Made by a program: the position numbers and the translations under genes. Below the pieces are notes generated by a model that saw nothing but the letters and a program-made list of their open reading frames with translations, was not told where the DNA came from and did no database searches. A DNA stretch of 64,000 nucleotides from Ignavibacteria bacterium (GTDB lineage Bacteria; Bacteroidota; Ignavibacteria; UBA10030; SZUA-254), in the NCBI GenBank assembly GCA_016178595.1, contig JACOSY010000034.1, forward strand, positions 62,001-126,000, given 5' to 3'. Each line of letters opens with the position of its first letter. Within the stretch, counting starts at the first letter, position 1. This document shows, piece after piece, positions 1 to 64,000 of this stretch.

Positions 1-305
1 ATGTTCTCGTTGAGATCGGTCGGCACCTGCGATGATTTCTTGGGCCAGGAAATCCAGAGCGCGCCATCGTGTACCAGAGATTTCTTGAGGTTCGGGAACA
101 TGTCGGAAAGCTCGCTCGTTTCTTTCGTGAAGTAGTGAATCAAATCCACCGAGCGTTCTAACTTTCGATATCGAACCACGAGTGGAGGGAGCTTTCCAAG
201 AACATGATGGTAACCTGAAGGTGGATTCACAATTGCGATCGTCAGACCTTCCTTGATCCCCAGCTTTTGGACAAGCGTCTTGTTTGAATATCCTGCTGTT
301 GACAT
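1..305 (-). CDS. DUF3052 family protein, 3' end outside the window
   Basis: The frame opens with ATG at 305 and stays open to the left edge, so about 101 residues are visible and the C-terminus is missing. It begins M-S-T-A-G-Y-S-N-K-T-L, has the segment K-L-G-I-K-E-G, and carries the late motif ALWISWPKKSSQVPTDL. These are the landmarks I remember for DUF3052, a small family of about 130-150 residues that resembles a methyltransferase fold without a proven reaction. It stands alone, and no SD-like sequence is obvious. Function is unknown; the family assignment is confident, the role is not. Confidence 0.82.
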   Translation of the reverse strand, partial: MSTAGYSNKTLVQKLGIKEGLTIAIVNPPSGYHHVLGKLPPLVVRYRKLERSVDLIHYFTKETSELSDMFPNLKKSLVHDGALWISWPKKSSQVPTDLNEN

Positions 306-548
306 TTTTTAAGCCCCTGCTCAATTGTACTTTCTTACATCATCATAAACAACTTTTTATAGGGAGAGGCAGATTACGAACGCCTGATCATCGGCTCAAC
401 GGAAGGATTTCACAAAGGTGTAAAAGATGTTGGCAAGCTGCCTGGATACATCAACGCGTCATGCGCATGTGAAATCAAATTCCGTACGGTGGGTTGCCCT
501 CGCCATCGATTCGTTTAGGATTGGGTTTCAGCGAAGTTCGAACATCGA

Positions 549-2843
549 TCACTTAGCGAAGTTAATCCATGTGGCTTCCCACGATGTCGCTGCAGCATCA
601 ACAAATACCTCGGGACCATTCTTATAGAACTTCGCACCGGTAAGTTTATCGAATTGCATATTCACGGGGAGTCTGCGCGGCAAGATAACCTGCTTCAGCG
701 CAGGCATGAACCTTGTCTCGAGTGCTTCGCGCTTGAATCGCGTGACCCACCGATTGTTCTCCGCCGGCTCGTGTGTCATCGAGACGCGGCCCCATTTTGT
801 CGGCGAAGAGACGACAGCAATCTGTTTTTTTGCCTCGAGCTCCGGCTGACCGATGCCCTGGAGAAGACGGAGATCCTCGCTATCCTCCAATATCATCATG
901 TGCCTGAGGTAGCGAATGCATTCAGCACTTGCCCAGTTGTGCGGCATATCGCCAATGTATTTCTCGAACGGTGCATCCTGAAGCGATTGCTCTTCGCGCC
1001 AGGCGTACAGCGGTGAAGCGTGATTGAGGAATCCAATGAACGTCTTTCGAGCAAGATCGGGAAGGCCTGCCCAGAGATACATTTGCGCAACGACGGCAGC
1101 ATTGTACGTCGAAACGCAACGATCATTCAGCCAGCCGGTTTCGATTGGGATGTCTTCCTTCGTCACAGCCTTCATCAACTCGATATGGCCCGTCGTTACT
1201 CTATGATCTTTCGGGAACGCTAATCCAGGATAGATCGCTTGCGATAAATAGATTTGTGCGACTTGCGGTCGTGGCTGCTTTCGTTCATCATTCTCCGGCC
1301 ATTGCGGATCATCACTGAGCAGCATCGGAAGATAGTTGAAACCGTTCGGGTGCCGGCGCATCAGCTCGGAGTTGAATGCAACGGCGCTTACTTTCAGATC
1401 CCGTAAGAAGTCGCGGAGATCCGATCGCTTCGAAAGGAAGAAACGATCGGCTATATCAAGCAATGCGCTCGTTGCAACAATCGTCCACAGAGTATTTGTC
1501 AGCTCGGATCGTATGCCGCTAAGGCCACTGTCGCCAAAACCAGGGGGAAGAAATCCATATTTACCATTCATCGTTCCATCACCCAGTCCCTTCGTACGCA
1601 AGTCCCTCAGGTACATGATAGCCTTATAAGCATCCGGGTACAACTCGTTAAAGTAATCCCAGTTCTGCGTCAGGTCTGCGTGCCGACAAAGGGCATACAC
1701 GGCTGCAGCAGTATCTTTCCAGTGTTTTTCACCGGCACCGCCAACGAATGAGCCATCGTCTCGTTGCTGGTCCCACATATATTCAAGTCCTTGCTTGGCA
1801 GCAGCGTCGTGCCCAAGATAGCGCGCAGCTTCAAGAAGGGAAACTCCATCGATGTACCACAAACCGCGAGAGATTGTTGACCCAACTTGAAATACCGGTT
1901 TTCCATTTTTGACTTCGCGCGCTTCAAGGATATTGCGCGTTGAAGCAACGAGGAAATTTTGATACTCATCGCGGACTTTCCAGTCCACAGTCCCCTGGAA
2001 GGGCTTCCACATGTGCCAGAACGTTCGGACATCAGTCAGGAGACGATCGGATTTCTTTAATCCATCCTTCACCTTATCGACCTTTTGTCCCTCTTGAGGG
2101 AATCGAAGGAAGAATCGCATAGGCTTCGCTGCGGAGAGCGTTCCCGCTTGCAGCTTCACATGATGAACACCCTCGGACTCCTCCAACACAATCGGAGAGT
2201 CGACAATTATGAAAGCGGTCTCAAGGGAGGAGCCATCCATCCGAACTATGCCCATCTGGCCTCTCGATGACGATCCTTCATCTACGCTTGCTGCGGTGCA
2301 CTTGCTGCTGGATTTGATTGCGATTGCAGGAGAACACTGCGCGCCATCTGCGCCTTTCAGCGTGAATTCCAGAATGAGATTATCGACTCGCCCCTCGTCT
2401 TCGTCCTTCGTTGCGAAGGAGATAAGTGTCGCTGTTGCTTCCGCCCATTCGAGCTTCGTTGTGATGATGGGGATGGCAGGGCTTTCGAGGGATTGACCGA
2501 CGTATGTTCCCGGCGCGGCGCCTGCCAGTTCAACTGAAACGACATGAGGAAAAACATCGAATGGCTGGTTGATACCTTGATGACCGTAAAGAAGCTCGCC
2601 GTGTTTTCCAACCAGGCTCTTGAAGGGATCGTCCGGAAAACAATACGTTGACTGCCAGTTTTTCGGAGCGTAACGAAAATCGACAGGGGCAGCCGATTGC
2701 GCCGGCGGTTTCAACGTCAATGCCTTACCCTTTTTCTGATCACCGCCGATGAATGGAAACGCCTGTGCGAATTCCTTCGCCAGTGCGATTGCACCGACCG
2801 AAAGACCGATGTCAGCCAAAAATTTTCGACGCGTTTTCTTCAT
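549..2843 (-). CDS. Tat-exported six-hairpin-like (alpha/alpha toroid) protein
   Basis: A 764-residue protein with a twin-arginine signal at the extreme N-terminus (T-R-R-K-F-L, residues 4-9) followed by a hydrophobic stretch, so it is probably exported folded. The first ~270 residues look like a beta-rich N-terminal domain. From about residue 290 it resembles glycogen-debranching or six-hairpin glycosidase proteins: W-Y-I-D-G, long helices, and G-L-G-D-G-T-M-N-G near residue 425. Prediction: a periplasmic carbohydrate-active protein, possibly a glycoside hydrolase; substrate and catalytic acids cannot be assigned by eye. It is monocistronic. An alternative is a non-catalytic toroid, since no classical acid pair is obvious. 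Confidence 0.7.
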   Translation of the reverse strand: MKKTRRKFLADIGLSVGAIALAKEFAQAFPFIGGDQKKGKALTLKPPAQSAAPVDFRYAPKNWQSTYCFPDDPFKSLVGKHGELLYGHQGINQPFDVFPHVVSVELAGAAPGTYVGQSLESPAIPIITTKLEWAEATATLISFATKDEDEGRVDNLILEFTLKGADGAQCSPAIAIKSSSKCTAASVDEGSSSRGQMGIVRMDGSSLETAFIIVDSPIVLEESEGVHHVKLQAGTLSAAKPMRFFLRFPQEGQKVDKVKDGLKKSDRLLTDVRTFWHMWKPFQGTVDWKVRDEYQNFLVASTRNILEAREVKNGKPVFQVGSTISRGLWYIDGVSLLEAARYLGHDAAAKQGLEYMWDQQRDDGSFVGGAGEKHWKDTAAAVYALCRHADLTQNWDYFNELYPDAYKAIMYLRDLRTKGLGDGTMNGKYGFLPPGFGDSGLSGIRSELTNTLWTIVATSALLDIADRFFLSKRSDLRDFLRDLKVSAVAFNSELMRRHPNGFNYLPMLLSDDPQWPENDERKQPRPQVAQIYLSQAIYPGLAFPKDHRVTTGHIELMKAVTKEDIPIETGWLNDRCVSTYNAAVVAQMYLWAGLPDLARKTFIGFLNHASPLYAWREEQSLQDAPFEKYIGDMPHNWASAECIRYLRHMMILEDSEDLRLLQGIGQPELEAKKQIAVVSSPTKWGRVSMTHEPAENNRWVTRFKREALETRFMPALKQVILPRRLPVNMQFDKLTGAKFYKNGPEVFVDAAATSWEATWINFAK

Positions 2844-2934
2844 TGTGTAGTTCCGAAATAATGGTTAGCAATATTCAAGCACTCGTTATTCAGGCGATGA
2901 AATTCCCTCATGTCGGGAATTTCGGCGCTATGTG

Positions 2935-3756
2935 TTACCGACTGCCATCGGTACTATCGCTTTCGTCTCCGTGTTCCTTCAAGTGCTTCATCATTTTTTC
3001 AAGATCAAAATTCTCGCCGGAAGAATCGTTCCCCATTTTCTTCATCTGTTCCTGCATCTGTTTCATAACGTTCAATATTTCTTCATCAAGCGATTGTTTG
3101 GCGTAGCCCGCGGGCGGATCGAATGATGACGCGGAGACGGATTTGGGTTCTATCTTCGTCACTTCCTGCAGGCTTTCAGGCTTTCCACTCTTCTTCATCG
3201 CGATCGTGAGCGGGAACATTTTCATCCGCACTAATTCATCTTCCCACCGATCCTCCTTCTTATCCTTCTTTCCGATTTCACCGAATGCCTCCGCGAGTCC
3301 GGCAAAAACATTGCCCAATTTCCCGGTTGCCCAGATCGTTGCAACTCGATCATCATCTTTAGCAATCCATTCTTCACAAGGATATCCGAGGATCGTTTGC
3401 TTCTTTCCCGACTGGTGGAGTTCCCTAGCCGCATTCGCAGCAACATTCGCAACGGCATCTTTGGCGGATTGCATATCTTTCCGGAGGGATATTTCAAGAT
3501 ACTGTTTCTTTTCGTCGTTAATGATCCACATGACTTTCTTATCGCCGCGGAAGATGAACCTGCCTCCTTCCATCTCCGGACCGCCATCCTGCACTTTCGC
3601 AGCCGCTAAATTCCCCTTGATCAAGATCGAGTAGTCCACGTGCCGGATTGAATCAGCATAGTTGGTTGCTTTCATGGATATCGCACCTTCGAACTGTTGT
3701 GCGTTAAGACTGACGACGGCAACGACTATGAGCGCTGCCTGATGAAGTATTCTCAT
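2935..3756 (-). CDS. DUF4412 domain secreted protein
   Basis: A 273-residue protein beginning MRILHQAALIVVAVVSLNAQ, a clean signal peptide with cleavage after A-Q. This start is chosen over the upstream one at 3804 because the extra 16 residues are polar and precede the signal. The body has features typical of DUF4412: a membrane-free beta-rich domain, M-W-I-I-N-D-E-K-K-Q-Y, and G-Y-P-C-E-E-W. The C-terminal ~60 residues are Met-, Lys- and Glu-rich (QMQEQMKKM), probably a flexible or coiled tail. Family members are periplasmic or outer-surface proteins of Bacteroidota relatives with no known activity. Confidence 0.75.
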   Translation of the reverse strand: MRILHQAALIVVAVVSLNAQQFEGAISMKATNYADSIRHVDYSILIKGNLAAAKVQDGGPEMEGGRFIFRGDKKVMWIINDEKKQYLEISLRKDMQSAKDAVANVAANAARELHQSGKKQTILGYPCEEWIAKDDDRVATIWATGKLGNVFAGLAEAFGEIGKKDKKEDRWEDELVRMKMFPLTIAMKKSGKPESLQEVTKIEPKSVSASSFDPPAGYAKQSLDEEILNVMKQMQEQMKKMGNDSSGENFDLEKMMKHLKEHGDESDSTDGSR

Positions 3757-3937
3757 GGTGTGTGTATTCGTTGTAGGACGGAGTAGCGTTGGCTGGTATG
3801 TCACTGTACTTCGAGAGACCTATGCGATGTGAAACGAGATTCCATCAAAACTTCTGGGTGATGCAAACTACAAAACTCTCCTCTTTTTTCCAAATAGCAT
3901 CGGAGTGTCGGATGGAACTAACAACTGGCCGCTGCTG

Positions 3938-4168
3938 CTATAGTTTCGGTTGAGGAGGCGGAAGCGCGCGTGCAACAATTTCTGATTGTAAACCGACGAG
4001 TTTGTGAGAGCTATCGCAGAACGGCTTATCCTTACTGTGTCCGCATCGGCACAGTGAAATTGTCGTCCGGCCGGCGAGGTCGAATTTGTTCCCGTTCTGG
4101 TCGAAGAGTTCAAAGTCGCCTTCGATACGGATGCTGCCATTATTTTTGATGACGATTTTCGTCGGCAT
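3938..4168 (-). CDS. CDGSH-type iron-sulfur domain protein (CDSSH variant)
   Basis: A 76-residue protein. The cluster-binding signature is visible as C-R-C-G-H-S-K-D-K-P-F-C-D-S-S-H, the three-Cys one-His arrangement of mitoNEET-like [2Fe-2S] proteins. The usual Gly of CDGSH is Ser here. The preceding GRTTISLC is also typical. The ATG at 4168 is chosen because AAAGGA lies about 10 nt upstream; a GTG two codons earlier is possible. Likely a cytosolic electron-transfer or redox-sensing protein. It lies just downstream of the FG-GAP gene on the same strand and may share its transcript. Confidence 0.85.
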   Translation of the reverse strand: MPTKIVIKNNGSIRIEGDFELFDQNGNKFDLAGRTTISLCRCGHSKDKPFCDSSHKLVGLQSEIVARALPPPQPKL

Positions 4169-4184
4169 AAGCACACGATCCTTT

Positions 4185-6851
4185 CTACTTAGTTAAAACA
4201 AGTTTCTTGATGGCCGTAAAATCATGAGTGACGAGACGATAGTAATAAACTCCGCTCGGAAAGTCAACAGCATTCCACGGAATGGCGTACTCACCGGCGG
4301 GCAGCGTCTGATTCAACAACGTCGCGACATCCTTGCCGAGCATATTATACAGCGTAAGCCTGACATACTCATCACGTTGAAGTGAAAACATGATTTGGGT
4401 TTCTTCTCTCACAGGATTCGGGAAATTCTGTCGCAAAGTATATGCAGTCATTGCCGACGTCGTAAACGACCATCCGTCTGAATAGGCGCTTCGGCCTGCG
4501 ATATTCATTGCCCGGACACGCCAATAGTACTTCGTTCCACGAGCCAGCGGCCCAACCAGGTAGCTGGAATCTGTAACAGTGGTGTCATCAACGATTGTCT
4601 TGTCGAAGGTAGGATCACTCGCGAACTGAACGTGGTACAGCGCTGCCCCCGGCGACATGTTCCATTGCAGGCGAAGAATTAAGACTTGCCCTGTTGCATG
4701 GTTCGCAGGATACATCAATACGGGTGTCGGTGGAATTGCCGGAATCGTCGTGAACGATCGTGTTTCCGATTGCACGACTTGTCCACCCTCGAAGCGCGTT
4801 TGCACTCTCCAGAAGTATTGGCTTCCATGAGCAAGGGCGCTTGCAACAGAGGAGGTGTCGGTAAGAGAAGAATCATTCACGATCAAGCGAGTAAAAGCCG
4901 TATCGCCCGCAACCTGCAGTTGATATCCGTTCGCGCACCCCGATGCAGTCCATCGAAACGTGACAGGAAGAATCTGATTGCGAGCATCATCCGCCGGCGT
5001 AACAAGCCGGACAGAATGCGTGATGACAGGACCGCCGGTGTAAACGTTTCGATAGAAATGCAATCCACCCTTCGATGTTCCAACAATAACATCGAGATCC
5101 CCATCCCCATCAAGATCGCCAAGCGTGAGCGCCGCATCTCTCATGTGGCTCGGTGTAATGAAATTGCGAAGACTGCATCGGAAGATGGGCGATTGCGCGG
5201 TGCCAAAGTTCTCATAGAAGAAAATTTCACCATCCGCATTCCCGACGAGAAGATCGGCATCGCCATCATTGTCCATATCCTGAAAAACCGGTTTGGCATT
5301 TCCGACGACAAAAATATTCTGATAGAATTCCGACACGCGCGCCCAGCTCGGAGCGTTTACAGTTCCGTCATTCCGATAGAAGCTGAGTGTTCCATCCGAC
5401 TTCCCGACGAAGAGATCGAGATCGCCATCGCCATCGATGTCTATGAGTGCAGGGGCGGAGTCGAATTTCCCGACTTTCACGGAATCGACGTGAGCGGGGT
5501 CGAGATCGTACTGAGGAACAGACGTCGTTCCGATGTTACGGTAAAATTTGACGACGCCGTTGAATTGCCCGACGACGGCATCCTTCAGACCATCCCCGTT
5601 GATGTCGGCAAATGTAGGTGCATAGGAAAAATTTCCGCTGATTCCGCCAAAGAGCGTATCGGCAAGTGTGAAGGAGGGATTCTGAACCGTGCCGCTGTTA
5701 TGAAAGTACCACAGTTGCCCGTTGAGAGTACCGACAACGATATCCAGTTTCCCGTCGCCGTCGATGTCCGTCAAAGTCGGTGAAGCATCTTGCCCGACAT
5801 CGATGACAGACAAATAATCTTTTGTACGCAGCTGAAATTGCGGCGCTGATGCATTCCCGGTATTTTCGTAATACCAAAATCCATGACGCTGCATATTGTT
5901 CAGAACTCCGACGAAGAGATCGAGATCGCCGTCACCGTCAATGTCGACGAGGGTCGGTTGGTTGAAACCGGATGTCGCGACGGGCTCAGCCGGCGGGTAA
6001 TGATTCGAGCCACACTCGATGAAGGGAATCGTTCGCGTTCCCGCATTCTTGAGAAGGAATAAGCCGCTCGAAAAGAAATCGCCGTAGAAGATATCGGTTG
6101 TCCCGTTCGAATCGATATCGGCAACCGAGTACGCGCCGGAGCCATGGGCATCATCCTGAGGATGGATGGCGGACTGCCGCGTGAAGCATGTATCTCCGAT
6201 GATTGTAATTCCCTGCAACGCTGTAGTAATGAGCTTGAAAGCCGGAGTGGATGCCGTGCCGCGGTTCTCGTAATAATTGATCGAGCCATCCGCCGTATTG
6301 CTGGAAATGAAATCCACCAGACCGTCGCCATTGAAATCGCCGAACGCGGGAATGCTCGAGAACCCTGCAAAGAGAGGATGTCCGTCGGCATCCATGATCG
6401 GGTTTCCGGTGAGCAAAAAGATGGGCTGTCCCCGGACACCGGCATTCTGGTAGTACCGTACGCCGGAAGAGAAATTATCCGTAATAAGATCGATCAATCC
6501 ATCGGCGTTCAAATCGACGAACAGAAAAAAAGTTTGAAATGCCGGGAGTTGTATCGCATCGGGTTGGAGCTCGAAAATCGCCGCAGTTCGCGTTCCGACA
6601 TTCCTGTAGAAATCGACGTTCAAGTCATCGTCAAGCACGAAGAGGTCAAGATCACCGTCTCCGTCGATGTCGACAAATTGATGGTTTGGCGCACTGATCC
6701 CTCCGGCAAACGGCTGCGCGATCTGTGTTCCGAACATCGAAACGGGAATCGACGCAATCTCCCTCCGAAATGGTTGGGCTTTCAGGAAGCTCGCGGCGAA
6801 CAGAATTAAAAAAACGAATGATCGGCTAATTCGGTTGCAGCTCAAGGGCAT
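4185..6851 (-). CDS. Secreted FG-GAP/VCBS repeat protein with two Fn3 domains and T9SS sorting domain
   Basis: An 888-residue exported protein. Residues 1-26 are a signal peptide ending in L-K-A-Q. About residues 55-620 hold roughly a dozen FG-GAP/VCBS repeats with calcium-loop motifs D-I-D-G-D-G-D-L-D-L-F-V, which form beta-propellers. Two fibronectin-III-like domains follow (about 625-710 and 715-800, each with Y-F/Y-W-R-V). The last ~85 residues are a type IX secretion sorting domain (L-R-Q-N-F-P-N-P ... L-Y-N-M-L-G ... G-V-Y-Y-Y-R-L), so it is predicted to be anchored or released at the cell surface. Its start lies inside the 3' end of thiI (26-bp overlap). Ligand unknown. Confidence 0.85.
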   Translation of the reverse strand: MPLSCNRISRSFVFLILFAASFLKAQPFRREIASIPVSMFGTQIAQPFAGGISAPNHQFVDIDGDGDLDLFVLDDDLNVDFYRNVGTRTAAIFELQPDAIQLPAFQTFFLFVDLNADGLIDLITDNFSSGVRYYQNAGVRGQPIFLLTGNPIMDADGHPLFAGFSSIPAFGDFNGDGLVDFISSNTADGSINYYENRGTASTPAFKLITTALQGITIIGDTCFTRQSAIHPQDDAHGSGAYSVADIDSNGTTDIFYGDFFSSGLFLLKNAGTRTIPFIECGSNHYPPAEPVATSGFNQPTLVDIDGDGDLDLFVGVLNNMQRHGFWYYENTGNASAPQFQLRTKDYLSVIDVGQDASPTLTDIDGDGKLDIVVGTLNGQLWYFHNSGTVQNPSFTLADTLFGGISGNFSYAPTFADINGDGLKDAVVGQFNGVVKFYRNIGTTSVPQYDLDPAHVDSVKVGKFDSAPALIDIDGDGDLDLFVGKSDGTLSFYRNDGTVNAPSWARVSEFYQNIFVVGNAKPVFQDMDNDGDADLLVGNADGEIFFYENFGTAQSPIFRCSLRNFITPSHMRDAALTLGDLDGDGDLDVIVGTSKGGLHFYRNVYTGGPVITHSVRLVTPADDARNQILPVTFRWTASGCANGYQLQVAGDTAFTRLIVNDSSLTDTSSVASALAHGSQYFWRVQTRFEGGQVVQSETRSFTTIPAIPPTPVLMYPANHATGQVLILRLQWNMSPGAALYHVQFASDPTFDKTIVDDTTVTDSSYLVGPLARGTKYYWRVRAMNIAGRSAYSDGWSFTTSAMTAYTLRQNFPNPVREETQIMFSLQRDEYVRLTLYNMLGKDVATLLNQTLPAGEYAIPWNAVDFPSGVYYYRLVTHDFTAIKKLVLTK

Positions 6852-8034
6852 TCGTCTCTGTCACATGTGGGAAGGAGAAGTGCTCAAGAGTAACTCTGCC
6901 GAGTGCCCTCGTGATGATGGAATGAATATCCAATTTCTTCTCGGCGTTTTCAACTTCTTCGATCGTAGCCCAAGTCTCAGGCTTTCGTGGCGCGAGAAAG
7001 GAGCAGCAATCATCGTACGGCTCTTTGGAAATGTCGTAGGTTCCGATCATTCGCGCAACTGCGATTGTCTCCTCTTTATCGGTGCCGGAGAGCGGACGAA
7101 GAACCGGCAATGTGGCCACAGCATTGATGGCCCGAATGTTCCTCAATGTTTGCGATGCGACCTGCCCGACGCTTTCACCTGTCACCAGTGCTTCCGCTTT
7201 TTCCCGGTGAGCGAGCGATTCCGCAATCCGAAGCATCATCCGGCGATAGAGAATTACTCTCAGCGGCTGGGGAGATTGCAGGACGATCTCCTGTTGGATT
7301 TCGGCAAACGGAACAAGATAAAGCTTCGATGAAAATTGGTATCGCGTGAGGCTCTCCACCAATTGTCTCACCTGATCGATTGAGCGCTCGCTCGTGTACG
7401 GCATACTGTGAAAGTGAACGAAGACAACCGTTCCTCCGCGCTTCATCAACATCCACGATGCAACCGGCGAATCGAATCCGGCGGAGATCAAACTCACAAC
7501 TCTGCCGCTCGCCCCCACGGGCAACCCCCCTGCTCCTTTGAGCTTCGAGCGATAGACGTACGCAGCCCCGTTCACGATTTCGATGAAGATAGTCTCATCA
7601 GGAGCTGTAAGGTTGGCGCGAACACCGAATCGTTTGCAGAGATACTCGCCGACGCGTGCGTTCACTTCCATTGAACGAACGGGGAAATTCTTGTCCGGCC
7701 GGCGCGTATCCACCCTAATGGTCCGAAAGGTTTCCCCTTCAAGAAGTTGCCCGGCAGCTCCGGTGAATTCTTCCACATCCTGCTGCACACGAACTCCGAT
7801 GCACACATTCGAAAGGCCGAAGACCGTCGTCAAGCGATCTGCGATGACTTCAATGGAAATGTTGGAAGGAAGATCGATCACAAAGCGGCCGTATCCACCG
7901 CTAACAACAGTAGAAGACGGCACGAGATCGGCAATTGCCAGACGGACATTCCGACGCAATTGCTTTTCGAAGAAGCCGCGATTGTCTCCCTTGAGTGTGA
8001 TCTCATGGTGATGGACGATGATGACGGGCTGCAT
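6826..8034 (-). CDS. thiI: tRNA 4-thiouridine synthase ThiI, short form without rhodanese domain
   Basis: A 402-residue protein starting MQPVIIVHHHEITLKGDNR, the usual ThiI opening. An N-terminal ferredoxin-like plus THUMP region spans residues ~1-165, followed by a PP-loop ATPase motif S-A-G-F-D-S-P at 184-190 and the AANH-fold motif T-G-E-S-V-G-Q-V-A-S-Q-T. It activates U8 of tRNA with ATP for sulfur transfer. At 402 residues it lacks the C-terminal rhodanese domain of the enterobacterial enzyme, so sulfur must come from another carrier; D-D-C-C near residue 344 may take part. It overlaps the downstream surface-protein gene by 26 bp. Confidence 0.93.
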   Translation of the reverse strand: MQPVIIVHHHEITLKGDNRGFFEKQLRRNVRLAIADLVPSSTVVSGGYGRFVIDLPSNISIEVIADRLTTVFGLSNVCIGVRVQQDVEEFTGAAGQLLEGETFRTIRVDTRRPDKNFPVRSMEVNARVGEYLCKRFGVRANLTAPDETIFIEIVNGAAYVYRSKLKGAGGLPVGASGRVVSLISAGFDSPVASWMLMKRGGTVVFVHFHSMPYTSERSIDQVRQLVESLTRYQFSSKLYLVPFAEIQQEIVLQSPQPLRVILYRRMMLRIAESLAHREKAEALVTGESVGQVASQTLRNIRAINAVATLPVLRPLSGTDKEETIAVARMIGTYDISKEPYDDCCSFLAPRKPETWATIEEVENAEKKLDIHSIITRALGRVTLEHFSFPHVTETNALELQPN

Positions 8035-8110
8035 AATGAAAGATAGAGATTCTGTGCTGGAGATGCAACGGGAAAGGATTCAGCGAAGTGCGAAATTCAG
8101 GTAATATACA

Positions 8111-8164
8111 CTACGCTCGCTCGTAGGATTTTCGAAGCAGCGTCACCGGATGGACCACGTTGAC
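8111..8164 (-). pseudogene. Short glcF-like C-terminal remnant
   Basis: The reverse strand reads V-N-V-V-H-P-V-T-L-L-R-K-S-Y-E-R-A-stop. The intact glcF in this window ends E-V-V-H-P-V-T-L-L-R-R-A-Y-G (9892 side). At DNA level about 25 bases match with one or two changes (8133-8158 against 9907-9934). No upstream part of the gene is present; the homology stops at the palindrome at 8167. It looks like the 3' scar of a second Fe-S (CCG-domain) gene or a partial duplication. Confidence 0.5.
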
Positions 8165-8166
8165 TT

Positions 8167-8189
8167 GTTCCCAACGTCTCGTTGGGAAC
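8167..8189. repeat. REP-like palindrome, GTTCCCAAC family
   Basis: A perfect 9-bp inverted repeat (GTTCCCAAC ... GTTGGGAAC) around a GTCTC loop. The same arms occur at 25561, 47964 and 48604, in the last two cases next to a RAYT transposase. It is most likely a REP-type hairpin. Confidence 0.8.
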
Positions 8190-8241
8190 GAGCATAAGAA
8201 TAAACCCGGCAGTCATTGCGAGGGTGAGATCTATGGAATGC

Positions 8242-9393
8242 TCACTTGGCCTCGCGAGATATATTCAGCTTCGCTGCAAACTGGTGCTTGTCGCCAGAGA
8301 TCGTTTGGATTTTCAAAAATCCTTTCCAAGGCTTGCCGTCACGACCAGTGAATTTCCAATCGCTTTCCGACAGTGAGGCTGATTGAGGTGCCACGGTCTT
8401 GACATTCGTCCATCGCCCCGTGGTCGATAAAGTAAGGTTGAAGCGCTCCAGCAATTCGTTTGCGCTCAGGTTGGAAGTTCCGTGCAATGCCAATTTCCAC
8501 CGATTGGCGCCGCCTTCCGTCCGGTCGATCTCCCAATTCCCTGTCCCATCGAAATCGAGATCGGGAATGAGCCGGTCTGCGAGCGATGCTCGTGCAAACT
8601 TAGAGTGAGCGTACCAGTCATACTCCTCGCCAAGCGCAACCTGTTCCGCAGTTCCATTACCAAGTATTTTGGAAACGACGTGGAGGGCGCCATCGATCCC
8701 GGATGAAAGTCCGGCGGTCGTAATAATCTTCCCATTGTCGACATACCGTTGATCATACACAACCTTGGTTTTGGGAAAGTCTGCCTTAAGCCGGTCGATA
8801 TTGCCCGCTGTAGTTGTGGCAGTGAGACCATCGAGAAGACCGGCACTGGCAAGAATGAACGCGCCATTGCAGACGGACATTGTATGCTGTGCACGCGAGG
8901 TTACGTCGGTAATCCACTTGAGTGTCTCTGTGTTATTTTGCGTTCCTTTCACGCCACCGCCCGGGACTACGAGGACGTCGGGCTGTGGGGCATCAGCAAA
9001 GGAATATTTCGGGATGACGGTCATCCCCATCGCAGTAGTTACCGGTTGTTTTGTCTCGGCGACGGTGTAGACTTCGAAACCGGCAGCCCCGAACACTTCA
9101 TACGGGCCCGTATAATCAATAATCTGCACACCGTCAAAGATCAGTATGCCAACCTTCTTGCGAACATGGGCATCTGTAGCGGCTTGTGCTTGCTCCCGAT
9201 CAACGAAGGCCATTCCGCACTTCGGACAAGTTCCTGGGGCATCATACACCGCGCTATCGCAGGGTAACCCGCAGGGTGAGCATACGTACTTGTTGCCTGA
9301 TTTACCATGGCTTTGCGCGAATGGCACGACGTTTGGGAAGTTGAAGGAATGAATCAAAACGACAGACAGAACAAAACATAATAGTGACCGCAT
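8242..9393 (-). CDS. Exported DJ-1/PfpI (GATase1-like) protein with N-terminal heavy-metal-binding domain
   Basis: A 383-residue protein with a signal peptide (residues 1-~29). Residues ~36-68 form a small cysteine domain (C-S-P-C-G-L-P-C ... P-G-T-C-P-K-C-G-M) like the heavy-metal-binding domain found on copper-handling proteins. Residues ~78-260 are a DJ-1/PfpI domain (V-G-I-L-I-F-D-G-V-Q, V-V-P-G-G-G, nucleophile Cys in S-V-C-N-G-A) resembling the amino-terminal half of GlxA/FtrA regulators. The final ~120 residues are unrecognised. No helix-turn-helix follows, so it is not a regulator. A periplasmic metal or thiol sensing or isomerase role is a guess. Confidence 0.78.
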   Translation of the reverse strand: MRSLLCFVLSVVLIHSFNFPNVVPFAQSHGKSGNKYVCSPCGLPCDSAVYDAPGTCPKCGMAFVDREQAQAATDAHVRKKVGILIFDGVQIIDYTGPYEVFGAAGFEVYTVAETKQPVTTAMGMTVIPKYSFADAPQPDVLVVPGGGVKGTQNNTETLKWITDVTSRAQHTMSVCNGAFILASAGLLDGLTATTTAGNIDRLKADFPKTKVVYDQRYVDNGKIITTAGLSSGIDGALHVVSKILGNGTAEQVALGEEYDWYAHSKFARASLADRLIPDLDFDGTGNWEIDRTEGGANRWKLALHGTSNLSANELLERFNLTLSTTGRWTNVKTVAPQSASLSESDWKFTGRDGKPWKGFLKIQTISGDKHQFAAKLNISREAK

Positions 9394-9891
9394 ACCTGTG
9401 TACCCTTTCGAGCTGTGGTTGCGTGGGAGGTGATTGAGTTCTTTGCGTTGTTATCAATCAACCCGACTTCTGTGCCTCCGTCTGCTTTCGGGTGAGCAAT
9501 GTCGTGGTAAATCGAGCAGCTACACTAATTAGATTCGTGAGGCGTGTAATAATGATACGGTGGTTTGTGGAGAATGTTGTGCCGAAGGAACAAGTCTGAC
9601 AATGACCACAGGGAAGAGTCTGAGGATTCGCTACTATGGGACATTGATCTTACTCAAAAAACCAACTCACCCTATGGTCCCTCTCTAAAATTTAGAGAGG
9701 GACGCTGAAGCGCTCCCCTTCTCTAAACTTTAGAGAAGGGGCCGGGGGATGAGTTCGAAGGCGGGCGTGTAGTAACCGATCCTTGCCAAAGGCATCCTTC
9801 GGGACAGATCGGCGCACCAGAGAAGCGCGAGTCTAAGGATTCGCTACTACGCAATCCAGTTCTTCAAGAGTTGGACGGTCGAAGAACAATG
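9394..9891. other. Gene-free stretch with palindromes and a short direct repeat
   Basis: About 500 bp without a credible ORF. It holds the two hairpins at 9677-9741, a near-perfect direct repeat (TCT[G/A]AGGATTCGCTACTA) at about 9631-9649 and 9832-9850, and the putative promoter side of the DJ-1-like gene. The two direct repeats bracket the hairpin pair, which suggests a short inserted element. No RNA gene was recognised. Confidence 0.55.
9677..9741. repeat. Paired palindromes, CTCTAAA..TTTAGAG family
   Basis: Two adjacent hairpins: 9677-9703 (GTCCCTCTCTAAA / TTTAGAGAGGGAC arms) and 9715-9741 (CCCCTTCTCTAAA / TTTAGAGAAGGGG arms), preceded by ACTCACCC and followed by GGGGGATGAGT. The second hairpin recurs at 34628-34663, with the same GGATGAGTTC tail. 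It is a dispersed non-coding repeat. Confidence 0.8.
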
Positions 9892-11169
9892 TTACCCGTA
9901 AGCTCGACGAAGCAGCGTTACCGGATGGACCACTTCCATGTTCAGACCGAATTTTCGGATCCCATACTGAAGCTGAAGATGACACCCGGGATTTGCGGTG
10001 ACAACGATTTCTGCATTCGTGGAAGCGAGATTGTTCATCTTCCGTTCAAGGAACTTCATCGAATCGTCGAAGCGCGTGACGTTGTACATGCCGGCACTGC
10101 CGCAGCACCACGTTGATTCGGGCAATTCAACAAACTCAATTCCGGGAATCGACCTGATGATCTGCCTCGGCTGCTCGCTGATCTTTTGCGTATGGACAAG
10201 ATGACACGCGTCGTGATAGGTTACCCGCACTTTCAGCGGCTTCGTCGGCGCTCTCATTCCAACATCCACCAAAAACTCGGTGATGTCTTTTGTCTTGTTC
10301 GATAACTCCACTGCGCGCGAAGCGTATTTGGGATCATCCGCAAACAGCATTCCATACTCTTTCAGGAAAGCACTGCATCCGGCAGAATCGATCACAAGCG
10401 CATCGAACTCAAATGTTCCGAAGACGTCGAGATTTTTCTGCGCCAATTTTTTTGCCATAACGACATCGCCATTGTGTCCGTGCAGCGATCCGCAACATAC
10501 TTGAAGCTTCGGGATGACCACTTCAAATCCATTCGTACGAAGAACTTCCACGGCATCACGATGAACATCTGCAAATGACACATTCATGATGCAGCCTGAA
10601 AGGAAGGCGACGGTGCCGCGCTTCGGTCCTGTTGGTGCAAGGACTTCGGCAATTTCATCGTCGAAGAATTCCCCGGACGCGCGCGGGAGTAGTAAGTGCT
10701 TCGCGTGAAGTTTCTCGGAGAAGAGGGTCAAGATATTGGATTGCTCGATCGCATCCCGAAGTCCGCTCGCTTCATAGAGCTTGAGGAAGCGGCCGAAGAG
10801 CTTGGTTCGTCGTTTCGATCCGAGAATCACTCGAAGAAAAAAATATTTCAGAAACCGGAGATGGAGCGGCTCCTTCTTTGCCTCTGCTATCTGCCTCCGT
10901 GCATCTTCCACGAGCACACCGTACTGAACGCCTGCTGGACAAGCCGTCTGGCACGCCTGGCAGTCGAGACAGAAATTCATTTCTTCTACAAACTCATCGG
11001 TCAACCCCATTGTCCCATCCTGCACCGATCGGATAAGCCGTATCCTTCCTCGCGGCGACGACTGCTCTTGAAATGTGAGGTTGTACGTGGGACACACCGG
11101 CAGGCACATACCGCAATGAATACACTGATGGAGTACGGCATCGAGCGATTTGATGTCTATTGCGTTCAT
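9892..11169 (-). CDS. glcF: Glycolate/lactate oxidase iron-sulfur subunit (GlcF-like)
   Basis: A 425-residue protein. Two [4Fe-4S] ferredoxin motifs lie near the N-terminus (C-I-H-C-G-M-C-L-P-V-C-P, and C-L-D-C-Q-A-C-Q-T-A-C-P), followed by two CCG domains (C-C-G-S-L-H-G near 226, W-C-C-G-S-A-G near 356). This is the GlcF/LldE plan: it takes electrons from the FAD subunit during glycolate or D-lactate oxidation and passes them to the respiratory chain. The partner GlcD is at 15043-16494 on the same strand, separated by five unrelated genes. Its ATG overlaps the rhomboid stop codon by 4 bp (ATGA), implying translational coupling. Confidence 0.87.
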   Translation of the reverse strand: MNAIDIKSLDAVLHQCIHCGMCLPVCPTYNLTFQEQSSPRGRIRLIRSVQDGTMGLTDEFVEEMNFCLDCQACQTACPAGVQYGVLVEDARRQIAEAKKEPLHLRFLKYFFLRVILGSKRRTKLFGRFLKLYEASGLRDAIEQSNILTLFSEKLHAKHLLLPRASGEFFDDEIAEVLAPTGPKRGTVAFLSGCIMNVSFADVHRDAVEVLRTNGFEVVIPKLQVCCGSLHGHNGDVVMAKKLAQKNLDVFGTFEFDALVIDSAGCSAFLKEYGMLFADDPKYASRAVELSNKTKDITEFLVDVGMRAPTKPLKVRVTYHDACHLVHTQKISEQPRQIIRSIPGIEFVELPESTWCCGSAGMYNVTRFDDSMKFLERKMNNLASTNAEIVVTANPGCHLQLQYGIRKFGLNMEVVHPVTLLRRAYG

Positions 11170-11840
11170 CGCCAGCGCGGCTTGCGAAGGAAAGGAAACA
11201 GAATCGCACCGGCGGCGAACCCGCCGATGTGCGCCCAGAAGGCAACGCCGCCAACATCGGACGCAATACGAAGTGAGAAGATACCGCTCACTGATTGCAT
11301 CAGAAACCAGATGCCGAGGAACACGAACGCGGGGAGTTCCACAACTTGAAAAAAGATGAAGATGGGGATCAATGTTGCAACCTTTGCCCTCGGGAACATG
11401 AAGATGTAAGCGCCAAGCACTCCTGCAATGGCGCCGCTCGCGCCAACCATCGGCACTTCCGAATGCTGGTTGATGAAAACCTGGGTGAGTGCGGCGGCGA
11501 GTCCCGCAGTGAAATAAAAGAAAAGATAGCGAACATGCCCGAACTTATCTTCGACATTATCGCCGAAGACGTAGAGGTAGAGCATGTTGCCGAGAAAATG
11601 AAACCATCCGCCGTGGAGGAACATGGAAGTAAAGAGCGGAAGAAACGTTCCGAGTCCGACATTCATCGACTGCAGATCGGCAAGAAATTGCGACGGTATC
11701 AAACCGAAATCGAAGATGAATGCGTTGAGCCCTCTGCCAAGTGAAAGCTCAAAGAGAAATACAAATCCATTCACAGCAATGAGTGTGTAGTTTACGAATG
11801 GCGTCGTTTCGGAAGGATTAGCGTCTCGGAGAGGAATCAA
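11166..11840 (-). CDS. Rhomboid-family intramembrane serine protease
   Basis: A 224-residue membrane protein with about six hydrophobic segments. The catalytic serine is in G-A-S-G-A-I-A-G (near residue 130) and the partner His in F-W-A-H-I-G-G-F-A-A-G near the C-terminus; the early loop has W-F-H-F-L-G-N-M-L, a rhomboid hallmark. It cleaves transmembrane substrates within the bilayer; the substrate is unknown. It overlaps glcF by 4 bp, so the two are probably cotranscribed, though no functional link is evident. Confidence 0.9.
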   Translation of the reverse strand: MIPLRDANPSETTPFVNYTLIAVNGFVFLFELSLGRGLNAFIFDFGLIPSQFLADLQSMNVGLGTFLPLFTSMFLHGGWFHFLGNMLYLYVFGDNVEDKFGHVRYLFFYFTAGLAAALTQVFINQHSEVPMVGASGAIAGVLGAYIFMFPRAKVATLIPIFIFFQVVELPAFVFLGIWFLMQSVSGIFSLRIASDVGGVAFWAHIGGFAAGAILFPFLRKPRWR

Positions 11841-11940
11841 GGAAGAGTTTTAGATTTTGGATTTTGGATTTTTGGATTTAAAAAGATGCTCAGGCTTCAG
11901 GCGATCATTTTTTACTTTTGACTTTTTATTTTTGACTTGT

Positions 11941-12591
11941 TCATACATGCTTCGTCAGCCATTGCATCATGTCATTGAGGCTCTCTTCGCCGATCTGATG
12001 GCCCATCTCGTACTCGCGATACGTGAGATCGGCGTGCGCGTTCTGCAAGAGTTCCTTCGCCCGCTGACCGAACTGCACGGGGATGACCGGGTCGTACTTT
12101 CCATGCGCCACGAAGAACGGTTTACCCTTGATCAAGTTCCACTGAAATTCAAGGCCGTTTTCCTCCGGCACGTATCCGCTATTTGCGATGACGCCTGCGA
12201 CATCGGCGGGCTTCGTGAGTGCAAGAGCATACGACATGATCGCACCCATGCTGAAGCCGCCGAAGAATACCTTGGTCGGTTCGACCGGATAACCGTTTTT
12301 CACATCATGGAAAAACTGCTGAAGCTTCCGGTAACTCTCGGCGAACATTTTCGACTCCGGCTTCCCCACTTCTTCGATCTCGTACCAGGTAAACCCGCCT
12401 CCAAACTGGAACGGGAACGGCGCCCGTGCGCTCACGATGAGCAGCCGTTCATCGAGGTACTGCGCCAGTCCGAGCAGGTCGTCTTCATTCGCACCGCGGC
12501 CGTGCAGCAAAATAAGAGTGGGAGATTTCCCTCCACTTTTTCGTTGTGGAGCGAGCGCCTTATGAACCAACGTCGTATGAATGAGATTCAC
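11941..12591 (-). CDS. mhqD: Carboxylesterase/phospholipase-type alpha/beta hydrolase, MhqD-like
   Basis: A 216-residue hydrolase: oxyanion region L-I-L-L-H-G-R-G-A-N-E-D-D, nucleophile elbow G-F-S-M-G-A, acid in H-G-K-Y-D-P-V-I-P, and His in E-M-G-H-Q-I. It belongs to the small carboxylesterase family that includes Bacillus MhqD. It starts 9 bp after the stop of the ring-cleaving dioxygenase gene. In Bacillus, MhqO/MhqD-type proteins are induced by hydroquinones; the pairing here supports a role in quinone or catechol detoxification. The symbol rests on that pairing, not on a search. Confidence 0.8.
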   Translation of the reverse strand: MNLIHTTLVHKALAPQRKSGGKSPTLILLHGRGANEDDLLGLAQYLDERLLIVSARAPFPFQFGGGFTWYEIEEVGKPESKMFAESYRKLQQFFHDVKNGYPVEPTKVFFGGFSMGAIMSYALALTKPADVAGVIANSGYVPEENGLEFQWNLIKGKPFFVAHGKYDPVIPVQFGQRAKELLQNAHADLTYREYEMGHQIGEESLNDMMQWLTKHV

Positions 12592-12600
12592 GATGATGAC

Positions 12601-13659
12601 CTAGAGAGTTAATGGTGTCAGCGTCTCTTCGATAGCTTGCCGGTTTGATTCGAGCCAGGGCGGAAGCTTCAAATTCGTTCCCAAATTGTTGCGTTCCTCA
12701 TCGATGAGGAAGCCGGGCGGAATTGTTGCGATCTCCAGAATGTGTCTGTCGGGATCCTGAAAGTAGATGGACTTGAAATAGATCCGATCAATCACCGGCG
12801 TCACCTGAACGTCAGCTTTCATCAGTTTGATGCGCCACTCGCGCTGTATTTCATCGTCTGCGACGGCAAAAGCGAAATGGTGCGTCATTCCCGTTCCAAC
12901 CTCACCGATGCGCATCTTGTCGAACGGGTAACCGAAGTAGGTGATGATCGTGCCGGGCTTTCCATCTCCAACGCCGAAGTAATAATGAGGGGCAGTTAAG
13001 TCGTCGTAGTTGAGGGTTCGTTTCAGCAATTTCATTCCAAGAACGTGAGTATAGAAATCCGTTGTTCGATCGATGTCGGATGCAATTGCAGTGATATGGT
13101 GAAGTCCCTTCAGTTGCATGTCAGGCGTGATGGCTTCGACGAGTTCAGCCCACATGATGCGGGCAATGGCATCTTCGTCCCGCCCGAAGCGTGTCAGCTC
13201 AAACGGCGGAGTGATACTCTGCATTCCAAGCTTATCAGCCGGCTCGTCGACGGTCCAGCCGGGAAGACGTGTTGCGATCTCGAGAATCAATCCGTCCGGA
13301 TCTTCGAAGTAAATCGAACTGAAATATTTCCGATCGTACGGACCGGTCACTCCAATTCCCTGATCGATCAGCCATCGCTTCCATTTGAGCTGCACTTCAT
13401 ACGATTCGACGATGAGCGCAAGATGGTGCGTTGCGCCGATGCCTATGTGTCCTTTCGGAAGATGCGACCACTCGAAAAAGGTAACGAGCGTTCCCGGTTT
13501 TCCGGTCTCATCGCCAAAATATAAATGGTAGACGCTTGGATCGTCGAAGTTCACGGTTTTCTTCATGAGACGCAGACCAAGTATCTTCGTATAGAAGTCG
13601 ACGGTGCGCTGCGCGTCCGAGCAGACGGCGGTGAGGTGATGGATGCCTAACAAAGTCAT
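12601..13659 (-). CDS. mhqO: VOC-superfamily ring-cleaving dioxygenase, MhqO-like
   Basis: A 352-residue protein made of two tandem vicinal-oxygen-chelate modules. The first starts L-G-I-H-H-L-T-A and the second L-K-G-L-H-H-I-T-A at about residue 163, each with the H ... H ... E set expected for Fe(II) or Mn(II) binding (I-Y-F-E-D-P-D-G and I-Y-F-Q-D-P-D-R strands). Length matches MhqO/LinE-type ring-cleaving dioxygenases acting on hydroquinones. First gene of a two-gene unit with the hydrolase (9-bp gap). Specific substrate not deducible. Confidence 0.85.
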   Translation of the reverse strand: MTLLGIHHLTAVCSDAQRTVDFYTKILGLRLMKKTVNFDDPSVYHLYFGDETGKPGTLVTFFEWSHLPKGHIGIGATHHLALIVESYEVQLKWKRWLIDQGIGVTGPYDRKYFSSIYFEDPDGLILEIATRLPGWTVDEPADKLGMQSITPPFELTRFGRDEDAIARIMWAELVEAITPDMQLKGLHHITAIASDIDRTTDFYTHVLGMKLLKRTLNYDDLTAPHYYFGVGDGKPGTIITYFGYPFDKMRIGEVGTGMTHHFAFAVADDEIQREWRIKLMKADVQVTPVIDRIYFKSIYFQDPDRHILEIATIPPGFLIDEERNNLGTNLKLPPWLESNRQAIEETLTPLTL

Positions 13660-14056
13660 GGCGTGATGCGAGATATGGGATATGAGATGCGAGCGAAGGG
13701 CATTTTGGATTTTAGAATTTGGATTTTGGATTGAGAAGCACTATTGTTCGATGTTGGATGCTTGAAGTTAAGATCGCCGGGACATCGCCCGATACGTGAT
13801 GCGCGATATGGGATATGAGCGAAGATCATTTTGGATTTTGGAATCAAAAGAATTCCCTGTCCTCTCGGTGAAACGTCGATCGTCAACAAGTTCTGGTTTG
13901 TCACGAGAATCATTGTGCTTTGACTACACTCACCCCACCTATAATCCTCCCCTATGAGGGGAGGATGCTTCGTCTGGCAAAGATTCTCCCCCTCGTAGGG
14001 GGAGACGTCCCGACGCAGTCGGGACAGAGGGGGTGAGTAAACTATTTTCGCAGGTT
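13660..14056. repeat. Gene-free stretch of simple repeats and three stacked hairpins
   Basis: Two near copies of a word of the type GCGAGATATGGGATATGAG followed by ATTTTGGATTTT lie at about 13667-13720 and 13800-13840. From 13928 to 14038 is an element bounded by ACTCACCCC and GGGGTGAGT containing three hairpins (13944-13966, 13985-14004, 14007-14025). Similar pieces occur at 9.7, 34.6 and 45.0 kb. No coding potential. Confidence 0.75.
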
Positions 14057-14647
14057 TCAAAAAATACTTCCTTCGATTCTTCTCTTTAACTTTTCGTAAA
14101 GGTCTTCTGGAGTTTCCCATTCGATGCGACTGAACTGTCGAGTATCGAAGTGCATTTTATCGGCTTCATCTTTCTTGCATGTCCAGATGACTGGAATTCC
14201 GTGGGCCAACGTGTAACCTGCTTCGAAGTACACACCGCCACGATGACCGGTGAAATCAGCAACCATGAACCGACTTCTCCTAATCTCGACGAGAATGCGA
14301 TCGTCGATTGGATCGTTGTGTTCGACCAAGTCAATTCTCATCGCTTTCATTTTTGGAGAAAGGTTCGCTTCTTCAACAGCCTTTTTTATTCCAGAATCAT
14401 AGACACCTTTCATTTCTTCGATCCTGTCGATGCCATCAGTCTTGCCGAACCACATTGCGACAAAGGCTTGATTTGTTTTCGGTGGATTGCGTTGGAGTTC
14501 CTCGTATTTTTTCCAGCCGTCGAATGTAAGAGAATAAAGCGTATCCAAAGATTGTACTAATTTGTTGTCGATAAGGTACCTCATGATTGTGTCAAATTCG
14601 TTTTCATTCTCAGCGTACGCAATCGTGTAATCTTTTTGAGGGTTCAA
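14057..14647 (-). CDS. Nucleoside 2-deoxyribosyltransferase-like protein (C-terminal part of a split gene)
   Basis: The frame is 196 codons with a TTG at 14647 as the only upstream start. The second half carries a deoxyribosyltransferase/TIR-like signature: A-F-V-A-M-W-F-G, then I-D-D-R-I-L-V-E-I-R-R-S-R-F-M-V-A-D-F-T, then G-G-V-Y-F-E-A-G-Y-T-L and I-P-V-I-W-T-C. Glu in F-E-A-G is the expected catalytic residue of the fold. I recall proteins that join a zinc-ribbon N-terminus to this domain in one chain; here the zinc-ribbon is the overlapping frame 14610-14990. The DNA is A+T-richer than its neighbours. Function unknown; related domains occur both in nucleoside salvage and in antiphage effectors. 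Confidence 0.65.
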   Translation of the reverse strand: MNPQKDYTIAYAENENEFDTIMRYLIDNKLVQSLDTLYSLTFDGWKKYEELQRNPPKTNQAFVAMWFGKTDGIDRIEEMKGVYDSGIKKAVEEANLSPKMKAMRIDLVEHNDPIDDRILVEIRRSRFMVADFTGHRGGVYFEAGYTLAHGIPVIWTCKKDEADKMHFDTRQFSRIEWETPEDLYEKLKRRIEGSIF

Positions 14648-14990
14648 GACTTATTCGGCTTCCAGGGATTCTAGATTGATCGCCGATATGAGATACTATC
14701 TTGTTCATCTTGTCAACGGCGCTCTTCGGAAACAAAGCACTGGAAAGGATCTCTTGGATTATTTCATTTGTAAGGGTAAGAGGAGCCAATTTATTTTCAG
14801 AGCGTGAACGCAAATAACCCGATACTATATGTCGTCTCTGATCGAAGATTGTCCTATCTAATCCAGGCCATGTATTGATAATGAAATCTGTACAACGGTC
14901 ACAGTGGTAAGATACAATGCTTTCATAGTCCTTCATTTCTTTAATATCAATGTTTCCTCCACAAAAGGGACAAGACCTTAGTGGCTCCAT
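14610..14990 (-). CDS. Zinc-ribbon protein (N-terminal part of a split gene)
   Basis: 126 residues from ATG at 14990. A four-cysteine ribbon is visible: C-P-F-C-G at residues 8-12 and C-D-R-C near residue 30. The rest is helical with R-R-H-I-V-S-G-Y-L-R-S-R and I-V-S-H-I-G-D-Q-S. It ends in an abrupt basic tail after S-L-E-P-S. Removing one A from the five-A run at 14633-14637 would join it directly to the deoxyribosyltransferase-like frame as S-L-E-P-S-K-D-Y-T-I, giving a single protein of about 310 residues. Either a frameshift mutation, an assembly error or programmed slippage. Confidence 0.65.
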   Translation of the reverse strand: MEPLRSCPFCGGNIDIKEMKDYESIVSYHCDRCTDFIINTWPGLDRTIFDQRRHIVSGYLRSRSENKLAPLTLTNEIIQEILSSALFPKSAVDKMNKIVSHIGDQSRIPGSRISLEPSKRLHDCVR

Positions 14991-15042
14991 ATTATGATCC
15001 TACTATTTTTTTCCTTTTTCATTTTTACTTTTGACTTGATCC

Positions 15043-16494
<1,452 letters not shown>

Positions 16495-16801
16495 GAGTTT
16501 TCCCTGAGCAACGTAGCGAAAAGGCGATTTAAAATCAAGAACTTTGGGTACTCGATTGAAAGGGAATATTTGAAATGTTCTTGACATTCCCGCTATCTTT
16601 TTGTATGCTGTAGAGCCTGACTTTATGTTGTCGTTACACGCGTCACCCACAGACCAGGGGAATTACTGAGTCAACAGAGGTCTGCAGCAGTTTTCACTCT
16701 CCAGTAGTAGAATATACAATCAGACAGTTCTCGCGTTGTCATCGGCAGGAATATTCCGCCGAGGCGCGGTTCAATTTTCCACTTCATTGATTGGAGGATG
16801 T

Positions 16802-17671
16802 ATGCGATCCAGTGCTATTCAATGGCTGTTCTTCAAAATCCGCAACGTTCCATTGTTGCTATTGACACTTTTCTTTGCTACACAGGCACTCGCTCAATTG
16901 TCGGGGACAAAGACAATTGGTTCTGGAGGAACCTATGCTTCCTTCACGGATGCCGTGACTGCATTGACATCGCAAGGAGTAAATGGCGCGGTGACATTCA
17001 ATGTTATCACCGGCGTTTACACTGAACAGATCACGATCGGCCAAATCTCTGGCGTGAGCGCTGTTAATACCATCACGTTCCAGTCTCAAACAGGAGTGGC
17101 AGCCAATGTCACGTTGCAGTTCACACCGACGAGTTCCAACAACTATGTTGTTTGGCTCAACCAAGCGGACTACATCACGTTCCAGAACATGACTTTCAAT
17201 GTCTCCTCGAGTACATCCTATGGTGACATCATTCGATTGGACGGCGACGCAAACAACAACCGGTTCATGAACAACGTTTTCAATGGATATGGACCAACAT
17301 CGAGCAGTAATCATATCCACATTTATTGCAATGCCGACTCGCTCGACAACACCACTATCAGTGGTAACACATTTATGAACAACGGCTATGGCATTTACCT
17401 GGTCGGTGTGAACTCTTCTGTGCTTTCCAGTGGTTTACAAATCACCAACAACACGTTCACCGGTCAGGGGTGGGGAGGAGTGTACCTGAACTATCAGGAT
17501 GCGCCGATGGTGAACGGCAACACGATCACCGGCGCCGGTCAGCGAGGCATCGAGCTCGATAACTGCAATAACGATCTTCAGTTGCACTGGCGGTACGGGT
17601 CTTCCCACACCACGCGGGCTACTTGCCAACAACTTCGTCTATGGGAACGGCAGTACCACGGAGGGCATTGA
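16802..17671 (+). CDS. Secreted right-handed beta-helix protein, N-terminal segment of an interrupted gene
   Basis: Starts at ATG 16802 with GGAGG at 16792-16796 and a signal peptide ending A-L-A-Q. The chain has T-K-T-I-G-S-G-G-T-Y-A-S-F-T-D-A-V followed by parallel beta-helix coils rich in N-N-T-F-x-G. The meaningful frame ends with N-C-N-N-D-L-Q at 17582; the last ~30 codons to 17671 are out-of-frame noise. Immediately after 17582 the +1 frame continues the beta-helix (T-G-G-T-G-L-P-T ... N-N-F-V-Y-G), so this and the next two frames are pieces of one gene. Confidence 0.7.
   Translation: MRSSAIQWLFFKIRNVPLLLLTLFFATQALAQLSGTKTIGSGGTYASFTDAVTALTSQGVNGAVTFNVITGVYTEQITIGQISGVSAVNTITFQSQTGVAANVTLQFTPTSSNNYVVWLNQADYITFQNMTFNVSSSTSYGDIIRLDGDANNNRFMNNVFNGYGPTSSSNHIHIYCNADSLDNTTISGNTFMNNGYGIYLVGVNSSVLSSGLQITNNTFTGQGWGGVYLNYQDAPMVNGNTITGAGQRGIELDNCNNDLQLHWRYGSSHTTRATCQQLRLWERQYHGGH
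17441..17582 (+). repeat. 142-bp identical repeat, copy 1
   Basis: Identical base for base to 18618-18759. It encodes I-T-N-N-T-F-T-G-Q-G-W ... N-C-N-N-D-L-Q inside the beta-helix domain. The reading frame shifts by +1 exactly at its right edge in both copies. Confidence 0.92.
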
Positions 17672-17717
17672 CTTCTATGCCGATACCTATATCGATGTCT
17701 ACTACAATACCGTCCAC

Positions 17718-18845
17718 ATGACTTATGTGAACATCAACACCGATGCCTTCTACGAATATGCAGGCTCAAGCAACAGCATCAATGTCGTCAACAACATCTT
17801 TGCCAACTCCGGCTACCTTTCCAATTGGAACAATGTCAGCAAGGTTGATCTGGCAGCATTGCAAGCAGCAAGCGGGAAGGATGTGAACTCCGTTTCTTCC
17901 TATCCTTCCTTTGTCTCATCGACTGATCTGCACAGTGTTTCACCGTGGCTCAACGCCAAGGCAACGACTGTGGCGAGTGTCGGTGATGATATCGATGGTC
18001 AGGCACGCAACGTCTCGACGCCTGATATCGGTGCCGATGAGTTCACACCGACGGCTCCTGCACCGCTGGCTGGTACATATACCATCGGCGGGACAAGTCC
18101 CAGTTACGCTACCATGGCTGCGGCAATCAGTGATGCACTCTTGCGGGGTGTGAGCGACACGGTGCGCTTCAAGTTCCGTAACGGCGTCTACACCGTGCAT
18201 TCAACCCTCTTGCCCATCTCCGGCTCCACTCCTTCGAAGCCGGTCATCTTCGAGTCGGAGTCAGGCAACAGTGCCAACGTGACTCTTTTCTATGCTGCTG
18301 CAGCACCGGAGTCGAACTACGTTGTGCAGCTCTTTGGTGCCGATAATATCTGGTTCCAGAACCTCACGCTCGCAGGCAACCAGACACCGGGTGCTACCTA
18401 CGGGCTGATCCTGTATTTATCGTGCGGTGTGGAGAACCTCAAAGTGCAGAACTGTATGTTCAGCGGAACTCCTTCCACTTCCAGCACCAATAATAGTCAC
18501 ATCTATGCCAACCAGTCGCTCCACACCAGCCTCATCATTACGAATAACACCTTTACCAATGGCGGCTATGGTGTCTATCTGATAAGCATCTCCAACGTGT
18601 TTGCTTCCGGCACGCAGATCACCAACAACACGTTCACCGGTCAGGGGTGGGGAGGAGTGTACCTGAACTATCAGGATGCGCCGATGGTGAACGGCAACAC
18701 GATCACCGGCGCCGGTCAGCGAGGCATCGAGCTCGATAACTGCAATAACGATCTTCAGTGTCGTCAACAACATCTTTGCCAACTCCGGTGGCGGTTATGC
18801 TTACACCGTCTACACACCGGCAGGCATCGGCACGTCGAACTATAA
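17718..18845 (+). CDS. Beta-helix protein, middle segment of the interrupted gene
   Basis: The frame is open from about 17583; 17718 is merely its first ATG, without an SD sequence. It finishes beta-helix unit 1 (V-V-N-N-I-F-A-N-S-G ... P-D-I-G-A-D-E-F) and begins a second unit (G-T-Y-T-I-G-G-T-S-P-S-Y-A-T-M) homologous to the start of segment 1. Meaningful sequence ends at the repeat boundary 18759; the tail to 18845 is out-of-frame. Unit 2 lacks the ~70 residues that in unit 1 lie between the repeat and V-V-N-N-I-F-A-N-S-G, suggesting an internal deletion or assembly collapse. Confidence 0.65.
   Translation: MTYVNINTDAFYEYAGSSNSINVVNNIFANSGYLSNWNNVSKVDLAALQAASGKDVNSVSSYPSFVSSTDLHSVSPWLNAKATTVASVGDDIDGQARNVSTPDIGADEFTPTAPAPLAGTYTIGGTSPSYATMAAAISDALLRGVSDTVRFKFRNGVYTVHSTLLPISGSTPSKPVIFESESGNSANVTLFYAAAAPESNYVVQLFGADNIWFQNLTLAGNQTPGATYGLILYLSCGVENLKVQNCMFSGTPSTSSTNNSHIYANQSLHTSLIITNNTFTNGGYGVYLISISNVFASGTQITNNTFTGQGWGGVYLNYQDAPMVNGNTITGAGQRGIELDNCNNDLQCRQQHLCQLRWRLCLHRLHTGRHRHVEL
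18618..18759 (+). repeat. 142-bp identical repeat, copy 2
   Basis: Second copy of the repeat at 17441-17582. The next in-frame text after the +1 shift is S-V-V-N-N-I-F-A-N-S-G, which in unit 1 occurs about 210 bp further from the repeat. Confidence 0.92.
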
Positions 18846-18903
18846 TGATCTCTATGCGACTGGAGCGAATCTCGCATCCTGGTCTAACGTCAACCAGGCA
18901 AAC

Positions 18904-21804
18904 TTGGCTGCCTTGCGTACTGCGAGCGGAAAAGATGCCAGCTCCGTCTCTCTCATTCCAGGATTTTTCTCCACCACCGATCTTCACAGAAATACAGGAA
19001 CATTGGATAGTCTTGCAACGCCCATAGCGAACATCTTGGATGATATCGACAATGAAGCTCGCGATCTCAACAAACCCGATATCGGTGCGGATGAACGATA
19101 TCCTATCACTGCTGTGCCTGCAATCTCGATCAATGACGTGAGCGTGACTGAGGGCAACAGCGGCACGACGAACGCTGTGTTTACCGTACTGCTATCACAA
19201 CGAACGACCCAGACCGTGACGGTGAATTTCTCGACTGCTAACGGCACGGCAACCACAGCCGATAATGACTATTCTTCAACCTCGGGCATGGTTACATTCA
19301 ACCCGCTGGATACGGTTGAGCAAATAAGCATTTCAGTCAACGGTGACACAAAGGATGAGCCAAACGAAACGTTTATAGTGAATTTGACTAATCCCTCGAA
19401 CGCAACCATAGCTGATGGACAAGGTATCGGCACGATTCTGAATGACGACAGTCAGCCGACTATCTCAATCAATGACATAAGTGTTAACGAAGGTAATGCA
19501 GGAACGACCAACGCGATCTTTACCGTAACGCTCTCTCAGGTGAGCGCACAAACGGTGACGGTGAATTTCGCAACAGTGAATGGAACCGCAACGGTTGCAA
19601 ATAATGATTATGTTGCTAAGTCCGGAACTTTGACGTTCCTTCCTGGAACAACCGTGCAATTTGATACCATCCTTGTGAACGGAGACGCAACAAATGAGCC
19701 TGATGAAACATTCTTTGTCAATCTCTCAGGTGCAACAAATGCAACCATTGCAGACGGTCAGGGACTCTGCACAATTCACAATGATGACGGCGTTCCAAAC
19801 ATCACGATCAATGACGTGAGTGCTACCGAAGGAAATAGCGGTACTACACCCGCCGTGTTCGTTGTTAGTCTTTCGACATCGAGCAGCCAGATCGTTACGG
19901 TGAATTTTGCCACGGCAGCCGGTACAGCAACCGCCGGTATTGACTACGTGAACAGTTCAGGGACGATCACATTCAATCCGGGTGAAACACTCAAACGTGA
20001 TACCGTACTGGTCGTGGGTGATCTCCTCAATGAAGCTGATGAAACATTCTTCGTCAATCTGTCCAACCCAATCAATGCGGTCATAGGAGATGCGCAAGGA
20101 GTGGGAGTGATAATCAACGATGATCCACTCCCAAGTTTGAGCATCAACGACGTCAGCGTTATCGAAGGGAACAGCGGTACGACAACGGCACAATTCACTG
20201 TCAAGCTCACACCGGCAAGCGGCAGAACCGTGACAGTAAAGTATGCAACTGCTAACGTCACGGCTGTAGCACCGTCGGACTATGTAGCAACCTCCGGCAT
20301 ATTGACCTTCATCGCAGGTGATACTGCAAAGCAAATCAGCGTGATCGTTAATGGGGATCTATCGAATGAAGCCGACGAAACATACTGGGTGAATCTAACG
20401 GATCCGATCTTCGACATCATTCTTGATGACCAAGGAACCTGCACGATCATCAATGATGATCAGCCCGGAGCAAATCTTGCACTCACAAAAACAGATTTGC
20501 CTGATCCTGTCTATATTAATGCAGCGCTGGTATACACAATCAATGTCACCAATGCGGGTCCCGATCCAGCCTCGAACGTTGTTGTTCGTGATACGCTGCC
20601 TCCGGGGGTGTCTTATCAAAGCTCGTCCGGTACAGGATGGACGATTATCAACGCAAGCGGTATCGTAACCTCTACACGGTCAAGCTTGGCTGTAGGCCCA
20701 GCACCGGCGATAACAATTACCGTTACGTCACCATCAACCGCAGGAACAATCAGCAATCCAGCAGTTGTATCTTCGTCAACGCTCGACAATGATCTCTCAA
20801 ACAATAGAGACGTTGAACAAACGACAGTTGTCGCGGGAATCGATCTGTCGATCATAAAATTAGATTCACCCGATCCTGTGACTGCCGGTGGTGCACTCAC
20901 GTATACTATCAACGTCATGAACTCCGGGCCAGGCGACGCATCGTCTGTTGTTGTTCGAGACGTCATGTCACCGGGGGTAACATGCGTAAGCGCAAGCGGC
21001 AACGGTTGGGCGTGTTCGCCGGTGGGTGGCATCGTCACGTGCACAAGACCTCTTCTCTCTGCAGGTACTGCCCCATCGATTACGATCATTGGTACTGCGC
21101 CCCCGAACGCCGGTATCATTTCCAACACCGCGACTGTTTCTGGCGCGGTGACCGATCCTGTTGCAAGCAACAACAGTACAACGATCACGACGACTGTTAA
21201 TCCAGTTTCGACAATAACACAAGCGATTCAAAATTTGATTCGACAAGTCGAATGTCTGGTAAGCTCAGGCATCCTGAACGCAGGCAACGGGAATGCGTTG
21301 ATCGCCAAGCTCCATGCTGCACTTCAGTCGGTCGATCGCGGCAATAGTATGTCAGCAGCGAATCAACTACAAGCCTTTATCAACGAAGTGAATGCGCTCA
21401 TGCAATCTGGAAGGCTTTCGGCATCTGATGGTCAGCCTCTCATTGCCGGAGCAACGGTCGCGATTAATCTACTGCCTGCCATTGAGCCCGGCAATCTCGA
21501 TGGGCGCTCAGCAATTACTGTGCTCGACGCCTCCACGCCCACCGAGTACGTGCTGAGTCAAAATTACCCCAACCCATTCAACCCGGCAACCGCGATTCAA
21601 TTTTCGATTGTCACTCCGGGGCGAGTCTCTCTTATCATCTACAACACGCTCGGAGAAGAAGTAGCACGATTGATCGATAGAGACGCACCGCCGGGCAAAT
21701 ATGAGATTCGTTGGGATGCGAGTCAGTTGCAGAGCGGCATCTATTTTTATAGACTGCTGACGCGCGACTTCGTTGAGACCAAAAAACTCATCATGATGAA
21801 ATAA
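18904..21804 (+). CDS. Calx-beta/DUF11/FIMAH/T9SS C-terminal segment of the interrupted surface protein
   Basis: 966 codons from the first usual start; the frame is open from 18760. After the end of beta-helix unit 2 come four Calx-beta domains (each beginning N-D-[VI]-S-[VA]-x-E-G-N-x-G-T-T, from about 19130), two DUF11 repeats (D-L-P-D-P-V ... N-V-V-V-R-D-T-L-P-P-G-V and its partner, about 20470-21200), a FIMAH-like helical pair (L-N-A-G-N-G-N-A-L-I-A-K-L), and a T9SS sorting domain (L-S-Q-N-Y-P-N-P-F-N-P ... G-I-Y-F-Y-R-L). An adhesin-like surface protein is likely. It is followed 12 bp later by the SBBP protein gene. Confidence 0.75.
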   Translation: MAALRTASGKDASSVSLIPGFFSTTDLHRNTGTLDSLATPIANILDDIDNEARDLNKPDIGADERYPITAVPAISINDVSVTEGNSGTTNAVFTVLLSQRTTQTVTVNFSTANGTATTADNDYSSTSGMVTFNPLDTVEQISISVNGDTKDEPNETFIVNLTNPSNATIADGQGIGTILNDDSQPTISINDISVNEGNAGTTNAIFTVTLSQVSAQTVTVNFATVNGTATVANNDYVAKSGTLTFLPGTTVQFDTILVNGDATNEPDETFFVNLSGATNATIADGQGLCTIHNDDGVPNITINDVSATEGNSGTTPAVFVVSLSTSSSQIVTVNFATAAGTATAGIDYVNSSGTITFNPGETLKRDTVLVVGDLLNEADETFFVNLSNPINAVIGDAQGVGVIINDDPLPSLSINDVSVIEGNSGTTTAQFTVKLTPASGRTVTVKYATANVTAVAPSDYVATSGILTFIAGDTAKQISVIVNGDLSNEADETYWVNLTDPIFDIILDDQGTCTIINDDQPGANLALTKTDLPDPVYINAALVYTINVTNAGPDPASNVVVRDTLPPGVSYQSSSGTGWTIINASGIVTSTRSSLAVGPAPAITITVTSPSTAGTISNPAVVSSSTLDNDLSNNRDVEQTTVVAGIDLSIIKLDSPDPVTAGGALTYTINVMNSGPGDASSVVVRDVMSPGVTCVSASGNGWACSPVGGIVTCTRPLLSAGTAPSITIIGTAPPNAGIISNTATVSGAVTDPVASNNSTTITTTVNPVSTITQAIQNLIRQVECLVSSGILNAGNGNALIAKLHAALQSVDRGNSMSAANQLQAFINEVNALMQSGRLSASDGQPLIAGATVAINLLPAIEPGNLDGRSAITVLDASTPTEYVLSQNYPNPFNPATAIQFSIVTPGRVSLIIYNTLGEEVARLIDRDAPPGKYEIRWDASQLQSGIYFYRLLTRDFVETKKLIMMK

Positions 21805-21816
21805 GGAGGACCAGTC

Positions 21817-24800
21817 ATGAACGCTCAACACTTTCGCAGCACCGGTTCACAACTCATCACTGGAGAAGATATGAAAAAGAGTTTTTCGATCTGCACGAGG
21901 ATCTGCATCCTGCTACTGAGCATTGCAATGACATCACTTGCGGGCGAGACACGCAGTCGAGCCCATGCATTGGAGATGTTTTCGAATAAAATTCCGAAAA
22001 AAATTCTCGACAAGGTTGCACAACGACCGACTGCGCATTCGAAGAGACAACGAACAGTCAGCGCAGCCGTAGAGAATAGTGTGGAATCGCAATTTGGCAC
22101 TCAAAGCCATGGCAATCCACAACCTCGCTTCGCCGAAGGCAGCCCGGATACAATCGTGCCGGCATGGAGCCAACAGTACACAGCCGGACTCGCGCCGGCC
22201 GAAGATGCAGCCACCGCATCGACCCTCGGTGCAGGAGGTTATATCTATGTTACGGGGTACAGTACCGATGCCAACACCGGTACCGATTACTTCACAGTAA
22301 AGTACGATTCAACAGGCGCGCGGCTTTGGACTGCGCGGTACGATAATCCACAACATGGAGACGACATCGCTCAAGCTATTGCGGTCGACGATAGTGGAAA
22401 CGTGTACGTCACCGGCAAGAGCAATGGGTTTGGAACGGCGTGGGATATTGTGACAGTGAAATACGACACTCTCGGCAGTCAACTTTGGACGGCACGTTAC
22501 AACGGTTCCGTCAATGGCGATGATGCAGGAATTGCAATCGCTATAGATGCATCACAGAATATCTACGTCGCAGGCAACAGTGCCAGCCAATCGTCCTACT
22601 CAGAGGGGGATTCATACAACGACGACATCGTCGTCATAAAATACAACTCCGCAGGCACTGAGCAGTGGAACGTTCGTAAGAACGGCGCAGGAAATGCCAC
22701 CGATCAAGTTGCAGCAATGGCCCTCGATGGAAGTGGAAACGTATTTATCGCAGGCTCCACGGAGAACCTGGGTTCATACAATTACTACGTCTTGAAGTAT
22801 ACTTCCGGCGGATCGCTCAGTGCATCGGATGTCTACGACGGTCCGGCCAGCGCCGATGATCGAGCGACAGATATCAAAGTCGATGCGAGCGGCAACGTGT
22901 ATGTTACCGGCTCAAGCGTCGGCAGCGGTACCTACGAGGATTACTTGACGATCAAATACAACGGCTCACTCGGCAGGACATGGACAGCACGATACAATGG
23001 CACAGGTGGCTTGGCTGATGGAGCGGTCGGTTTGGCACTCGATGCTTCTTCAAATGTCTACGTCACGGGCTGGAGTTATGGAACAGGAACTTCCGCCGAT
23101 ATCGCAACGGTAAAGTATTCTTCCGGTGGGATAGAACAATGGGTTGCGCGTTACGACGGCACGGGTAGCGACCTCGATATTGCAACGGCTATCACCGTTT
23201 CACAAAACAATGTGTATGTTACGGGCTGGAGTTACGGAGGAACAAGTGCAGATGATTTCGTGACGATCAAGTATAACTCCGCCGGCACCGAACAATGGGT
23301 TGCCCGACTCGATGGCAGCGGAAATGCCGGTGATTACCCGAGCAGCTTAAGCGTTGACGCAAGCGGAAATGCGTATGTCGTCGGCTTCAGCGATGGTGGA
23401 AGCACCGGTAATGACTTCGATGTTGTAAAGTACAACACGAGCGGCGCAAAGCAGTGGAATGATCGCTACAACGGTCCCGGCAATACGTTCGAGCGCGCTA
23501 CTGCTCTTGCGACCGACAACTCGGGCAACATCTATGTCGCGGGACAGAGCGATGGATTACTCACGGCCGCTGACTTTGTAACGATTAAATACGATGCAAG
23601 CGGCAACCAACTGTGGACCGCGCGCTACAACGGCGCCGGTAATACCTATGACTATGCCACCGCGATTGTAATCGACAATTCGGGCGACGTTTATGTTACG
23701 GGCTACAGCGATGCCGATTATCTCACCGTGAAGTATGATGCACTCGGAGCGCAGCAGTGGGCTGCCCGCTATAACGGGCCGGGAAACTCGACGGACTTTG
23801 CCACTGCAATTGCTGTTAATGGCAGCGGTGTGTACGTCACGGGTCGCAGCTATGGATCGGGCTCATCGTACGATTATGCAACGATCAAGTACAACGCAGC
23901 CACGGGAAATGCGCTGTGGATTGCGCGCTATGACGGACCGGGAAATGCCGATGATTACGCTTCGGCCATCGCCCTCGATAACTCGGGAAATATCTATGTC
24001 ACCGGTACCAGCGGCATCTACCCCGACAACGATTTTGCCACGGTCAAATATAATTCTGGCGGAACCGAGCAGTGGGTATCGCGATATAACGGTCCCGGCA
24101 ATTCCGATGATCAGAGTGTTGCCATTGGTGTGCAAACATCAGGCAAAGTGATCGTTGCCGGTTCAAGCTTCGGATCGGCCGGCTCTTATGATTTTGCAAC
24201 AATCGCTTACAACAGCTCCGATGGCGGCTTCGCCTGGCTCGATCGTTACGATGGTGCAGGAAATTCCGCCGATTTCGTCAGCGCTATGAAGATCGGCAGC
24301 GACGACAACATCGTTATCGTTGGCTCAAGCGGGACAAGCTCTGCGCTTAATTACGCTACAGTAAAGTTAGATGCATCGGGCAGCAGGAAGTGGTCTGCCG
24401 AGTATAACGGTTCGAGTAATGACGCCGATGCAGCAAATGCTGTTGCCATAAATAACGCCGGTGAAGTTTTCGTTACAGGTTATAGTTACCGTACGCGTGC
24501 GCTTTCCGATATCGTCACAGTGAAATACAGCCCCAATGGTATCCAACAATGGGCAACGCGCTACGACAGCCCGTCGAACAATTCCGATGTCGGCTCGGCG
24601 ATTATCATAGATGCATCCGATAATTTGATTGTTGCCGGACAGAGCTTCGGTGTCGGGTCAAGTTCGATAACTACGATCAAGTACACTACTTCGGCAAACA
24701 CGCTGGCGCTTGCCACGGGCTGGAACATGGTGTCGATCCCTCGTATCGTGTCCGACTTCAGGAAAACGGTGTTGTTCCCATCGGCGGCTTCCAGTGCGTT

Positions 24801-25488
24801 CGCTTACGCTCATTCGACGTATGAACTGAGAGACACCCTGCAGAATGGTGTCGGCTATTGGTTGAATTTCTCAACCGATCAGACCATCGCGATTGCAGGG
24901 CAGGAGAAAACGTTCGATACAGTTCAAGTTGCGTTGGGTTGGAACATGATCGGGACAATCACCGATGCCATCCCCATTGCATCGATTGCATCGATCCCTG
25001 GAGGCATCACCACGAGCAATTTCTTCGGCTACAACGGCTCGTATTACATCGCAGATACGCTGAAGCCCGGGAAGGGGTATTGGATTCAAACCTCATCAGC
25101 GGGAAAACTCGTTCTCTCATCATCCGCTGTTCCCCAGGCGAATAGAATCCGCATCGTGCCCGGCTCCGAGCTTCCGCCACCACCGCCAGATGGAGAAATG
25201 AGTTCCAATCATCCAATAATCTCAAGTGAATTTGCTTTACACCAGAACTATCCCAACCCATTCAACCCGGCGACAAATTTTGGATTTTCGATTTTGGACT
25301 TTGGAATGGTACGGCTGGCAGTGTACGATGTGCTCGGGAGAGAAGTCGCTGTCATTGTGAATGAAGAGCTGCCGGCGGGCAATTATACGCGGATGTGGGA
25401 TGCAAGCACATTCGCATCAGGTCTCTACATGTACCGGCTGCAGACGAAAAACTTCACACAGACGAAGGAGATGCTGCTCATCAAATAG
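21817..25488 (+). CDS. SBBP beta-propeller repeat surface protein with T9SS sorting domain
   Basis: 1223 residues. AAGGAGG at 21803-21809 overlaps the previous stop and points to ATG 21817, but the signal peptide proper starts at M19 (21871, K-K-S-F-S-I-C ...), which has its own GGAG; both starts are possible. Residues ~110-950 hold some fifteen SBBP repeats of about 52-55 residues (W-T-A-R-Y-N-G-P-G-N ... D-x-S-G-N-[VI]-Y-V-T-G-x-S ... T-I-K-Y), predicted to fold as beta-propellers. A W-N-M-V-S-I-P / W-N-M-I-G-T domain follows, then a T9SS sorting domain. Likely cotranscribed with the beta-helix gene. Ligand unknown. Confidence 0.85.
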   Translation: MNAQHFRSTGSQLITGEDMKKSFSICTRICILLLSIAMTSLAGETRSRAHALEMFSNKIPKKILDKVAQRPTAHSKRQRTVSAAVENSVESQFGTQSHGNPQPRFAEGSPDTIVPAWSQQYTAGLAPAEDAATASTLGAGGYIYVTGYSTDANTGTDYFTVKYDSTGARLWTARYDNPQHGDDIAQAIAVDDSGNVYVTGKSNGFGTAWDIVTVKYDTLGSQLWTARYNGSVNGDDAGIAIAIDASQNIYVAGNSASQSSYSEGDSYNDDIVVIKYNSAGTEQWNVRKNGAGNATDQVAAMALDGSGNVFIAGSTENLGSYNYYVLKYTSGGSLSASDVYDGPASADDRATDIKVDASGNVYVTGSSVGSGTYEDYLTIKYNGSLGRTWTARYNGTGGLADGAVGLALDASSNVYVTGWSYGTGTSADIATVKYSSGGIEQWVARYDGTGSDLDIATAITVSQNNVYVTGWSYGGTSADDFVTIKYNSAGTEQWVARLDGSGNAGDYPSSLSVDASGNAYVVGFSDGGSTGNDFDVVKYNTSGAKQWNDRYNGPGNTFERATALATDNSGNIYVAGQSDGLLTAADFVTIKYDASGNQLWTARYNGAGNTYDYATAIVIDNSGDVYVTGYSDADYLTVKYDALGAQQWAARYNGPGNSTDFATAIAVNGSGVYVTGRSYGSGSSYDYATIKYNAATGNALWIARYDGPGNADDYASAIALDNSGNIYVTGTSGIYPDNDFATVKYNSGGTEQWVSRYNGPGNSDDQSVAIGVQTSGKVIVAGSSFGSAGSYDFATIAYNSSDGGFAWLDRYDGAGNSADFVSAMKIGSDDNIVIVGSSGTSSALNYATVKLDASGSRKWSAEYNGSSNDADAANAVAINNAGEVFVTGYSYRTRALSDIVTVKYSPNGIQQWATRYDSPSNNSDVGSAIIIDASDNLIVAGQSFGVGSSSITTIKYTTSANTLALATGWNMVSIPRIVSDFRKTVLFPSAASSAFAYAHSTYELRDTLQNGVGYWLNFSTDQTIAIAGQEKTFDTVQVALGWNMIGTITDAIPIASIASIPGGITTSNFFGYNGSYYIADTLKPGKGYWIQTSSAGKLVLSSSAVPQANRIRIVPGSELPPPPPDGEMSSNHPIISSEFALHQNYPNPFNPATNFGFSILDFGMVRLAVYDVLGREVAVIVNEELPAGNYTRMWDASTFASGLYMYRLQTKNFTQTKEMLLIK

Positions 25489-25513
25489 CAGCGCATCTCG
25501 TTGCGAGCAACTG

Positions 25514-25546
25514 AACGCCGGCCGGATATTGTCTTCGGTCGGCGTT
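25514..25546 (+). terminator. Hairpin after the SBBP gene
   Basis: AACGCCGGCCG and CGGTCGGCGTT form an 11-bp stem with one mismatch, 25 bp after the stop codon. The following T-run is poor, so intrinsic termination is plausible but not certain. Confidence 0.5.
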
Positions 25547-25557
25547 CGTGTTTGTAG

Positions 25558-25627
25558 CTCGTTCCCAACGAGACGTTGGGAACGAGGAGAAGCACTCCAA
25601 CTCGCTCCCAGGCTCTGCTTGGGAGCG
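25558..25627. repeat. REP-like palindrome pair (GTTCCCAAC and CGCTCCCA types)
   Basis: Palindrome 25558-25586 (CTCGTTCCCAACG / CGTTGGGAACGAG arms) and palindrome 25603-25627 (CGCTCCCA / TGGGAGCG arms). The same ordered pair lies on both sides of the RAYT gene at 48.0-48.6 kb. Confidence 0.88.
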
Positions 25628-25748
25628 GAAACACTCACAACTACTTCTCCAGTTCTTCGACCTCTTTATCCCGACGATGATACCCCATCTCCTCGATCAT
25701 CTTTTTCGCGATGGCGAGATGTTCGCGCGCCTCTCATATGATGATGCC

Positions 25749-26765
25749 TCAGGAGAGACTCCTCCCCACCGCATTCGCCACTGCTTTCACCTCCATCACC
25801 AACTGTTGGAATACAGCCGGCGTGAGCGATTGATCGCCATCCGAGAATGCCTTCGCCGGATTGGGATGGACTTCCACAATCAATCCATCTGCACCGCAGG
25901 CAATGGCTGCGCGGCTCATCGGAAGAATGAGGTCGTGGCGTCCTGTGCCGTGACTCGGATCGACGATGATGGGAAGATGCGAGAGCTGCTTGACTGCTGG
26001 AACGATGTTCAGATCGAGCGTGTTGCGTGTGTATTCAACGAACGTTCGGATTCCCCTCTCGCAGAGAATCACCTGGTCGTTACCGCCGGAGAGAAGATAT
26101 TCTGCGCTCATGAGGAATTCATTGAGCGTGGCGGAGAAGTTGCGCTTGAGAAGGATCGGCTTCCTGATTTTTGACAGTGCACGGAGGAGCTTGGTGTTCT
26201 GCATGTTCCGTGCACCAACCTGTAACAAGTCGGCGTAGTCTGCAACAAGATCCACGTCCGGAGATTCCATCACCTCCGTCACGATTCCAAGTCCCGTCTT
26301 CTCTCGAGCCTTTGCCAGCAGTTTTAATCCATCTTCACCTAATCCCTGGAACGCGTACGGACTTGTTCGCGGCTTGTAGGCTCCTCCACGCAAAAGGAGT
26401 GCACCCGCGGCTTTCACTGCATCCGCTGTTATCATCAATTGTTCTTCCGTCTCGACGGAACACGGGCCTGCCATGACAACGACATTCTTCCCTCCCACCT
26501 TCACACCGGCAACGTCAATGATGGAGTCAGTCTGTTTGAAGTCCCGGCTGGCAAGCTTATAGGGTTTGAGGATGGGAATGACGTTCTCGACGTGCGGCAA
26601 GAGCGAAAGCTGATCCTTCTGGATGAGCCGTTCGTCGCCGATGACGCCGATGATCGTCCGCTCGACGCCTTGCGAGAGGTGAGGCGTGAGTCCGAGTTCC
26701 TTGATTCGACTGACAACGTGTTGAATATCTTCTTCACGTGCGTGGGCTTCCATGACAATGATCAT
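25749..26765 (-). CDS. aroF: 3-deoxy-7-phosphoheptulonate synthase (DAHP synthase), copy 1
   Basis: 338 residues. The N-terminal ~70 residues (M-I-I-V-M ... G-V-E-R-T-I-I-G-V-I-G-D) are the ferredoxin-like regulatory domain of type I-beta enzymes such as that of Thermotoga. The barrel has A-G-P-C-S-V-E-T, G-G-A-Y-K-P-R-T-S-P, V-G-A-R-N-M-Q-N, K-R and D-P-S-H-G-T-G-R. It condenses PEP and erythrose 4-phosphate, the first step of aromatic synthesis. The neighbouring 27024-28040 gene is a close paralogue; residues ~125-305 are nearly identical, while the N-terminal regulatory part and C-terminus differ more. This copy has a MITE-like element upstream and no attenuator of its own. Confidence 0.95.
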   Translation of the reverse strand: MIIVMEAHAREEDIQHVVSRIKELGLTPHLSQGVERTIIGVIGDERLIQKDQLSLLPHVENVIPILKPYKLASRDFKQTDSIIDVAGVKVGGKNVVVMAGPCSVETEEQLMITADAVKAAGALLLRGGAYKPRTSPYAFQGLGEDGLKLLAKAREKTGLGIVTEVMESPDVDLVADYADLLQVGARNMQNTKLLRALSKIRKPILLKRNFSATLNEFLMSAEYLLSGGNDQVILCERGIRTFVEYTRNTLDLNIVPAVKQLSHLPIIVDPSHGTGRHDLILPMSRAAIACGADGLIVEVHPNPAKAFSDGDQSLTPAVFQQLVMEVKAVANAVGRSLS

Positions 26766-26823
26766 TTGTTTTCTTCCTTCCTGGTAAGAATGGCAGATGC
26801 TGTGTGGATGTTTTTTCTATTAG

Positions 26824-27023
26824 CGGGATGTTAAAAAATCAATTTATAGCCACGAGCTTTAGCTCGTAGAAGAAGATCGGGCTAAGACTCGGATGGGTTT
26901 CAACCCATTTCTTTGAAAGCCATCCGTATGCGAGGGCTAAAGCCCGTTACAACTCTTTGCTCTCGTTTTCCACGACCTGAAGGTCGTGGCAATATCAGAC
27001 AAACAGAGTTTTTCAACATCCTG
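26824..27023. mobile_element. MITE-like element between the two aroF genes
   Basis: A 200-bp non-coding element with imperfect terminal inverted repeats: CGGGATGTTAAAAAAT at the left and, reversed, CAGGATGTTGAAAAAC at the right. TTAG flanks both ends (26820-26823 and 27024-27027), consistent with a 4-bp target duplication. Inside are four short palindromes with arms CGAGCTTTAGCTCG, GGGTTTCAACCC, GGGCTAAAGCCC and CACGACCT/AGGTCGTG. It ends exactly at the stop codon of the upstream aroF. Confidence 0.65.
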
Positions 27024-28040
27024 TTAGCTGATATTTCGTCCCATTGCTGTGGCAATGCATTTCACTTCCGACATTAATTCTCGAAATGCACTGAACGTAA
27101 GCGATTGCTCTCCATCCGAGTACGCCTCTGACGGATTGGGATGCACCTCGACGATCAATCCGTCCGCGCCGGCAGCGATTGCAGCACGGCTCATCGGCAC
27201 AATGAGATCGTGTCTGCCCGTGCCGTGACTCGGATCGACAATGATCGGCAAATGTGAAAGCTGTTTCACCGCGGGAACGATGTTGAGATCGAGGGTGTTG
27301 CGCGTGTATTCGACGAATGTTCGTATGCCGCGCTCACACAAAATCACCTGGTCGTTCCCGCCGGAGAGAATGTACTCGGCGCTCATCAAGAACTCGTTCA
27401 GTGTTGCAGAGAAATTTCGTTTCAACAATATCGGCTTTTTGATCTTGGAAAGAGCACGAAGAAGTTTGGTGTTCTGCATGTTCCGCGCACCGACCTGAAG
27501 AAGATCGGCGTGGTCGGCCACGAGATCCACTTCCGCCGCTTCCATTACTTCCGTCACGATGCCAAGCCCCGTCTTCTCCCGCGCCTTCGCAAGGAGTTTC
27601 AACCCGTCTTCGCCTAAACCCTGAAAAGCATACGGACTCGTTCGGGGTTTATACGCTCCACCCCTGAGGAGAGAAGCGCCTGCGGCTTTCACCGCTTCAG
27701 CCGTGCCGAGAACTTGCTCTTCCGTTTCGACCGAGCACGGTCCGGCAATAACAATCACACCCTTGCCGCCGACCGGCACTCCCGCAACATGCACGATCGT
27801 GTTCTCCTGTCGAAACTCGCGGCTCGCAAGTTTGTACGGCTTGAGAATAGGGATGACGTCTTCCACGTGAGGAAGAAGAGAGAGTTGTTCTTTCTGGATC
27901 AGTCGTTCATCGCCGATGACGCCGATGATCGTGCGCTCAACGCCGTAGACCGGGTGAGGATTCAATCCGAGCGCTTTCACCCGCTCGACAACATGCGCGA
28001 TATCGGATTCCGATGCGTGGGATTTCATGACAATGATCAT
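27024..28040 (-). CDS. aroF: 3-deoxy-7-phosphoheptulonate synthase (DAHP synthase), copy 2, attenuator-controlled
   Basis: 338 residues with the same layout as copy 1: N-terminal ferredoxin-like regulatory domain, then the catalytic barrel with A-G-P-C-S-V-E-T, R-G-G-A-Y-K-P-R-T-S and D-P-S-H-G-T-G-R-H. ATG 28040 is preceded by AAGGAG. Upstream lie a promoter (28313-28341), a leader peptide with seven consecutive Tyr/Phe codons and a terminator (28169-28200), which together make a transcription attenuator. Synthesis should therefore rise when charged tRNA-Tyr or tRNA-Phe is scarce. Whether copy 1 is read from the same transcript depends on the intervening element. Confidence 0.95.
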   Translation of the reverse strand: MIIVMKSHASESDIAHVVERVKALGLNPHPVYGVERTIIGVIGDERLIQKEQLSLLPHVEDVIPILKPYKLASREFRQENTIVHVAGVPVGGKGVIVIAGPCSVETEEQVLGTAEAVKAAGASLLRGGAYKPRTSPYAFQGLGEDGLKLLAKAREKTGLGIVTEVMEAAEVDLVADHADLLQVGARNMQNTKLLRALSKIKKPILLKRNFSATLNEFLMSAEYILSGGNDQVILCERGIRTFVEYTRNTLDLNIVPAVKQLSHLPIIVDPSHGTGRHDLIVPMSRAAIAAGADGLIVEVHPNPSEAYSDGEQSLTFSAFRELMSEVKCIATAMGRNIS

Positions 28041-28066
28041 ACGCTACTCCTTATAGTCTGCCTTCG

Positions 28067-28094
28067 GTAGGACAGGAGTCCTCTCCTGTCCTAC
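28067..28094. repeat. Short palindrome in the aroF copy 2 leader
   Basis: Perfect 12-bp arms GTAGGACAGGAG / CTCCTGTCCTAC with a 4-nt loop, between the attenuator terminator and the gene. It has no U-tract, so it is more like a REP hairpin than a terminator. Confidence 0.7.
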
Positions 28095-28168
28095 TAAGTG
28101 TCTAAAACGACAAGCGATGGACGCGTCAGGAGACCCGTCCTACCATCGATTCGCCGGGGGAAGAAAAC

Positions 28169-28200
28169 AAAAAACCCCGTCGATCACTCGGCGGGGTTCG
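28169..28200 (-). terminator. Attenuator terminator before aroF copy 2
   Basis: On the minus strand, GAACCCCG(C)CG ... CG(A)CGGGGTT forms a stem of about 11 pairs followed by six U (28169-28174). The 5' arm (GAACCCCGCC, 28190-28199) can alternatively pair with leader region 2 (GGCGCGUUC, 28237-28244), which would prevent termination. Confidence 0.87.
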
Positions 28201-28222
28201 TTCATTTCTTTATGGTCTTCGA

Positions 28223-28306
28223 TCAAGAATGCGATGAACGCGCCACAGCCGGGAGCCGGCCCTTAAAAAAGTAAAAGTAATAATATGGCGCGTTTCCTAA
28301 AATCAT
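28223..28306 (-). CDS. Tyr/Phe leader peptide of the aroF attenuator (27 codons)
   Basis: ATG at 28306, stop TGA at 28223-28225. The peptide begins M-I-L-G-N-A-P and then has Y-Y-Y-F-Y-F-F, seven aromatic codons in succession, before K-G-R. Region 1 of the RNA (AACGCGCCA, 28286-28294) directly precedes the aromatic codons and is perfectly complementary over 9 nt to region 2 (UGGCGCGUU, 28237-28245). A ribosome stalled at the Tyr/Phe codons would cover region 1, free region 2 to pair with the terminator's 5' arm and let transcription proceed. The ATG sits about 7 nt after the -10 box, so the mRNA may be leaderless. Confidence 0.88.
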   Translation of the reverse strand: MILGNAPYYYFYFFKGRLPAVARSSHS

Positions 28307-28312
28307 GGAGGT

Positions 28313-28341
28313 AGTATACGAAAGCGTCTTCACAAAGTCAA
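28313..28341 (-). promoter_or_regulatory. Promoter of the aroF attenuator transcript
   Basis: Minus-strand -35 TTGACT (28336-28341), a 17-bp spacer and -10 TATACT (28313-28318). The predicted start point, about 7 nt downstream, coincides with the A of the leader-peptide ATG at 28306. Confidence 0.85.
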
Positions 28342-28622
28342 CTTTAATGCCGAGAGTAGAAGACGGCAACTTGCCGTCGTGCCCCGCTACGTTTGCCGAC
28401 TGGTAGTCGGCTACTACGCTTCCATATCCGGCGTAGAGTCCTGTCCTTGACCAGACTTCTCTTGAACACTCTTATTGTCATGTCCGCATGTCTTAAGCGG
28501 GCATCCAGAAATAAGCCCTCTTTGGATTCCCGATAGGAACATTCGGGAATGACAATTCTTTTTCATTTCATGCCTTCATGCGTTAAGCAGATATCCCTTT
28601 ATCCATTAATCTGCTGTGAGTT
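28342..28622. repeat. Gene-free stretch with REP-like hairpins
   Basis: Contains AGACGGCAACTTGCCGTC (28361-28378), a GCCGACTGGTAGTCGGC hairpin (about 28394-28410), and ATTCCCGATAGGAACATTCGGGAAT-type arms (ATTCCCGA / TTCGGGAAT, 28526-28550). The first two resemble hairpins at 30.57-30.69 kb. No ORF is supported. Confidence 0.65.
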
Positions 28623-29210
28623 TTACTTTATCAGCATCATCTTCTTCACCTCGGTGAATCTCTGCGCCGGAGTTCCGTCCTCATCCGGTATTCCTTCTGC
28701 AACAATCCGGTAGAAGTAAACGCCGGATGCAATCGGGGACGCGTCGAACTTCACGTCTTGTTGACCATCCTCCATCGACTCGTGATCCAGCAGTGTCCTT
28801 ACTTCCTGACCGAGCATGTTGTAGATCTTCAATGTCACCAATGCCGGATCCGGCAGTTCGAACTGGATTGTTGTTGTTGGATTGAACGGGTTGGGATAGT
28901 TTTGATCGAGCCGGTAGGTGAGCGGTGTTTCGATCAACCCGCTTTTCTCGGCCTGGTCCTGGTTGAGAATTGACGCTGCGGCAGAGCTCTCCGTCGAGTA
29001 GAGGAGAACCCGGCCGGAGGTTTCAAAGGCACCGCCGGTCATCGTATAGAGGATTGGAGTATTGACTCCATCAGCATTGAGTTCCTCGGTTTCGGCTGAC
29101 TCTTCCTCGATCTCTGAGCTTGTAGTCTGATCCACCCTTGAGGCTTGCGCGTAGAGCATCTGACTGCAGAGCCAGTACAACAGTGCTATCACAAGAATTC
29201 TTGGTTTCAT
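28623..29210 (-). CDS. Small T9SS-sorted secreted protein
   Basis: 195 residues from ATG 29210, chosen because AGGA lies 8 nt upstream and the next residues (M-K-P-R-I-L-V-I-A-L-L-Y-W ... L-Y-A-Q) form a signal peptide; the open frame upstream to 29462 runs through a palindrome and is noise. The mature part is a short acidic linker (E-I-E-E-E-S-A-E-T-E-E) followed almost at once by a T9SS sorting domain (L-D-Q-N-Y-P-N-P-F-N-P ... I-Y-N-M-L-G-Q ... G-V-Y-F-Y-R-I). With barely 80 residues of cargo it may act as a small surface or cell-envelope peptide. It follows the DUF1566-like gene, separated by a large hairpin. Confidence 0.75.
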   Translation of the reverse strand: MKPRILVIALLYWLCSQMLYAQASRVDQTTSSEIEEESAETEELNADGVNTPILYTMTGGAFETSGRVLLYSTESSAAASILNQDQAEKSGLIETPLTYRLDQNYPNPFNPTTTIQFELPDPALVTLKIYNMLGQEVRTLLDHESMEDGQQDVKFDASPIASGVYFYRIVAEGIPDEDGTPAQRFTEVKKMMLIK

Positions 29211-29234
29211 GGTCATATCCTTTTCTTTTATTTG

Positions 29235-29301
29235 CTGGGAGGGAGTTCCAACTCCCGACCTGTACGTGGCTACCCAGGTCGGGAGTAGAACTCCCTCCCA
29301 G
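29235..29301. repeat. Large imperfect palindrome
   Basis: CTGGGAGGGAGTTC and GAACTCCCTCCCAG form perfect 14-bp outer arms; inner arms ACTCCCGACCTG / CAGGTCGGGAGT extend the structure to about 26 paired bases with an 11-nt loop. It lies between two secreted-protein genes and could insulate or stabilise their mRNAs. Confidence 0.85.
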
Positions 29302-29316
29302 AGTCTAGCTAAATAG

Positions 29317-30297
29317 TTAAAAAGCCCGAACAGCACGTACGTAGTATGCGCCGTTCTTACTGGCGTAGTTCTGGGTTCCATTGAGGAAGTCCTGGTACCC
29401 CGCGCCGTTGGAATTGAGCTGCGTAGAACTCCAATAGTAGTTGTCAGCAAAACCGCCAACAACGGCTTTTTGCAAATACAATAAATTCAACTCGTACTTT
29501 GATGGCAGATACCAATCGCCATAAGTAACCCCATCAACGGTAACGGAATATTCGTTGCAAACTCTGGCAGCATAGGTAGAGCCATCTCCATATCCCTGAT
29601 TGGCTATAATGATAGCTGTATTTGCTTTACCAGCTCCCACTCCATCCGCATTAGCCATTGTGTAGGTATAAGTACCTGCATACCATCTCATGTTCGTACT
29701 TTGATCTGCAGTTGCTGCTATCAATCCATGCTGACCACTAGCGTCGACGTAAAATACAATGCCGCCACCGTAGCTCTCACCTATGTAATGAGCTCCTTTT
29801 AAGGCAATATCGGCGGTATGGCTTGCGCGCACGCTGTCTGGAGGTGCCGGAAGATGTCGCACATAGTTTGAGCTGTCGGCGCTCAGCGCATACGGCACGC
29901 TTGTGAACTGTACGCGGGCGAGCGGGAACGGATAGCTAATGTGCGTCTCGGGTCCTCCATTGATAGTTACTTTCAGCCAATTCAACACGCCAAAATTGCT
30001 GGCGAGCTGTCCGGAAGGAGTTCCATTCTCTCCAATCGTGACAACATAGATGCCGTTTTTATCTGCCGTCACGCTGTCGCTCTCGGAATACAGAAGGTTG
30101 CCCGCTGCCGCATCGTCGAAGAACTCAAACGTCAGCTTATACCTTCCTTTTTTTACGGGTTTTGTTTTCCCGTGCGAGTCGAGGTAGGTGAGGGCTCCTT
30201 GGTAAGAAATCTTATGTGGCGGCCCCGGAATTTGCGCATGCAGTATCCCTTGAAGAGCGATGGCGCAAATGACGAACAGTACAAAAAAGTGTTTCAT
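29317..30297 (-). CDS. Secreted protein with C-terminal DUF1566/Lcl-like domain
   Basis: 326 residues with a signal peptide ending H-A-Q. Residues ~25-140 match the N-terminal domain often seen in Ignavibacteria-type surface proteins (I-S-Y-Q-G-A-L-T, F-F-D-D-A, V-P-Y-A-L-S-A-D). Residues ~170-326 are a DUF1566-like C-type-lectin-related domain: G-G-G-I-V-F-Y-V-D, W-Y-L-P-S-K-Y-E-L-N-L-L-Y, Y-Y-W-S-S-T, Y-Y-V-R-A-V-R. There is no T9SS domain. The role is probably surface recognition or structure, but unproven. It is preceded by a hairpin and followed by the small T9SS protein. Confidence 0.78.
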   Translation of the reverse strand: MKHFFVLFVICAIALQGILHAQIPGPPHKISYQGALTYLDSHGKTKPVKKGRYKLTFEFFDDAAAGNLLYSESDSVTADKNGIYVVTIGENGTPSGQLASNFGVLNWLKVTINGGPETHISYPFPLARVQFTSVPYALSADSSNYVRHLPAPPDSVRASHTADIALKGAHYIGESYGGGIVFYVDASGQHGLIAATADQSTNMRWYAGTYTYTMANADGVGAGKANTAIIIANQGYGDGSTYAARVCNEYSVTVDGVTYGDWYLPSKYELNLLYLQKAVVGGFADNYYWSSTQLNSNGAGYQDFLNGTQNYASKNGAYYVRAVRAF

Positions 30298-30692
30298 GAT
30301 ATTACTCCAAAAATCATGTGAGTGGTGGATTGGTGATTGAGATCTCTAAGTGATGATACCATCGTATTGCTCAGCCAGCTAAAAATACAAAACCCGTAGT
30401 CTGAAACATTCCTGCGAATATTCCGGACTACGGGCTCGTAAGTGAACCGTTGCTTACCCGCGCTCAAGCGCAAGATTGTTAAAGATATGGGTGTTACATG
30501 ATGAGATAAATGTAGGAAATTTGGGAGATATTGTCAACTCGTGAGGGGGCGGAATCCAATAAGCATTTCCAGCGTAGTAGACGGCTACCAGCCGTCGGCG
30601 CGTATCCGGAGTTGCCAAGCGGTAGTCGCGGACTTTACGTTCGCGTACCAAGATTGCGCGACCATAAAGGTCGCGGCTACCACCATTCTCTG
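30298..30692. other. Gene-free stretch with hairpins between msrB and the DUF1566-like gene
   Basis: Besides the hairpin at 30380-30435 it carries GACGGCTACCAGCCGTC (about 30579-30595) and GCGACCATAAAGGTCGC (30658-30674), both of the REP-like type also seen near 28.4 kb. The open frame 30454-30696 runs over these and is not credible as a gene. Confidence 0.6.
30380..30435 (-). terminator. Possible intrinsic terminator
   Basis: On the minus strand CCCGTAGTC and GACTACGGG pair perfectly (30427-30435 with 30394-30402), followed by UUUUGUAUUUUU. It could end the msrB transcript or act in the leader of the DUF1566-like gene. Confidence 0.55.
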
Positions 30693-31217
30693 TCACTTTT
30701 TCTTTTCGAACTTCAACGCGGCGGAATTGATGCAGTATCGCAACCCCGTCGGCTCGGGGCCATCGTCAAAAACATGACCGAGGTGCGCTTTGCACCGGCT
30801 GCACATGACTTCGGTGCGAGCCATTCCGTAACTGTTGTCTGTCTCCACCTCTACGTTCGAAGTATCGATCGGTTGATAGAAACTTGGCCAACCTGTTCCC
30901 GATTCAAATTTCGTATTCGAGTTGAACAGCGGTTCACCGCAACAGACACATCTGTACACACCCGTGTCGTGATTATTCCAATACTCGCCCGTGAACGCGC
31001 GCTCGGTTCCTTTCTTTCTGGTGACATCGTACTGCATCGGCGTCAATTGTTTCTGCCACTCGCTATCGGGCTTCGTTATCTTTGTCATCTTATACTCCTT
31101 CCTTACTTTTGTATCCCGTTGCGCCGTTTTTCCGGAATTTTTCTGGCCGTTCCCTGAATCGGCTTGTTGGCACGTCCAGGTTGTTACGACTACCAGTATG
31201 TAAGCAAGAACTCGCAT
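30693..31217 (-). CDS. msrB: Peptide-methionine (R)-S-oxide reductase MsrB
   Basis: 174 residues from ATG 31217. The MsrB domain (residues ~44-174) has two CxxC zinc pairs (C-V-C-C-G and C-S-R-C), S-G-T-G-W-P-S-F, and the catalytic region [11 protein letters not shown]. It reduces Met-R-sulfoxide in proteins. The first ~30 residues look like an export signal with a Cys (T-T-W-T-C-Q-Q) resembling a relaxed lipobox, giving a periplasmic form. However AAGGAG stands 5 nt before an internal ATG at 31088 (M-T-K-I-T-K), whereas the outer ATG lacks an SD, so a 131-residue cytosolic form is at least as likely. Confidence 0.92.
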
Positions 31218-31249
31218 AAGTTTGATATTGGAAGATACAGTAACGGTGA

Positions 31250-31395
31250 TTAAAATCCTAAACTCTAATTTCTAAATACGAAACAAATTCCAAGCACGAA
31301 ATCCAAAAAAATAAAAAACGTGTCGTCACTGTATTTTTAAGTTAGTTAGAATTTAGTATTTGTTTGGAATTTAGAAATTAGGATTTCGAATTTTA
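31250..31395. repeat. A+T-rich inverted repeat
   Basis: AATCCTAAACTCTAATTTCTAAAT near 31253-31276 and its counterpart GGAATTTAGAAATTAGGATT near 31370-31389 form an imperfect inverted repeat around a low-complexity core. The words resemble the TTTGGATTTTGG class seen at 11.85, 13.7 and 25.3 kb. No gene. Confidence 0.55.
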
Positions 31396-33261
31396 TTATC
31401 TGTACCCTTGTGCTTGCAAGTTGAATAACTCTGCATAGTGACCATTATACGCAAGAAGCTCTTCGTGTGTTCCTATCTCAAGAATTTCGCCTTTATCGAG
31501 AACAACAATTCGGTCGGCCATGCGCACAGTTGAGAAACGGTGCGAGATGAGAACGGCCATCTTGCCGAGTGTGAGTTCCGAGAAGCGCTGGAAGACCTCG
31601 TGCTCGGCTCGCGCATCGAGCGAAGCTGTCGGCTCGTCGAGGATCAGGAGTTGCGCATCGCGCATGTAGGCGCGGGCAAGCGCGACTTTCTGCCACTCGC
31701 CGTATGAGAGTTCCACTCCGTCCTTGAAACGCTTGCCAAGAATCTGATCGTACTTGTTGGGAAGATTTTCAATCACCGAGTCTGCAAGACTGCGGTGCGC
31801 AGATTCTTCGATGCGTGAACGATCCTCGCGTGCTTCGATCCTTCCGATCGCAATATTATCTGCTGCCGTCATCTGGTAATGCACGAAGTCTTGAAAGATG
31901 ATGCCGATTTCCTTGCGCAGATCGTTGAGATCGTATTCTCGTAAGTCATATCCATCCAGCAAGATTCGTCCTTCGGTGGGATCGTAGAATCGAGCGAGGA
32001 GTTTGACAAGAGTTGTTTTACCCGCGCCATTTTCGCCGACGAGCGCGAGCTTTTCACCAGCCTGAAGAGTAAAGGACAAATGTCGATTCGCCCATCGATC
32101 GGAATTGGGGTAGATGAAGCCGACATTCTCGAACGTGAAGCCTCGTCGGATCGGTCGGGGCAGCGATCGAGGGTTTTTGTGCGACTGTACACGCGGCGTG
32201 AGCGCGAAGAAATCGAACAAGTCGTTGAGGTAGAGCGCGCCTTCCGCCATCTGTGTAAAGCGCAAGAGCACGGCTTGCATCAAACTCTGAAGCCGGCTGA
32301 ACGATCCCGCAAGGAATGTGAGATCGCCAAGTGTAATGTTTCCAGTCACTGTTCGGATGATGATGAGAACGTACGCTGAATAGTAGCCGACTGTTCCCAC
32401 CATCATGAGAACCGTTCCCCATGTTGCGCGGCGCATCGCGATGGAACGATTCGTCTTGTAGAATTCATCCGACAACTTCTTGTACCGATCTGCCAGGAAA
32501 TTCGAGAGGCCGAAGATTTTCACTTCCTTTGCCGTCTCGTCACTGGCGCCGGTGTAGCGAAGCATGTCCAGCTCGCGGCGCTCCGGCGTCCACTTCCGCA
32601 TGAAGGAATAGGTCTTGGCATTGAAGTGCGCCTCGCCAAGAAACGCCGGCACGAGCGCAACAAAGAGAAGCACGATGAGCCACGGGTTGAATGCGATAAG
32701 TCCCACGGCGAGGAACGCCATTGAGATGACATCCTGAACCTGACTAAGAGTTTGCGACATGAGCGCCGTCCTGCCAACAGTTTGCTGACGTGCTCGCTCA
32801 AGCTTGTCGTAGAAGGTGGAATCTTCGAAGTGATAGAGATCGAGCCGGGCGGCTTGTGCCATCAACCGAAGGGATGTCTTGTTTGAGAACTGATCTCCTA
32901 ACAGACTATCGATCAGCGCGGTAACTCTGCCGAATGTATCGGCAAGAAGAATGACGACGAACTCGGCGCCGACGTACAGCCACAAACGCGAGAAGTCTCT
33001 TGTTCCTTCCGCGCCGATGAGGTGAACGATCTCGTTGATGATGAGCTTGCCGATATAAAGCGTTACGACCGGAACCGCGGCGCGAACGATGCGTAACATG
33101 AGGTTCGCCACCGTCATCCACTTGCTCGTTTGCCAGATCAGTGAGAAGAGTTTGGGGAGATTGCCAAGCGCGGCGAAGCGCTCTTTGAGCGTGAGGAGCG
33201 GTTTGCCGTCCTTCTGGGGAGGTTTGGACCTGAAAGACGAGAAGAACGAAGAGAGAAGCAT
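31396..33261 (-). CDS. ABC transporter, fused permease and ATPase (type I exporter)
   Basis: 621 residues. About six membrane segments occupy residues ~50-350; the nucleotide-binding domain has Walker A G-E-N-G-A-G-K-T-T near residue 411, Q-loop I-I-F-Q-D-F, signature L-S-Y-G-E-W-Q in place of the usual L-S-G-G-Q, Walker B L-L-I-L-D-E-P and the H-loop I-S-H-R-F. A half-transporter working as a homodimer, substrate unknown (drug, lipid or peptide). The degenerate signature is typical of a subset of these exporters. It lies 27 bp downstream of tyrS on the same strand. Confidence 0.87.
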   Translation of the reverse strand: MLLSSFFSSFRSKPPQKDGKPLLTLKERFAALGNLPKLFSLIWQTSKWMTVANLMLRIVRAAVPVVTLYIGKLIINEIVHLIGAEGTRDFSRLWLYVGAEFVVILLADTFGRVTALIDSLLGDQFSNKTSLRLMAQAARLDLYHFEDSTFYDKLERARQQTVGRTALMSQTLSQVQDVISMAFLAVGLIAFNPWLIVLLFVALVPAFLGEAHFNAKTYSFMRKWTPERRELDMLRYTGASDETAKEVKIFGLSNFLADRYKKLSDEFYKTNRSIAMRRATWGTVLMMVGTVGYYSAYVLIIIRTVTGNITLGDLTFLAGSFSRLQSLMQAVLLRFTQMAEGALYLNDLFDFFALTPRVQSHKNPRSLPRPIRRGFTFENVGFIYPNSDRWANRHLSFTLQAGEKLALVGENGAGKTTLVKLLARFYDPTEGRILLDGYDLREYDLNDLRKEIGIIFQDFVHYQMTAADNIAIGRIEAREDRSRIEESAHRSLADSVIENLPNKYDQILGKRFKDGVELSYGEWQKVALARAYMRDAQLLILDEPTASLDARAEHEVFQRFSELTLGKMAVLISHRFSTVRMADRIVVLDKGEILEIGTHEELLAYNGHYAELFNLQAQGYR

Positions 33262-33288
33262 TACTTTATGTTCTCAACACATCAAACA

Positions 33289-34563
33289 TCAACGCACCCT
33301 CACCAAAAAATAATTCCTTCCGCCCTTCCTCAGCACGAGGAACTTGCCGTGGATGGTATCGTTCATCGTCACTTTGCGCGCCACGTCTCCGCAGCGGATG
33401 TTGTTGATGTAAATCCCTCCGCCTTCAATCGCGCGGCGGGCTTCACCTTTGGATTTTGCGACTCCAGCATGAATGACCAAATCCACCAGAGGTAATCCAT
33501 CACTCCTCAATTGATCCTTTGAGATTTGATTGGAAGGTACGTCGCTGAAAATATCGAGCAGCTCACTCTCGCTGACTCCAGTGATTTCACCGCCGAAGAA
33601 GATCTGCGATGCCTTCATTGTTTGGGCAAGTGCGCTTTCGCCATGGACAGTACGCGTTACTTCCTGCGCCAACACCTTTTGCGCCTCGCGCTTCTCAGGC
33701 GAAGTCTTCAGCGAATTCTCCAACTCATCAATCTTCTCTTTCGGAAGAAGCGTAAAAAACCTGAGGTACTTACTCACGTCGCGATCATCCGTATTAAACC
33801 AGTATTGGTAGAACTTGTACGGCGATGTCCGATTCGCATCGAGCCAAATCGTCCCGCTCTCTGTCTTGCCGAATTTTATGCCAGTCGATGTTGTGATGAG
33901 ATGAAACACAATCCCATGCGCTTCGACGCTGCGGAGCCGACGAATAAGATCGACTCCTGCGACGATATTGCCCCACTGGTCGCTGCCGCCCATCTGCAGC
34001 GTACACTTGTGGCGATCATAGAGTTCAAGGAAGTCGAACGCCTGGAGCAACGAGTAGCTGAACTCCGTAAACGACATCCCTTGTTCCTGCTCGATTCTAT
34101 TTTTCACGGAATCCCTGGCGAGCATTTCGTTCACGGAAAAATGCTTTCCGACATCGCGCAGGAATTCCATCATCGAAAGCTTCGTGAGCCAATCGGCATT
34201 GTTCACTAACTTTGCCGGATTCGTCTTCGCGTTGAAATCAAGGAACTGCGCGAGTTGTTTTTTTATCCCCTCAAGATTCGCTTCGATGTCTTCCTTGCTC
34301 AAAAGTTTTCGCTCTTGCACCTTTCCGCTTGGATCACCGATCATGCCGGTGCCGCCGCCGGCAATGGCGATGGGGATATGTCCGCCGCGCTGCAGATGCA
34401 CCAAACCCATGATCGGCAAGAGTGAGCCGACGTGGAGGCTCGACGCCGTCGGATCGAAGCCAACGTAACCCGCGACAGAATGCTTTGCGAGATGCTCTTC
34501 AACACCCTGCGTGTGTGAGTGAATGAATCCCCGCCACTGAAGTTCCTGAAAAAAATTTTGCAT
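33289..34563 (-). CDS. tyrS: Tyrosyl-tRNA synthetase
   Basis: 424 residues from ATG 34563, with AAAGGAA upstream; the extra 20 codons to 34623 are not family-like. Class I landmarks: Y-V-G-F-D-P-T-A-S-S-L-H-V-G (HIGH equivalent), the substrate pocket Q-M-G-G-S-D-Q-W-G-N, K-F-G-K-T (KMSKS equivalent), and a C-terminal S4 RNA-binding domain (residues ~360-424). It charges tRNA-Tyr, one of the two species that probably gate the aroF attenuator. Confidence 0.95.
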   Translation of the reverse strand: MQNFFQELQWRGFIHSHTQGVEEHLAKHSVAGYVGFDPTASSLHVGSLLPIMGLVHLQRGGHIPIAIAGGGTGMIGDPSGKVQERKLLSKEDIEANLEGIKKQLAQFLDFNAKTNPAKLVNNADWLTKLSMMEFLRDVGKHFSVNEMLARDSVKNRIEQEQGMSFTEFSYSLLQAFDFLELYDRHKCTLQMGGSDQWGNIVAGVDLIRRLRSVEAHGIVFHLITTSTGIKFGKTESGTIWLDANRTSPYKFYQYWFNTDDRDVSKYLRFFTLLPKEKIDELENSLKTSPEKREAQKVLAQEVTRTVHGESALAQTMKASQIFFGGEITGVSESELLDIFSDVPSNQISKDQLRSDGLPLVDLVIHAGVAKSKGEARRAIEGGGIYINNIRCGDVARKVTMNDTIHGKFLVLRKGGRNYFLVRVR

Positions 34564-34875
34564 TCGATTCCTTTGAGTGTTGTAACGATCAGATGTATCG
34601 CACTGTTTGGACTCAACCCCCACCCTACCCTCCCCCTTCTCTAAACTTAGAGAAGGGGGAGGGAATGGGCGGAGGATGAGTTCCGTAAGACACTACTGTT
34701 GCAAACAATCGTAGTCATTCTCGCATAACATCACAGACTAAGATCGGAGAACAAGTTACCACCTTATGGCTGAAAAATCAAGAAATGACAACGATCAATA
34801 ATCCAACAAAATAGTCTTGTATCTCTCTCCAAAATGTCTTATCTTTCCACTCGAAAAATTTGAGTGCCATAACCT
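34564..34875. repeat. Gene-free stretch with a 36-bp palindrome
   Basis: At 34628-34663 CCCTCCCCCTTCTCTAA and TTAGAGAAGGGGGAGGG pair, followed by GGAGGATGAGTTCCG and AAGACACTACTG, the latter similar to the MITE end at 44.9 kb. It is the same family as 9715-9741. The rest is the 5' region of the plus-strand membrane gene and of tyrS. Confidence 0.7.
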
Positions 34876-35496
34876 ATGCATATCGACCGCATGCCACTGC
34901 TTGAAGAAGAGCAGAAGCTTCCTCAGCGAAAGCTGCTCATCGTCGGAATTCCATCATTCATCATCGCGCTCGCTCTTTCACTGCTCATCCATCAATGGGC
35001 GCACGTTGTCGTGTTCAAACATGCGTGCGGAGCCGATGCGATGCGGCTGATCAGAATAATGGACTTGAACGGCACGCACACCGGATGTCCGCTCTCGTCG
35101 CTGGCCGGCACCGCAGCCACATTTTGCCTGGCGCTGGCATCCTTCGCGCTGTACATGCGTTTCCCGCACAGTCTCTTCCTCGGATCGATGGCATTCATCA
35201 ATGCCATTCTTCGTCTGCCGGAAGCGGTCACCGTCTTCTTCCAGCTGCTTGTCAACAGAAAAGCGAGCGTGAATGTCGATGAGAGCGCTGCAGTTGCGCT
35301 TCTGCGGTTGCAGGATCCCGCTGCGGCGACAGTCATTCTGTGTTTCTTTTCCCTCACGATCTTCTTCCTCGCAGTGACGATCATTCACGACACGCGGATG
35401 GTCCCCAAGAAGTGGGCGATCGCGCTCGGGCTTTTCATCGTCATGATTCCGCTGGAGAGTTTGCTCTGGCGGTTGATTGTTCCGATGATAGGTTGA
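34876..35496 (+). CDS. Multi-pass membrane protein, degenerate M50-like
   Basis: 206 residues with about four to five membrane segments (e.g. I-P-S-F-I-I-A-L-A-L-S-L-L-I, A-A-T-F-C-L-A-L-A-S-F-A-L-Y, V-I-L-C-F-F-S-L-T-I-F-F). The first segment ends L-I-H-Q-W-A-H-V-V-V-F, which has the placing of the H-E-x-x-H zinc motif of site-2 protease-like (M50) proteins but with Gln for the catalytic Glu. No other protease motif is certain. Convergent with hpnE (1-bp gap). Function unknown; a non-enzymatic relative of M50 peptidases is one possibility. Confidence 0.6.
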   Translation: MHIDRMPLLEEEQKLPQRKLLIVGIPSFIIALALSLLIHQWAHVVVFKHACGADAMRLIRIMDLNGTHTGCPLSSLAGTAATFCLALASFALYMRFPHSLFLGSMAFINAILRLPEAVTVFFQLLVNRKASVNVDESAAVALLRLQDPAAATVILCFFSLTIFFLAVTIIHDTRMVPKKWAIALGLFIVMIPLESLLWRLIVPMIG

Positions 35497-35497
35497 G

Positions 35498-36904
35498 TTA
35501 GCGAACGAGCTTCGCTGCGCGGAAGCCGCTCAACACCGCACCTTCAATCGTTGCCGGAAGTCCTGTTGCCGTCCAATCTCCGGCAAGATACAAACCCTCA
35601 ATCGATGTTTCAGCGGATGGGCGAAGTTGTTCGACTTCGTTTGTCGGCGAGAAGGTTGCACGCTTTTCTTTGATGACGAGGGAATGAACGAGTATCGCAC
35701 TCCCGCTGTTCGGGTATGCTGCATGAATGTCGTTCACTGCCCGGCGCACCAATTCTTCTTTCGTAAGATCGACTGTCCCGCGCGCTCCGCTGATAACTGC
35801 TGAAAGGTAACTTGTCTTTTTTCCTTTCTTGTTCATCATCCGGTGACGATTGAACAACCACTGTACCGTTCCGTCAATCAATCCGATGTACTCATCCTCC
35901 ATGAATTCTCGATCGAACCAGAGATGGATGGAAACGATCGGCGAGGAATCGAAGTGTCGAAGATGTGCGAATGGTTCTACGTTCAAGTACTCGCGGGGTA
36001 GAATTTTTTCGAGTGCGTAGTATGGAACGGTGCCGATAACTTTCTCAGCCCGAACAAGCCCTCTCCCCTGCACACGAATGCCGCCTACGCTGGCATTCAT
36101 CACTTCAATCGCTTGCACTTCTGCAGTGATGAATAGTTTCACCTCTCTCTCTTGCAGGAATTTCTCCGCACCTGTCACATACAACTCAGTCTGTCCGACT
36201 GTCGGCAAGAGGAGGGCTGAATCCGATTGCTTGCCGAGAAAGGCCTGCTTCAACGATCGTGCAAAGAGCAGAGCCGAGGCGCGCTCCGGGACTTCATTCA
36301 TCACCGAAATCGCAATGGGAAACCAGACGCAGCGTCTCGCTTCATCCGATTGATGCAATCCTTCCAGCCATTCCGTGATCGTCAGTGAAGAGAGCTTTCG
36401 CTCCAGGCCAGGATTCCATCGCATCAACTCGAGGCCGACATCGAGCAATTTCTTTCGGTCGTACCATGAGAGGAGCTTGAACTTTAGTGCACCTGCTGTG
36501 AGATGCAGCGGCTTGGGGAAAGGAAGGATCCGAAAGACGGCTCGTCCTTTTTCGGGATGATAGAGCGGCAACCGAAGCGTGCCTTCTTCCTTCAAAAGGT
36601 TTCTGGTTCCGATCAGCGAAAGATAACGCAGCGTGTTACGATACGCGCCGAGAAGAACATGCTGTCCGTTATCGACGACGTCGCCCGTCTTCTCATCGAC
36701 GTAGGAGTAGCATCTCCCGCCAAGCCTTTGCGACTGCTCAAAAAGTGCAACCGACGCACCGCGAGAGGCAAGCTCGACGGCAGCAGCAAGTCCGCTCAGT
36801 CCGCCACCGATGATGATGACATCGTAATTGGATCCGGGATGCGAGATACGGGATGCGGGATGCGATGCCAATGCTAAAGGCCGAAGAGTCGTTGCTTCAC
36901 CCAA
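35498..36904 (-). CDS. hpnE: Hydroxysqualene dehydroxylase / squalene-associated FAD oxidoreductase
   Basis: 468 residues of the amine-oxidase/phytoene-desaturase fold. The dinucleotide motif is V-I-I-I-G-G-G-L-S-G-L-A-A-A at about residue 29, followed by F-E-Q-S-Q-R-L-G-G-R and D-N-G-Q-H-V-L-L-G-A-Y; the C-terminal FAD contact is Y-L-A-G-D-W-T-A-T-G-L-P-A-T-I-E-G-A-V. It completes the three-step HpnC-HpnD-HpnE route from farnesyl diphosphate to squalene. The first ~25 residues (L-A-S-H-P-A-S-R-I-S-H-P) are written by a tandem GCATCCCG-like repeat and may be an invaded or mis-assigned N-terminus. It overlaps hpnD by 31 bp. Confidence 0.9.
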   Translation of the reverse strand: MGEATTLRPLALASHPASRISHPGSNYDVIIIGGGLSGLAAAVELASRGASVALFEQSQRLGGRCYSYVDEKTGDVVDNGQHVLLGAYRNTLRYLSLIGTRNLLKEEGTLRLPLYHPEKGRAVFRILPFPKPLHLTAGALKFKLLSWYDRKKLLDVGLELMRWNPGLERKLSSLTITEWLEGLHQSDEARRCVWFPIAISVMNEVPERASALLFARSLKQAFLGKQSDSALLLPTVGQTELYVTGAEKFLQEREVKLFITAEVQAIEVMNASVGGIRVQGRGLVRAEKVIGTVPYYALEKILPREYLNVEPFAHLRHFDSSPIVSIHLWFDREFMEDEYIGLIDGTVQWLFNRHRMMNKKGKKTSYLSAVISGARGTVDLTKEELVRRAVNDIHAAYPNSGSAILVHSLVIKEKRATFSPTNEVEQLRPSAETSIEGLYLAGDWTATGLPATIEGAVLSGFRAAKLVR

Positions 36905-37731
36905 TACTTTACTGCGATGAGGAATTGGATGGATCGGGGAATGCGTATGGAATTATCGAAGACGTTGAAGCGTGCCTCACGAATTTTTTGGAGAGTGTGA
37001 AAATATATTCGCTCCATAATCTTCGCCGCGAACATCGCACGTTTGTCTTCGGGAGGAAGAGAAATCTTCGCCTTCTGAAAGAACTCCTCCGCACGTTTCG
37101 CCTCAAACTCCATGAGCGACTGGAACTCCGGAGAATACCGGCGAGCGAAGAGATCGTGTTCGCTGTAGCCGAAGCGTCGCAAGTCCTCTTGCGGCAAGTA
37201 AATTCGACCGTACTGTGCATCCATACCGACGTCACGAAGGATGTTCGTCAGTTGCAGCGCGATGCCAAGGTTGATTGCATACTCCTTCGTCCGTTCGTTC
37301 CGCGGCGCAAATATGCCGAGCGACATGAGTCCGACAGTCGATGCAACGAGATAGCAATACTCCTTGAGTTGTTCGAACGTCTCGTACCGGTTGGTTGTCA
37401 GGTCCATTTCAACGCCGCGCATAAGCTCGTAGAAATGTTCGACGGGAATGTGGAATCGCTTCGCGACGCTGCTGAGCTGGTTGAGCAAAGAATAGTCCGA
37501 TTTCCCTGCGAGCGCTTTCTCTAACTCTTTTCGCCATCGCTGCAGCCGATGAAGATTGCTTTCCACGTCGCCGGCGTTATCGACAATATTGTCCGTCGTT
37601 CGGCAAAATGCATAGACCGTCTTGAGCGCTTCCCGTTGTTCTCGTGGTAGAAACGAGAACGAAAAGTCGAAGCTGCTCTTCGTCTCTCCACCGCTGCCGA
37701 ACGGATGAAGTGCGGCTACGTCAGATCCCAC
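36874..37731 (-). CDS. hpnD: Presqualene diphosphate synthase
   Basis: 285 residues of the squalene/phytoene synthase family. First Asp-rich motif F-C-R-T-T-D-N-I-V-D-N-A-G-D near residue 43, second Q-L-T-N-I-L-R-D-V-G-M-D near residue 160. It joins two farnesyl diphosphates to presqualene diphosphate. It lies between hpnC and hpnE with short overlaps on both sides (16 and 31 bp), so the three are one translationally packed operon. No squalene-hopene cyclase is in the window, so hopanoids are not proven. Confidence 0.9.
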   Translation of the reverse strand: MGSDVAALHPFGSGGETKSSFDFSFSFLPREQREALKTVYAFCRTTDNIVDNAGDVESNLHRLQRWRKELEKALAGKSDYSLLNQLSSVAKRFHIPVEHFYELMRGVEMDLTTNRYETFEQLKEYCYLVASTVGLMSLGIFAPRNERTKEYAINLGIALQLTNILRDVGMDAQYGRIYLPQEDLRRFGYSEHDLFARRYSPEFQSLMEFEAKRAEEFFQKAKISLPPEDKRAMFAAKIMERIYFHTLQKIREARFNVFDNSIRIPRSIQFLIAVKYWVKQRLFGL

Positions 37732-38648
37732 GGCTTCTTCTTCCTTCCGTATCGTGAAAGATCGTTCCGGAAAAATGCACGAACAAAAATCATGAACTTG
37801 TCAACGTTACTCAGCGCCGGACGTTGGTGGAAGACATTGTATTCGATTCGATCAAGCTTCTTCAGGATTGCCATTCCGCCAAACCACACGAGTCGTAACT
37901 CGATCTGCAATTCTTTTTCGACGATCGAAGGAAGCTCGGCGCCCTGATAAAACATCTCCCGTGTCCGCTTGATCTCAAACTTCATCATATCTCTGAAACG
38001 GCTATTCATAGTCCCTTCCTTCCAATCATCCATTCGATACTCGAATTTTTGCATGTCTTCAATGGGAATGTACAGCCGGTCTTTTTTCCTATCGATCGCC
38101 GCGTCCTGCCAAAAGTTCGTAAGCTGTAACGCCGTACAGATATGGTCCGAGAGCGCAAAAAGTTTCTCGTCCTTCTGATTGAAGATCATCAGCACCAATC
38201 TGCCGACAGGATTCGCCGAACACTTGCAGTAGCTCAACAAGTCATCAAACGTCTCATACCGGTTTTGCGTAATGTCTCGCTTGAACGCGGCGAGTAAATC
38301 CTTCAACGGCTCAATAGGAATGCCGAGCCTTCGGACCGTGTCGCTCAACGCGATAAAAATTGGATGGCTTGCATTCCCTTCATAACACTGGACAAGCTGT
38401 TGCTCCCAATTCTCAAGCCGGACGAGACGCTCTTCCTTCGAAAACCGGAATTCATCGGCAACATCATCCGCCGTGCGGCTAAAGGCGTAGATTGCCTGAA
38501 TGTACGGACGCTTCTCCTGCGGCAGAAAGAGCGACGCCACCGGGAAGTTTTCATAATGCGCTTCAGTGATCTGAGCGCAGTAGTCGAATGCTTCGTCGAG
38601 TGAGTACTGCTCCTGCTGAAGTTCCGTCGTTACTAATTCATTCGTCAT
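37716..38648 (-). CDS. hpnC: Squalene synthase HpnC
   Basis: 310 residues. It belongs to the same family as HpnD: Y-A-F-S-R-T-A-D-D-V-A-D-E is the first Asp motif (about residue 54) and Q-L-T-N-F-W-Q-D-A-A-I-D the second (about residue 178). The W-Q-D in place of L-R-D and the N-terminal A-H-Y-E-N-F-P-V-A-S are characteristic of HpnC, which converts presqualene diphosphate to hydroxysqualene. First gene of the hpnC-hpnD-hpnE unit, transcribed toward lower coordinates. Confidence 0.9.
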   Translation of the reverse strand: MTNELVTTELQQEQYSLDEAFDYCAQITEAHYENFPVASLFLPQEKRPYIQAIYAFSRTADDVADEFRFSKEERLVRLENWEQQLVQCYEGNASHPIFIALSDTVRRLGIPIEPLKDLLAAFKRDITQNRYETFDDLLSYCKCSANPVGRLVLMIFNQKDEKLFALSDHICTALQLTNFWQDAAIDRKKDRLYIPIEDMQKFEYRMDDWKEGTMNSRFRDMMKFEIKRTREMFYQGAELPSIVEKELQIELRLVWFGGMAILKKLDRIEYNVFHQRPALSNVDKFMIFVRAFFRNDLSRYGRKKKPWDLT

Positions 38649-38721
38649 GTAAGAAAGAAAGCTTGCATCAAAATACGAAAGCGAGGAGGGAAATGCAAAG
38701 AGTAGCGTTGCCGCAGATTTC

Positions 38722-38750
38722 TTGCATCTCTTCCAATTTTCCCGTATATT
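38722..38750 (+). promoter_or_regulatory. Promoter upstream of the tRNA-Met locus
   Basis: TTGCAT (38722-38727), a 17-bp spacer and TATATT (38745-38750). It is directed at the truncated tRNA copy (38798) and the intact tRNA (38921). Confidence 0.7.
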
Positions 38751-38792
38751 TTCAATGACTTATGGCGGACTTTCATTCCTTTCCGTAAGCAT

Positions 38793-38813
38793 TTCATGGC
38801 GGAGTAGCTCAGT
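38793..38813 (+). pseudogene. Truncated 5' copy of the tRNA gene
   Basis: 21 bases identical to 38916-38936, including the first 16 nt of the tRNA (GGCGGAGTAGCTCAGT at 38798-38813). The homology breaks abruptly in the D-loop, after which the palindromic insert begins. Confidence 0.85.
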
Positions 38814-38915
38814 CCCAATTCGACTGAACTTAGCGAACGAAGTGAAGCTAAGTGCATCGTCGAATTGAGGATCCCGCCGCAGGCGGGATTGGTTTTCTGC
38901 ATGAGTTCAAATCGA
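38814..38915. mobile_element. 102-bp palindromic insert between the broken and intact tRNA copies
   Basis: Contains a nested hairpin at 38816-38867 (CAATTCGAC / GTCGAATTG outer arms, ACTTAGC / GCTAAGT inner arms) and a second hairpin at 38871-38889 (ATCCCGCC / GGCGGGAT). No ORF. The 21-bp direct repeat on its two sides suggests insertion with a target duplication or a tandem duplication event. Confidence 0.65.
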
Positions 38916-38920
38916 TTCAT

Positions 38921-38994
38921 GGCGGAGTAGCTCAGTTGGTTAGAGCAACGGAATCATAATCCGTGTGTCGGGGGTTCGACTCCCTCCTCCGCTA
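38921..38994 (+). tRNA. tRNA-Met (anticodon CAT), probably elongator
   Basis: Complete cloverleaf: acceptor GGCGGAG with CTCCGCT (G1-U72 wobble), D-arm GCTC..GAGC, anticodon stem ACGGA/TCCGT with loop ATCATAA (CAT), variable GTGTC, T-arm GGGGG TTCGACT CCCTC, discriminator A. CCA is not encoded. It lacks the three G:C pairs of initiator tRNA. The CAT anticodon could also belong to tRNA-Ile2, which the neighbouring TilS would modify, but the body looks like elongator Met. Confidence 0.92.
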
Positions 38995-39062
38995 CAATCC
39001 ACAGTTGTCCTTTCAGAAATTTTCCTGAAGGGCATTTTTTTACTGCGAGGCCGTCATCACTT

Positions 39063-40454
39063 ATGCCCGTTGCTCCACTGCTACATGCCGCACAGGATTT
39101 CATCCATCGGCACAAACTCATCCAGCGAGGCGAGAAGATCATCGCAGCGGTGAGCGGCGGCCTCGATTCGATGGCGCTGCTCGATATTCTCGATGTGTTG
39201 CGAAACGAATGGATGCTTGAGCTTGCGGTAGCGCATATCAACCACCAACTCCGCGGAGAGGAATCAAACGACGACGAGCAGTTTGTTCGAGCAGTGGCCG
39301 AGAAGCGTGGCGTTGCCTGCTGCGTCCATCGAGTCGACACTCGTGCTCTCGCCGATGCCCGGAAGCAGTCAATTCAGGTAGCAGCACGAGACGTACGCTA
39401 CACATTCTTTACCGACCTCCGAACATCATTGGGTTTTCAAAAAATCGCAACCGCGCACCACGCCGATGACAATGCGGAGACTCTTCTTTTCAATATCTTT
39501 CGCGGTGCCGGTGTGAATGGGCTTTCGGGTATTCCCGTGATTCGGAACGAGAACAGTATCATTCGCCCTCTCCTCTTTGCGACGCGGAATGAAATCCAGG
39601 AGTATGTACACGGCAGGGGATTGCAGTATCGGGAAGATTCCTCCAACGTCAAATCCGATTACACGCGAAACTTCATTCGACATCATGTCATCCCGCAGAT
39701 TCGCGAGCACATTAATCCCAACCTTACGGCGACACTGCTTCGTACGAGCAGGCTGTTCAACGAGCTTGAAGACTATCTTGAAGACGAATCGAGAAAACTT
39801 CGTGAGAAAATAACAATCAGAGAAACCGGGACCGAGTTGATCTTTGATGCAACTGAGTTCTCAACGAAGCCTCTCTTCCTTCAAGAGTATGTACTACTCA
39901 ACACGGCACGAGTATTCTCGGAGAAGGAAACCGACTCAGGCACAGTCCGGGAAATGATGAAGATCATCAGCGGAGCGACCGGCGATTCGTGTACTGTTGC
40001 AAAGAATGTTGTCCTCTACCGTAACCGGAACGAACTAATCTTCCGGCGTCTCGACGACGTCAAGGCGTTTAGGTTTGACATCGAGGTCAATACAATGTAC
40101 GAATTCGACGAATTCTCTTTCAACTCGGCATTTGTTCCATCATCCGCCCTCTCAAACAATCCGTATATTGAGTATGTCGATGCCGGTGCGTTAGGATCGA
40201 AGATAGTGCTGCGATCGTGGCAGGATGGAGACTGGTTCATCCCCCTGGGAATGAAAGACAAGAAGAAGCTCAGCGATTTTTTTATTGATGAAAAAATTCC
40301 TTTATTTGAGAAGAATAAAGTGCCGATCCTCGAATCCGAAGGACGGATTCTCTGGGTCTGCGGCAAGCGGCTTGATGACCGGTGTAAGATTTCATCGAAA
40401 ACACAGCGGATTCTCAAATTCGAATATCATCCACGAGACCAGCATCGGGCTTGA
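39063..40454 (+). CDS. tilS: tRNA(Ile)-lysidine synthase TilS
   Basis: 463 residues. The PP-loop ATPase motif S-G-G-L-D-S is at residues 31-36, then H-I-N-H-Q-L-R-G-E-E-S and A-T-A-H-H-A-D-D-N-A-E-T, both typical of TilS. The C-terminal ~90 residues form the small domain common to TilS (L-R-S-W-Q-D-G-D-W-F, K-K-K-L-S-D-F-F-I-D). It changes C34 of tRNA-Ile(CAU) to lysidine. The stop TGA (40452-40454) overlaps the hpt ATG by one base, and four further genes follow tightly. Confidence 0.94.
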   Translation: MPVAPLLHAAQDFIHRHKLIQRGEKIIAAVSGGLDSMALLDILDVLRNEWMLELAVAHINHQLRGEESNDDEQFVRAVAEKRGVACCVHRVDTRALADARKQSIQVAARDVRYTFFTDLRTSLGFQKIATAHHADDNAETLLFNIFRGAGVNGLSGIPVIRNENSIIRPLLFATRNEIQEYVHGRGLQYREDSSNVKSDYTRNFIRHHVIPQIREHINPNLTATLLRTSRLFNELEDYLEDESRKLREKITIRETGTELIFDATEFSTKPLFLQEYVLLNTARVFSEKETDSGTVREMMKIISGATGDSCTVAKNVVLYRNRNELIFRRLDDVKAFRFDIEVNTMYEFDEFSFNSAFVPSSALSNNPYIEYVDAGALGSKIVLRSWQDGDWFIPLGMKDKKKLSDFFIDEKIPLFEKNKVPILESEGRILWVCGKRLDDRCKISSKTQRILKFEYHPRDQHRA

Positions 40455-41011
40455 TGACAGATTACGTTACCGTTAACAACGAACGGTTTGTTCTTTACAT
40501 CCCGGAAAATACAATTCAGGCGCGGGTACGAGAACTTGGCGAGCAAATCAACAAAGAATACGAGGGGCGAGTCCCGATTTTTATCGGCATCTTGAACGGC
40601 TCGTTCATCTTCATGTCCGATCTGATTCGCAACGTCACGGTCGATTGTGAGATCGACTTCATGAAGCTTTCGAGTTATGGCGACGCGAAGATCAGCTCGG
40701 GCAATGTAACGATGCTCAAAGAGTTGAATTGCCAGGTCGAAGGACGCGACATTATCATCGTTGAGGACATTGTCGACTCGGGACTTTCGGTTGATTTCAT
40801 CCTCAAGTTGATTCGGCACCACAACCCTCGCTCCGTTAAAGTCGTATCACTCTTGTACAAGAAGGATGCGATCAAGATCAATGTGCCGGTCGACTACATT
40901 GGGTTTTCCATCCCGAAATATTTCGTGATCGGGTATGGCCTCGACTACTCGCAAAAGGTCCGGAACTTGCGCGGGATCTATCGATTGGCAGACGAACATG
41001 TAAACAATTAG
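40454..41011 (+). CDS. hpt: Hypoxanthine phosphoribosyltransferase
   Basis: 185 residues. PRPP-binding motif I-I-I-V-E-D-I-V-D-S-G-L (near 102), the P-loop-like G-I-L-N-G-S-F-I-F, and the flexible-loop L-S-S-Y-G-D. It salvages hypoxanthine and guanine. The tilS-hpt-ftsH order is a widespread bacterial arrangement. ATG 40454 overlaps the tilS stop, so translation is coupled. Confidence 0.95.
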   Translation: MTDYVTVNNERFVLYIPENTIQARVRELGEQINKEYEGRVPIFIGILNGSFIFMSDLIRNVTVDCEIDFMKLSSYGDAKISSGNVTMLKELNCQVEGRDIIIVEDIVDSGLSVDFILKLIRHHNPRSVKVVSLLYKKDAIKINVPVDYIGFSIPKYFVIGYGLDYSQKVRNLRGIYRLADEHVNN

Positions 41012-41033
41012 CACGGAAAGTTTGAAAAGCGGT

Positions 41034-43094
41034 ATGGAGAACAAAGAATTGAAACGAACAAACGATAACAAACAAACGCAGAAGAAGCTCCCGCGTCCGC
41101 GGCGGAATCGGGCAGGCAAGAATCAATTCCGCAATGACGATGACTTCAACTGGGGCAAGGTCCTGAAAGTTGTTCTGAGTTGGTCGGCGATTATTCTTGG
41201 CGTCTTTATCGTCATGACGCTCTTCCGTGCGCAGGAAGGTACCGAGTATGAGATCGATTATACGCAGTATCAGCAGCTCTTGCATGAAGACCAGATCAAT
41301 ACGGCAATCATCAAGAAGTCTGAGTTGAACAACTTTGAATTTCACGGAACACTGAAAAAGAAAGCAGACCTGCAGACAATCAGTGGCAAGGTAGTTTCCG
41401 GGGACCGCTTCGTCGTCAATCTTCCGTTCATCGACAACAGTGTCGTCACGGAATGGAATCAGAAGAGCATTCGCTTCACGATTACTCGGGATGACAATAC
41501 CTGGATGAATGCACTCTTGAGCGCACTTCCGTGGGTACTCTTACTCGTGGTGTGGCTGATCATCATGCGGCGCATGCAAGGTATGGGTACCAAGGGCATT
41601 TTCTCTTTCGGCAAGAGCCGTGCAAAAGCCATGGGCGAAGGGCAAACCAAAGTTACCTTTCAGGATGTCGCCGGTGCGGATGAAGCAAAAGTTGAGTTAC
41701 AGGAGATCATTGAATTCCTTCGTGAGCCTGCCAAGTTTCAGCGTTTGGGTGGAAAAATTCCACGCGGAGCATTGCTGCTCGGTCCTCCGGGAACCGGAAA
41801 GACTCTGCTCGCCCGCGCAGTTGCCGGTGAGGCAGCAGTACCATTCTACTCGATCTCCGGCGCCGACTTCGTCGAGATGTTTGTCGGTGTGGGTGCAAGC
41901 CGCGTGCGTGATCTCTTTGAGACCGGCAAGAAGAACGCTCCCGCCATCATCTTCATCGATGAGATCGATGCAGTTGGACGACACCGCGGTGCAGGTATTG
42001 GCGGCGGTCACGACGAGCGTGAGCAAACACTCAATCAATTACTTGTCGAGATGGATGGCTTCGAGCAAAACAGTGGAGTCATCATTATCGCTGCGACGAA
42101 CAGACCGGACGTACTGGATCCTGCACTCCTCCGCCCGGGCCGGTTCGACCGTCAGATCGTTGTCGATCGGCCGGACGTTCGTGGACGCGAAGGAATCCTC
42201 AAGGTCCACACACGCAACATCCCTCTGGCAGAGGATGTCATACTTTCAGTGCTCGCCAAGGGAACTCCCGGCCTCTCAGGCGCCGATCTCGCAAACCTCG
42301 TGAACGAAGCTGCGCTCCTTGCGGCACGTCAGAACTGCAAGACCGTTACCATGCACCACTTTGAAGAGGCGAAAGACAAAGTCATGATGGGCATCGAGCG
42401 CAAGAGTCTCATCATTTCCGACAAGGAAAAGAAGATTACAGCGTACCACGAATCGGGCCACGTGCTCGTCGCTAAGATGATCCCGGAAGCCGATCCCGTT
42501 CATAAAGTAACGATCATCCCACGCGGGCGGGCGTTAGGCGTAACCACCTATCTTCCGATCGACGAAAAACATACGTACTCGAAAGAGTACCTCGAGGCAA
42601 TGATTGCATACGCACTCGGCGGTCGCGCCGCGGAAAAGCTCATCTTCAACCAGTTTACTACCGGCGCAGGCAACGACATCGAACGAGCTACCAACCTCGC
42701 ACATAAAATGGTTTGTGAGTGGGGCATGAGTGAGCGGCTCGGTCCGCTCGCGTATGGTGCAAAGGAAGAAGAAATCTTCCTTGGCCGTGAAATCACGCGC
42801 ACAAAAAATTACTCCGAAACAACTTCAGTCGCCATCGATGAGGAAGTGAAAAAAATCATCATGGTCGGTATGTCCCGGGCGGAGTCAATCCTGAACGACA
42901 ACACCGATACGCTTCACCGTCTGGCAGGCGTGTTGCTCGAGCGTGAAATCCTGGACGGCGATGAGATCGATGCCGTCATTCGTGGCGAGCAGTTGCCCCC
43001 ATTGGATCCCCAGAACAATGGACAAGAACAAAGCGTGAACGCAAGCGTTGACGAGCAATCACGGTCTACGGGTGACGGAGCTGCTGCAAAGTAA
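41034..43094 (+). CDS. ftsH: ATP-dependent zinc metalloprotease FtsH
   Basis: 686 residues from ATG 41034; a TTG at 41022 is possible. A basic N-terminus precedes a membrane segment ([14 protein letters not shown]), a ~100-residue extracytoplasmic domain, a second membrane segment ([11 protein letters not shown]), then the AAA domain with [14 protein letters not shown], the SRH N-R-P-D-V-L-D, and the zinc site H-E-S-G-H (the usual Ala is Ser). It degrades membrane and cytosolic substrates. C-terminal tail Gln- and Asn-rich. Confidence 0.96.
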
Positions 43095-43746
43095 GAGTGT
43101 GCAATCGGTTGAGGAAAGCTATCGCATCGAGCTTATCCGCAAGTCGATTCATTTTTCCTCAATCTTGATTCCCATTTTTTATTTCTACACACCGCGAGAG
43201 TTCGCCCTCAGTGTGTTACTTCCCATGACTGCTGCATTCTTGATTGTCGATATAGCACGCTACTACCATCGTCCCACCGAACTGTGGTTCAACCGGATAT
43301 TTGGCTGGCTCTTGCGAAGCCACGAAAGCGATCGAGAGCGCAAGCATCTGAACGGAGCGACGTACGTTCTGATCGCCGCTGCTCTTGCCGTGCTCGTTTT
43401 TCCCAAGATCATTGCAGTCACCAGTTTCATCATTCTCATCATTTCGGATTTGACGGCCGCTTTGGTAGGAAAGCGATTCGGAAAACATCGCCTTTTCAAG
43501 AAGTCATGGGAAGGAACGCTGGCGTTTTTCCTGAGCGCCATTCTCGTCATCGCATTCCTCCCAAAAGTCGAATACCGTGAAAGCGAATACCTCGTCGGGA
43601 TCCTCGCAGCAGCAGCGGGAGCAATCATCGAAGTCTTGCCGATCGACATCGACGATAATCTGTCTATTCCCTTCACGGTGGGCTTTGTCCTCTGGGGATG
43701 CTATTCCCTTTTCCTCCCTACAATCAACGTCTACAAATTCGGATGA
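43072..43746 (+). CDS. Membrane CTP-dependent lipid/polyprenol kinase family protein (SEC59/VTE5-like)
   Basis: The open frame runs from 43048; no start has a good SD. GTG 43072 is given provisionally, with GTG 43099 equally possible, so the protein is about 215-225 residues. Six or more hydrophobic segments; the motif R-K-S-I-H-F near the N-terminus, L-N-G-A-T-Y, and the loop G-K-R-F-G-K-H-R-L-F-K-K-S-W-E-G-T match the dolichol/phytol/diacylglycerol kinase superfamily. The beginning overlaps the 3' end of ftsH. Likely phosphorylates a membrane lipid or alcohol; substrate unknown. Confidence 0.8.
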   Translation: MTELLQSKSVQSVEESYRIELIRKSIHFSSILIPIFYFYTPREFALSVLLPMTAAFLIVDIARYYHRPTELWFNRIFGWLLRSHESDRERKHLNGATYVLIAAALAVLVFPKIIAVTSFIILIISDLTAALVGKRFGKHRLFKKSWEGTLAFFLSAILVIAFLPKVEYRESEYLVGILAAAAGAIIEVLPIDIDDNLSIPFTVGFVLWGCYSLFLPTINVYKFG

Positions 43747-44231
43747 ACGATATGCGAGTGTATCTCTCCGGTGGAATGGAATACGCCGACGGCGAAGGCG
43801 TTCATTGGCGAAAAGATATGCAGGAGTGGATTGAGCGAGAGCTGAAGCACACCGTCTTCAATCCAAACGTCGAGAGCGACAAGTTCTTCAGTACGCATTA
43901 TCCGAACATCAACTTCCGATTTCTCAAGAAGGAAAATACACAACGCTACCAGGAGATTGTTCGACGGCTCGTCGAAATCGATTGCGAGGAAATCGCATAC
44001 CGCACCAATTACGTTGTCTGCTATTGGGACGATGGCGCAGCAAAGGGCGCCGGCACAAAAGGCGAGCTGACGATGGCAAAGTTCTTCGGGAAACCGACTT
44101 ATCTTGTAACAAGTTTCCAATTGCACGACATTCCCGGCTGGATCCTCGGCTGCGTTACCAGGGTCTACGGAAGTTTCGACGAATTGAAATCCGATCTCCT
44201 TGCCGCTTACAGCGACTCCCGGCTACGGTGA
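43743..44231 (+). CDS. Nucleoside 2-deoxyribosyltransferase-like protein
   Basis: 162 residues from ATG 43743, which overlaps the preceding stop (ATGA). The opening M-R-V-Y-L-S-G-G-M-E-Y-A, the D-C-E-E-I-A-Y-R-T-N-Y-V-V region and the G-A-G-T-K-G-E-L-T-M-A-K ... G-K-P-T-Y-L-V-T end belong to the deoxyribosyltransferase fold, with Glu in G-E-L-T as the likely catalytic residue. It may act on nucleosides or be a small relative of unknown activity. Its place in the tilS-hpt-ftsH operon, next to a purine salvage gene, is suggestive. Confidence 0.7.
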   Translation: MNDMRVYLSGGMEYADGEGVHWRKDMQEWIERELKHTVFNPNVESDKFFSTHYPNINFRFLKKENTQRYQEIVRRLVEIDCEEIAYRTNYVVCYWDDGAAKGAGTKGELTMAKFFGKPTYLVTSFQLHDIPGWILGCVTRVYGSFDELKSDLLAAYSDSRLR

Positions 44232-44905
44232 TGAGCCACCCTCCTGCACGACGTGAACTCGATGGTCTCGTCATCACAGCCGAGCTGACGTTGATCAGCA
44301 TTACGCAAGGTGTAGCGCTCTATTTTTTAATCGATTCGTCACGGGAAATTATCGTCGGCATGCGGCTTGCATTCTGGCCGTACGTCATTACCGGATTATT
44401 GCTGATCTTCGTCTTCTGGTCACGCACCATTCTTCACACACTCACGATCATCCGCTGGCCGCTGGAATTCACGCATAATTTCATGTACATCGCGAGCACG
44501 CTCGTCGAAGCGATCATGTTCACGCAAATTACCCGACCGTTTTACTGGTACCTCTTTGGCGACATCACGGCACTCATGGTCTGGCTGACATTTCTCGTCG
44601 ACCTCCGGATGATTCATCGCCTCAAATCGGAAGTTACCGATGCGGAGGGATCAAGCTTCGTTGCCGGACTTGAGCGTGAACAAATACTCAACGTGCGCGT
44701 GATTGTGCCGCTCATGATCGCGGCAAGTGCGGTAATCGTTCTGCTGCAAGCGGCTCTTCCCGATATTTTTCTGAATTCGTACGGACATGTCGTGCTCATC
44801 GCGGTGCAAGGTTTTTCTCTCGCCGGATATCTTCTCTATACTTTGAGATTCTATCGTCGGATCACGCCGCAGATACTCCGGTACCGGGAGCGGGCGTGGT
44901 CGTAA
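44231..44905 (+). CDS. Multi-pass membrane protein of unknown function
   Basis: 224 residues from ATG 44231, which overlaps the previous stop (TGATG). About six membrane segments (for example A-L-Y-F-L-I, F-W-P-Y-V-I-T-G-L-L-L-I-F-V-F-W, M-I-A-A-S-A-V-I-V-L-L). Several charged and aromatic residues are embedded in the first half (H-T-L-T-I-I-R-W-P-L-E-F-T-H-N). No recognised family. Last gene of the tilS operon; a MITE-like element begins four bases after its stop codon. Confidence 0.6.
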   Translation: MSHPPARRELDGLVITAELTLISITQGVALYFLIDSSREIIVGMRLAFWPYVITGLLLIFVFWSRTILHTLTIIRWPLEFTHNFMYIASTLVEAIMFTQITRPFYWYLFGDITALMVWLTFLVDLRMIHRLKSEVTDAEGSSFVAGLEREQILNVRVIVPLMIAASAVIVLLQAALPDIFLNSYGHVVLIAVQGFSLAGYLLYTLRFYRRITPQILRYRERAWS

Positions 44906-44909
44906 ATTG

Positions 44910-45081
44910 GTAGTGTCTCACTTTGAATCAGCAAATTGGAATTTTAGATTGAGGATCATTTTTTACACCCCTCCTATGATCCTCCCCTTGGTAAGGGGAG
45001 GATGAACGTTCCCTCTTTACCAAGGAGTGGACTATAGGGGAGGTCGAAGATCTTCAATCAAATTCAATCCGAGACACTACT
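44910..45081. mobile_element. MITE-like element with apparent 9-bp target duplication
   Basis: Terminal inverted repeats GTAGTGTCTC (44910-44919) and GAGACACTAC (45071-45080). CGTAAATTG is repeated perfectly outside them at 44901-44909 and 45082-45090. The core has two hairpin-forming words (ATCCTCCCC / GGGGAGGAT and CCTCCTAT / ATAGGGGAGG). Removing the element plus one repeat restores a continuous sequence between the upstream stop codon and the GroES-like promoter. Confidence 0.75.
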
Positions 45082-45087
45082 CGTAAA

Positions 45088-45114
45088 TTGATTTTCAACT
45101 GAAAATTTTATACT
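45088..45114 (+). promoter_or_regulatory. Possible promoter of the GroES-like gene
   Basis: TTGATT (45088-45093) and TATACT (45109-45114) with a 15-bp spacer, 20 bp before ATG 45135. The spacing is short, so it is tentative; the -35 overlaps the target duplication of the MITE. Confidence 0.5.
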
Positions 45115-45134
45115 CTCTGGTTGAGGTGTAAACT

Positions 45135-45518
45135 ATGAATGAAGGCAGGAAACAATTGATGGTGGTTGGCGACCGGGTGCTGATTGTGCCCGACACCGAC
45201 AAAGACCGATCGGAACATGGATTGTACCTCCCGCCGAGCGTGAAAGAAAAAGAGAAAGTGCAGAGCGGATACATCTTCAAAGTGGGACCAGGCTATCCTG
45301 TTCCCAACCCACACTTCATCGACCAGGAATCGTGGTCGCCCACACCGAAAGAACCCGTGAAGTACATTCCTCTCCAAGCCGAAGAAGGCGACTACGCGTT
45401 GTTCCTGAAAGACCAGGCCATCGAGATCGAGTACGAAACGAAGAAGTACCTCATCGTCCCGCAGTCGGCTGTGCTGATGTTGATCAGGAGGAATCCGATG
45501 GAGGAAATGCAGGCATGA
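45135..45518 (+). CDS. GroES-like (cpn10 family) protein
   Basis: 127 residues, longer than the usual ~97 of GroES. The cpn10 landmarks are present: V-G-D-R-V-L-I-V-P-D, L-P-P-S-V-K-E-K-E-K-V-Q-S-G, K-V-G-P-G, and the C-terminal E-G-D-Y-A-L-F-L-K ... I-V-P-Q-S-A-V-L-M-L-I. An insertion of about 30 residues (P-V-P-N-P-H-F ... Y-I-P-L-Q) follows the glycine loop. Such divergent GroES-like proteins exist beside the canonical one. A co-chaperone role is plausible. Its stop overlaps the ATG of the TIR-STAND gene by 4 bp. Confidence 0.82.
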   Translation: MNEGRKQLMVVGDRVLIVPDTDKDRSEHGLYLPPSVKEKEKVQSGYIFKVGPGYPVPNPHFIDQESWSPTPKEPVKYIPLQAEEGDYALFLKDQAIEIEYETKKYLIVPQSAVLMLIRRNPMEEMQA

Positions 45519-47923
45519 GTGCCAAACGATTTCGCATCGCATTCTCCTTCGCAGGAGAAAAGAGGGACTTTGTTGCGAAGGTCGCTGAGATCCTCGCGGG
45601 CCGTTTCTCCGAGGAGGAAATCCTTTACGACAAGTATCACCAAGCCGAGTTCTCGCGGAGCGACCTCGCCTTCTATCTGCCGGACCTCTACGAAAAAGAG
45701 GCCGACCTCGTCGTCGCCGTTTTCTGTCCCGACTACGAAAACAAGGAATGGTGCGGTCTGGAGTGGAACGCCATCTTCGGTCTTCTCAAGAAGCGAAAAG
45801 TTGACGAAGTCATGCTTACCCGATTTGGGCGCGTCGAGGGCAAGGGCCTCCGTGGCCTCGCTGGTTACACCGACCTCGATGACCTGACACCTTGGGCAAC
45901 TGCGACGCTCATCCTTGAGCGCCTCGCGATAAGCAAAGGCGAAAAGAGAGATAGCTACTTGTTGCCGCACTCGCATCCGGACGATCCGCCTCGCACCACC
46001 ACTCCAAACAACCTCCCGCGCCTCCAATCCTTTTTCGGGCGCACTGACGAGTTGAAGAAAATCGCGGATGCCCTTTCGCCAAAGACACGCACTTGGGGCG
46101 CGCTCATTGATGGCCCCGGTGGAATGGGGAAAACCTCGCTGGCCATTCGCGCCGCCGAGTTGGCGCCGACCGGGCAATTCCTGCACATTTTCTTCCTCTC
46201 ATCGAAAGTGCGAAAGATGACCGCTGAGGGCGAGAGAAGGCTCTCCGATTTCGTGACGCCCGGCTATCTCGACATGCTCAATGAGATCGCCCGTTTGTTG
46301 AAACAACCCGACCTTGCGAAGCAACCGGAAACCGACCGCGCACGCCTCCTCATCGACGCGCTCGCCCCCGCGAAGGCGCTGCTCATCCTCGATAACCTGG
46401 AATCCATGCCGAAGGACCAGCAGAACCGACTCTTTGAGTTTCTGAGCCAGCTCCCGCCGGGATGCAAAGCCATCGCCACGAGCCGCCGACGCACCGATGT
46501 CGATGCGCGCATCATCCGGCTCGCAAAGCTCGACCAGGATGCAGCCCTTGCACTGATTGCCGATCTCGCTACTGACCGGCCGCTTCTCGCAAAAGCAACT
46601 GCGGAAGAGCGCATCCATCTCTACGAGGAGACCGGCGGCAATCCCCTGCTCCTGCGCTGGGTCGCCGGTCAGCTCGGCAGGGGCCGTTGCCGCACCATCG
46701 CGAGTGCGCTGGACTTCATCCGCAGCGTCCCGGCGGACAATGACCCGCTGGAGTTCATCTTCGGCGACCTGCTCGATACCTTCACCGAAAACGAGACCAA
46801 AGTCCTCGCCGCGCTCACCTACTTTACCCAGCAGGTCGAGGTGAAGTTGATTGCCGAGTTGGCAAACATCTCCAAGACAGCTGCGGAAACCGCGCTGGGT
46901 GACCTCTCCAGTCGCGCCCTCGTCGTGCCGGACGAAGAGGAGAAACGGTTCGCCCTCGTGCCGATGGTAGCCGACTTCCTGCGGCGTAAGCGGCCCGAAG
47001 TCGTCGCAGAAACCGGTAGCCGGCTGGAGGAGCGGGCATACGCACTGATCGTGGAGAATGGCTACGAGAAGCACGATCGTTTTCCGATACTCGGTACCGC
47101 CTGGCCCACCGTGGCCCCCGCCTTGCCGCTCTTCGTCGCAGGGCCGAATCCAAGGCTCCAGACCGTGTGCGATGCGCTCTTTCAATTCTTCAACTTCACG
47201 GGCCGCTATGACGAGTCGCTCTCGTTCAATCAGCAGGCAGAAGCCAGGGCCGTGGCGACTGGCGATCACGACAAAGCCGGCTGGCGCGCCTACATGGCAG
47301 GCTGGATTCACTCTCTTCGCAGACAAGCGGACGCGGTGCTTGCCTGTGCCGACCGCGCGACGGCGCACTGGCAGACCGCGCAGGCCGGTGCGCGCGAGCG
47401 CGCCACTGCAATCCGCTTGCGCGGTCTCGGTCACAAATTGAAGAAGGATTACCCCGCCGCCATCACCGCCTACCGCGAGTCGCTCGATCTCTCGCGCACC
47501 TTGTCCGCCGAGAGCCAAGACGTGGCTGGCACCCTGAATGCTCTCGCCAGTGCCGAGAAGGACTCCGGCGATCTCGCGGCGGCGGAGCCGGATTATCGCG
47601 AGGCACTGCGAGTGGCCCGCGCGGTCGGTGACACCGAGGGCGTGGCCACCTACACGGGCAATCTGGCTGCACTGGCACTGGACCGGAAAGACTGGCCGGG
47701 GGCCGAGACCCTGGCCCGCGAGGCTCTGCCCTTGTCCGAAAAGGTGGGCCGCCAGGAAGTGATTGCCGTCGACTGCCACCGCCTCGCTCAAGCCCTGCTG
47801 CAGCAGGGGAAGCCCGCCGAGGCCCTGCCCCATGCCCGTCGTGCGGTGGAAATCTTCACCCAACTCGGCGTTCCCTCAGACATCGAACGCGCCCGCGCGA
47901 CGCTCGAAGAGTGCGAGGCTTGA
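45515..47923 (+). CDS. TIR-STAND NTPase-TPR protein (bacterial NLR-like)
   Basis: 802 residues from ATG 45515, which overlaps the GroES-like stop (ATGA). Residues ~4-135 form a TIR domain: R-I-A-F-S-F-A-G-E-K-R-D-F-V, then W-C-G-L-E-W with putative catalytic Glu83. The STAND/NB-ARC ATPase (~170-500) has Walker A G-P-G-G-M-G-K-T-S (200-208), Walker B L-L-I-L-D-N-L-E (289-296), a sensor A-T-S-R-R-R (321-326), and the GLPL-like G-G-N-P-L-L-L (374-380). Residues ~590-800 are TPR repeats. This plan matches NLR-like antiphage proteins in which ligand-triggered oligomerisation activates TIR NADase. G+C is about 60-73% in sampled lines, far above its neighbours, indicating acquisition. Function is inferred. 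Confidence 0.87.
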   Translation: MSAKRFRIAFSFAGEKRDFVAKVAEILAGRFSEEEILYDKYHQAEFSRSDLAFYLPDLYEKEADLVVAVFCPDYENKEWCGLEWNAIFGLLKKRKVDEVMLTRFGRVEGKGLRGLAGYTDLDDLTPWATATLILERLAISKGEKRDSYLLPHSHPDDPPRTTTPNNLPRLQSFFGRTDELKKIADALSPKTRTWGALIDGPGGMGKTSLAIRAAELAPTGQFLHIFFLSSKVRKMTAEGERRLSDFVTPGYLDMLNEIARLLKQPDLAKQPETDRARLLIDALAPAKALLILDNLESMPKDQQNRLFEFLSQLPPGCKAIATSRRRTDVDARIIRLAKLDQDAALALIADLATDRPLLAKATAEERIHLYEETGGNPLLLRWVAGQLGRGRCRTIASALDFIRSVPADNDPLEFIFGDLLDTFTENETKVLAALTYFTQQVEVKLIAELANISKTAAETALGDLSSRALVVPDEEEKRFALVPMVADFLRRKRPEVVAETGSRLEERAYALIVENGYEKHDRFPILGTAWPTVAPALPLFVAGPNPRLQTVCDALFQFFNFTGRYDESLSFNQQAEARAVATGDHDKAGWRAYMAGWIHSLRRQADAVLACADRATAHWQTAQAGARERATAIRLRGLGHKLKKDYPAAITAYRESLDLSRTLSAESQDVAGTLNALASAEKDSGDLAAAEPDYREALRVARAVGDTEGVATYTGNLAALALDRKDWPGAETLAREALPLSEKVGRQEVIAVDCHRLAQALLQQGKPAEALPHARRAVEIFTQLGVPSDIERARATLEECEA

Positions 47924-47937
47924 CCTCCCGCATTTCA

Positions 47938-48031
47938 CTCGTTCGCAACGAGACGTTCTCCCATTCCCAACGGGACGTTGGGAACGAGCACGGCGCCTCC
48001 CCAACTCGCTCCCAAGCTCTGCTTGGGAGCG
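47938..48031. repeat. REP-like palindromes left of the RAYT gene
   Basis: A degenerate copy at 47938-47962, then TTCCCAACG / CGTTGGGAA (47964-47984), then CGCTCCCAAG / CTTGGGAGCG arms (48007-48031). It has the same order as at 25558-25627 and 48603-48671. Confidence 0.88.
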
Positions 48032-48047
48032 ATGCCGACGAAATCGA

Positions 48048-48584
48048 CTACCATTCCGTCACAACATTCAGAATACCATTCTGACCGTCATAGACTCTTG
48101 CACTTGAGTACAACCAGTCGGATGGGTCCTGCACTAATCCCGCTCGAACTGGATTTGCATGGATATACTGAATCTTCTGCCGCATCATTTCATAACCTTG
48201 TATCAGTTCGTAATGACTTCCCTCCTGCCACAACTGATACTCGCTGTCTTTCTTGTGCCGCAATTTGTTTACGCGCAACTGGTTTAGAATCAACCGGGCA
48301 TCAGATTCTTTGAGAGCATCAATAATCTTTCTTGCGGTGAACGACTTAAAGTGTCGTATCTCCTCACTCAAGTTTCCTCCTGACGAAACAACGAGGTGAA
48401 GGTGATCGTTCATGATTACGTAGGCATAGAGCGAGAGACGGTGGGAAGATTGAAGAAATGAGAGAGACTCGATAATGATCCGCGCATTACGCTCGTCGAC
48501 AAAGATTGTCAACCAATCAACAACGGTGCATGTTACAAAGTGAGGTTCGGTGCTTTGTTGTATTTTGTAACGACTGCGACCCAA
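48048..48584 (-). CDS. REP-associated tyrosine transposase (RAYT, Y1/IS200-like family)
   Basis: 178 residues. It has the single-domain Y1 transposase layout: T-E-P-H-F-V-T-C-T-V strand, the HUH pair in Y-V-I-M-N-D-H-L-H-L-V (near residue 64), S-F-T-A-R-K-I, and Q-Y-I-H-A-N-P-V-R-A-G-L-V with the catalytic Tyr near 143, followed by W-L-Y-S-S-A. Proteins of this type act on REP hairpins in trans rather than on IS ends. It is full length and flanked on both sides by the palindromes it would be expected to recognise. It may have been brought in with, or after, the TIR-STAND gene. Confidence 0.9.
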   Translation of the reverse strand: MGRSRYKIQQSTEPHFVTCTVVDWLTIFVDERNARIIIESLSFLQSSHRLSLYAYVIMNDHLHLVVSSGGNLSEEIRHFKSFTARKIIDALKESDARLILNQLRVNKLRHKKDSEYQLWQEGSHYELIQGYEMMRQKIQYIHANPVRAGLVQDPSDWLYSSARVYDGQNGILNVVTEW

Positions 48585-48602
48585 GTACTCCTCCTCTCAC
48601 TT

Positions 48603-48705
48603 CGTTCCCAACGGGACGTTGGGAACGAGCTCTCTAGGTAAATACTCGCTCCCAAGCTCTGCTTGGGAGCGCATCCCGGACGTTCCCAAACAGAGTTTGG
48701 GAACG
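48603..48705. repeat. REP-like palindromes right of the RAYT gene
   Basis: Three hairpins: CGTTCCCAACG / CGTTGGGAACG (48603-48627), CGCTCCCAAG / CTTGGGAGCG (48647-48671) and CGTTCCCAAAC / GTTTGGGAACG (48681-48705). Confidence 0.88.
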
Positions 48706-48719
48706 AGTCCTATAACCTC

Positions 48720-50747
48720 TCACCCCTCCACCGCCTCCAGCACAAGCTCCGCAATATCCTTCACTTGCACGTGATCGCTTGCTTCTTTGGCTTTCACGCC
48801 GTCGGTCATCATCGTCATGCAAAAGGGACATGCAGTTCCAATCACGTCGGGCTTCAATCCCAACGCTTCCTCCGTCCGCTCGATGTTCACGCGCTTGCCG
48901 ATGGTTTCTTCCATAAACATCCTCGCACCGCCTGCGCCGCAGCAGAAACCGCGGTCGCGTGAGCGGCTCATCTCAACGGTCTCAACTCCCGGAATCGCTT
49001 TGATGGCGTTGCGCGGCTGGTCGTAGATTTCATTGTAGCGACCAAGATAACACGAGTCGTGGTAGGTAATGCGTGCGCGCTTCTCTTTCGTCAGCTTGAT
49101 CTTGCCGGAATCGATCAGCGACATGATAAAATCGGTGTGGTGCACGACTTCATAATTCCCTCCGAACTGCGGATACTCGTTCTTGAAGATGTTGAAGCAA
49201 TGCGGACAGGTTGTCACGATCTTCTTCACGCCGTACGTGTTCAGCATTCCAACATTTTCCGTCATCAGCATCTGGGCAAGATATTCGTTGCCTGCACGCC
49301 GCGCCGGATCGCCGTTACACTTTTCTTCCGCGCCGAGAATGGCAAAGCTGATGTTCGCCATTTTCATGAGTCGTGCAAATGCTTGTGTCACTTTCCGGTA
49401 GCGGGCATCGTACGCGCCGGCACATCCAACCCAAAAGAGAACTTCTGCATCGCGTTTGTCGGCGAACCGCGGAATGTCCAGACCTTGAGCCCAATCGGCG
49501 CGCGTAGAGTGACTGAATCCCCACGGCGTGAAATTGCGCTCGAGGTTCTGGAACGTCGCTTGCAATTCTTTCGGGAAGCGCGACTCGTTCAGCACAAGGT
49601 AGCGCCGCATATCGACGATGGAATCCACATGCTCGATCTGCACCGGACATTCCTGCACGCATGCCATGCACGTCGTACACGCCCAGAGCTCTTCCTCGGT
49701 GATGTAATGATCGATGAGATGTTTTGTAAGAAGCGGTTCGGGGTTTGTGGTTTGTGGTTCGGGCGAAGATTCAGCAGTTCCATTCTTCTTCTGAACGAGC
49801 AACGGCGCTTTCTCCATCATTCGCCTGCGTATATCCACAATGATCTTTTTTGGGTCGAGCGGCTTACCGGTGATTGCTGCAGGACAAGCGGCGGTGCATC
49901 GTCCGCATTCCGTACACGTATAGCCATCCAACAATTGCTTCCAGGTGAGGTCCTCAATATCCGATGCACCGAATTTTGTTGCCGTTTCATCCGCAAGATT
50001 CAATGGCTTCAACGCGCCACGCGCGCGCAGCTTCGCGAAGTAGACGTTCGGGAAGGATGAAAATATGTGCAGATGTTTTGAGTACGGAAGATAATTCATG
50101 AAGCCAAGCACAAGCCCGATATGCATCCACCAAAAGAGATAAAACCAGTTCTCTTGTTGTTCCGGCGAACATCCGGCAAACATCGATGCAAGTCTGTTCG
50201 AAACGAAGCGAGCCTCGGCGGCGATCTGAGCACCGCGACTGATGTTGGCGGCATTCTGCAGGAACATCGAAGCCATGACAAAAAAAATCAACATGAGGAT
50301 GATCGTCGCATCCATTTGAGAGGAGCCGCTCACATCAAGTCTCTTCGGACGTATGACATGCCTCCGGAAGAGTGCAAAGAGAACCGAAGCAATAACGAGA
50401 AGCCCAAGCGTATCTTCAAGGAAGACGAGCGGTGCGTACAGCGGTCCAAAAAATGCAAGCGAGAATCCCGAACTCATCCCTTCGCCCATCGCTTCGAGAA
50501 TTGCGAGCAAGAGAATCACGAAGCCCCAGAAGATAAAGAAATGCATCAGGCCGGCAAGCGGCTCGCGAAGAAGTTTCGTTTGTCCGAATGCGACGACGAG
50601 AACGTTCTTCAAGCGAACGCCGGGTTGATCGGTCCGGCTTTCCGGTTTTCCAACCTTCAAATAGGAAACCAATCGCCGTACGTTGAAGGCGAAAAATCCG
50701 AGTGCCGCGAGAAGGACGAGAATGAAGAGTGATGAATTGACAGTCAT
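48720..50747 (-). CDS. Membrane-bound Fe-S protein, HdrD/NarI-related fusion
   Basis: 675 residues from ATG 50747; the longer frame to 50924 adds an Arg-rich, unlikely N-terminus. Residues ~1-260 have about five membrane segments with His residues, like NarI/DsrM-type haem b subunits. Then come two [4Fe-4S] motifs (C-T-E-C-G-R-C-T-A-A-C-P and C-T-T-C-M-A-C-V-Q-E-C-P) and two CCG-type domains (ending F-C-C-G-A-G-G). This is the plan of electron-transfer proteins that couple quinones to a soluble donor or acceptor. A role in respiration or in feeding electrons from acyl-CoA or glycolate oxidation is likely; the partner is not visible. Confidence 0.82.
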   Translation of the reverse strand: MTVNSSLFILVLLAALGFFAFNVRRLVSYLKVGKPESRTDQPGVRLKNVLVVAFGQTKLLREPLAGLMHFFIFWGFVILLLAILEAMGEGMSSGFSLAFFGPLYAPLVFLEDTLGLLVIASVLFALFRRHVIRPKRLDVSGSSQMDATIILMLIFFVMASMFLQNAANISRGAQIAAEARFVSNRLASMFAGCSPEQQENWFYLFWWMHIGLVLGFMNYLPYSKHLHIFSSFPNVYFAKLRARGALKPLNLADETATKFGASDIEDLTWKQLLDGYTCTECGRCTAACPAAITGKPLDPKKIIVDIRRRMMEKAPLLVQKKNGTAESSPEPQTTNPEPLLTKHLIDHYITEEELWACTTCMACVQECPVQIEHVDSIVDMRRYLVLNESRFPKELQATFQNLERNFTPWGFSHSTRADWAQGLDIPRFADKRDAEVLFWVGCAGAYDARYRKVTQAFARLMKMANISFAILGAEEKCNGDPARRAGNEYLAQMLMTENVGMLNTYGVKKIVTTCPHCFNIFKNEYPQFGGNYEVVHHTDFIMSLIDSGKIKLTKEKRARITYHDSCYLGRYNEIYDQPRNAIKAIPGVETVEMSRSRDRGFCCGAGGARMFMEETIGKRVNIERTEEALGLKPDVIGTACPFCMTMMTDGVKAKEASDHVQVKDIAELVLEAVEG

Positions 50748-50773
50748 AGGAATGCTCGATAGTCGTTGGTGTG

Positions 50774-51679
50774 CTACTCGTGTACCAGCATCTCGCCTTC
50801 GAGCACGGTGACGGCGTTGCCGCCGATCTTTACCGATGTGGGCTTGTTGTCCTCGACATTCAGCTCCACAGTTACGCGACCTCTCCGGCCGATAGCGTCG
50901 CCCTGTTCTCCCTGGAAAATGCACCGTCCGTTTTGAATATCAAGGATGCCGCTTTCGAACAGGTGCACGGCGAGCGGACCATGCGCGGATCCTGTCACCG
51001 GATCTTCATTGATACCGATATTGGGAGCGAAAAAACGTGAGTGCACTACAGAGCCGCGGTCAACGGTCTCCGTGGTGAAGATGCACATTCCCCGAAGCTT
51101 GCGCCCGCTGAGGAAGTTCGACATGGTAAGGAAGTTCGGCTTCATCGTGAAGAGTGTGTGGAGACGCTTTACCGGAACGTAGAGGTAATCGCCCCGAACA
51201 ATCGGTATGCGACTCTCAAATTCACTGAGCGAAATGTTAAGGACACGGACGAGATCAATCTTGTAGTGCGTGACGCGCTCCGTCGGCGTGATCTTCAATC
51301 CGAGCATCACCGATATCAGGCCGTCTTCCTTTGTTACTTCAACCGGCAAAATGCCGGATGCGGTCTCCAGTCGAAACCGGTACTTCCCTTGCTTCGCCAT
51401 CCCCAGCTTTCCATCTTCAGCAAGTGAATGGAAGCTTGCGATCGTCGCATGGCCACAGATCGGCACTTCCATGGTCGGTGTAAACCACCGTATTCTAAGA
51501 TCGGCATCCGGCTTGCTGGCCGGGAGAACGAAGGCGGTCTCGGATAGATTCATCTCGCGGGCAATCGACTGCATCTGCTGCTCCGTGAGGTTCTTCCCAT
51601 CGTTTACGACACCCGCTGGATTTCCCGCGTGCGGTGTCGTGGTGAATGCATCAACTTGTTTGATCCTGACTTTCATCAT
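50774..51679 (-). CDS. PhzF-family isomerase-like protein
   Basis: 301 residues. The start D-A-F-T-T-T-P-H-A-G-N-P-A-G-V-V, the Glu-containing N-L-S-E-T-A-F-V and the C-terminal G-S-A-H-G-P-L-A-V-H are standard PhzF-family landmarks. Members range from phenazine biosynthesis to uncharacterised epimerase-type enzymes; no phenazine genes are present, so the substrate is unknown. ATG 51679 overlaps the stop of DUF4905 by 4 bp; ATG 51676 is a second candidate. Confidence 0.87.
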   Translation of the reverse strand: MMKVRIKQVDAFTTTPHAGNPAGVVNDGKNLTEQQMQSIAREMNLSETAFVLPASKPDADLRIRWFTPTMEVPICGHATIASFHSLAEDGKLGMAKQGKYRFRLETASGILPVEVTKEDGLISVMLGLKITPTERVTHYKIDLVRVLNISLSEFESRIPIVRGDYLYVPVKRLHTLFTMKPNFLTMSNFLSGRKLRGMCIFTTETVDRGSVVHSRFFAPNIGINEDPVTGSAHGPLAVHLFESGILDIQNGRCIFQGEQGDAIGRRGRVTVELNVEDNKPTSVKIGGNAVTVLEGEMLVHE

Positions 51680-52542
51680 GAGTGTTTGGTCGCTGACAGG
51701 TCAATCGCTCGTAGTCTGTTCTTCTCTTTGATATAGTAGATGAAATCCTTCACGGCAAAGAAAGTATCGGGAACCGGAGTCGTCGCATGTTCTACAAGAA
51801 TATCCTTGAAACGCTCGTCGCCCTTCTCCTTTCCGACAATGCCAAGATGCTGACGAAACGACTGTTGCGTTGGGACATCGCTTGTATTTTCATAAATGCT
51901 CAGAGCAACAGAATCATTTCTCTCAAGGTACTCGACGAGTCCGAGCTGCTTTTCACCCGGCACAATTTTCTCAACTGCCTTCCAGAGCTCATTCCCTTGC
52001 CCGGTCGGTTGATCCAGCACGCGGGGAAAATCAACATGTTCACGACGAGGGCCAATGTTCTCACGCAGCACGTTGAGATAACTTGCATCGATTTCCCTGA
52101 TAACTTTGCCTTTTGCCAAATCAAGCTCAAAGAATTGACGACCCTCGAATCCGTCTTTGCTCGCATAGATACTGGCCTCGTAGGCGAAGAGAAATCGTAA
52201 TTCGTCGCTCGTCCACCTGACATCGCCGGTGTCGAGATCGAGTGCATAAATTTTTTTCTGGTCAGGCATGTCCGGAGTTGCATACTCGTGAAGAAACACA
52301 GTCCGTTCGTGGATAGAGTCAAGACTAACCCACCACTGTTGGCCCACACCACGTCCTCTCCAGCGAACAGTGCCGCTTTCTTGCTCAAGGCAAAAGAATG
52401 ATACAGACTTGTTGTTAACATCTCGCTCTTCACCGACAAAGTAGCCTGCCGGCGAAGGCAGTAATCGCCAGATGATCCCGCTGGCGGCAAACTCCCACAC
52501 CGGCTCGAGTCGCTTGCCTTTGAACGTTGTGAACCAACCCAT
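51676..52542 (-). CDS. DUF4905 family protein
   Basis: 288 residues, largely beta-rich with repeated aromatic patches (W-R-L-L-P-S-P-A-G-Y-F-V-G-E-E-R-D, G-D-V-R-W, F-F-A-V-K-D-F-I-Y-Y). It resembles the DUF4905 proteins I remember from Bacteroidota; there is no signal peptide. It looks like a PQQ- or beta-propeller-like blade set in the first half. No function known. Cotranscribed with the PhzF gene. Confidence 0.62.
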   Translation of the reverse strand: MGWFTTFKGKRLEPVWEFAASGIIWRLLPSPAGYFVGEERDVNNKSVSFFCLEQESGTVRWRGRGVGQQWWVSLDSIHERTVFLHEYATPDMPDQKKIYALDLDTGDVRWTSDELRFLFAYEASIYASKDGFEGRQFFELDLAKGKVIREIDASYLNVLRENIGPRREHVDFPRVLDQPTGQGNELWKAVEKIVPGEKQLGLVEYLERNDSVALSIYENTSDVPTQQSFRQHLGIVGKEKGDERFKDILVEHATTPVPDTFFAVKDFIYYIKEKNRLRAIDLSATKHS

Positions 52543-52635
52543 CCATCTTATCCGTTAAATTTCTCGAATAAGATAAGGATTAGCAATCTGAATAGCAAGA
52601 AACTGAATGTATAAGAAAGATTGCGATGGAACAGG

Positions 52636-53247
52636 TTAGGAAGGAATTCTCAATCGATCCCGCAAGATCGTTTTCATTCGCAGAAACGCACGCGCACGGT
52701 GACTCATGCGGTTTTTTACATCGATCGGTAATTCAGCGAATGTTTGATCAAAACCTTCGGGAACGAAGAGTGGATCGTATCCAAAGCCGCCGGTTCCGCG
52801 CAACTCTGTCGTGATCGTACCGCGGCAGATTCCTGCGGAGACTTCCTCGAAGTCATCGCCGACGAGTGCGGCAGCGCAACGAAACTGCGCGCCTCGTTTT
52901 TCTATCGACACACTCTTGAGTTCTCCAAGAAGCTTTCTGTTGTTATCCTCATACGATACTTTCTCTCCGGCATATCGTGCAGAAAAAACACCCGGTCGCA
53001 TCGCAAGCGCAAACACTTCCAGACCGGAGTCGTCGGCGAGTGTTGGAATACCTGTCTGCAAATAAATCTCCCTTGCCTTCTTTACGGCATTCTCCTCCAA
53101 TGTCTTTCCATCTTCGACAACGTGCGGGAAATCGGAAAAGTCTCGAAGCGTCTTGATCCGGATGGATAAGTCGCCGAGGATCGCAGTGATTTCTCTAACC
53201 TTTCCCGGATTGCTGGTGGCAAGGACAACAATGCGTGGAAGTATCAT
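52636..53247 (-). CDS. rdgB: RdgB/HAM1 non-canonical purine NTP pyrophosphatase
   Basis: 203 residues from ATG 53247 (AGAGAG upstream). Landmarks: V-L-A-T-S-N-P-G-K-V-R-E-I, G-K-T-L-E-E-N-A-V-K-K-A, A-D-D-S-G-L-E-V, G-V-F-S-A-R-Y-A-G, and G-F-G-Y-D-P-L-F near 155, S-H-R at the end. It hydrolyses ITP, XTP and dITP to the monophosphates, keeping them out of nucleic acids. It lies 37 bp after radA on the same strand. Confidence 0.94.
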   Translation of the reverse strand: MILPRIVVLATSNPGKVREITAILGDLSIRIKTLRDFSDFPHVVEDGKTLEENAVKKAREIYLQTGIPTLADDSGLEVFALAMRPGVFSARYAGEKVSYEDNNRKLLGELKSVSIEKRGAQFRCAAALVGDDFEEVSAGICRGTITTELRGTGGFGYDPLFVPEGFDQTFAELPIDVKNRMSHRARAFLRMKTILRDRLRIPS

Positions 53248-53284
53248 CTCTCTGTGAATACTCGGAGTGATCATTGAGAAGTAA

Positions 53285-54649
53285 TTAATGGAGGACAGCT
53301 TTGATTGCCTCTTCGATACGATCCACGCCAACTACTTTGATTCCATCGGTGCGCATCATGCCTTTCAGATTTCCTTTCGGCACGATGATCTGATCGAAGC
53401 CCAGCTTCGCCGCTTCCTGGACCCGCTTCTCGATCTGGCTGACGGTTCGTACTTCACCGGCCAAACCGATCTCCCCGACGGCGACACTCTGCGAATCGAT
53501 CGGTACATCACGCATACTGGAGATGATTGACGCGGCAATCCCTAAATCAACCGCCGGTTCATCCACGCGCACACCGCCTGCGATATTGACAAAGACATCG
53601 TATTGGCCAAGCGCCATACCGAGTCTTTTTTCCAGCACGGCGATGAGCAAGCTGAGTCTGCGGTAATCGAACCCGGTCGTGTTTCTCTGGGGAACATTGT
53701 AACTTGTCGGAGTAACCAGCGCCTGCACTTCGATCAGAATCGGCCGTGTCCCTTCAAGACTCGCAACCACTGTAGAGCCGGACGCGCCGTATGATCGCTC
53801 AGAGAGAAACACTTCCGATGGATTCTTGACTTCCATCAATCCGACATCGCGCATCTCGAAGACGCCAATTTCATTCGTCGAGCCGAAGCGATTCTTGATT
53901 GCCCGAAGGATGCGGTACGCATAGTGACGTTCTCCCTCGAATTGCAGAACCGTATCGACCATGTGCTCGATGACCTTCGGGCCGGCAATCACTCCTTCCT
54001 TCGTCACGTGTCCGATGAGAAATGTGGGAATGGCCCTGCTCTTTGCAATGCGAGTGAACAGCGCCGTCGATTCTCGAACCTGCGCAACGCTCCCGGGTGA
54101 GCTTTCGAATTGCGGCCGGTACATCGTCTGAATCGAATCGACAATGATAACATCCGGCGGTGCGCGTTCGATTACCCCGGCGATCACTTCCACATTTGTT
54201 TCGGATAAGACGAGCAAAGACTCCGACGACGTGAAATTCAATCGTTCAGCACGAAGCTTGATTTGCCGCGCAGATTCTTCGCCGGAGATATACAGGACAA
54301 CCCGCCCTTGAAGTTGCGCGGCAAGCTGAAGCATCAACGTAGACTTGCCCACGCCCGGATCGCCGCCAAGAAGTATCACCGAACCGGGCACAATGCCGCC
54401 GCCTAAGACGCGATCGAATTCTGCGATGTTCGTTTGCAGACGTTCGTCTTCGGCGACGTCAACTTCGGTAAGCCGAACGATAGCTGCGCCGGCTTTCGCG
54501 CCGGCTGGCCGCCGGGCTTTTGCTGTGGACCGTTCAGTGATCTCTTCGACGAACGTATTCCATTCGCCGCAGTTCGGACAGCGACCGATCCAGCGGGGAG
54601 ATTCGTAGGCACAATTCTGACAAACATATTTCGATTGAACTTTCGCCAT
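53285..54649 (-). CDS. radA: DNA repair protein RadA/Sms
   Basis: 454 residues. The zinc ribbon C-Q-N-C ... C-P-N-C-G-E-W is at the N-terminus. The RecA-like core has Walker A G-G-D-P-G-V-G-K-S-T and the RadA-specific K-N-R-F-G-S-T-N-E-I-G. The C-terminal Lon-like domain has D-L-G-I-A and G-E-I-G-L-A-G-E-V-R. It promotes branch migration in recombination. It lies 4 bp downstream of nadK and 37 bp upstream of rdgB, all on the same strand. Confidence 0.96.
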   Translation of the reverse strand: MAKVQSKYVCQNCAYESPRWIGRCPNCGEWNTFVEEITERSTAKARRPAGAKAGAAIVRLTEVDVAEDERLQTNIAEFDRVLGGGIVPGSVILLGGDPGVGKSTLMLQLAAQLQGRVVLYISGEESARQIKLRAERLNFTSSESLLVLSETNVEVIAGVIERAPPDVIIVDSIQTMYRPQFESSPGSVAQVRESTALFTRIAKSRAIPTFLIGHVTKEGVIAGPKVIEHMVDTVLQFEGERHYAYRILRAIKNRFGSTNEIGVFEMRDVGLMEVKNPSEVFLSERSYGASGSTVVASLEGTRPILIEVQALVTPTSYNVPQRNTTGFDYRRLSLLIAVLEKRLGMALGQYDVFVNIAGGVRVDEPAVDLGIAASIISSMRDVPIDSQSVAVGEIGLAGEVRTVSQIEKRVQEAAKLGFDQIIVPKGNLKGMMRTDGIKVVGVDRIEEAIKAVLH

Positions 54650-54653
54650 GCGC

Positions 54654-55550
54654 TTATTTCTTCGGTCCGATTCGAATGTCGCTTCCCCACATCAGCTTTG
54701 CACGCAGCACGTCGAAGTATGAGCGGTTCGGGCGTCTCATGAACTTGACAGTGTACGAATCTTTCTGAATTGTAAATACAGCGGGAAGTTGATAGAATCC
54801 TTCCGCAAAGCCATCCGCTGTGAGATGCACAGGTTTCGATCCATCATCGACAACAACACGAATGACACTGCTATCCGGTACAACAACGGGACGAGCAGTC
54901 AGTGTGTGAGGTGAAATCGGCGTGATCGCAATAACCCCGCTCTGCGGCGTGATAATCGGTCCCCCGCTTGCGAGCGAATAGGCAGTCGACCCGGTTGGCG
55001 TTGCAACGATCAGACCATCCGCTGTCAGCGTCACGAGATACTGTCCATCAACCGAGACGCGCAAGTGAATAACGCGCGGTGAGCGACCCCGGTCGATTGC
55101 GATTTCATTCAGCGCAGAGTAAGCATGGATAGTGTGACCGTCATCCGCCTCTGCTTTCAATATTGCCCGATCTTCGATCGTCATGCGGCCATTGAAGAGA
55201 TCGTCAAGACAATCCGTCAATTTATCGACCGACACTTCCGCCATGAATCCAAGCTTGCCAAGGTTGACACCAAGGATCGGCGTTCCGCTATTGCCGACGA
55301 TCCGTGCTGCGGCAAGCATTGTTCCATCGCCGCCGAGAGAGATGAGGACATCACAGCGCTTCGGGATATCCCCTTCAGACACAAATTGATCCGTTGTGAC
55401 AACCATCGTCCCGCTCGCTTGATTCAGCCACGCTCCGAGTTCATCGTGTACAATAAACTGTGCATTCCGCTTTCGCAAATACGAGAGAAGATTTTCCGAA
55501 ACCTCCTTCAGAGCAGGCTTTCTTACGTTGCCTATGATACCAAAGATCAT
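54654..55550 (-). CDS. nadK: NAD kinase
   Basis: 298 residues. The key motif is I-S-L-G-G-D-G-T-M-L-A-A-A (near residue 73), followed by G-V-N-L-G-K-L-G-F and T-P-T-G-S-T-A-Y-S-L-A-S-G-G-P. It makes NADP from NAD. It overlaps DUF1844 by 4 bp (55547-55550) and is followed by radA 4 bp later. Confidence 0.96.
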   Translation of the reverse strand: MIFGIIGNVRKPALKEVSENLLSYLRKRNAQFIVHDELGAWLNQASGTMVVTTDQFVSEGDIPKRCDVLISLGGDGTMLAAARIVGNSGTPILGVNLGKLGFMAEVSVDKLTDCLDDLFNGRMTIEDRAILKAEADDGHTIHAYSALNEIAIDRGRSPRVIHLRVSVDGQYLVTLTADGLIVATPTGSTAYSLASGGPIITPQSGVIAITPISPHTLTARPVVVPDSSVIRVVVDDGSKPVHLTADGFAEGFYQLPAVFTIQKDSYTVKFMRRPNRSYFDVLRAKLMWGSDIRIGPKK

Positions 55551-55876
55551 GGCGCGGGTGTCGTGGTTGTGGCCTGTTGTGGTGCGGCACTCTGCTGCTG
55601 ACTCCCGGCTTGTGCTTTGGTTACTTCATCAACGTAATTGAGTTTTAGCTCGCTCAACACCGTCGAGAGTATCCTCTCTTCGTCGTTGGAAAGATTTCCC
55701 TTCATCTTCACATGCATCATTTCCAGCATGTCGATGGAAATCTGCGCTTGCGGCAGGTCTTGTTCGATCTTGTCGGTCAGGGGATTCTTCAGCTTGCCCA
55801 TGTGTTGAAGCGCAGCAGCTTGAAAAAGAGCAACGAGCTGTGTCAGTAGAAGTGTGTTTTTTTCATGCACGTTCAT
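55547..55876 (-). CDS. DUF1844 protein
   Basis: 109 residues from ATG 55876, where AGGGAAGG lies 5 nt before the ATG; a longer frame to 55927 is unlikely. The body (L-L-T-Q-L-V-A-L-F-Q-A-A-A-L-Q-H-M-G-K, I-D-M-L-E-M-M-H-V-K-M-K-G-N-L) matches DUF1844. The C-terminal ~25 residues are Gln-, Ala- and Thr-rich, probably disordered. Role unknown, though it often travels with housekeeping genes such as nadK in this lineage. Confidence 0.82.
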   Translation of the reverse strand: MNVHEKNTLLLTQLVALFQAAALQHMGKLKNPLTDKIEQDLPQAQISIDMLEMMHVKMKGNLSNDEERILSTVLSELKLNYVDEVTKAQAGSQQQSAAPQQATTTTPAP

Positions 55877-55923
55877 AGTAACCTTCCCTTTTCTTACGAT
55901 TGTAGAGAATTCAGCGTTGAAAA

Positions 55924-56706
55924 TCAAACGGCATCATGATTCTTTTCCGATGGGTGTTCAAATTCCCACACCTTCGCATACTTGGTGAATACGTACGCCG
56001 CGGACAGCAGTGAGAGGATGAGACCATGCATTCCATCCAGAAAGCCCTGCCGCAGAATGTACATCTTGAAGAACAGAAATGGCGGACGTACGAGTACATC
56101 GTACATCGAAAAATTTTTCTTGCCCTGCACGACATCACGTGCTGCGAGGGAGGTGTAGCGATTGAATTTCATGAAATAGTGATAGAGGTTATCGTCGGTA
56201 TAGTGAAGAAGATCGTTCTTCAATCTACCGATCGCACCGGCGATCTCCAACCGCTCATGGACATGCTGCGTTGTGAATCGCCCGCTCGACTTTCTGAAGA
56301 GCCGGACGACATATCCCGGATACCATCCACAGTGTTTGATCCATGCACCAAGGAAGTATGCCCGGCGGGCAACTTCGTACGCATTGATCTCATGAGAAGA
56401 CTGAGAGAGGATGTGTTGGATTTCTGTTGAAAGCTCCGGTGTCACGCGCTCATCGGCATCAAGCCAGAGCACCCAATCATGTTCGACATGCTCGAGTGCA
56501 AAGTTCTTTGCCTCGCCATAGCCCTTCCATTCGACAACGTACACTTTCTTTGTTACGGTACGCGCCAGCTCAACTGTACGATCATTGCTCCTTGCATCTA
56601 CGACCACAACATCGGTTGCCCAGGAGACGCTCGCGAGACATTCAATGATGTTGCGCTCCTCATTCCGCGTAATCACAATGACCGAAAGATTTGTCGATAC
56701 GTGCAC
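55924..56706 (-). CDS. Family 2 glycosyltransferase, WaaE/KdtX-like
   Basis: 260 residues from GTG 56706, chosen because GGAGG is 8 nt upstream and the start overlaps the stop of the O-antigen ligase by one base. The GT-A fold has L-S-V-I-V-I-T-R-N-E-E, D-A-R-S-N-D-R-T, W-L-D-A-D-E-R, then W-Y-P-G-Y-V-V-R-L-F. The last ~90 residues include hydrophobic segments. Members attach a hexose to the LPS inner core. It lies in a run of envelope-glycan genes through 61.4 kb; the sugar is not deducible. Confidence 0.85.
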   Translation of the reverse strand: MHVSTNLSVIVITRNEERNIIECLASVSWATDVVVVDARSNDRTVELARTVTKKVYVVEWKGYGEAKNFALEHVEHDWVLWLDADERVTPELSTEIQHILSQSSHEINAYEVARRAYFLGAWIKHCGWYPGYVVRLFRKSSGRFTTQHVHERLEIAGAIGRLKNDLLHYTDDNLYHYFMKFNRYTSLAARDVVQGKKNFSMYDVLVRPPFLFFKMYILRQGFLDGMHGLILSLLSAAYVFTKYAKVWEFEHPSEKNHDAV

Positions 56707-57908
56707 TACTGCACCTCCGCCGACTTTGTACCGGCAAGCCGCTGAGAGACCAGCGCCAATCCAACGGTAAACCATAGCAGCACGGCAATTTCATGATCGC
56801 CAAAATTCCACTCAAACAAGCCGTTGATGTGGAAGCTGATGTAGGCGGCCAAACATCCGACCGCCACACTCCCCTCCAACCATTTTGTCGAAGTCGCTCG
56901 GACAGCCTCTCGCTCGAGTAAAAAGATCTTTACAAAAATTGCCGTTATCGCGGCGAAGCCGAATATCCCTAACGTCACCAGAAGCATCATAATGTTGTTG
57001 TGAAGATGACCGCCTTCTGCAGTATCGATCGGGACAATGTACGTAATGTAATACTTTCGCAAATCCACATCGCCAAATCCGGTGAGAGGACGATCGAGAA
57101 ACATCCTCCACCCCGTCGCAATCATGTGAATGCGCGTCAGGTTGGACGTCATCATGGGATCGAAGATGCTTGCAGCGCGCGTTCGAAAATCTGTTGGCGC
57201 AAACGCCAGGAAAAGAATGATGAGCAAGAGGAGTGCAATGAGGATTTTCTTGCTCTTGACAATTCCGATAGTGATGACGCCGGCGATAAATCCGAGCCAC
57301 GAGCTGCGCGTCTGTGTCAGAATGAGGCCGATGAGAAGCGGAACGCAACCGATCATTGCAAAAACCTTCCATTTTCGAGGCGTGCCCTGATGCAGTACGA
57401 ATGGAATAAGGAGCAAGAGTGCAATCATCTTAATCCCACCTTCCGTCAGGAAGTATTGGAACAAGGAGACACGCAGGAAATGACCACCAGCCTCCGTTAA
57501 AGAGAATAATTCTGCAAACGAGAGAATCGCTGCAATCCCTCCGAAAAAAACGATCGACATCTTCAGTTTTTGTTGGTCGTCGATAGAGGTAAGAACGAGG
57601 TAGACGAACGAGATAAGAAACAGCCGTTTAGCATTAACAAGGGAATTCACTGTTTCCTGAGAAAAGACGGCGACGAGCAGCTCGGCGGCAGCGTAAGCGA
57701 TAAAAAGCATATCGAGCTTCGTGCGCGGGAACGACGACCCTTTGGTTGCCACGAGGAATACCACCCAGAGTACGATTGCAGTTCCCATCGCGATCGAGGA
57801 GATTGCAACAGAGAATGTAACGCCGGCCGCAGCGAGAACGGTAAAAAAATAGATGAGGAGCCGAAGACGGGTGAAACGGAACGCATCGGAAATGAGAGGA
57901 ACCGTCAT
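56706..57908 (-). CDS. O-antigen ligase family protein (WaaL/Wzy_C)
   Basis: 400 residues with about ten to twelve hydrophobic segments. The O-antigen ligase hallmarks are R-S-S-W-L-G-F in the middle, a large extracytoplasmic loop containing W-R-M-F-L-D-R-P-L-T-G-F-G, and H-L-H-N-N. It joins O-polysaccharide to lipid A core, or, if a polymerase, extends it. Between MsbA and the GT2 gene; the neighbouring stop and start codons overlap, so the block is one operon. Confidence 0.87.
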   Translation of the reverse strand: MTVPLISDAFRFTRLRLLIYFFTVLAAAGVTFSVAISSIAMGTAIVLWVVFLVATKGSSFPRTKLDMLFIAYAAAELLVAVFSQETVNSLVNAKRLFLISFVYLVLTSIDDQQKLKMSIVFFGGIAAILSFAELFSLTEAGGHFLRVSLFQYFLTEGGIKMIALLLLIPFVLHQGTPRKWKVFAMIGCVPLLIGLILTQTRSSWLGFIAGVITIGIVKSKKILIALLLLIILFLAFAPTDFRTRAASIFDPMMTSNLTRIHMIATGWRMFLDRPLTGFGDVDLRKYYITYIVPIDTAEGGHLHNNIMMLLVTLGIFGFAAITAIFVKIFLLEREAVRATSTKWLEGSVAVGCLAAYISFHINGLFEWNFGDHEIAVLLWFTVGLALVSQRLAGTKSAEVQ

Positions 57909-59764
57909 ACGCGGAATTGGAGTTCGTATAACTTCCTATAGAGACCATTTGGATTCGCGATCAACTCGGCGTGCTTCCCTACCTCCACAATTTGTCCGTC
58001 GTTTAAAACAACAATACGATCGGCGTGCTGCACGGTCGAAAGACGATGCGCGATGACAATCGATGTACGCCCCGCCATCAGGTGATCGATCGCCTCTTGC
58101 ACGAGAATTTCCGATTCGGTATCAAGCGCCGACGTAGCTTCATCGAGAATGAGGATGGGAGGATTCTTCAAGATTGCCCGTGCAAGTGAAAGGCGTTGAC
58201 GTTCACCACCGGAGAGCTTCACACCGCGCTCGCCGATAATGTTGTCATAACTTCCGGGCATCTCCACAATAAAATTGTGCGCGTTTGCCGCCTTGGCCGC
58301 CTCAATTATTTTTTCCAATGGACAATCGTCGAGTCCGTATGCAATATTATTCCTCACTGTATCGTTAAAAAGAATCGTCTCCTGTGTAACAACGCCGATC
58401 TTTTCACGCAGCGACTGTACATCAACATCTCGCAAGTCATTACCATCAATGAAAATACCGCCTGAAGACGGATCGTAAAATCGCGGGACCAGATCGACCA
58501 GCGTCGTCTTCCCGCTGCCACTGGGACCAACGATTGCAACGACTTCTCCTTTCTTAACGTTCATGTTGATGTTCCGAAGAACGCCATCTTGCCCGTTTGT
58601 CTTTATGTCGTATGAAAAATTTACATTTCTGAATTCAATCGACGAACGGAAATCCTGTAATACTGTCGCATCGCTTCGACTGGTGATACTCGGCTTTGTG
58701 TCGAGAATTTCGAAGATTCTCTTCCCTGCTGCGCTTGCCTCTTGAATACGATTGTTGACATTCGTGAGTTCTTTGATGGGAGGCATAACCTGGAAAATAA
58801 TGAAGAGAAAGCTCAGGAACTCACTTGCATTCAGATTATGTTCGATGAGGATTTGCTTCCCGCCGAACCAGATGATGATCGCGCCGGCGATGACGCTCAG
58901 GATTTCCGTCATCGGCGAAGCAAGGTCGCGGATGCGTGTGATCGTGATAAGCGAACGGAAGTAGCGATTTGTCTGCTTCGAAAATTTCTCATTCTCAAAG
59001 TTTTCCATGCCGAATGCCTTCACAACCTTGACGCCCGAGATCGTTTCCTGCAAGACCGAGGTAATGTCGGCGAGTCGTTCCTGCGAGATGCCTCGCTCCT
59101 TATGGAGGCGAATAGCGATAAGGCTGATGATGAAGAGCGCGAATGGGAAGACCAGAAATGAAATGAGTGTTAACTTCCAGCTTATTGAGATTGCAAGTCC
59201 AAGGAACACGATGATGAGCAGCGGCTCGCGGATAAGAGTCACGAAGAGTGCGCTGATACCGCCGTTAATAACCGTGACGTCGTTTGTGACACGCGAGATC
59301 AATTCTCCGGTTCGCTCGTTGGTGAAGTACCCCAGCGGCAAGTCATGCAAGTGTCGATAGAGTGCATTCCGCAAATCCCGAATGACTCCCTCTTCGGCGT
59401 AGTTCATGAGAAAGGACTGCAGGTAGCCGAAGAAATTCTTGAGAACAAACGCAACAATGAGAATGATACAAATTCTGAAAAGCGCGTCAATCTGTGTTCC
59501 CTGAAAAACAGACTCGATGAACCATTGCTTCATATTTCCTACGACAGAAGAGATTGGGAACGGAACCTTGAGCGATTCCGTTGCTGCTTGTGTGGCTCTC
59601 ATTCGCTCCGGATGAAATAAAATATCCAACAGCGGGATAAAAAGATAGATAGAGACGCCGCTGAAGATCGAGTAGAAGATTGTACAGAGCACCGAGGTCG
59701 AGATATGCTTCCAGTACGATCGTGCGAAGCGAACGATGCGGAGGTATGTGCTGAAATTTTTCAT
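57905..59764 (-). CDS. ABC exporter, MsbA-like (lipid A flippase type)
   Basis: 619 residues from ATG 59764; the 27 codons further upstream are discarded as Cys- and Arg-rich noise. Six membrane segments in residues ~20-330, then an ATPase domain with G-P-S-G-S-G-K-T-T, Q-loop V-V-T-Q-E-T, L-S-G-G-E-R-Q-R, I-L-I-L-D-E-A-T-S-A-L-D and I-A-H-R-L. Like MsbA it would flip lipid A-core across the inner membrane. Next to WaaL-like and GT2 genes, which supports the lipid assignment. It overlaps the ligase gene by 4 bp. Confidence 0.88.
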   Translation of the reverse strand: MKNFSTYLRIVRFARSYWKHISTSVLCTIFYSIFSGVSIYLFIPLLDILFHPERMRATQAATESLKVPFPISSVVGNMKQWFIESVFQGTQIDALFRICIILIVAFVLKNFFGYLQSFLMNYAEEGVIRDLRNALYRHLHDLPLGYFTNERTGELISRVTNDVTVINGGISALFVTLIREPLLIIVFLGLAISISWKLTLISFLVFPFALFIISLIAIRLHKERGISQERLADITSVLQETISGVKVVKAFGMENFENEKFSKQTNRYFRSLITITRIRDLASPMTEILSVIAGAIIIWFGGKQILIEHNLNASEFLSFLFIIFQVMPPIKELTNVNNRIQEASAAGKRIFEILDTKPSITSRSDATVLQDFRSSIEFRNVNFSYDIKTNGQDGVLRNINMNVKKGEVVAIVGPSGSGKTTLVDLVPRFYDPSSGGIFIDGNDLRDVDVQSLREKIGVVTQETILFNDTVRNNIAYGLDDCPLEKIIEAAKAANAHNFIVEMPGSYDNIIGERGVKLSGGERQRLSLARAILKNPPILILDEATSALDTESEILVQEAIDHLMAGRTSIVIAHRLSTVQHADRIVVLNDGQIVEVGKHAELIANPNGLYRKLYELQFRV

Positions 59765-59771
59765 GTTCGGA

Positions 59772-60623
59772 TCACTCCGTCGCGCGCTGCAGTTTGCGCA
59801 AGCCGTTCTGACACAGCGGGTTCCGTCGCTGAACGACTTCCTCAAAAATCGTTCTGTTTTCCTCCCCCACCCTGGTTGCCGGATGGAAGAGATGATAGAG
59901 GATCGCGAGATAGCGGAGTGTCGCGAACCTCACTCCGGTTAATTCCAGCCGGAAGGCGATGTCAGTATCTTCTCCGATTCCCGCTGCATGATAGTCTTCG
60001 TTGAAGCCGTTGATCGACTCGAGCGCTTTCTTCTCCGCTGAAAAATTACATCCGAGGATTCTCGCTTTGTTTCGGTGCAGCAGACGGCGGATCAATGAAT
60101 TCTCGATGCGAATAGCGTCTTCGAGATTGCTGCTTCGCGCCATGAGTCCGTCCAACCACACGACTGGCGATAATTTCTCAAACTCACCTGACCGAATACC
60201 TTCGAGTGTCAGACGATCTGTAAGCTGTTTGCTCAAATTCATCCTCCGGCCACACAGAACAGTGTTCGACTGCCGGTTCGACCAATGATCGCTCAGGAAT
60301 TGATGATGCGGCATGCAGTCGCCATCGATGAAGACCAGGTAATCCGACTGCGCCACGTTGATCGCCTTGTTCAACATAACGTTCTTCCGAAATCCAACAT
60401 CCTCCTGCCACTGGTGCTGGATTGGAAACGATACTTCTATCCGCGTTCGATCGAGAAGTTTCCGAATGTCCGGACCAGATCCGTCATCGGCAATCACAAT
60501 TTCGAAGTCTTGAAACGTCTGACGCTTGAGCGCTTCAACGATGAACTCCAAATATCGCACTTCGTTGTAGACCGCAATGACGAGTGAGAGCAACGGCCGC
60601 GCGCTACGCTGTGCGATGCTCAC
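59772..60623 (-). CDS. Family 2 glycosyltransferase (galactosyltransferase-type C-terminus)
   Basis: 283 residues from GTG 60623, which overlaps the preceding gene's stop (GTGA); the longer frame to 60707 is unsupported. The GT-A motifs are L-S-L-V-I-A-V-Y-N-E, I-A-D-D-G-S-G, and F-I-D-G-D-C-M-P-H. The C-terminal half has G-C-N-F-S-A-E-K-K-A-L-E-S-I-N-G-F-N-E-D-Y, a glycosyltransferase domain of the chondroitin-polymerase type. It transfers a sugar to a growing glycan. Same cluster as the other two GT2 genes. Confidence 0.85.
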   Translation of the reverse strand: MSIAQRSARPLLSLVIAVYNEVRYLEFIVEALKRQTFQDFEIVIADDGSGPDIRKLLDRTRIEVSFPIQHQWQEDVGFRKNVMLNKAINVAQSDYLVFIDGDCMPHHQFLSDHWSNRQSNTVLCGRRMNLSKQLTDRLTLEGIRSGEFEKLSPVVWLDGLMARSSNLEDAIRIENSLIRRLLHRNKARILGCNFSAEKKALESINGFNEDYHAAGIGEDTDIAFRLELTGVRFATLRYLAILYHLFHPATRVGEENRTIFEEVVQRRNPLCQNGLRKLQRATE

Positions 60624-61438
60624 GCGCGCTTGTACGGTTGGAGTTCGACATTCGTCATCGGCGGCAGGAGCCCTTTGCCTTCCCGTTTCCGCATCCGGTA
60701 CTCCCACAGTTTCGCATAGAGTCCAAGCGTGTAGATGGCGCCAAGCGCCGCAAGGATGAATCCGACAAATCCATCCTTATAGCCTTTGTTGGAAATGAAC
60801 TTGCGGAAGAAGTGCGATGGCGGACTCAAAAAAATCTTGATCCAACTGATGTTGATGTTTGGATCCTCCCGAAGTTTATTCGAGACCTGAAGCGAAGTGT
60901 AATCGTTCATCTTGGCAAGATATTGCTCGATCGTAGCGTACGTGTAATGGTGGAGGAAGCCGTGTAATCGTCCCTTTTCACCGTCGACGGCGAAGCCTCC
61001 GTGGACTTCGGCGTGTTCGGCTCTATATTTTTCCCGACGAAAAAGTCTGAGCGTATAATCGGGATACCAGCCGCCGTGCATGATCCACCGACCGAGCACG
61101 GCAACCTTTCGGGGTACGTAGTATCCATCTTTCGTCTCGCGAGCGTTGATGATGCCTTTGATTTCTTCCATCAATTCGGACGAAACTTCCTCGTCAGCAT
61201 CAATATAGAAGAGCCAGCCGCCGGTTGCCTTTGCGAAGCCGCGTTCCCGCTGAGGTATATCACCGTCATACGAGTGCTGGAAGACGTGAGACGTGAACCG
61301 CCGCGCAAGCTCAACTGTGCGGTCGGTGCTGTAGGAATCGAGAACGATGATTTCATCCGCCCATCGCACGCTTTGCAGGCAGCGTTCGATATTCTTTTCC
61401 TCGTTGAAGGTGATGAGTATGACGGAGAGTGCGGCCAT
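60620..61438 (-). CDS. Family 2 glycosyltransferase, second WaaE/KdtX-like
   Basis: 272 residues: L-S-V-I-L-I-T-F-N-E-E-K-N-I, L-D-S-Y-S-T-D-R-T-V, F-Y-I-D-A-D-E-E, and H-G-G-W-Y-P-D-Y-T-L-R-L-F-R. Related to the gene at 55924 but clearly distinct. Two hydrophobic stretches near the C-terminus (F-V-G-F-I-L-A-A-L-G-A-I-Y-T-L-G-L). It lies 6 bp after leuS and starts the run of glycan genes. Confidence 0.88.
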   Translation of the reverse strand: MAALSVILITFNEEKNIERCLQSVRWADEIIVLDSYSTDRTVELARRFTSHVFQHSYDGDIPQRERGFAKATGGWLFYIDADEEVSSELMEEIKGIINARETKDGYYVPRKVAVLGRWIMHGGWYPDYTLRLFRREKYRAEHAEVHGGFAVDGEKGRLHGFLHHYTYATIEQYLAKMNDYTSLQVSNKLREDPNINISWIKIFLSPPSHFFRKFISNKGYKDGFVGFILAALGAIYTLGLYAKLWEYRMRKREGKGLLPPMTNVELQPYKRA

Positions 61439-61444
61439 TAATTC

Positions 61445-64000
61445 TTACTTCACAACCAGGCTGACGAGCTTGTTCTTTACAACCACTACCTTCACGATTT
61501 GTTTGCCGTCAAGATGGCGTTTCACGTTTTCGTCCTCAAGTACCATCTTCTTCAGCGCATCATCGTCGATGTCGACGCTCGCTGGAAATTTTGTTCGCAC
61601 TTTGCCATTCACCTGAACGACCATTTCTATCGTATCGACTCTCGTCTTTGCTTCGTCGTATGACGGCCACGATTCATAAGCGAGCGATGCGGCGTGACCG
61701 AACTTCTGCCACAGTTCTTCTGCGAGGTGCGGCGCAAAGGGCGCAAGCAACAGGACAAAAGTCTCCATCGCCGTACGCGGCTTTGGATCGGCGTTCAGGA
61801 ATTCGTTCACGAAGATCATCAACTGCGAAATTGCCGTGTTGAAGTTCAGCGTCTCGATATCGCTTGTGACTTTCTTGATTGTTTGATGGAGCAATCGTTC
61901 TTGCTCTTCCGTTAGCGGCGCGGCTGCAATGGCAGCGTGCAGCGATCCATCTTCATTCGTCATCATCCGCCAAACACGATTGAGAAAACGATGAACGCCC
62001 TCCACTCCGTGCATCGACCACGGCTTGGAATCCACCAGCGGTCCCATAAACATTTCGAACAACCGGAGTGAATCGGCCCCGTATTCCCGCACGACGTCAT
62101 CAGGATTGACGACGTTGCCGCGCGACTTCGACATCTTTTGCCCATCTTCACCAAGGATGGTTCCTTGATTGATGAGTTTCTGAAACGGCTCCTTCGTGGA
62201 AAGATACTGTAAATCATACAGCACCTTATGCCAGAAACGAGAGTACAGCAAGTGCAGGACTGCATGCTCGGCGCCGCCGACATACAAGTCGATGGGCATC
62301 CAATACTTCTCTTTGTCTTTCGAGATGAATGCGTTGTCGTTCTTCGGATCGAGATACCGCAAGTAGTACCAGCAAGAGCCGGCCCACTGCGGCATCGTGT
62401 GCGTTTCACGGCGGGCAGGCTTGCCTGTCTCGGCATCGTTCGTGTTCACCCACGATGCGATATTAGCCAACGGTGACTCGCCAGACGGACTTGGCTTGAA
62501 TGTTTCACTCGACGGCAGAAGGATCGGCAGCGTACTTTCCGGCAATGCTTTGACGGTACCGTCTTCACGATAAATGATCGGGAATGGCTCACCCCAGTAG
62601 CGCTGGCGTGAAAAAAGCCAGTCGCGGAGCTTGTAATTAATCGCCTGCACTCCCACCTTCTTCTGTATGAGATAGAGAACGATCTTCGTTTTTGCGAGAT
62701 CGGTGGGAAGATCGTCGATTGAGAATTCATCGTTCGATGAATTGATCGCAACACCGTCGCCGACAAACGCTTCCATGAAATATGATCCGACATCTTCGTA
62801 ACGATACAGCGTCTCGATGATTGCGTCGATCCTCTCTGTATTCAACGTTCCTTCGGTGAATATGCGCTGTGCTTCATGTTTGATCGTTGGAGGAAGATGC
62901 CTTGCATTCAGAAGAAGTTGCGAGAGTGATTCTGATCGCTCGGTGAGCCGTACCCGGCAGTGCGCCGTCAACCATTCCTTCGGTGGAAGCACAACAGACG
63001 GGATAGGTAAATGGTACTTGAGTGCGAATTCAAAGTCCCGTTCGTCGCCTGCAGGCACAGCCATGATCGCGCCGGTGCCATACGTAAGGATGACGTAGTC
63101 CGCAATCCAGATCGGAATTTCTTTTTTCGTTGCAGGATTTATCGCGTAGCCGCCGGTGAACACTCCGGTTTTTTCTTTGTCAAGCGCGGTGCGTTCAAGC
63201 TCGCTCTTCAGCTTTGTTTGATTGCGGTAGTCATCGACAGCCTTGCGCAGATCGGGAGTCGTCACAATATCCACGAGCGGATGTTCGGGAGCGAGCACCA
63301 TATATGTTGCGCCGAATATCGTATCGGGTCGCGTCGTAAAGATGCGGATGGATCTGTCGGAGTTCTTGATGCGGAAATCGGCTTCAGCGCCTTCGGAGCG
63401 GCCGATCCAGTTTCGCTGCATCTCGATGATGCCGGGGGGCCAATCCAGTCCCTCCAAATCCTGCGACAGCCGTTCGGCGTATGCGGTAATCCGAAGCATC
63501 CACTGCTTCATCGAGCGGCGCTCGACGGTGTAGCCTTTCTCCACCCATTCACCAACTTCCTCGTTCGCAAGCACGGTGCCGAGCTCCGCGCACCAATTGA
63601 CCGGCATCTCTGCAAGATATGCAAGCCGATGACTCTGAATAAACTCATAGCGTTCTTTACCGGATAATCCTTCCGGGATTTTGAGCTCGGAGATCGGCCG
63701 TGCCTTCTGTTGAGCAGGATCGAACCATGAATTGTAGATCTTCAGAAAGATCCACTGCGTCCACTTGTAGTACGCGGGATCGGTGGTGTTGATCTCTCTC
63801 GACCAGTCGTAGGAAAGCCCGAGCATCTTGATCTGCCGTTTGAACGTGGCGACATTTTCCGCGGTGGTGATGCTCGGGTGGATACCGGTCGTCATTGCAT
63901 AGCGCTCTGCGGGCAGACCGAATGCGTCCCATCCCATCGGATGTAGTACATTAAAGCCGCGCATCCGTTTGAAGCGGCAATAGATGTCGGTGGCAGTGTA
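61445..64000 (-). CDS. leuS: Leucyl-tRNA synthetase, 5' end outside the window
   Basis: About 851 codons are visible; the true start lies beyond 64000. The first visible residues include [12 protein letters not shown] and then [13 protein letters not shown]. The large editing (CP1) domain holds [11 protein letters not shown], and K-M-S-K-S is intact at [13 protein letters not shown]. The HIGH motif is off the edge. It is followed 6 bp later by a glycosyltransferase gene. Confidence 0.96.

Follow-up and report, generated by a model that had tools for sequence, protein, structure and literature searches.

Does the DNA in front of a DAHP synthase gene of an Ignavibacteriota MAG (genome of 3.1 Mb, placed in the phylum through its closest named relatives) form a transcription attenuator that responds to Tyr and Phe, as a preliminary description of the locus had proposed? 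The window, i.e. the whole stretch of 64,000 nucleotides that was analysed, carries on its minus strand an element (28341-28169) in which a promoter and a leader ORF are followed by an intrinsic terminator, with a 1:2 helix and an antiterminator as alternative pairings (Table 1). The TTGACT-17-TATACT promoter was located where it had been placed (28341-28313), as predicted from sequence, and the 27-codon leader with its seven consecutive Tyr/Phe codons likewise (YYYFYFF at codons 8-14). The G+C-rich terminator with six U was recovered at 28199-28169. Region 2 sits shortly before the leader stop codon, and 128 nt separate the terminator from the start of aroF1 (28040). This gap also contains an inverted repeat (GTAGGACAGGAG...CTCCTGTCCTAC, window 28067-28094), each arm of which is unique within the window; it may represent a dispersed element, or else an additional hairpin of the aroF leader.

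Table 1. Features of the leader element and its genes in the window, and the leaders of the Desulfobacterota branch
Feature	Position	Strand	Details
Sigma-70-type promoter TTGACT-17-TATACT (predicted)	28313..28341	-	TTGACT 28341-28336, 17-nt spacer, TATACT 28318-28313
Leader ORF MILGNAPYYYFYFFKGRLPAVARSSHS + TGA	28223..28306	-	ATG 28306-28304, 27 sense codons, TGA 28225-28223
Control codons Y-Y-Y-F-Y-F-F	28285-28265	-	Leader codons 8-14; from sequence
Region 1 AACGCGCCA	28286..28294	-	Abuts first Tyr codon on its upstream side
Region 2, 1:2-pairing part TGGCGCGTT	28245-28237	-	9 bp with region 1
Region 2, region-3-pairing part GGCGCGTTCAT	28244-28234	-	Whole region 2: 28234..28245
Region 3, AUGAACG	28205-28199	-	Partner CGUUCAU of region 2; constrained folding, stalled-ribosome state
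Region 3, CGCC	28193-28190	-	Inside terminator 5' arm; partner GGCG of region 2
Intrinsic terminator	28169..28199	-	G+C-rich hairpin (one C.A mismatch) followed by six U; stem about 28199-28172, six T 28174-28169
aroF1, type I-beta DAHP synthase, 338 aa	27024..28040	-	Above the NCBIfam cut-offs of PRK08673 and TIGR01361
aroF2, tandem type I-beta DAHP synthase	25749..26765	-	84% identical to aroF1
Desulfobacterota-branch leaders L055-L060, L064, L066, L068-L071, L075, L080, L090, L100, L101, L106, L111	about 190-370 bases before aroF

The product of aroF1 scored 508.7 bits against PRK08673 (cut-off 335) and 400.4 bits against TIGR01361 (cut-off 267.75). The gene had been counted as one of two DAHP synthase genes; the genome in fact holds three of type I-beta, two in tandem and a third copy on another contig (54% identity), and a fourth match is distant (32% identity) and of uncertain kind. 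Scanning of the upstream regions found no leader before aroF2 or the third type I-beta gene, and aroF2 is probably transcribed together with aroF1, under one attenuator. The tandem order is common to the relatives G003, G011 and G014. The second aroF copies of the relatives are 71-72% identical to the window aroF1, versus 84% between aroF1 and aroF2 of the window, a difference that may point to gene conversion, or to a duplication of its own, in the lineage of the window. A TyrS-like ORF occupies window positions 33289-34623, about 5 kb from the attenuator, and in G001 (L009) an ORF with a tyrosyl-tRNA-synthetase-like end lies directly upstream of aroF. Runs of His codons, taken as a sign of further attenuators in the genome, gave two matches, one within a long ORF and the other in a stretch of longer ORFs.

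How far the single sequence speaks for an attenuator depends on the part considered. The 3.1-Mb genome has two places with seven consecutive TAY/TTY codons, of which the second is a polypyrimidine tract, and it has two matches to the reversed pattern used as a control, so that the count of the pattern by itself says little; of the runs of seven in the genome, that of the window leader alone includes Tyr. The proposed 9-nt pairing of region 1 (28286-28294) with region 2 (28237-28245) was confirmed and exceeded shuffled sequences at p=0.04, one of five leaders out of eight with p=0.002-0.04, the other three giving 0.16-0.32. The antiterminator, measured as the contrast between the stalled and the stop-codon states, reached p<=0.08 in 5/8 leaders, and that of the window sequence alone did not rise above shuffles (p=0.43); the significance of the 2:3 and 3:4 pairings thus lies with the set of relatives. 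The case is carried by the Tyr codons within a short ORF and the remaining anatomy, and above all by conservation.

Conservation in the upstream regions of aroF orthologues had been set beforehand as the test, and the outcome was favourable, with seven elements in the same family and a second family of different sequence. The same architecture precedes the orthologous aroF in family relatives (leaders MNIGCFSYYYSYRFRFYTAEKRSFKF, MKFKRSFYYYFYFSAKPPRSVEERLS, MNFRRFYFYYFYFSPISPSPDLERRS, MIRCTSFYYFYFSTKPPRSVEERFS and MNSGRLSYPRFYYCPAGKTAEAHPL). Six same-family elements (the window, G004, two contigs of G011, G003 and G007) were aligned; each has a leader of 25-27 codons that includes Tyr/Phe codons, and each has both helix and terminator, the sequence being otherwise diverged. 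In the structure-blind MAFFT alignment of these six, TATACT is invariant, gaps within the ORF are multiples of three, the terminator and U run are kept in 6/6, and the leader peptide shows no conserved sequence apart from its aromatic run. RNAalifold returned from this alignment the 1:2 helix and the terminator, with both sides changed in five pairs, and the region 1 helix displays compensatory changes in four of its nine consensus pairs. The cells of the alignment pair in 88.8% of cases, vs 36-54% with the partner slid, and the covariation score was 0.251 vs 0.187 for shuffles, 8/500 of which scored as high. Coming from six related sequences, which are few, this covariation may be read as supportive and, taken alone, not as proof.

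A covariance model built from the six elements was run against 98 genomes of the order and produced seven strong matches, namely the six training elements and an untrained one upstream of aroF1 in G014 (114 bits, E 9e-20), and none of the strong matches in the 98 genomes stood before a gene other than aroF. The element is present in 5/14 same-family relatives (G003, G004, G007, G011, G014), and some of the other nine are incomplete assemblies. The G014 leader ends in MNYRYSFYYYFYFSPRLRPDEEYLYS. In this genome (L130 / L120) a 123-residue ORF, taken by inspection only for a glyoxalase/VOC-type protein, is situated between the attenuator and aroF1, a position that would place it under Tyr/Phe control. 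The second family of the order (G016, G021) has leaders MTTRTINYRYYYSNPVRRDAE and MITGTTYYDWYYANPLQRDSV, with Tyr and without Phe, and region 2 just past the leader stop codon; the covariance-model matches are weak (25-29 bits), at the correct place and strand. In another 40 upstream regions, almost all of them belonging to other DAHP synthase genes of the order, the scan applied brought up a single Tyr-rich leader with a terminator (G015). This lone leader, MTTENTKNSICHRYEYYSYYYYQFFGSQLGVYKFIF (L166), belongs to another family of the order and lies about 200 bases before a third-class aroF, with a strong terminator.

The arrangement of the pairing regions was followed by folding. Under constraint, region 3 of seven leaders was paired upstream with a ribosome on the control codons and free once the ribosome was placed on the stop codon, and the eighth (L010) gave the same contrast in the shuffle-comparison folding. 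In 8/8 leaders no more than about 15 nt lie between region 2 and the stop codon, and the 1:2 helix is placed where a ribosome stalled on the control codons would disrupt it. The pairing of region 2 with the terminator arm had been described as GGCG:CGCC together with GUUC:GAAC; the former stands, whereas the latter is not in the terminator 5' arm and forms part of a 7-bp helix, CGUUCAU:AUGAACG, just 5' of it. Both segments constitute the window antiterminator, and only GGCG:CGCC overlaps the terminator. At equilibrium the terminator wins in every folded state, so that the antiterminator would have to prevail kinetically, as it does in known attenuators. The parts, their conservation, covariation and geometry are established by sequence and comparison, and the classical attenuator logic that had been ascribed to the locus is supported by what is conserved, namely the leader with its control codons, the 1:2 helix, the terminator and the spacing of the promoter.

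Of note is the distance from TATACT to the ATG, which is 6 nt in six of the seven family elements and 9 nt in L037. The bases of this gap vary, and no Shine-Dalgarno-like sequence was found between TATACT and ATG in the family elements. A start about seven bases past the -10 hexamer would hit the A of the ATG (28306), from which we infer that the leader mRNA is probably leaderless, with +1 at or beside this base. Attenuator mRNAs of Corynebacterium glutamicum are reportedly leaderless, a statement ascribed to Neshat in 2014. The C. glutamicum ilvBNC leader has been discussed as leaderless (PMC11857589).

Taken together, the locus very probably represents a ribosome-mediated transcription attenuator before aroF1, sensing charged tRNA-Tyr (or tRNA-Phe). 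RNA polymerase would start at or next to the leader AUG. A shortage of charged tRNA-Tyr (or tRNA-Phe) would make the leading ribosome stall on the Tyr/Phe run and mask region 1, whereby region 2 could pair with region 3, the terminator would not form, and aroF1, probably also aroF2, would be transcribed. When both charged tRNAs are ample, the ribosome would proceed to the stop codon and mask region 2, thus allowing the 3:4 pairing, and transcription would cease at the U run. Termination would also be favoured, through the 1:2 helix, if the leader is not translated.

Other readings of the same parts were weighed. The strong, conserved terminator with its U run and the promoter nearby would suit a leader RNA that terminates constitutively, or one that is a small RNA made from a promoter of its own, in which the Tyr/Phe-rich ORF is not a sensor. 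Such an RNA would hardly retain a length of 25-27 codons, a Tyr/Phe run and in-frame length changes while the remainder diverges, nor the alternative pairings and their placement relative to the control and stop codons, and this explanation is considered very improbable. Marginally less probable still is a leader peptide that acts by another route, be it translational coupling to aroF, Rho-dependent polarity or a trans-acting peptide. Translation of the leader itself looks conserved, and trans-acting attenuator peptides are known (PMC7298713); the peptide sequence is, however, not conserved beyond the aromatic run, and coupling to aroF does not fit because of the 128-nt gap between terminator and aroF in the window and the entire ORF that intervenes in G014.

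A chance combination within an intergenic region has the lowest probability, close to negligible. The promoter-like and terminator-like matches of the region do each occur at chance frequency when taken alone, and they rise above chance because they are conserved; against coincidence stand the seven conserved family elements and the match to the untrained G014 at E 9e-20.

The enterobacterial pheA leader combines aromatic control codons, 1:2, 2:3 and 3:4 pairings and an intrinsic terminator, and controls pheA. The window element shares this logic of control codons, pairings and terminator, yet its run is led by Tyr and it controls aroF instead. Against the corresponding Rfam family, RF01859 (Phe_leader), the window element scored 17.8 bits vs a gathering score of 55, and the relatives gave no match at gathering; a search for any Rfam family for the window element found none that fits at gathering or relaxed thresholds. 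The nearest known case is aroR-aroF of Corynebacterium glutamicum, in which a Phe-Tyr-Phe leader precedes aroF and acts by attenuation (PMC4046766). Leader peptide with Phe/Tyr codons, DAHP synthase gene and transcription attenuation are common to both, although the phylum is another and the window run is longer and Tyr-led. Expression from the C. glutamicum leader is raised by Phe, not Tyr, limitation (PMC11802643, citing Neshat et al. 2014).

Attenuators have also been predicted for operons containing the same enzyme type, e.g. in Bacteroides thetaiotaomicron, Enterococcus faecalis and Thermus thermophilus (PMC1173090, Table 7), but these cases differ from the window element in being, in that table, entries of a putative-attenuator database, with no leader peptide or sensor given there. 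For Flavobacterium, amino acid operons have been suggested to be preceded by leader-peptide attenuators (PMC9723704), and a paper of 2010 that added a case in Firmicutes considered leader-peptide systems as shown only in Proteobacteria and Actinobacteria (PMC2965389). In the open-licence literature no report of a leader-peptide attenuator in Ignavibacteriota was found. The suggestion that the element may be new can thus be kept for this phylum, as far as found, the mechanism itself being textbook; it does not extend to DAHP synthase attenuators, already known in Corynebacterium (PMC4046766, PMC11802643), or to type I-beta operons, for which predictions exist (PMC1173090, Table 7).

A tree of 91 aroF proteins revealed a further group of such leaders. 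In one branch of 19 rows (Syntrophaceae, Smithellaceae and other MAGs filed as Deltaproteobacteria) a Tyr/Phe(/Trp) leader is found upstream in 19/19, while the Ignavibacteriota leaders belong to another branch of 23 rows, scattered among genes without a leader. The Desulfobacterota leaders resemble the window element in preceding type I-beta aroF relatives, in their Tyr/Phe(/Trp) run and in apparent 1:2, 2:3 and 3:4 pairings by inspection, and differ from it in the separate branch of the enzyme tree, the leader sequence and the promoter-like hexamers, which are further upstream. Most of them end in a VCPxLRR-like stretch, the DNA of which (e.g. GGTCTGCCCAT) looks on inspection pairable with the leader start and with the terminator arm (ATGGGTAGATC). 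Five loci of this branch were tried against Rfam and gave no match at gathering. Separate origins of the Ignavibacteriota and Desulfobacterota leaders are plausible. More tentatively, a leaderless Tyr-sensing attenuator may have arisen in Ignavibacteriota independently of both the actinobacterial aroR and the Desulfobacterota leaders, a proposal we hold at slightly less than even confidence.

The present work extends leader-peptide attenuation to Ignavibacteriota, a little-studied group, with good comparative support and provides diverged natural variants of a Tyr/Phe sensor. If the origin was indeed independent, the first enzyme of the shikimate pathway would have been put under the same type of control several times. 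Leaderless initiation, if true, would set the ribosome right behind RNA polymerase, and the near-fixed TATACT-6-ATG spacing offers a clean test case for such initiation being favoured in attenuators. DAHP synthase is the entry to aromatic amino acid synthesis, and the attenuator would therefore tell which signal this lineage follows, namely Tyr throughout and Phe in part.
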